Shown piece by piece: positions 1 through 22,423 of a stretch of 22,423 nucleotides of DNA. Each line of letters starts with the position of its first letter. Position 1 is the stretch's first letter. The position numbers and the translations under genes are program-made. The notes under the pieces were generated by a model. The model made no database searches, was not told the DNA's origin, and saw only the letters and a list, made by a program, of their open reading frames with translations. This stretch comes from a virus: positions 1 to 22,423 of IMG/VR virus record IMGVR_UViG_3300010399_000335; one strand, 5' to 3'.

Positions 1-39
1 GAAAGGAACCGCAACTGGGTCACTCGTAAAGAAGGTGAA

Positions 40-417
40 ATGAACAAGGATGCTGAAAAAGGGATCGGCTTATACAGCATGGTTTGTGGCGGAGCATCCA
101 TCACCGGGATGGTTGTCACGAACGCCAACAGGAACCGCATGCTGAAGGTGGATGCCTTCGATGGGACGAACCCGCCTCCGGACATCAACACGATCAACTT
201 CAAAACAGATCCACGCATCTTTTATGCGACGATCATTTCAGATTTCAGGATAAGTGGTGGATACAAGACTTACAGGTTTGCGCAGCTCGAAAACCCAATT
301 TCTCATGAAGTCAAAGATGTTCCCATACCTATCATCGTAAGCAGGCCGGCTTATTACCCGATGAACGATCTGCGCGCGGTGGCAGGATCAGTAAAGCCGA
401 ATCCGTATTGGCCATAG
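40..417 (+). CDS. Hypothetical protein, possibly a small virion-associated protein
   Basis: I do not recognise this 125-residue protein. It is mixed hydrophobic/polar with alternating short strands (TGMVV, RMLKV, RIFYATII), suggesting a compact beta-rich fold, and has no signal peptide, membrane segment or catalytic motif that I can see. The ATG at 40 is preceded by GAAGGTG, a fair but closely spaced ribosome binding site. The same frame is open without a stop to base 1, so the gene may begin outside the window and the ATG may be internal. It ends 9 bases before the next gene, sharing the AGGAG that serves that gene. Lying ahead of the terminase genes in a phage late block, it is probably phage-encoded. 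Function is unassigned; the ORF is fairly certain, the start is not. Confidence 0.6.
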   Translation: MNKDAEKGIGLYSMVCGGASITGMVVTNANRNRMLKVDAFDGTNPPPDINTINFKTDPRIFYATIISDFRISGGYKTYRFAQLENPISHEVKDVPIPIIVSRPAYYPMNDLRAVAGSVKPNPYWP

Positions 418-426
418 GAGAAAAGT

Positions 427-1359
427 TTGAGTGACCGGTCAAAAACCTTCTTGTGCTACAACCACCAGGGCAAGGCGAATATGTATATAGATGCCCTGTT
501 GAGTGCCGGCTATACCCAAACGCGCAGCCATCAGCGCGCCCGTTTCTTCCTGATCGATACAGACACAGGCGGGCGGGTGGCGCAGTTATCGCGTTACTTC
601 CGGGCGCAAAAGGTATTTGTCTATAACCACTCAGCACGCCCGAGCATCTTCTATGACATCTTCCCGGAATGGGAAAAGACCACCGCACAGTTCGTCCCTG
701 CAGAGGGACACATTGAATTCCTGCAAAGGATGGGCTGCACAAAGCCGATCCATGTTTCAGGCTGGCACTTATGCGCCGTAAAGGAATTCAAGCCTCGGGA
801 TAGCTTCAGGCACGTGCTCTATGCGCCAATCCACCCGAACCGCAACGGTTTTCTGTCAGACATACACAAGAAGATAAATCTTGAAGTGTTCCAGAGCTTG
901 TATGCGCTGGTGCGGAGTGGAGAGATCGATCTTACGGTCCGCACAGTCATGTCACTGGATCTCAATGGCTTGCGACGTGCACAAAAGGTAACTTACATCC
1001 TGGGCGATCCAGACGGCTCATATAACGATATTGACACCGCTGATGTCGTTGTCTCTCATGGCACATTTGCTTATCTTTCCGTTGCCCGTGGAGTGCCCAC
1101 TGTCATGATGGCAGAAGCCGAACCGCCGATTTATGGCAATCGAGCCGATGCCTGCCAGACGCCGCCCCATTGGAATGAGTATAAGGGTTTGATCATCTTC
1201 CCTCTCGATATCCTTAACGAAGAACCGGCCACATTACTGGAGCGCGCCATTCAAAGTGACGTGGAAATAGCTGATTGGCGACGGCGGATGATCGGGGAGC
1301 CGTTTGACGGCGCCGGGTTTGTTCGAGAAGTCGAAAGGTATATGCAGGGTAAAACGTAA
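427..1359 (+). CDS. GT-B-like glycosyltransferase / CDP-glycerol glycerophosphotransferase-like protein
   Basis: This 310-residue soluble protein starts with TTG; AGGAG at 416-420 sits 6 bases upstream. An ATG at 481 is a less likely alternative. Its C-terminal half looks like the nucleotide-sugar-binding half of a GT-B transferase: a strand-turn RHVLYAPIHPN around residues 128-138, as in CDP-glycerol glycerophosphotransferases, and an acidic-to-glycine segment IDTADVVVSHGTFAYLS at 202-218 followed by RGVPTVMM. The latter resembles the donor-site pattern 'AD-hhhS-G-(x)n-A-hh-G-hPhh' of UDP-GlcNAc epimerase and GT28-like enzymes. What is transferred is not visible. Candidates are modification of the host envelope (exclusion or serotype change), of the phage's own DNA, or of a virion protein. 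It sits directly before the terminase small subunit, an uncommon place for such an enzyme. Family assignment is by motif only. Confidence 0.6.
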   Translation: MSDRSKTFLCYNHQGKANMYIDALLSAGYTQTRSHQRARFFLIDTDTGGRVAQLSRYFRAQKVFVYNHSARPSIFYDIFPEWEKTTAQFVPAEGHIEFLQRMGCTKPIHVSGWHLCAVKEFKPRDSFRHVLYAPIHPNRNGFLSDIHKKINLEVFQSLYALVRSGEIDLTVRTVMSLDLNGLRRAQKVTYILGDPDGSYNDIDTADVVVSHGTFAYLSVARGVPTVMMAEAEPPIYGNRADACQTPPHWNEYKGLIIFPLDILNEEPATLLERAIQSDVEIADWRRRMIGEPFDGAGFVREVERYMQGKT

Positions 1360-1371
1360 CGGAACGTAACG

Positions 1372-1914
1372 ATGACACTTAACAAAAGCCAGAAGGAAGC
1401 CGTGTTGATGTGGATCGCCGAGGGGCTGGAGACAGACGAAATCAATAAACGCGCGGCAAAGGTCAAGCCGCCTTTTACGGTATCCAGGCGCGCTGTTGCA
1501 CATTACCGGAAAACGCGTGGCGTGAAGTTGGAAGAGATCAAGGAAGCCGATGAAACCAGCGCCCTGAATAAAGGTCTGGCGCTGAAAGAAAATCGAGTTG
1601 ACAGATTGCAACAGCTTGCCGACTTGTTGATAGGTGATCTCTTTGAAAATGACCTACTATGGACAGATGAAGTCAAAGGGATTGGCGGCGCCGATAACTT
1701 TGAGCGGATTGATTATAAAGAATTCAATAAAGCCGAAGTGGATGCTTTGCGTGGTGTCTTGGATGACCTTGCATCTGAAGTTGGTGAGCGTGTCAAGAGA
1801 TCCGACGTGACCAGCGGCGGCGAACCCATCCAAATGCAGCCGGAACAAATAGCGCAACGTGTAAATCAGATATTGGAGCTGGCAGAGAAACGGAAAAAAG
1901 ATGCTGGGAACTGA
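1372..1914 (+). CDS. Phage terminase small subunit
   Basis: This is a 180-residue, charged, helical protein. The first ~60 residues fit a helix-turn-helix DNA-binding domain (TLNKSQKEAVLMWIAEGLE, then TDEINKRAA and VSRRAVAHYRKTRG as recognition-helix region), the usual N-terminal part of small terminases that recognise the packaging site. The middle (about 65-150) is acidic and helical, suitable for oligomerisation. The C-terminus (PEQIAQRVNQILELAEKRKK) is a basic helix of the kind that contacts the large subunit. It overlaps the large terminase by 14 bases, so the two are probably translationally coupled. Its start region is preceded by two copies of AACGTAACG. Assignment rests on domain pattern plus invariant position before the large subunit; confidence is good even though small terminases are poorly conserved. 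Confidence 0.8.
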   Translation: MTLNKSQKEAVLMWIAEGLETDEINKRAAKVKPPFTVSRRAVAHYRKTRGVKLEEIKEADETSALNKGLALKENRVDRLQQLADLLIGDLFENDLLWTDEVKGIGGADNFERIDYKEFNKAEVDALRGVLDDLASEVGERVKRSDVTSGGEPIQMQPEQIAQRVNQILELAEKRKKDAGN

Positions 1915-3421
1915 TTTACTTGAGTATCTAAGCGAAACTGAAAGAGCGGAGCTCGAAAGCCTGATCTCTGCTCTGCCTGCCTGGATGCCAGATCCGGACA
2001 ATGAGCCTCAATGCGCGGCCTACGAAAGCGAGGCCGATGTGATTGGCTATGGCGGTGCGGCCGGCGGAGGAAAAACAGATCTGCTTTTGGGCTTTGCAGG
2101 GACAAAGCATCACCGTTCGATCATCTTCCGGCGTGTGTTTCCGTTACTCGAAGGCATAGAAGCGCGAAGCCGTGAGATATTCAACGCAACCGGAAACGCA
2201 CGTGTGAAAGACAGCTACAACGAATCCCTGCACAGGTGGGAGCTCTCGACTGGTGCAACAGTGCGCCTGGCTGCCATTCAGTACGAAGCCGACAAGAAGA
2301 ATTTTCAGGGCCGGCCACATGACTTCTACGGCTTCGACGAAGCTACCGAGTTCATGGAATCGCAGGTGCGGTTTGTAATAGGATGGAACCGAAGTACACG
2401 GCCCAATCAAAAATGCCGCGTGGTTCTCGCGTTCAACCCGCCGATGGACGAATCAGGAGAGTGGGTTGTTAAGTTCTTTGCGCCGTGGTTGGACGAAACA
2501 CACGCGCGACCGGCAAAAGATGGCGAGCTGCGATGGTATGCGATGGTGGACGGTGAAGAAGTAGAGCGGCCAGACGAAAAGCCATTTTCCCATGACGGCG
2601 AGATCATCACACCGAAAAGCCGAACATTCTTTCATGCAAAATTGTCGGATAACAAGATCCTTGAACGGACCGGGTACGGCTCGACCATTGACGCCATGCC
2701 TGAGCCAATTCGCTCACTGCTCAAAGGTAAGTTTGGTGCATATAAACAATTTGATCCTTTTCAAGTTATCCCCGCTACCTGGGTGCGGGCCGCACAAGAG
2801 CGATGGAATAATAGTGAACCAGGACAGGCAATTACATCAGTAGGCATAGACGTTGCCCGCGGCGGCGCTGACCAAACAGTATTCGCCATTCTGCGAGCCG
2901 ATAGGTTTGATGAGCTGAAGAAATATCCAGGCCCATCAACTCCGGACGGCCGCACTGTTGCGTTGCTGGCAGGTCAAGCCACTGGAAAACAAAAGCCCGT
3001 GATCGGCGTTGATGTGATCGGCATAGGTGCGGCGGTTTACGATGCCATGCCCGGCAGCATCGGTGTGAATTTTGGAGGAGGGTCAGGAGAAACAGATAAA
3101 AGCGGGAAGTATAAGTTTGTCAATTTGAGGGCAGAAGCATATTGGAAACTGAGAGAAGCATTAGACCCAGACTATGGAGCTACTCTCGCTCTGCCGCCCG
3201 ATAAAGAATTACTAGGTGATCTATGCGCGCCGAAGTGGTCGGTGCGAACAGGGAAGATATATATTGAAAGCAAGGATGAAATTATCAAGCGGCTTGGGCG
3301 CTCGCCCGATTGTGCCGATGCAGTGGCTATTGCGTTGTTGTGCCTTTCTAAAAACTTGGACTGGAATAACACACAGGGCCTGGGCCACGTCAAGGATTAC
3401 AAAAGCAAATGGACAGAATAG
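1901..3421 (+). CDS. terL: Phage terminase large subunit (ATPase-nuclease)
   Basis: This is the motor that pumps DNA into the prohead and cuts the concatemer. The 506-residue length is typical. The ATPase part shows a Walker A motif GYGGAAGGGKT at 49-59 (K58, T59), a Walker B motif DFYGFDEATEF at 141-151 (D146, E147 acting in metal binding and hydrolysis) and a coupling-type motif VVLAFNPP at about 174-181. The C-terminal RNase H-like nuclease shows GIDVARGG with D317, GVDVIGIG with D371, and SPDCADA with D470/D473, three acidic clusters expected to hold two metal ions. It starts inside the small subunit gene and overlaps the following small gene by 13 bases. The motifs resemble terminases of Mu-like and related siphophages. 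I see no break or missing catalytic residue. Confidence 0.95.
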   Translation: MLGTDLLEYLSETERAELESLISALPAWMPDPDNEPQCAAYESEADVIGYGGAAGGGKTDLLLGFAGTKHHRSIIFRRVFPLLEGIEARSREIFNATGNARVKDSYNESLHRWELSTGATVRLAAIQYEADKKNFQGRPHDFYGFDEATEFMESQVRFVIGWNRSTRPNQKCRVVLAFNPPMDESGEWVVKFFAPWLDETHARPAKDGELRWYAMVDGEEVERPDEKPFSHDGEIITPKSRTFFHAKLSDNKILERTGYGSTIDAMPEPIRSLLKGKFGAYKQFDPFQVIPATWVRAAQERWNNSEPGQAITSVGIDVARGGADQTVFAILRADRFDELKKYPGPSTPDGRTVALLAGQATGKQKPVIGVDVIGIGAAVYDAMPGSIGVNFGGGSGETDKSGKYKFVNLRAEAYWKLREALDPDYGATLALPPDKELLGDLCAPKWSVRTGKIYIESKDEIIKRLGRSPDCADAVAIALLCLSKNLDWNNTQGLGHVKDYKSKWTE

Positions 3422-3591
3422 GCACTCATTCACTGGTTATTGTCACCGGCGTGATCACCGTCTTTTATTTCTCGCGCCTGATCGCACTACTCAATGAACA
3501 GGGAAACGTCTTATGGCGTGATCCTGCCTTCCCGTTATATCTTGTGGAATATCTGATCGAGAATCCGCCGCACCAAACGCGATGGAGCTAA
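3409..3591 (+). CDS. Small membrane protein between terminase and portal
   Basis: This is a 60-residue ORF overlapping the terminase end by 13 bases and ending 9 bases before the portal ATG. Residues about 8-28 (SLVIVTGVITVFYFSRLIALL) form one clear hydrophobic helix. The rest is short, with a proline- and basic-rich tail (ENPPHQTRWS). It has no enzyme motif. An upstream AAGGA about 10 bases before the ATG could serve as binding site, helped by coupling to the terminase stop. Small one-TM proteins at this position recur in phage head operons without assigned function; a membrane anchor or a lysis accessory are possible but nothing here proves either. The tight fit between two certain genes supports it being real. 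Confidence 0.6.
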   Translation: MDRIGTHSLVIVTGVITVFYFSRLIALLNEQGNVLWRDPAFPLYLVEYLIENPPHQTRWS

Positions 3592-3600
3592 GGAGCCATT

Positions 3601-5013
3601 ATGGCAACAGCAGAGAAAGTAAAAGCGAACGGCAAACAACCCGAAACCAGGCGAGAGGTGCGCATTGTATTCAATGAAGCCGGAACATCTGGATTGAAGG
3701 AATGGAGCGGCTTTATCACGCAAGCCTATAACGCCGCTCTGTACTGGCCGGGTGTGCAGCCGTTATATAGCAGGCTTCGAACCTCCATGCCTGAGATCGT
3801 CATGATCCGCCGTGCATTTGCATCCTGGGCCCGGAACATGTCGCCTGTTGTGGACCTGCCAGAGAATCCGTCCGACGACGATAAACGATATCAGGAGTTC
3901 ATTCAGTCCGACTTCGAGAACATGGAAGGCGGCTCTGCACAGTTCCTGGATACGCTGGTAAACCATGTCCCCTTCTATGGTTGGGGATGGTGGGAAGCTG
4001 TGCCAGGTCTGCGGGATGGCGCATGGACACCGCCGCCATTCGTGGACAGTCAGGGAAAGTTCTGGCCAGATGATTGGCGCTCAGAGCAGAATGACGGCCT
4101 GATCGGCATGCGCCGGCTTGCATGGCGGGATACATCCACCTTTTACGGTTGGGAATTCGACGGCGCCAAGAAGATGATCGGCATGACACAGCAGGACTTC
4201 CCGAATACGCCTGTGACACTGCCAAAGAATAAATCATTGCATCTGACATTCGGAGATCCCAATAACCCGGAAGGCTCATCCCCGCTCGAAGCCGTCTGGC
4301 GGTTGGAGCGTATCAAGTATGGCCTGGAAGTGATCCAGGGCATCGGCTTTGAACACGCCGCCGGCCATCTGAGTGTGCAGAAAACGGAATCAGGAACGAT
4401 CTCTGATCCAGATAAAACAGCGATCGCAGAGGCGGCAAGGAACCTGCTCTCTGCACAGGAAGGTAATTATGCCTACTGGCCGCATGGCATCGAAGGCCAG
4501 GTATTGGATATTCCATTCCAGGCGGCCAGCTCACTGCTTGAAGCGATCAAGCATTATTCCATCCTGACGTTATCTGTGTATATGATGCAAACCATAGCAC
4601 TCAATACCATGACAAACACCGGTGCGCAGGCGTCACAGGTGGACAGCACGAACCTGGCCGTCTTTACATTCAATGCCATGATGGATGGATTCGCATCCCA
4701 ATACGATGCGCAGATCGGCAAGCGTTTGTATCAGTGGAATAAGGATAGTTTCCCCGGCCTCACCAAACGCCCTAACATCCGCTTTAGCCATATCGAAAAC
4801 AATATCGCACTCGGCGAGCTGGGCGGGTTTATGTCTGCGCTGAATGGGATCCTGCCACTCGGTGAGGAAGATTACAAGGCCTTCCGCAAACGCTCTGGCT
4901 TCCTGCCTGAGAACAATCCTGAGATGGATGCGACTATTGAGCCGGCGCGGACATTGGATAATGCGCCGACGGATGGACAGCCAACGCCTGAGAAAGCAGA
5001 GCAGACAGAATGA
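3601..5013 (+). CDS. Portal protein (Mu gp29 / DUF935-like)
   Basis: This is the 470-residue dodecameric portal forming the DNA entry vertex of the head, docking site for terminase and later the neck. AAGGAG at 3590-3595 lies 5 bases before the ATG. The region MPEIVMIRRAFASWARNM at about 63-80 fits the early stem/wing. FYGWGWWE at about 125-132 and the segment NNPEGSSPLEAVWRLER at 221-237 match the conserved 'GxSpL...W...' helix of the Mu gp29/DUF935 family. The QASQVDSTN segment (343-351) and a following long helix fit the crown. The C-terminal ~30 residues are polar and acidic (PTDGQPTPEKAEQTE), probably disordered. It ends with an ATGA overlap onto a tiny membrane protein gene. Assignment is by family resemblance plus position right after the terminase. 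Confidence 0.85.
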   Translation: MATAEKVKANGKQPETRREVRIVFNEAGTSGLKEWSGFITQAYNAALYWPGVQPLYSRLRTSMPEIVMIRRAFASWARNMSPVVDLPENPSDDDKRYQEFIQSDFENMEGGSAQFLDTLVNHVPFYGWGWWEAVPGLRDGAWTPPPFVDSQGKFWPDDWRSEQNDGLIGMRRLAWRDTSTFYGWEFDGAKKMIGMTQQDFPNTPVTLPKNKSLHLTFGDPNNPEGSSPLEAVWRLERIKYGLEVIQGIGFEHAAGHLSVQKTESGTISDPDKTAIAEAARNLLSAQEGNYAYWPHGIEGQVLDIPFQAASSLLEAIKHYSILTLSVYMMQTIALNTMTNTGAQASQVDSTNLAVFTFNAMMDGFASQYDAQIGKRLYQWNKDSFPGLTKRPNIRFSHIENNIALGELGGFMSALNGILPLGEEDYKAFRKRSGFLPENNPEMDATIEPARTLDNAPTDGQPTPEKAEQTE

Positions 5014-5159
5014 CACTCTGGATAATTCTCGCCTTCGTTGTTGGGTTGCTTCTTGGCTTTGCGGCTGGATGCTTCTTTGCCATGCTTGGAGTTTATGAGA
5101 ACATGAAACACGGCAAAATCACATATCACCGCGACAATGACAAGGCTTTGAGCAAATGA
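5010..5159 (+). CDS. Very small single-TM membrane protein
   Basis: This is a 49-residue ORF joined by ATGA overlaps at both ends: its ATG overlaps the portal stop (5011-5013), and its own TGA (5157-5159) overlaps the ATG of the next head gene at 5156. Translation gives MTLWIILAFVVGLLLGFAAG, then CFFAMLGVYE, then a polar tail ending DNDKALSK. It has one long hydrophobic helix (residues about 3-30) with a glycine zipper-like run, then a short charged C-terminus. No signal for secretion or catalysis is visible. The perfect double overlap is good evidence for a translated gene. It could be a membrane-associated assembly factor or a lysis-related peptide; neither is shown by the sequence. Confidence 0.55.
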   Translation: MTLWIILAFVVGLLLGFAAGCFFAMLGVYENMKHGKITYHRDNDKALSK

Positions 5160-5911
5160 CCCTTCCTTCAGGTTCTGCCAACACTGCGCTGTTTATCAAG
5201 AATGAAGACACGTCCCTGATGTATGAACTATGGGACGGCTATTCAGGTTTGCCCGGTCTCTTGGATGCAACACGCGGTCGCCGTGGCAAGCGCAGCGGGT
5301 ACACCTACGACCCAGCAACAGGGAAATACTACTGGACGGGAACCAGTCAGGCCGTGAGTGAACAGCGTCTGCGTACCGCCGTCAAGCGCGTGAGTGATGA
5401 AGCGTCGCTGCGGATGCGCAAGGAAACACAGCAGTTGATAGCCGGCATCATCCTGTTGACCGTCTGGTATTCGTCCATGCGGTCGCTCATGAACGCACTG
5501 TATCGCACTATCTTCACAGTATCCATCGGTGGCTTTGCCTTTGAAGATGATACCGCCCGCAATGTGTTCTATGCCTTGGTGCTGGCTCAATTCTCCTGGC
5601 TGGATAATTTTGCCGCCCAAGTCAGGAGTGGAGCGCAGGCATTGAACGGATCGGCGATCACGCGCGCCGGCATGTACGGGATGTATGGGAATGGCCTGGA
5701 CCAGAACATCAAGCTATACCACGCACACGAACAAGGCTACACCGAAGCGAAACGCGTCCTTGGGCCCACTGAAGATCACTGCCATGACGCCGGCATACGC
5801 CAGGGATGCCAGGAACTCGCACACAAGGGATGGATGCCGCTTGGGGATATGGTGCCGATAGGCGATGCAACTTGTTATTCGAACTGTCTTTGCAGGATTG
5901 TATATAGGTGA
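5156..5911 (+). CDS. Minor head / head morphogenesis protein (SPP1 gp7 / Mu gpF family-like)
   Basis: This is a 251-residue protein directly after the portal, the usual place of the gp7/gpF minor head protein that travels inside the capsid with the DNA and contacts the portal. The N-terminal half is helical; residues about 93-107 (QLIAGIILLTVWYSS) are strongly hydrophobic. The C-terminal third carries the family signature: a Cys/His cluster DHCHDAG (H208, C209, H210), C218, then KGWMPLGDMVPIGDATC and CYSNCLCR (C240, C244, C246). In the family this corresponds to the conserved 'C..C....G...P...P...C.C' C-terminal domain and plausibly binds a zinc ion. It ends 4 bases before the next ATG at 5916. 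Classification is by this signature and context; the N-terminal half is divergent. Confidence 0.75.
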   Translation: MTLPSGSANTALFIKNEDTSLMYELWDGYSGLPGLLDATRGRRGKRSGYTYDPATGKYYWTGTSQAVSEQRLRTAVKRVSDEASLRMRKETQQLIAGIILLTVWYSSMRSLMNALYRTIFTVSIGGFAFEDDTARNVFYALVLAQFSWLDNFAAQVRSGAQALNGSAITRAGMYGMYGNGLDQNIKLYHAHEQGYTEAKRVLGPTEDHCHDAGIRQGCQELAHKGWMPLGDMVPIGDATCYSNCLCRIVYR

Positions 5912-5915
5912 AAAA

Positions 5916-6137
5916 ATGAGCAGTACAAACACATCTAACAACGTCGGTCTTCAGACTGCCCCACAGGATGTATCTCCGCGCGTTCATGAACTCATGCAAA
6001 GAATAGACCGCCTGCCCGCAGGTACATTCGAGATCACGATCACCAAGTCTGACGTGCGCGCGGCGGAATGGCAGATTGAGATCGTCCGCACGGAGCCGAT
6101 CATGAGCTTTGCGCTGTCGAAGTACAAGCCGGAGTGA
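5916..6137 (+). CDS. Hypothetical 73-residue phage protein
   Basis: The ATG at 5916 is preceded by AGGTG about 5 bases away and lies 4 bases after the stop of the head morphogenesis gene. An in-frame start at 5865 would overlap that gene and lacks a binding site, so I chose 5916. The first ~20 residues are Ser/Thr/Asn-rich (MSSTNTSNNVGLQTAPQD) and likely flexible. Residues about 25-70 alternate charged and hydrophobic positions (HELMQRIDRLPAGTFEITI; AEWQIEIVR), consistent with one helix followed by a small beta sheet. I do not recognise a family. Its place as the last gene before a terminator-containing gap makes it the end of the packaging/portal transcription segment. Confidence 0.6.
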   Translation: MSSTNTSNNVGLQTAPQDVSPRVHELMQRIDRLPAGTFEITITKSDVRAAEWQIEIVRTEPIMSFALSKYKPE

Positions 6138-6179
6138 ATGACAAAAAAGTTACAGCCACTTCCCGCGAATAAGGTTTAG
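6138..6179 (+). other. 13-codon mini-ORF, possible leader peptide
   Basis: The ATG at 6138 starts immediately after the TGA of the preceding gene, with GGAG at 6131-6134 three bases upstream. It encodes MTKKLQPLPANKV and stops at 6177-6179. It is followed by a GC hairpin (6198-6220) and then an intrinsic terminator (6255-6292). The spatial order (short peptide, hairpin, terminator, structural gene) resembles a leader region. The peptide holds no run of a single amino acid, and I found no convincing antiterminator pairing, so translation and function are speculative. Confidence 0.2.
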
Positions 6180-6197
6180 TGGTAATATCAAGTCATT

Positions 6198-6220
6198 GGC
6201 GGCGCAAGCTTTGAGCCGCC
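6198..6220 (+). other. GC-rich hairpin in the intergenic gap
   Basis: GGCGGC at 6198-6203 pairs with GCCGCC at 6215-6220, and CAA 6205-6207 can pair with TTG 6211-6213 across one mismatch. It is followed by CCCCAAAC rather than a T-run, so by itself it is not an intrinsic terminator. It may protect or fold the RNA between the 73-residue protein gene and the downstream terminator. Confidence 0.4.
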
Positions 6221-6254
6221 CCCAAACAACTAGATAACGCACGTGGTCTTTACT

Positions 6255-6292
6255 GGCCCGACATTCCGATAGCGGAGTGTCGGGCCTTTTTT
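6255..6292 (+). terminator. Strong rho-independent terminator before the capsid unit
   Basis: GGCCCGACA at 6255-6263 pairs perfectly with TGTCGGGCC at 6278-6286. The stem continues inward (TTCCG with CGGAG, one G-U pair) to about 14 base pairs, closed by the loop ATAG at 6269-6272. Six T residues follow at 6287-6292. The structure sits only 16 bases before the ATG of the protease-scaffold gene. It should cut or attenuate transcripts from the packaging/portal genes; how the downstream unit is then transcribed is not obvious, as I see no clear sigma70-type promoter. Confidence 0.85.
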
Positions 6293-6308
6293 GTTTCCTG
6301 GAGTCTCT

Positions 6309-7775
6309 ATGCCTTGGAAGATTTTTGAAGAAGACGGAAAGCATTGTGTTCACAAACTGAATAGTGACGGATCTGCCGGCGAGACTGTCCACTGTCATGA
6401 CACCCGCGAGAAAGCAGCAGCGCAGGTCAAGGCGCTGTATGCCAATTCAGATATGGCAATCCATCTGGAAGGCGAATCACTGGATCAAAAGATACAGCAA
6501 ATCCGTGACACATTTTATTTAAAGTTTGAACAGCCTGCCCAGCCTGCCTATCCGGTTCCGTCGAATTGCTACATCAAGGAAATCTATGAAGGCTATGTCA
6601 TTATCGAAAGCCCAGACGGTTTATTCAAAGTCACGTATACAGCAGCCGACGGTGAAATTACATTCGCAGACCGCGACAACTGGCAGGCAGTGAAGCAGGA
6701 ATACGTAAACATGCAGAAGCTTTTCACCTTTACCGAACTCTCCAAAGATGTGGCCATTAAATCCATTGACGGCCTGGCTGCTGGCACTTTCACCAGCATG
6801 AACGGCGAGGAAGTCACATTTGACCCCGCTGAACTGCAATCCTACATCGACAACACGAATGCGATCATCGAAAGCACCAAGACCGAAAGCGGTGAGATCG
6901 TCGGCCTGCCCATCGACCTTGAAGCGCACAACCATAAAGGCGGCGCCGGCTGGATCGTAGGGCTTGAATTGGACAAGGCCCGGAACGTGATCAAGTTCAT
7001 TGTGAACTGGACCCAAAAAGGTTTGGATCTCATCAAAGACAATCTTAGTAGATTTTTCTCCCCATCCACGGACCCGGAGAACAAAATCATATTGGGCGGG
7101 TCGCTGACCAACTGGCCGGCCACTCGTAATGAGAAAGGGCATATCCTGTTACGCCCCATCGAATTATCACAATCAATCAAGGAGATAGACATGGAAAAAA
7201 CTGTACTCGAAATGCTTGCTGAACTTCCCGGCAAGGTGGCAGAGGCGGTTCGCGGAAGCAAGCAACAGGATCCGCCCGCCCCGAAAGTAGAGCCCTCCAC
7301 CGAACTGGAAGATGGAAGCGACTTACGCGAGTTGCTTCAGACTCCGGAGGCCGTTGAAGAATTAGGCCAACGCGCTCAAGAAATGGCACAACAGGCCATC
7401 CGCGTTGAGAAGCGGAAACTGCATGCTGTTGAATTTGCGGCACAGATCGCCGGCGGGACGAAAGAGAAACCCTTTGGCCTGCCAGTGCGCGCAAATGAAA
7501 TTGTCGCCTTGCTGCTCTCACTGCCCGAGAAACAGGCTCTTGCAGTTGAGAACATCTTACGCAAGGCGCATGCGGGCGCGATCGATTTCGCCATGCATGG
7601 CATCGATGGTGATGGGTTTATCCAAAAACCGCAAGTGCCGGCTGTAATGAAGCCCTACGTCAGACAATGGGTCGATGCTGGCAAGCCTCTGGAAGGTTTC
7701 TTTGAAGCCAACCCGGAGCTCGGCAATCCCAACGATTACAACCTGGCTGAATTCGTAGCCAAGGGTAAGGAGTAG
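6309..7775 (+). CDS. Prohead protease-scaffold polyprotein (Mu gpI-like)
   Basis: The ATG at 6309 follows TGGAG (6299-6303) by 5 bases; an in-frame TTG at 6291 lies inside the terminator T-run and is unlikely. The product has 488 residues in four parts. Residues 1-47 (MPWKIFEEDGKHCVHKLN...CHDTREKAAAQVKALYAN) are a small domain often placed before phage head proteases. Residues about 80-135 form a beta-rich accessory domain. Residues about 138-290 resemble the Mu gpI protease family: AIKSIDGLAAGTF, GLPIDLEAHNHKGGAGWIVG, a helix, then RFFSPSTDP and GGSLTNWPATRN. Residues 295-488 are a charged helical scaffold. The protease matures the prohead and removes the scaffold. A strong internal start (7191) should give the scaffold alone. 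I cannot assign the catalytic residues with certainty. Confidence 0.85.
   Translation: MPWKIFEEDGKHCVHKLNSDGSAGETVHCHDTREKAAAQVKALYANSDMAIHLEGESLDQKIQQIRDTFYLKFEQPAQPAYPVPSNCYIKEIYEGYVIIESPDGLFKVTYTAADGEITFADRDNWQAVKQEYVNMQKLFTFTELSKDVAIKSIDGLAAGTFTSMNGEEVTFDPAELQSYIDNTNAIIESTKTESGEIVGLPIDLEAHNHKGGAGWIVGLELDKARNVIKFIVNWTQKGLDLIKDNLSRFFSPSTDPENKIILGGSLTNWPATRNEKGHILLRPIELSQSIKEIDMEKTVLEMLAELPGKVAEAVRGSKQQDPPAPKVEPSTELEDGSDLRELLQTPEAVEELGQRAQEMAQQAIRVEKRKLHAVEFAAQIAGGTKEKPFGLPVRANEIVALLLSLPEKQALAVENILRKAHAGAIDFAMHGIDGDGFIQKPQVPAVMKPYVRQWVDAGKPLEGFFEANPELGNPNDYNLAEFVAKGKE
7179..7184 (+). promoter_or_regulatory. Internal ribosome binding site for nested scaffold start
   Basis: AAGGAG, a consensus Shine-Dalgarno sequence, lies 6 bases before an in-frame ATG at 7191 inside the protease-scaffold gene. 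The match and spacing are as good as those of the major capsid and major tail genes in this window, which argues that it is used. Confidence 0.75.
7191..7775 (+). CDS. Nested scaffolding protein (internal start, Mu gpZ-like)
   Basis: This is in frame with the protease-scaffold gene and corresponds to its residues 295-488, giving a 194-residue product starting MEKTVLEMLAELPGKVAEAV. It is rich in Glu, Gln, Lys and Ala and predicted largely helical (AVEELGQRAQEMAQQAIRV), with a proline-rich spacer near DPPAPKVEPS, as scaffolding proteins are. The C-terminal ~45 residues (PAVMKPYVRQWVDAG, NPNDYNLAEFVAKGKE) would be the capsid-binding end. The same nested arrangement is known for Mu I/Z and lambda C/Nu3, where excess scaffold is made over protease. 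Evidence for separate expression is the AAGGAG at 7179-7184. Confidence 0.75.
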   Translation: MEKTVLEMLAELPGKVAEAVRGSKQQDPPAPKVEPSTELEDGSDLRELLQTPEAVEELGQRAQEMAQQAIRVEKRKLHAVEFAAQIAGGTKEKPFGLPVRANEIVALLLSLPEKQALAVENILRKAHAGAIDFAMHGIDGDGFIQKPQVPAVMKPYVRQWVDAGKPLEGFFEANPELGNPNDYNLAEFVAKGKE

Positions 7776-7781
7776 AACATC

Positions 7782-8234
7782 ATGGCAAATTTAACTTCCG
7801 ATGCCCCGATCCGATTTCTCGGTGAGGCTAAGTCTGAAAAGTGGTTCATTGATACCAGCGTCGCCAATGTGTTCTTCAAAGGCCAGCCGGTCATCATTGA
7901 TCAGGACGTTGACGCTGAAAACGCAACTCCATACGTGGATGCAACCGTAGTCGATCCCGCTGATGTTGTCTTGGGCATTGCAGCCGAAGGCAAGACTGTT
8001 GCGATATCTGCCGCTGAGACGACCGAGATTGAAGTGTACGTTGCTCCTTCGATTATCGGCTTCAAGTCAGCTGTGTTCACAAACGCCGACCTGGGCAAGC
8101 TGGTTTATATGTCCGACTCGGCTGTGTTGACTGAGACCGCCGCAGACAATCCATTGATCGGCAAATTGTTCAAAGTCGAAGATGGCTATGCCTATGTCGA
8201 ACTAAGCACGCCTGTAATCCCAACTGGCGCATAA
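7782..8234 (+). CDS. Capsid decoration / head-stabilisation-like protein
   Basis: This is a 150-residue protein between the scaffold and the major capsid gene, with AAGGAG at 7767-7772 before its ATG. It is acidic, with many valine/isoleucine strands and Ala/Thr turns (PVIIDQDVDAEN, DVVLGIAAEGKTVAIS, EIEVYVAPSIIGFKS, GKLVYMSDS) and almost no helix, typical of small beta-barrel/beta-tulip capsid decoration proteins (DUF2190 or lambda gpD functional analogues). The part from about 80 to 145 (TNADLGKLVYMSDSAVLTE, NPLIGKLFKVEDGYAYVEL) follows the pattern 'G..VYls......t......~iG.~~~v..~~a.V.l' common in these proteins. No signal peptide is seen. The role in stabilising the expanded head is inferred from fold pattern and position, not proved. 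Confidence 0.7.
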   Translation: MANLTSDAPIRFLGEAKSEKWFIDTSVANVFFKGQPVIIDQDVDAENATPYVDATVVDPADVVLGIAAEGKTVAISAAETTEIEVYVAPSIIGFKSAVFTNADLGKLVYMSDSAVLTETAADNPLIGKLFKVEDGYAYVELSTPVIPTGA

Positions 8235-8246
8235 GGAGACTACAAA

Positions 8247-9143
8247 ATGATTTCAGGAAACGTACCTTCTCACCTTGTGGTCGGCGCCCGAACCGGATTT
8301 CTGACCACCGCATTGCCCGCAGTGCCAACCTATGCGCCCATCGCAGAAGTTGTGCCAATGGACGGCAAGAACATGGACCTGGTAGACCTCGGTGGCGCGC
8401 CGATGCCCTTGCGCAACCGTGGCAAATTCCAGGCGCAGGATTTCATCGAAAAGAAACTGGCCGTTACCCCGCTCGATTGGGATATCACAGTTTGGATCTC
8501 ACACAATGCCGTGCAGGATGATCAGACGAAAACACTTGACCGTAAGGTCCGCTCGGCTGGTGATAACTTCCAACGCCATATCTCACAGCAAGCATTTCAG
8601 GCCCTGAACGATGGTGACGCTACAACCAACTTCGGCCCAGGCTATGACAGCCTGGCCTTCTTCAGTGACAGTCATGTGGACAAAGGCGCGTACTACACGA
8701 CCGTGCAGGATAACAAGGATGCGAACTCCTTGTCCGTTGCGAACTTCCCGACTACGTTCGTCAAAGCACAAAAGACACGTGACGATCAAGGCAATTTCGT
8801 GCAGTACAACTATAACCTTTTAGTTGTGCCGCCTGAGCTTCAGCCCCTTGCTCACCAGATCACGACCGTGCCTGGCGGGAATGAGGTCGTCACGAACGCC
8901 AATCCCTACGCCGGTCAGTTGCGTTACATCGTGGCTCCCCAGTTGGATTCGACAGCCTGGATCCTGGTTGCATCAAGTGAAACGGTCAAGCCGATCCTGA
9001 TCGTCATGCGCGAACAGCCCAATTTACAAAGCGCATGGTTTGACCCTGAAGCTCCAGATGGTGGCCGATATTACTTCAAGTTCTATGCCCGCTATAACCA
9101 CTTCTATGGTGATTGGCGGACTGCCTACATGGGCAACACCTAA
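8247..9143 (+). CDS. Major capsid protein (Mu gpT-like)
   Basis: This is the 298-residue main shell protein, with HK97-type fold expected. AAGGAG at 8233-8238 precedes the ATG by 8 bases, a strong site suiting a highly expressed gene. The N-terminal region contains the long-loop/helix part (FQAQDFIEKKLAVTPLDW, WISHNAVQDDQTKTL). The segment YDSLAFFSDSHVDKGAYY (about 133-150) corresponds to the Mu gpT 'D...fFs..H...' motif, and LLVVPPELQPLAHQI to the conserved spine after it. The NPYAGQLRYIVAPQLDSTAWILV region and the C-terminal YYFKFYARYNHFYGDWRTAYMG fit the family's A-domain end. It is followed by an intrinsic terminator at 9171-9205. Position after protease/scaffold and decoration gene agrees. 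Confidence 0.88.
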   Translation: MISGNVPSHLVVGARTGFLTTALPAVPTYAPIAEVVPMDGKNMDLVDLGGAPMPLRNRGKFQAQDFIEKKLAVTPLDWDITVWISHNAVQDDQTKTLDRKVRSAGDNFQRHISQQAFQALNDGDATTNFGPGYDSLAFFSDSHVDKGAYYTTVQDNKDANSLSVANFPTTFVKAQKTRDDQGNFVQYNYNLLVVPPELQPLAHQITTVPGGNEVVTNANPYAGQLRYIVAPQLDSTAWILVASSETVKPILIVMREQPNLQSAWFDPEAPDGGRYYFKFYARYNHFYGDWRTAYMGNT

Positions 9144-9170
9144 TCTAACTAAAGTGATGAACATAAATTG

Positions 9171-9205
9171 AAAACGGCGGACGAATCAACCCGCCCGCCG
9201 TTTTT
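9171..9205 (+). terminator. Rho-independent terminator after the major capsid gene
   Basis: AAAACGGCGG at 9171-9180 pairs with CCGCCGTTTT at 9195-9204 (10 pairs), with a 14-base loop and five T residues (9201-9205). An alternative pairing of GGCGG with CCGCC at 9191-9195 gives a shorter loop. The leading A-run opposite the T-run makes it potentially bidirectional. It separates the capsid unit from the head-tail connector genes and probably lowers transcription of the latter. Confidence 0.8.
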
Positions 9206-9222
9206 GAAAATGAGGTAACGCG

Positions 9223-9507
9223 ATGCAAGCAAAAGTCAAACAAGAATATTTTCTCCCTTCGTTGATTGCTTTCTCTGGCGTGGAATTCATCAAAAAAGAA
9301 TGGCGCCCCGTCCCTGTTGGCGCTGAGGCAGAAGCGGAAGCACACCCAAATCTTGACGTGCGTGAAGATGGCGACCTTGAAGATGAAGTAAATATCATCA
9401 TGCCCGAAACGGCTGATGATGCCCCGCTTGAAGTGGTTGACGTGGAAGAACCTGAACCCGTCAAAAGACCACGCGCCCGCCGCCAATACAACAAGGCTGA
9501 CGAATAA
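9223..9507 (+). CDS. Hypothetical acidic phage protein (position of Mu gp35)
   Basis: This is a 94-residue protein starting 11 bases after a GAGGT-type binding site. Residues 1-30 (MQAKVKQEYFLPSLIAFSGVEF) have hydrophobic strands. Residues about 33-75 are very acidic and Ala/Glu/Asp-rich (GAEAEAEAHPN, DVREDGDLEDEV, VVDVEEPEP). The last ~18 residues are basic (VKRPRARRQYNKADE). Such a charge swing suggests an intrinsically disordered linker rather than an enzyme. The stop overlaps the next ATG (TAATG). It occupies the same slot as the uncharacterised Mu gp35, just after the major capsid gene; that is position only, not sequence proof. I cannot name a function. Confidence 0.6.
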   Translation: MQAKVKQEYFLPSLIAFSGVEFIKKEWRPVPVGAEAEAEAHPNLDVREDGDLEDEVNIIMPETADDAPLEVVDVEEPEPVKRPRARRQYNKADE

Positions 9508-9884
9508 TGCTCCAACTATTCGGCCCGCTCAATACAGGTATTGCAACAGGCGGTGACGGCTCAGCGGCTTCGAACGCTGACAGCGGCTCGATTGCTGGAA
9601 CTGTCGTGGCCGTTGCCATTCGTCCCAACTTCTCCTATCTGTCTACGACAATGGATATTTCCATCAAGACCAAAGGCGGCAGTGCTCCGCAGATAACGAT
9701 ACTTGAAGTTACCGCTACCGATGAAGCCTGGTACTACCCCCGCCTGCCTATTCAGGACGGCGCTGGCGCAGATATCGCCGATATGTATGGGCTGGGCATT
9801 CCCGTCTTTGACATGTTGAACGTCGCCATTGAAGCCGCCAACGATGATGATCATGCCGATATCTGGCTGCTACTGGATACCTAA
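9507..9884 (+). CDS. Hypothetical phage structural protein
   Basis: This 125-residue protein starts in a TAATG overlap with the preceding gene and ends in another TAATG overlap with the following one. The N-terminus is Gly/Ala/Ser-rich (TGIATGGDGSAASNADSG). From residue 30 it becomes a series of beta strands (GTVVAVAIRPN, TMDISIKTKGG, QITILEVTA) ending with LNVAIEAANDDDHADIWLLL. This pattern, a glycine-rich start then 'G.VvaV.v.......TtDv.I...' and a hydrophobic last strand, recurs in small unassigned proteins near the major capsid genes of siphophages. A role at the virion surface or neck is inferred from its place in the operon. No catalytic or membrane feature is present. Confidence 0.65.
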   Translation: MLQLFGPLNTGIATGGDGSAASNADSGSIAGTVVAVAIRPNFSYLSTTMDISIKTKGGSAPQITILEVTATDEAWYYPRLPIQDGAGADIADMYGLGIPVFDMLNVAIEAANDDDHADIWLLLDT

Positions 9885-10378
9885 TGGCTTACGGAACACC
9901 GGAAGGCGTCGCAGCACTGGCAGGGGTCTGGACTGATGATGGTGAATGGCTTGACGCCGATGCATACCAGCACGGCACCACGCCGACGTTGACGGAAATT
10001 GAAAGATGGCTGGTTCAGGTCTCTGCGCAGGTGAACACAGCACTGAAGAACGCCGGCTTCAAAACTCCTGTCACGCACGAAGAAACTCTTGACGCTCTGA
10101 GTTTGTTTGTTGAAGGATTTGTTGCAGACCTGGCGGACCGTCGCAACTCCAAAGGCCGCTTCATGTCGGACAAGGTGATCAACGGCGGCAACACGCCCAT
10201 GATGATCCTGCTCTCTGACTTTGCCGATTGGATCTTAGTGAACGCCGGCGGCTTGGAAGTAGACACAGAACGCAGCGCAACGAACACCGCGGAGATCGGC
10301 ACAAAAGACAACTTCCCGATCTTTGTCCGTGAAGGATTCGGGAACCGATTTGAAGACTGGACGCGGAGCAACAGATGA
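9884..10378 (+). CDS. Head-tail adaptor / connector protein
   Basis: This is a 164-residue, mostly helical protein. The opening YGTPEGVAALAGVWTDDGEW followed by TPTLTEIERWLVQVSAQVN (about 33-51) and LKNAGFKTPVT is the pattern of phage adaptor proteins (HK97 gp6 / SPP1 gp15-like and the related DUF1320 gp36 of Mu): a short leader, then 'pTltqve.wl..vsa.vn..L...Gf..Pv'. These form a ring below the portal and extend the DNA channel. The middle (TLDALSLFVEGFVADLADRR) is a long helix. The C-terminus carries NFPIFVREGFGNRFEDWTRSNR. It overlaps the following gene by ATGA. Adaptor identity is good; the exact subfamily is less certain. Confidence 0.7.
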   Translation: MAYGTPEGVAALAGVWTDDGEWLDADAYQHGTTPTLTEIERWLVQVSAQVNTALKNAGFKTPVTHEETLDALSLFVEGFVADLADRRNSKGRFMSDKVINGGNTPMMILLSDFADWILVNAGGLEVDTERSATNTAEIGTKDNFPIFVREGFGNRFEDWTRSNR

Positions 10379-10860
10379 TCAAGATTGAAACGAACATCAA
10401 GGAAGTTGTAAAGCATATTCATCACTTCCCTACGATGTTGCGCATCGCGGCAAATCGAACACTGTTGAACTCTGTCGTTGAAATCTTACGCATCATGCGC
10501 CGTGCGGGCCTGCCGATCCAATATCCGGTGCAATGGGACAGCGAAAAGCAAAGGATCTATGTCATTGCAAAGTTGCGCCGAGAAGGAAACCTGCCTTACG
10601 CGCGCACGCAGGCGACACAAAACGGCTGGAAGTCTGAGACGATCACGAACGGCTACATGATATCCAACATCGGCCATAAGGCTGTTCATGTTTATGGAAC
10701 GGTGAGTGGTGTAGGCAGTGGAAGTAAGTCCACGAGAACCGGACAAAGCCATATCCATGCAGGCCGCTGGCCAGTGTTTCATGAAGTATGGACAGCGATT
10801 GTAAAGCGGTTGCCTGCCGAGATCATTGAAGCCTTGCGTGTTGAATTTGGAAAGCAATGA
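10375..10860 (+). CDS. HK97 gp10-like head-tail/neck protein
   Basis: This 161-residue protein starts with GGAG 7-8 bases upstream and overlaps the adaptor gene by 4 bases. The N-terminal helix region (ANRTLLNSVVEILRIMRR) is followed by YARTQATQNGWKSETI at about 75-90, then MISNIGHKAVHVYGTVSG and QSHIHAGRWPVFHEV. The sequence 'Y.RTg.l..gW........g..i.N....a.yV.G' followed by 'H..rW' is the signature of the HK97 gp10 family, small proteins of the neck or tail-completion group. The last part (VKRLPAEIIEALRVEF) is a helix. It probably helps join the tail to the filled head. It ends in an ATGA overlap with the next gene, so these neck proteins are translated as one coupled group. Confidence 0.72.
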   Translation: MIKIETNIKEVVKHIHHFPTMLRIAANRTLLNSVVEILRIMRRAGLPIQYPVQWDSEKQRIYVIAKLRREGNLPYARTQATQNGWKSETITNGYMISNIGHKAVHVYGTVSGVGSGSKSTRTGQSHIHAGRWPVFHEVWTAIVKRLPAEIIEALRVEFGKQ

Positions 10861-11321
10861 CTGTCGTTGACCATTATCAGGCCGTTGAAAATGGACTGGT
10901 TACAAAGCTAAGAACGCTGACTGATTTCTTCAAACAGGATCAGCCCTGGCAAATCTCTGACGACGATACGGTTCTAGCGAAAGGCGCAAATTTCTTTATT
11001 GTCTACCGCCCTGGCTCATTTCCAGTGTCAAAAGTATCTGACTTTCGCTATGACGTTGACTGGAATATCACTGCCGATCTGTATGTACGTTACAAAACCT
11101 ATAAAGAGTCCTGGGCGAATTTCCGAAGCGCGCGCGCCGCGATCATCGACCTGATATTCACCCATCCCAGACTTGGCGGCGTGGCGTATTACACAACCGT
11201 TTCATCGGGTGAGGGTGCGTTGTATTTCAAGTTTGAAGAAAGCGCATCGGTCCCGAATTTCATTATCCAAACGCTGACCTTCACAGTAAGGCAGCATGTC
11301 ATCTTTGAAGATAAGGAGTAA
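10857..11321 (+). CDS. Tail terminator / tail completion protein candidate
   Basis: This 154-residue protein begins with a helix (HYQAVENGLVTKLRTLTDFF), then a strand-rich middle (ANFFIVYRPGSFP, YDVDWNITADLYVRYKTY) in which 'W.i..dly.r.k....s...f...r..ii..i..hP.LgG' resembles tail terminator and minor tail proteins of the lambda gpU/HK97 gp11 type. Residues about 82-104 (KESWANFRSARAAIIDLIF) form the expected helix packing on the sheet. The end (FIIQTLTFTVRQHVIFEDKE) is a final beta strand pair. Position is between the gp10-like protein and the major tail protein, exactly where tail terminators lie in siphophages. It ends 3 bases before the next ATG, and its last codons contain that gene's AAGGAG. 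Sequence similarity alone would be weak. Confidence 0.65.
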   Translation: MTVVDHYQAVENGLVTKLRTLTDFFKQDQPWQISDDDTVLAKGANFFIVYRPGSFPVSKVSDFRYDVDWNITADLYVRYKTYKESWANFRSARAAIIDLIFTHPRLGGVAYYTTVSSGEGALYFKFEESASVPNFIIQTLTFTVRQHVIFEDKE

Positions 11322-11324
11322 CAC

Positions 11325-12164
11325 ATGTCCTACGAACCTTTTGTTGGATTTGGCACGCGTAAGGGAATTGTGTATGAGCTGGATCAATACGGTCTGCCTT
11401 TGGGCGGCTATGATCTGGATGCTTACGGGGAGAAGGTCGAGAACACGGATCCGAATACCGGACTGGAGATTTATGGCATCCGCTCATTTGAGCTGACCTA
11501 TCCCGAGCCGCGTCGCATCCCGCATTTCAATGGCGACCGCGTGGAGCTCGTGCAACAGTTCCCATCATTGGACGCTGCCGCCGGCACGATCACCGTAGAC
11601 GGCAACGATCTCAATCTTGCATCCATCCTGAGCAATGTCCGCAAGTCCACCGTTAGCGGCATGGAAGTCATGCCATTTTTGAGTGACCAGCAAGGCAATG
11701 AGCCGAATGTCGGCTTGCTTGTCTACCAGGCTGCAAAGCGCACCACGGGTGTACAAGGCTGGCACTTCCAGTTCATCCAATCCACTTCGATGATCCCCCG
11801 CCCTGGTCCTTACGGTGACAACAATTATGAGACCCGCTATGCCCTGGCGCCTAATGCTGTTACCGCTCATCTCTGGGGCTTTGCTCTGTCACTCGATACG
11901 GATGGCACATTATCCGCCGGCGTGATTGATGGTTTTGGACTTTATAAGCCGCGCATCACATCCTGGAATGCAGATAACTCCGAAGACACATTCCTTTTCA
12001 ACGAAGATGAAAAGCCGACGGATGCAAACTACGCGGTTTACAAATCCACCGCCGGCGTAGTAACCGCAGTCACTTCTGGAATTACAAAAACAGTAGACAG
12101 TGTTGTATTTGCAGCCGCTCCTGCCGCGAACGTCACAATCCACGTTCCCCATATGATTGCCTAA
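11325..12164 (+). CDS. Major tail (tube) protein
   Basis: This is a 279-residue protein with AAGGAG at 11313-11318 six bases before the ATG, one of the strongest translation signals here, as expected for the tube subunit. It is beta-rich, with RSFELTYPEPRRIPHFNGDR at about 51-70 ('..~~~.~PEp..i.~~g~dr~' being common in tail tube proteins), followed by AAAGTITVDGNDL and a helical piece around ILSNVRKS. Residues about 165-220 hold FQFIQSTSMIPRPGPYGDNN and TAHLWGFALSLDTDG, typical tube inner-sheet strands. The C-terminal ~70 residues (PRITSWNADNSEDTFLFNE, AVYKSTAGVVTAVT) may be an extra surface domain. Location before the tail chaperone frameshift pair and tape measure is decisive for the assignment. 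Confidence 0.78.
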   Translation: MSYEPFVGFGTRKGIVYELDQYGLPLGGYDLDAYGEKVENTDPNTGLEIYGIRSFELTYPEPRRIPHFNGDRVELVQQFPSLDAAAGTITVDGNDLNLASILSNVRKSTVSGMEVMPFLSDQQGNEPNVGLLVYQAAKRTTGVQGWHFQFIQSTSMIPRPGPYGDNNYETRYALAPNAVTAHLWGFALSLDTDGTLSAGVIDGFGLYKPRITSWNADNSEDTFLFNEDEKPTDANYAVYKSTAGVVTAVTSGITKTVDSVVFAAAPAANVTIHVPHMIA

Positions 12165-12167
12165 ATC

Positions 12168-12545
12168 ATGGCCGAAGTTGAATTCAAAATAACCAGCAAG
12201 CAAATCACGGTAGGCGGTCGCAAATTGACGGTCTATAAAAAGACATTCGAGATGCAGCTTGCCCGTTTCACCTTCATGGAAGAGGCCGCCGCGCGCTTGA
12301 ACGGCAGCGGCACACCACAGGAAGGCGAAAGCTTGGCGGTGATGATACGACGCGGCTTCACAAAGATGACATACCCGTCATTGAAAGCCTGCACAACTGG
12401 CAAACTGTTCACGGAAGATGAGTGCTACAAGATAGAACAGGACGATTTAGACATGTGGTTACGAACCGCGCAGGAGTTGAACCCGGACTGGTTCCCCACG
12501 AGCGAGCCCGAAACACAACAGGAGATTATCGAAAAAAAAGTATAG
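12168..12545 (+). CDS. Tail assembly chaperone, short form (gpG-like)
   Basis: This is a 125-residue protein between the major tail gene and the tape measure, the standard site for lambda gpG-type chaperones that coat the tape measure protein during tail assembly. It starts with strands (EVEFKITSKQITVGGRKLTVYK), then helices (FEMQLARFTFMEEAAARLN; GESLAVMIRRGFTKMTYP) and an acidic C-terminus (FPTSEPETQQEIIEKKV). It stops with TAG at 12543-12545, just after a run of eight A residues. A -1 slip there joins the next reading frame to give the long form. I see no strong binding site before the ATG, so it is probably coupled to the major tail gene, whose stop is 3 bases upstream. Confidence 0.78.
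   Translation: MAEVEFKITSKQITVGGRKLTVYKKTFEMQLARFTFMEEAAARLNGSGTPQEGESLAVMIRRGFTKMTYPSLKACTTGKLFTEDECYKIEQDDLDMWLRTAQELNPDWFPTSEPETQQEIIEKKV
12533..12539 (+). promoter_or_regulatory. -1 programmed ribosomal frameshift slippery site
   Basis: In the zero frame the codons are GAA AAA AAA GTA TAG. The heptamer A AAA AAA at 12533-12539 lets both lysine tRNAs re-pair one base back. The next -1 codons read AGT ATA GCG GGC and the -1 frame stays open to 12838, whereas the zero frame stops 3 bases after the heptamer. A slippery A-run at the end of the G gene is the classic site of the tail chaperone frameshift. Confidence 0.8.
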
Positions 12546-12838
12546 CGGGCTCGGATCTGTATTTGCGTCTAATGGAACTGGCGAAACGCGAGGGAGTCCA
12601 GGACGACAATTTACCCGAACCCGAAACACTGCCCTTTACTCTCGATGAAATGGGGATGCTATACGAATTGTGGAGTATCTGGGCAGCGACAGATAAAAGG
12701 TACTTACCTTCACAGTTGATCCCAGAATTACAGGCCGGCTACGGGCGGATATTGACAGGCTTGATGATGATGGAATCGCTGTATAGCAAAGTCAAAACAC
12801 AATTGAAAAAACAGAACCCTAATTCAAATGGCAACTAG
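12539..12838 (+). CDS. Tail assembly chaperone extension (gpT part of the GT fusion)
   Basis: This -1 frame segment encodes about 99 residues (SIAGSDLYLRLMELAKREG ... NPNSNGN) that would be joined to the first 124 residues of the short chaperone, giving a fusion of about 223 residues. It has no good start of its own: an ATG at 12572 lacks a Shine-Dalgarno sequence and would lose the first residues. The sequence is helical (TLDEMGMLYELWSIWAATDK; AGYGRILTGLMMMESLYSKV) with a basic tail, as T domains that bind tail tube subunits are. It overlaps the tape measure start by 11 bases. The frame is also open upstream to about 12422, but that part only shadows the short chaperone. Confidence 0.75.
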   Translation, partial: SIAGSDLYLRLMELAKREGVQDDNLPEPETLPFTLDEMGMLYELWSIWAATDKRYLPSQLIPELQAGYGRILTGLMMMESLYSKVKTQLKKQNPNSNGN

Positions 12839-15092
12839 CGAAGACATTCTTCTAAGATTCCAGATGGACGCCGCTGCGCAGCAACGCGTGGAGAAAGGCG
12901 TTTCCACCATTGAACAGGAGTTCAAGCGGCTCGGTGGCACCATCGAGAACACTGGCACAGGCCTGAACATCATCACAAAAGATGTTGAAGAGTTCAGCAA
13001 GAAGGCCGTCGATGGGCTAAAAAAGGTTGAAGCCACTAGCAAACAAACTATAGCGGGATTGAAGGCAGAGGCAAGGGTACTGAGCGCGACAGCCAATGCT
13101 ATTGTAGACGGCGCTGAGAAGCAATCACTTGCATTTACCAAGAACCTAGCAGGGCAACTCGAAGGTGTATCTAAATTATCTCTTGGGGTAGGCACCGCGC
13201 TTGTGGGCGGGATACTTGGATTTGCAAACAAGTACGTAAACTCTGCGAAGGGATCCACGGCCGCTACCATTGCCTGGAAAAAGGCGCAGGATGATCTCAA
13301 CAGATCAGGTGAACGTTTCGGTGCGGTGCTAGCTGAAGAAGCGTTGCCATTACTGGAAAAGGCCGCACGGCTGGCGGATACCGCCTCCCGCTTCATAGAG
13401 AAGAACCCGGACATTGTAGGAGCCGCGCTCAAAACGGGTGTGGTGCTGGCGGCGCTGGGTACAGTAGGCATTGCCGTTTCAAGGGGAATAAAACTATACG
13501 CAGACATTCAATACCTTGCGACAATCCCTATACAACTCACCGCCGCGAAGTTGCAGGACGCAGCAGCAGATAAACAACTCGAAGCGGCTTTGCTGAAGGC
13601 TAAGGATTTGGGCGTAAGCGTTCCAGGCGTTGGGGGCAAGGCAGCGGGCGGAGTTTCATCCATTTTTGCGCTGGCGGGCGCCACTGGCTTAGGAGCGGTT
13701 GGCGAGTTCAAGATCCTGCAAGAAGGCATTGCGTTGTCTGTTGAGAGTGGGAAACGCTTTGAGCAATCGCTTGTAAACATGGGGATAATTTCTGATGACA
13801 CTGCAAAAGAACTGGACAAGTCACGCGACTCCCTGTATGACTTTGCAAAAACTATCCCGCTAATCGGGAGTTTATTCTCGCAGGTCAAAGACGAAGTCAA
13901 TGCTTCATTAGGCGGCCCGGGTGCAAAGGGCGGGCGCTCTGCCGTCAGCGGTACGGGTGGTCTGGCTGCATCTGCTCAATTTGAATCAGTCCTGAAAGCC
14001 TATGAACAATACAAACAGGACGATCTATCGGCTGTCCAGAAGCATTATGCAGACCGCAAGAAGATCATGGCGGATGCCCTGGCATCGGAGCAGAAGTCCA
14101 ATGCTCAATATGCCGCCAGTGTTGCGAAGGTTCGTAGTCAGACCACATCGGATCTATCATCAGCGGCCAGGGATTTCCAGGCGGCCAATGAAAAGGCGGA
14201 GGTCGATTACCAGACCAGCCGCGCGCAGATCATCCGTGATGGCAATCAGGAAATTGAGCAGTTACAAGCCGACCTACAGGAACGGCTCCGCAAGAACCAG
14301 AAGGAACATGAAGAACGGGTATTCGATCTAACCAACTCACGCGACGCTTTGGGATTGGCAAAGGAAAGGAACCGCTTCAAGGATGAACAATCAGAAGCCA
14401 GGAGAGAAGCCAAACAAGAGATCGCCCAACGCCGGCAGGATATTGCACAAAGGTTATCCGACCTCGCGCAGTCATATGAACAGGAACGTGCCCAACGCCA
14501 GGCAGACTATGAAGCGCGCAGAGCAGAGATCATGGCAAACCAACGGCAACAACTTGCCGAACTTCAGGCACAGCATGCGGCCGAATTGCGCGAGATCCAA
14601 CAGAACAAAGTTGACCGCATCCGTGAACTGGACGATCAGTACAACGAAGAGCGCAAGCGGCGGTATCAGCAACTCCTTCAGAATATCCGTGACTTAGATG
14701 CTGGTTTGCTAGGTGAAAAGAACTTGAAGGCGCAATACTACGCGGCCAGCCTAAAGGAATTAGATGCTTTCCTTGCAAAATATAAGGCGGGCCAGGCTTC
14801 CCTACTCGCCGCCGCAGTACCAGGTAAAGCCGAAGGTGGTTATACAGCCGGCCTGGTCCGCACCGGTGAGCGTGGCTACGAATATGTCATGACACACAAC
14901 ACCACGCGCGCAGCTGAGGCAATGATCGGCGGACGGCTGACCCAGGAAGGCTTGATGTCTGCATTGGCAGGCGCTGGAAGTCGGCAGAGTGTCACCTGGA
15001 ATGATCAGCGCCGGTTTGACGGTTCTTACACCAACGAAATAAGACGCGCCAATCGAGCCGACACCCTAGAGCTGCTGAAAGGGATTTTCTAA
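12828..15092 (+). CDS. Tail tape measure protein
   Basis: This is a 754-residue protein whose length sets the tail length. Residues 1-110 are helical and polar. Three hydrophobic stretches lie at about 112-134 (LSLGVGTALVGGILGF), 196-218 (VGAALKTGVVLAALGTVGIAV) and 272-292, the membrane-active pieces usual in tape measures. Residues about 380-655 are a long, highly charged coiled coil rich in Gln, Glu, Arg and Ala (for example EARREAKQEIAQRRQDIAQR, then QADYEARRAEIMANQRQQLA). The C-terminal region has KAEGGYTAGLVRTGERGYEYVM (split at 667-688), matching the 'GG...G...VGE.G.E.v' segment found near the end of many tape measure proteins. I see no peptidase motif. The gene starts within the chaperone fusion, which supports the call. 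At 1.5 angstrom per residue (helix rule), the tail would be about 110 nm. Confidence 0.9.
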   Translation: MATSEDILLRFQMDAAAQQRVEKGVSTIEQEFKRLGGTIENTGTGLNIITKDVEEFSKKAVDGLKKVEATSKQTIAGLKAEARVLSATANAIVDGAEKQSLAFTKNLAGQLEGVSKLSLGVGTALVGGILGFANKYVNSAKGSTAATIAWKKAQDDLNRSGERFGAVLAEEALPLLEKAARLADTASRFIEKNPDIVGAALKTGVVLAALGTVGIAVSRGIKLYADIQYLATIPIQLTAAKLQDAAADKQLEAALLKAKDLGVSVPGVGGKAAGGVSSIFALAGATGLGAVGEFKILQEGIALSVESGKRFEQSLVNMGIISDDTAKELDKSRDSLYDFAKTIPLIGSLFSQVKDEVNASLGGPGAKGGRSAVSGTGGLAASAQFESVLKAYEQYKQDDLSAVQKHYADRKKIMADALASEQKSNAQYAASVAKVRSQTTSDLSSAARDFQAANEKAEVDYQTSRAQIIRDGNQEIEQLQADLQERLRKNQKEHEERVFDLTNSRDALGLAKERNRFKDEQSEARREAKQEIAQRRQDIAQRLSDLAQSYEQERAQRQADYEARRAEIMANQRQQLAELQAQHAAELREIQQNKVDRIRELDDQYNEERKRRYQQLLQNIRDLDAGLLGEKNLKAQYYAASLKELDAFLAKYKAGQASLLAAAVPGKAEGGYTAGLVRTGERGYEYVMTHNTTRAAEAMIGGRLTQEGLMSALAGAGSRQSVTWNDQRRFDGSYTNEIRRANRADTLELLKGIF

Positions 15093-15481
15093 TGTCATAT
15101 GAATATTCATTAGGTCCTACGGTGGATGATTTGGAACTATTGCCCGCCGCGGGCATACGAGCCGCTCCACAGGCAGGCTATCGGCCTTACGCATTCACAG
15201 TTCAATTGGGCGATGGAACTTTGCGCGGGCAGGGTTTCCCAATTGTGACCTGGCATTGGTCCTTTATCACCGTTGCAGAGCGGGATGTATTTATTGCCTT
15301 CCTAGACGCGGGCGCGCTATCTGGGCCGGCTTTCATCCGCACGCGCCTGCCTGATAACACCTGGGCAACCTTTGATTGCATCATGAACGCGCCGACAGGT
15401 GAAGAAAATCTATCAGTGGGAAAGATCATTGGCTTCGATGTGGAATTTACGCATTGCATATTGATCCCCGACTACCCATGA
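15092..15481 (+). CDS. Distal tail / minor tail protein
   Basis: This 129-residue protein begins in a TAATG overlap with the tape measure and ends in an ATGA overlap with the next gene. It is beta-rich: YRPYAFTVQLGDGTLRGQGF at about 30-49, FPIVTWHWSFITVAERDVF at 49-67, then a helix (FIAFLDAGALSGPAFIRTR), and KIIGFDVEFTHCILIPDYP as final strands. The pattern 'G.P...W.w..l...q...l......g....~i.tr..d....~~~a.m..p' fits the small distal or minor tail proteins that follow tape measures in siphophages and begin the tail tip. No membrane helix or enzyme motif is seen. The assignment combines fold pattern and place. Confidence 0.65.
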   Translation: MSYEYSLGPTVDDLELLPAAGIRAAPQAGYRPYAFTVQLGDGTLRGQGFPIVTWHWSFITVAERDVFIAFLDAGALSGPAFIRTRLPDNTWATFDCIMNAPTGEENLSVGKIIGFDVEFTHCILIPDYP

Positions 15482-15660
15482 TGTTTATCCCCTATTCAAT
15501 CCTGTTTGCCTATGCCCTAGTGATGCTGGCTCGTTCGCTCGTTCGCTGGAATGTGAACGACGTGGCTGTATATCTTATTCTAGCGGCGTATTCCTTGCTT
15601 TCCGTTTTCACGCAACTAGGCTGGAGTGATATAGGGAATAGATTTGGGGGTGCGTCATAG
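15478..15660 (+). CDS. Small two-helix membrane protein in the tail module
   Basis: The ATG at 15478 (followed by a second ATG at 15481) overlaps the preceding stop. The product has 60 residues with two hydrophobic helices, about 3-20 (FIPYSILFAYALVMLARS) and 27-46 (NDVAVYLILAAYSLLSVFTQ), joined by a basic turn LVRWNV and ending GWSDIGNRFGGAS. The basic loop and two-helix hairpin resemble small class II holins in outline, but it lacks the usual charged C-terminus, and location between the distal tail and tail-hub genes is not typical for lysis. It contains an 8-base tandem repeat (15529-15544). It stops at 15658-15660, where the downstream gene's frame is already open. Confidence 0.55.
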   Translation: MMFIPYSILFAYALVMLARSLVRWNVNDVAVYLILAAYSLLSVFTQLGWSDIGNRFGGAS

Positions 15661-15719
15661 CCCGAGCTGCTACATCTCCAGAGCTGACATTATTCCGAAC
15701 ACCTGGCCAGTGGTCGAAG

Positions 15720-18587
15720 TTGCGCGTGGCGATCTTCCAGCCGGCCACAGTGTATACAGCGCGGGTGAATCAGAGCTTCAGCACGAAAGATAAGATCCTT
15801 CAAGTCACATACGACGGCGGATCAGGAACCTTGGCAAACGTCAAAGCCGATATGACCATGCTTGTAGGTTCATCCGCGGGCGCTCATGATAAAGGCATCG
15901 TCCGGATCCGCAAGGCGCCGACGTCAACGATCTTCTATGTTGGGGAAAACTCTGATGTGAAATGGGCGGATAATTTATATCTCACTGTCCTGGCCGACTT
16001 CGATCTATGGCCGCGGCACATTGCGCTTTCAGGTTCTACGCCGCTCATGGATGGGGATATAGCATATAGCAATCAACATTCGACATTCGATCCCGTTCCT
16101 GTTATGGGAAGTCACAGGGTTTTGAAGCTCACTGATGCGGACGTTTCATCTGAGTGGGACGGGTCCGGATCCTGGGTATATGGTTCATCTATTTCCACCT
16201 ACGCCTGGGTTTGTGCGACGGCTTCAAGCTCGAGCAATATGAACACGTCCACGCCGACGATCAATTTCGATGATGTTGGCTGGCATCTTGTTTATCTCAC
16301 CGTCACAGCCGCCAATGGTAAATCGTTTCAAGCCGTTCGTTATGTCTACGTTTGGGATGATGATAACCCACCCCCCTCTGCAGAGATCGGCTCCTGTAGC
16401 AGCGACGTCAGCTCGGGCGGATGGCAGTTCAACATTTCGATGTATGCCGATGCGACGCTATCAGATATCCGTGACCGCGCGCTTGTTATCTTGTTTGCAG
16501 AAGATTTCTACGGTGCAACCAGGCAATCGATCGGGCCGCTCGAAGGCTGTGAGAATATTATTGCCATCGGCAGGATCACCGGCCAGACCATCGATTGGAA
16601 CCCTGAACAGGGCAAGGTAGATTTCACGGTCCAGGGTGCTCACTACTGGTTCAATCAGATGAAAGGCTTTCCATCGGGCCTTCAGATGGTCACAGGCACG
16701 CCGGCGGCATGGACCGAGATGGGAAGTCTGACCGTAGGCCGTGCGCTGTTTCATTTCTTGCATTGGAGAACCACGGCCACAAGGGTAATGGATATTACCT
16801 TAACAAGTGACGCGCGCCTGCAAACGGAAGTTTCCAGCATGGGCGGCAAGTTATGGGGCCAGATGTCCGAATTCGCATTCAATACCATCATTGCAAATAT
16901 CGGCGTGGATCGGTATGGGCGCCTGTTTGCTGAGATCGATCCGCAGATGGTTCCGGAGGCGTCGCGTTCTTCCATCCCTACAGTGATGACCATCACCAAA
17001 GCCGACTGGCAGAACACGCCGAATATCGAGCGTGTGACCGTTGAAGAAACGGCACTGATCGATTTGTCAGGCGTGAGTGTCAACACGAACGCGCATGGAT
17101 CTTCGTTCTTCTCGTTATCCCCTGGCCATGTGATGAAACGATACGGGGATGATGACATTATTGATCACCTGTCCGCATATTCTACACAGGCGGCAAATAA
17201 TCAACTGGCTGCGCTTATCCTTGGCTGGCGTGATAACGAATTCCCACAGATAGACTTCGAGCTGTCTCACAACAACCGTCTATTCGATTGTTGGCCGAAT
17301 CAGTACGCACAGGTCGCCATTGCAGCCGGCGACACCCCGCGCGGCATTGCATACAGTGGCAAGATCATCCCGCGCTATGTTTCTTTTGTTCAAGGTGAGG
17401 GCGGATTCCTTTATACGGAAATCTCATTTGAAGGCGTGACGCTTGAGCAGAATTCGACGAACGGCGATATTCCATTCAGCCCTGATGATGTTTCAGCGCC
17501 GCCTCTGCCCTCCTTCCCTCCCCTGCCTGATTTCCCGATCATCCTTCCAGGCTTTCCAGAGGGCTCCAAGGACGGACCGCAGAAGGTAATACTACACGAT
17601 GTAAGCGCGGGACTTCTTTACTCGGACAACTTCTTTGAAGAGGGCAGCGCGGTCAAGTGGAGATTTATCAACGCCGGATTGACCGCGGCGCAATATCAGC
17701 CCATAAACAATTTCTTCAAAACACCCAACGGCGCTCTGTTTTGTGCGTACACAGCGAACGCAGATTTCGGAGGTTTCACGCCCTTCTTTGTTGCCCGCGC
17801 CCCCTCCATCGGCGCAACGTTCACCGTGCTCTACGATGAGCCGAGTATCAGGCCGCCCTCCCCTGGCGTATTTACGGATCCCTGGGGATTGTATGCAGTA
17901 GGGTATAACCCGTTGGTTTCTGAACAAGTTGCGTTCATCATGGGACAGGCCAATGTAGATCAAAAGATATGGCTCGGTTCAGGAAGTTCCTTCGCAGCAG
18001 GAGCAGCCATAAGCAGCACTGTTTTCTTGGGCGGGTTGACTTATGGGGAAAATGCGTGGCTTTATACAAGATACAATCACTTCTCAAGGATCGCTCCTAA
18101 TGGTGGATCTGTTCTTGCCACTGGAACTCCTCCAATTGGGTCAATGGACACATTTTCACCTTTCTTAAGTCATGTTCGAGCCAGTACAACTGGGAGAACT
18201 TTTCACACGATTGATGGCGGAGGTGGATATATCATTGGTGAAAATAATCTCGCTACGATCACCACGATCGCTGATGCCGATTTTGCTGGCAAGGGTTTTG
18301 CCTGTGACCCCAGCGGCATGTTTATCATGACGAAGTATGGAGCAGGCGCAAGGGGACGGTCATCTGATGGCGGCGCGACATTTGGCACGATCCCCAGCCT
18401 GCCGTTTGGTGTTTGGTGGTGGGACTACGCGGGCGGCGCAGGAGTAACTTCGCGTTGGGTCGCGGCGGGCGGTTCGTCTGTGCGTTACAGTCCAGATTTC
18501 GGAGATACATGGGCTAACAAGGAAGGAAATCTAACGCAACTCGTCCCCCTACCCAATATAGACGGTGTGAAAGTGGTGGGATACTAA
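15720..18587 (+). CDS. Large tail hub / tail-tip protein with PKD-like and BNR propeller-like regions
   Basis: From the TTG at 15720 the product has 955 residues, but the frame is open back to a stop at 15639, and the 21 codons from 15657 (IARAATSPELTLFRTPGQWS) look like coding sequence, so the real start is probably upstream at a non-standard codon. Residues 1-115 are a beta-rich head (AIFQPATVYTARVNQSFSTK; VRIRKAPTSTIFYVGE). Residues about 118-212 resemble a PKD/Ig-like domain (STYAWVCATASSS; GWHLVYLTVTAANGKSFQAV). Residues about 220-585 are a hub core with FYGATRQSIGP and FNTIIANIGVDRYGRLFAEI. A proline-rich hinge (about 586-615) leads to a repeat-rich end (621-955) with Asp-box-like SSDGGATFG (881-889) and SPDFGDTW (924-931). 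It probably forms the tip that contacts the host and carries a carbohydrate-binding part. Confidence 0.75.
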   Translation: MRVAIFQPATVYTARVNQSFSTKDKILQVTYDGGSGTLANVKADMTMLVGSSAGAHDKGIVRIRKAPTSTIFYVGENSDVKWADNLYLTVLADFDLWPRHIALSGSTPLMDGDIAYSNQHSTFDPVPVMGSHRVLKLTDADVSSEWDGSGSWVYGSSISTYAWVCATASSSSNMNTSTPTINFDDVGWHLVYLTVTAANGKSFQAVRYVYVWDDDNPPPSAEIGSCSSDVSSGGWQFNISMYADATLSDIRDRALVILFAEDFYGATRQSIGPLEGCENIIAIGRITGQTIDWNPEQGKVDFTVQGAHYWFNQMKGFPSGLQMVTGTPAAWTEMGSLTVGRALFHFLHWRTTATRVMDITLTSDARLQTEVSSMGGKLWGQMSEFAFNTIIANIGVDRYGRLFAEIDPQMVPEASRSSIPTVMTITKADWQNTPNIERVTVEETALIDLSGVSVNTNAHGSSFFSLSPGHVMKRYGDDDIIDHLSAYSTQAANNQLAALILGWRDNEFPQIDFELSHNNRLFDCWPNQYAQVAIAAGDTPRGIAYSGKIIPRYVSFVQGEGGFLYTEISFEGVTLEQNSTNGDIPFSPDDVSAPPLPSFPPLPDFPIILPGFPEGSKDGPQKVILHDVSAGLLYSDNFFEEGSAVKWRFINAGLTAAQYQPINNFFKTPNGALFCAYTANADFGGFTPFFVARAPSIGATFTVLYDEPSIRPPSPGVFTDPWGLYAVGYNPLVSEQVAFIMGQANVDQKIWLGSGSSFAAGAAISSTVFLGGLTYGENAWLYTRYNHFSRIAPNGGSVLATGTPPIGSMDTFSPFLSHVRASTTGRTFHTIDGGGGYIIGENNLATITTIADADFAGKGFACDPSGMFIMTKYGAGARGRSSDGGATFGTIPSLPFGVWWWDYAGGAGVTSRWVAAGGSSVRYSPDFGDTWANKEGNLTQLVPLPNIDGVKVVGY

Positions 18588-18588
18588 C

Positions 18589-19587
18589 ATGCCACTCAAA
18601 GCGCGGAACATCAAACGAAAAGTCGAGCAGCTATTCAGGCGCGCCGACAGTGAGTGGGCCCAGAAGACCACCGCTGCACTGGGCAATGCCGACGGCGTTG
18701 TGAAATCCGACACTGACGGCTTGATCTATGCGCGCCTTCGCAATGGCGAAACGGTAAAGGTCTATAACGACATTGCACCTGACGATTTCGATGTACGTGT
18801 GCTGATCGGGCGCAAGAAAGAACAGCCGACCCTTTGGAGAGTGATCGCCGTCCGTGATGCGTATGCCATCCCACAGGCCCCACGCGTGAAGTATCACGCT
18901 GAGCAGCACATGTTCAGGGCGCCGGATGAGATCCCGATTGATCGCAAGCAGATCATCCAGCTCACGATTATCGTTTCAGATGGAACGGCTTTCACCATCA
19001 CCGTCTATGGTGGGGTCATCCGCACGGCCACCGGTATTGCGCGCGTGGATACCCAGCCGATGGACTTATCTTCCTACATTCCCACGACCGGCGCTGTATA
19101 CGTCTCCATTGAAGCCGATAGCACTGGCGAGGTCACGGCCAATGAAGGCGTGAACTTTGCATCGCCCTTGATTGCGCATGTGAGCTACATCCCCGTGCCT
19201 GATGCCGGTAAGTACATGATTGGCTACGTTCTTTTGTGGGAAGGGATGGAAGAGCTCACCGACGATCAGATAGCAGTACCTTTCCCCTTGGCCGCGGATT
19301 ATTCAGGCCTGGGCGGCGGGACACAGATCCATGATGCCGATGAAGAAACAACATTGGCAGACGATGATGAGTTTGGATTCTGGCAGGAAGTAAGTGAGAC
19401 GTTCAAAAAGATCACGTGGGCGAATATTGTCGCAGCATTGACCACCATCTTTGATGCACTATATGCAGCGATTGGTCACACGCACGCAGCCGACGATAGC
19501 GGGAAGGTGGTCATGGAAGATGGTGTAACTTTCCCGCCCGTGCCAGTGACCACTGAAGACGGGACCGACTGGATTTATTCGGACTAG
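18589..19587 (+). CDS. Tail tip / baseplate-associated protein
   Basis: This 332-residue protein starts one base after the hub stop. The N-terminal helical part (KRKVEQLFRRADSEWAQKTT) is followed by GNADGVVKSDTDGLIYARLR and NGETVKVYNDIAPDDFDVRV (33-70), a small barrel-like region, then LWRVIAVRD. Residues about 95-240 are beta strands (IIQLTIIVSDGTAFTITVYG; AGKYMIGYVLLWEGMEELTD). Residues 247-291 (HDADEETTLADDDEFGFW; FKKITWANIVAALTTIFDAL) are a connector pattern recurring in phage tail fibres, with a GHTHAADDSG segment at 296-305 following. It probably links the hub to the fibres made by the next two genes. No enzyme motif is visible. Function is inferred from order and the fibre-type connector. 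Confidence 0.65.
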   Translation: MPLKARNIKRKVEQLFRRADSEWAQKTTAALGNADGVVKSDTDGLIYARLRNGETVKVYNDIAPDDFDVRVLIGRKKEQPTLWRVIAVRDAYAIPQAPRVKYHAEQHMFRAPDEIPIDRKQIIQLTIIVSDGTAFTITVYGGVIRTATGIARVDTQPMDLSSYIPTTGAVYVSIEADSTGEVTANEGVNFASPLIAHVSYIPVPDAGKYMIGYVLLWEGMEELTDDQIAVPFPLAADYSGLGGGTQIHDADEETTLADDDEFGFWQEVSETFKKITWANIVAALTTIFDALYAAIGHTHAADDSGKVVMEDGVTFPPVPVTTEDGTDWIYSD

Positions 19588-19595
19588 GAGCAACT

Positions 19596-20429
19596 ATGAC
19601 AACGGTATCAAATAACAATTCCCCGCATCTCACATTGGTTGAACAGGGCAGCGCACCCGATACACCCGCGGCAGGGTCAAAGAAGTTATTTCTTGATTCA
19701 GCAGATGGCAATCTATATCTGATTGATGAAGCCGATGTAGTGACGCCGGTTGGTAGCGCGACCGCTTTTCACAGTGATGCTGACGGCGAGATCGACGGAC
19801 TTACCGAAAAGGCAACTCCCGTCGCCGGTGACCTCATCCTTATCGAAGATAGCGAAGATGGGTTCGCGAAGAAAAAGCTGGATGTGGATAACTTGCCGGG
19901 CGGCGGTGGAGGTGGTCTTGTCTTGCTAGAACAGCACACTGCAAGCAGTTCTGCGATATTGGCTTTCACCACTGGCATCACATCCACCTATGATGATTAC
20001 CTTCTGGAGATTGTGGACCTGATCGTGGCGACCAACAATGTTGCTTTGGGTATGCAATATTCTGCTGATGGTGGCTCCAGTTATGAGACGGGCAGTAATT
20101 ATTATTCGGCAGGATCCTATATTCAGAACGGCGGAAGCCTGGGGACACAGGGCGCAAATCCGGGGACATCCTTCATACTTGGAGCAGGTCTAACAAATAC
20201 GGTTTCAAGACCATTTCAAGCTACGCTCCATTTACGCTCCCTTCTTTCAACGGCTTTGAGCAAGATTATTTATGGAGAGTTTGCTTATACAAATCAGAGT
20301 TTTGTCGTGGGCGGTAATTTGAATGGATTACTGCTGGTCCCCGGCACCGCTTACAACACGTTCAAGTTGTTTTGCAGTAGTGGAAATATTGCATCCGGTG
20401 TTGCGCGGCTCTATGGAGTGGAGAAATAA
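19596..20429 (+). CDS. Tail fibre-like protein, short
   Basis: This is a 277-residue modular protein. AGGAG at 19586-19590 precedes the ATG by 5 bases. Residues 14-53 (LVEQGSAPDTPAAGSKKLFL; DGNLYLIDEADVVTPVG) are a fibre-type strand-turn unit. Residues about 60-100 hold DADGEIDGLTEKATPVAGDL and LIEDSEDGFAKKKLDVDNL, the connector pattern shared with both neighbours. A GGGGGG hinge at 102-107 leads to a C-terminal beta-rich domain (108-277) starting LVLLEQHTASSSAILAFTTG and ending VARLYGVEK, probably the receptor-binding or trimerisation end. The stop overlaps the next ATG (TAATG). I see no catalytic residues or tail-fibre chaperone gene nearby. Confidence 0.7.
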   Translation: MTTVSNNNSPHLTLVEQGSAPDTPAAGSKKLFLDSADGNLYLIDEADVVTPVGSATAFHSDADGEIDGLTEKATPVAGDLILIEDSEDGFAKKKLDVDNLPGGGGGGLVLLEQHTASSSAILAFTTGITSTYDDYLLEIVDLIVATNNVALGMQYSADGGSSYETGSNYYSAGSYIQNGGSLGTQGANPGTSFILGAGLTNTVSRPFQATLHLRSLLSTALSKIIYGEFAYTNQSFVVGGNLNGLLLVPGTAYNTFKLFCSSGNIASGVARLYGVEK

Positions 20430-22093
20430 TGACACACCCTTACACTCGTTTATTCTCTGGCAAGACAACCGCTCCGACTGTTGACGAAGACAGCGATGCT
20501 GGTTATGAAGTCGGGGATATATGGATTGATGAGACAGCCGATAAATCCTATCAAGCGGTAGACGTAACAGCAGGTGCGGCGATCTGGGAGGAGCTGACGG
20601 GTTCCGGTGGTGGTGGATCCTACACTGATGAAGAAGCGCAGGATGCGGTGGGGGCAATGGTGGATGGCACGCTGGTATATACGGACGCAACTCCGTTGCT
20701 CAGCCGCGCGGCGTTGACGGGTGAAGTCACTGCATCTGCTGGTTCCAACGCGACAACGGTTACAAATGCTTCTGTCATTGCAAAAGTGTTGACTGCATTT
20801 TCAGCAGGCGCGGGAACGGTTAGTGCGGCGGATTCTATTCTGAGTGCATTTCAAAAGGTTGTTGGAAACATCGCGCTGAAGCTCACGGCCAACTCTCCGA
20901 TCACCGGCGCAACAAAGACCAAAATCACGTATGACGCGAATGGCCTGGTAACTGCTGGGGCTGACATCGCTGCGAGTGATCTGCCTACTGGGATCGATGC
21001 AGCAAAACTTTCATCAGGCGTTGTCTCCAATACAGAGCTTGATTATTTGAATGGCGTTACCTCTGCAATTCAAACGCAGATCGATGCGAAGGTAACTGGT
21101 CCTGGGAGTGCGGTCAGTGGAAACATTGCCATGTTCAATGGGGTTAGCGGAAAGGAAATCATAGATACTGGGGATAATGTTATCAGTCTGGGATTGGCAG
21201 CCCAAATTCAATCCGGCAGTACTGTGACCACTATAAGTGACCCTGACATGATTGGGTTCCGAAAAAATTCGGATGGGATAAAAAGGAAAATTGCGTGGGC
21301 TGATATGTTTGCAAAAATCCTGGCAGCCATTTTCAGTGATGCAGAGGGCAATCCTGCTGACGTTGGAACGACCGCAGACGGAACCAGCGCTTATGCTGCA
21401 CGTAGAGATCATGTGCATGGTGGCGGCGGCGGTTCGGTGTCAGTCGCGACCGATCCCATATTCGACGCAAAAGGAGACTTGCCTGTTGGCACAGCCGCAG
21501 ATACCGCTGCGAAGCTGACCGTTGGTGCTAACCTGCAAATCATTGTCGCAGACAGCACTCAGACCACCGGGCTTAGATATGCAACTGGCCTTCGAGAACT
21601 CATCCAAAGCGCAACTCCATCGGGCACCGGAGTTGTTACCTTCTCATCTATACCGGGAACTTACAATTCTCTGGAAATAGAATTCGTAGCACGCAGCACA
21701 GAAGTAGCAACATTTTCCTATGTGAGAGTATTCTTCAACAACGACAAAACAGCCGCGAACTATCGCTATTCGATGAAATATGCCTATGGTACATCAACGC
21801 TAACAGGAGAGGGTGGGAATGATACAAAAGTGGCTGTTATTGCGGCAAGCACCGCAGATGCAGGCCAATGCGGAAGAGGGAAAATCGTAATTCCATTTTA
21901 TGCAGAAACAACTTTCAATAAAATGGCTTCATGCATAAATGGTTGTCGAAGAGATGCTGGTACAGTTGGAGTGATGGATATATCGGCATCTTCAGAATGG
22001 GAAAGCACCGCTGCCATTACGAGAGTTGATGTTGATCTCGTGGCCGGCAACTACGTATCTGGCACGAAGATCAATCTGTATGGTGTGAAATAA
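20429..22093 (+). CDS. Tail fibre protein, long modular form
   Basis: This 554-residue protein has modules in order. Residues 1-56 (RLFSGKTTAPTVDEDSDAGY; VGDIWIDETADKSYQAVDVT) form an N-terminal attachment unit; a GSGGGGS hinge lies at 58-64. Residues 65-155 are Ala/Thr/Val-rich repeats (LTGEVTASAGSNATTVTNAS). Residues 178-221 hold AASDLPTGIDAAKLSSGVVS and NTELDYLNGVTSAIQTQIDA, a frequent fibre shaft unit. Residues 268-300 carry the connector pattern (IGFRKNSDGIKRKIAWADM). At 307-334 comes GNPADVGTTADGTSAYAARR and DHVHGGG, then FDAKGDLPVGTAADTAAKLT (345-364), all known fibre repeats. The C-terminal domain (390-554) starts LIQSATPSGTG and ends SGTKINLYGVK, related to the end of the preceding protein. 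It is likely the host-range determinant. Confidence 0.78.
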   Translation: MTHPYTRLFSGKTTAPTVDEDSDAGYEVGDIWIDETADKSYQAVDVTAGAAIWEELTGSGGGGSYTDEEAQDAVGAMVDGTLVYTDATPLLSRAALTGEVTASAGSNATTVTNASVIAKVLTAFSAGAGTVSAADSILSAFQKVVGNIALKLTANSPITGATKTKITYDANGLVTAGADIAASDLPTGIDAAKLSSGVVSNTELDYLNGVTSAIQTQIDAKVTGPGSAVSGNIAMFNGVSGKEIIDTGDNVISLGLAAQIQSGSTVTTISDPDMIGFRKNSDGIKRKIAWADMFAKILAAIFSDAEGNPADVGTTADGTSAYAARRDHVHGGGGGSVSVATDPIFDAKGDLPVGTAADTAAKLTVGANLQIIVADSTQTTGLRYATGLRELIQSATPSGTGVVTFSSIPGTYNSLEIEFVARSTEVATFSYVRVFFNNDKTAANYRYSMKYAYGTSTLTGEGGNDTKVAVIAASTADAGQCGRGKIVIPFYAETTFNKMASCINGCRRDAGTVGVMDISASSEWESTAAITRVDVDLVAGNYVSGTKINLYGVK

Positions 22094-22094
22094 C

Positions 22095-22423
22095 ATGAGC
22101 CGCCAAACGTTACGAGTGTTATTGATCGAAGACAACCCTGATGATGCGGAGTTGATTCTGCGCGAGCTGCAAGGCGTCTGGGACACTCTCATGGAGCGCG
22201 TGGAAACAGAGAAGCAAGTCCTGGATGCGCTCCATAATAAGCCCTGGGATATCATCCTGTGTGACTTTACACTGCCTCTTTTGGATGCATCAAGAGTGGC
22301 TAAAATTCTAGAAGAGCTCGACATGGATTTGCCGTTCGTCATCGTGTCTGGGACGATTACAGCGTCGCAGGCCGAAAAGATATTTTTTGACCAGGCGGTG
22401 AATGGGTTCGTGAGCAAGGACAA
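22095..22423 (+). CDS. Response regulator receiver-domain protein (3' end outside window)
   Basis: The ATG at 22095 lies one base after the fibre stop; the frame is open to the window edge, giving 109 visible residues. It starts RQTLRVLLIEDNPDDAELIL and contains all key residues of a CheY-like receiver: acidic pair E12-D13, phospho-acceptor D57 in WDIILCDFTLPLLDA, switch serine S85 in FVIVSGTI, and K108 in GFVSKD. It should be phosphorylated on D57 by a histidine kinase. Nothing is visible of an output domain, so it could be a single-domain regulator, or the start of a larger kinase or transcription factor. Its place directly after the fibre genes, same strand, suggests transcription with the phage late genes. 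The weak binding site (GGTG) hints at coupling. Confidence 0.85.
   Translation, partial: MSRQTLRVLLIEDNPDDAELILRELQGVWDTLMERVETEKQVLDALHNKPWDIILCDFTLPLLDASRVAKILEELDMDLPFVIVSGTITASQAEKIFFDQAVNGFVSKD

Follow-up and report, generated by a model that had tools for sequence, protein, structure and literature searches.

Why would a phage carry a gene for a signalling receiver directly behind its tail fibres? The DNA analysed here (hereafter, the window) is an entire IMG/VR virus record of 22,423 bp, and its right end is occupied by the 5' part of a receiver (REC) gene (22095..22423, plus strand). This gene comprises 109 codons without a stop and meets the contig end, i.e., its reading frame is incomplete because it is open through the last base. 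At the junction TAA-C-ATG (22091..22097, plus strand), the stop codon of the tail fibre gene and the start codon of the receiver gene are separated by a single base, the C at 22094.

The 109-residue product matches PF00072 of Pfam with an E value of 3.5e-10 and 40.5 bits (cut-off 30.2). When aligned with 16 other receivers, the residues E12, D13, D57, and G86 are invariant, while S85 and K108 are in register (plus-strand codons of D57, S85, and K108 at 22263-22265, 22347-22349, and 22416-22418, respectively). An AlphaFold2 model of the product (mean pLDDT 88.5) has the alternating beta/alpha fold of receivers, and its Foldseek matches are the receivers of LvrB (8vc9, TM 0.88), RcpA, PmrA, and PhoP. 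The features by which PF00072 is recognized (acidic pair, Asp, Ser/Thr, Lys, and fold) are all present, and alpha-5 alone is absent where the contig ends. The truncated gene that follows the tail fibres encodes a genuine signalling receiver, and profile, residues, and fold agree with the sequence-only reading that had described a complete-looking receiver core one base behind the fibre stop on the same strand. In GC content, GC3, and codon usage, the gene falls within the spread of the other window genes.

All genes of the window described in the following are encoded on the plus strand. The gene directly upstream of the receiver (20429..22093) encodes a tail fibre-like protein of 554 aa with partial matches to phage virion proteins and to the fibre of a related phage, G806. 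It is preceded by genes for a fibre-like protein of 277 aa (19596..20429; C-terminal domain phrog_14820, E 5.8e-14) and for two tail proteins, one of 332 aa (18589..19587) that is found in the sister phages G792 (43% identity) and G806 (32%) and one of 955 aa (15720..18587) that is shared with G792, G795, and G806 at 43-54% identity. Further left lie the genes of a Mu gpT-like major capsid protein (8247..9143; PF10124, E 7e-18) and the terminase large subunit (TerL, 1901..3421; phrog_979, E 2.9e-38; 74% identical in G795).

A search with the capsid protein yielded 19 related contigs at 51-80% identity, and sister records were scanned with PF00072 for REC and PF13487 for HD_5. G792 and G806 follow the gene order of the window from portal to tail, and G795, G798, and G790 do so in part; the sister contigs measure 18-45 kb and are related to non-jumbo phages. 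Queries with the fibre, 332-aa, and 955-aa proteins found no sister phages, and terminase relatives were dropped as a guide since they have TerL in common and differ in the rest, which makes them uninformative on the receiver. The portal and capsid of G790, G796, G798, and G804 are 62-78% identical to those of the window, but their terminases show just 25-34% identity over partial length. With capsid and portal close but terminase distant (except in G795), the terminase module seems to have been exchanged among these phages. Tyrosine recombinase/integrase genes are found in G790 (L152:4777-5772) and G806 (L147:12458-13420), so some of the sister phages may be temperate.

Searching the receiver against phage and host genomes, as the sequence-only reading had suggested, was productive on the bacterial side, where the closest homologues are around 35-45% identical and for the most part form the N-terminus of REC–PAS–kinases, but gave no homologue among known phages at 1e-5. 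In most of the top bacterial matches, a gene for an Rcp1-like receiver lies right ahead of the REC–PAS–kinase gene; directly upstream of the window receiver no Rcp1-like gene is present, and a tail fibre gene is found there instead. The window receiver is 31-32% identical to the receivers of its sisters G792 and G795 versus about 40% to the bacterial REC–kinase receivers. In a receiver tree, all of these share one branch with 100/100 support. Within this branch, the window receiver is not resolved with those of G792 and G795, yet a clade made up of these three is not rejected either (p-AU 0.45).

It is in the sister phages that a likely output domain comes into sight. REC and HD_5 are combined in single proteins of ca. 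325 aa in G792 (HD_5 E 1.2e-39, REC 6.4e-9) and G795 (HD_5 E 2.4e-36, REC 4.8e-14), while G806 encodes HD_5 without REC (E 5e-27), and the G790 contig starts with an HD_5 fragment (E 8e-20). The motifs HD[VI]GK and HHExW(D/N)G(S/T)GYPxGL are intact in the sister proteins, and the metal-ligand positions of HD-GYP enzymes, as known for PmGH, do not vary among the three complete ones. The closest solved relatives are PmGH (4mcw, 2e-40) followed by V-cGAP3 and PA4781. The top NCBIfam match of the HD-GYP part is the NosR family NF053512 with 140 and 139 bits, short of its curated cut-off of 400 bits, and a PHROGs v4 search gave no HD-GYP family for the stand-alone protein of G806. From their sequences, the complete sister proteins look like a receiver, a helical linker, and an HD-GYP phosphodiesterase predicted to destroy cyclic dinucleotides. 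The known substrates of HD-GYP enzymes are c-di-GMP and 3'3'-cGAMP; that of the putative phage enzyme would most likely be c-di-GMP, with 3'3'-cGAMP as a possible alternative.

Two sets of data were left out of the argument. One is an AlphaFold2 model of the entire G792 protein that was built from three sequences (pLDDT 76.5, pTM 0.49). The other comprises 31 HD-GYP matches in unannotated faecal "Bacteriophage sp." records; the two records inspected are labeled UNVERIFIED and have no annotated genes. Among annotated phage records, an HD-GYP match is found only in MW495066 of Microcystis phage MaAM05 (L160, 28592-41035), which contains tRNA-Trp, secE, nusG, rplK, and rplA in a row with a secretin gene nearby and looks at least partly bacterial.

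The surroundings of these genes bear on whether the receiver belongs to the phage at all. In G792, the fibre genes are followed by a GH25 endolysin gene, two further genes, the REC–HD-GYP gene, a gene for a coiled-coil/transmembrane (TM) protein, and another membrane-protein gene; beyond these, on the other strand, lie genes for a phage primase, a DnaB-like helicase, and a DNA polymerase. With phage genes on both sides, the G792 gene is phage cargo and not a host border, and this argues against such a border in the family as a whole. The HD-GYP gene of G806 begins about 100 bases behind the last fibre-like gene, the HD-GYP fragment of G790 leads into a GH25 endolysin gene, and the REC–HD-GYP gene of G795 is preceded, with an ATGA overlap, by a gene for a 285-aa protein. 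Between this cassette and the terminase, G795 (L142, oriented contig 2716-7437) has several forward genes, including one for a 708-aa protein whose start looks fucosyltransferase-like by eye. A resemblance of the window's left-end reading frame to the 252-285-aa late protein of the sisters comes down to one short motif, DGTxPPP (E 0.13), and is not claimed.

The sequence-only reading had considered the receiver to be either phage-carried, with homologues expected at the same place in related phages, or a mark of the border between a degraded prophage and host DNA. The former is supported in that REC–HD-GYP or HD-GYP genes lie in the same late region of four sisters. Host DNA, either at a prophage border or at the end of a chimeric contig, is a highly improbable source: only about 330 bases of the gene are visible at the contig end, and the sampled bacterial genomes gave no phage relative for a synteny comparison, but this explanation would make mere coincidences of the TAA-C-ATG junction, the phage-like composition, and the similar gene in four sisters, and it does not fit the G792 gene with its phage neighbors. 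The sampling behind this comparison consisted of TerL and capsid searches in ca. 300-400 genomes each from the phyla of the Chloroflexota, Acidobacteriota, and Pseudomonadota loci, with no capsid relative and a best TerL match of 46-52%. REC and HD_5 are both absent from G796 and G801, in which much of the post-fibre region is present, and the gene is therefore accessory.

Because phage lineage, genomic region, and receiver subfamily all match those of the sisters, we think that the window gene probably encodes the receiver at the N-terminus of an RpfG-type REC–HD-GYP regulator, with the HD-GYP half predicted from the sister genes. This likely output domain is new information beyond the receiver alone. 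The modest identity to the sisters' receivers would also allow for independent acquisition with another output domain, i.e., for the window gene to be a different phage-carried receiver, either stand-alone or of REC–kinase type. Its best cellular matches are indeed receivers of REC–PAS–kinases, and stand-alone or membrane-fused receivers are known in other phages (L002, L092, and L084-L086). We nevertheless regard this as quite unlikely, given that genes for REC–HD-GYP or HD-GYP proteins occupy this region in close sisters and that the sisters' receivers belong to the window's subfamily, while those of L002, L084, L087, and L092 fall outside it.

Few receivers in IMG/VR have the common [IVM]EDNPDD motif: a degenerate pattern occurs in 17 stretches of the whole database, of which only L002 and L092 are receivers by profile. 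These two and the L084-L086 receivers sit with membrane or late genes. L085:9554-10399 (and likewise L084 and L086) encodes a 281-aa late-region protein in which a membrane segment and a coiled-coil-like stretch are joined to a receiver at the C-terminus; a gene for a 609-aa protein lies next to it. A stand-alone receiver is encoded between tape measure and holin-like genes on a 76.8-kb viral contig (L092:1321-1851, minus strand). In L002:1680-3793, the gene for a stand-alone receiver of 117 aa overlaps by ATGA with a gene for a 190-aa protein and follows genes whose products are small membrane and coiled-coil-like proteins. Just beyond its tail fibre region, on the opposite strand, Pseudomonas phage Komp_PAO1_1 (L104, 24216-25001) encodes a hypothetical protein of 261 aa that weakly resembles receivers.

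The REC–HD-GYP or HD-GYP gene overlaps by ATGA with the next gene in three of three cases (G792, G795, and G806). The coupled products are 144-199 aa long, each with one C-terminal hydrophobic segment by hydropathy and, judged by eye only, coiled-coil-like sequence, and they show weak mutual sequence likeness. No lysis family of Pfam or PHROGs matches these proteins, whose architecture, we presume, resembles that of XhlA-like phage lysis proteins. Receiver and coiled-coil protein are fused in L084-L086 and encoded side by side in G792, G795, and L002, and the L092 receiver gene lies beside a holin-like gene. One might speculate that several unrelated phages, including that of the window, have each linked, in the late/lysis region, a receiver that responds to the host with a coiled-coil protein anchored in the membrane, as signal-gated modules for lysis or release in which phosphorylation or a cyclic dinucleotide would set lysis time or release. 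We consider this broader idea doubtful; since none of the L002, L092, and L084-L086 receivers belongs to the window's subfamily, a shared theme would have to be convergent.

For the proposed REC–HD-GYP regulator itself, we envisage that it would be made late in infection alongside tail and lysis proteins and be brought to the membrane by its coiled-coil/TM partner. There, it might hydrolyze host cyclic dinucleotides, most likely c-di-GMP, around the time of release, with its activity tuned when a host kinase or a small phosphodonor phosphorylates D57. Less c-di-GMP would mean less matrix and fewer c-di-GMP-dependent surface glycans, which could help release and limit re-adsorption. There is at least one case of a phage receptor under c-di-GMP control: phage N4 needs a c-di-GMP-dependent surface glycan, although global c-di-GMP changes had little effect in that system (PMC8669472). 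That the gene is late, retains the phosphosite, and comes with a membrane partner favors a local lowering of c-di-GMP near the membrane. The sequence-only reading had also suggested that the receiver could rewire host two-component signalling or act as a decoy phosphate sink. Given the likely HD-GYP output in the sisters, a phosphate sink is less likely than a phosphorylation-gated enzyme, and any rewiring of host signalling would more probably run via cyclic dinucleotides than via transcription.

The same protein could instead serve in counter-defense by destroying the cyclic (oligo)nucleotides of CBASS or type III CRISPR systems, the receiver then being either a switch or a remnant. The best solved relatives of the sister enzymes include the 3'3'-cGAMP phosphodiesterase V-cGAP3, and G806 has lost or never had a receiver, which makes gating look dispensable. 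However, counter-defense genes are usually early, unlike this gene of the late/lysis region. The conservation of every phosphotransfer residue in the receivers of the window and two sisters suggests gating, and the cellular REC–HD-GYP architecture is typical of c-di-GMP enzymes (as in the NosR match, albeit below its cut-off). We thus see counter-defense as possible but on balance unlikely, although HD-GYP enzymes of jumbo phages have been predicted to be such defenses against nucleotide signals (PMC7824862). If the preferred reading of a late, membrane-partnered REC–HD-GYP regulator is true, an environmental phage family produces, late in infection, a cyclic-dinucleotide phosphodiesterase that is gated by phosphorylation and has a membrane protein as its partner. 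A single cassette would then connect second messengers with host two-component signalling and with either phage release or counter-defense. The sister genes also place HD-GYP enzymes outside jumbo phages.

The literature, preprints and most subscription journals aside, yielded nothing on phage-encoded response regulators or on HD-GYP proteins with an endolysin. Among phage genomes, a parallel in position is a response regulator annotated behind the tail genes of Stenotrophomonas phage vB_SmaS_Bhz63. Its product is named PhoP-like and shows weak similarity to the window receiver (27%, E 0.3), with a kinase-like gene after it and a methyltransferase gene and a putative terminator between it and the tail genes. 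The REC–PAS–histidine kinases of Cryosericum, Bacteriovoracaceae, and others share the receiver subfamily at about 35-45% identity but differ in being cellular, in having an Rcp1-like gene ahead, and in their kinase output. The HD-GYP phosphodiesterases of jumbo phages (Viruses 2021, PMC7824862) are likewise phage-encoded, and the available part of that paper describes neither a REC fusion nor a late/lysis location for them. While HD-GYP counter-defense had already been predicted in jumbo phages, the late, REC-fused, and membrane-partnered form would be new. Closest in architecture are regulators of the RpfG/NosR type, which are c-di-GMP phosphodiesterases: the sister proteins share their order of REC followed by HD-GYP and all signature motifs, though they are not members of the NosR family proper (140 of 400 bits) and the window itself shows the receiver only. 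Unlike these regulators, the sister genes are phage-encoded, lie in the late region, and are coupled to a gene for a coiled-coil/membrane protein.
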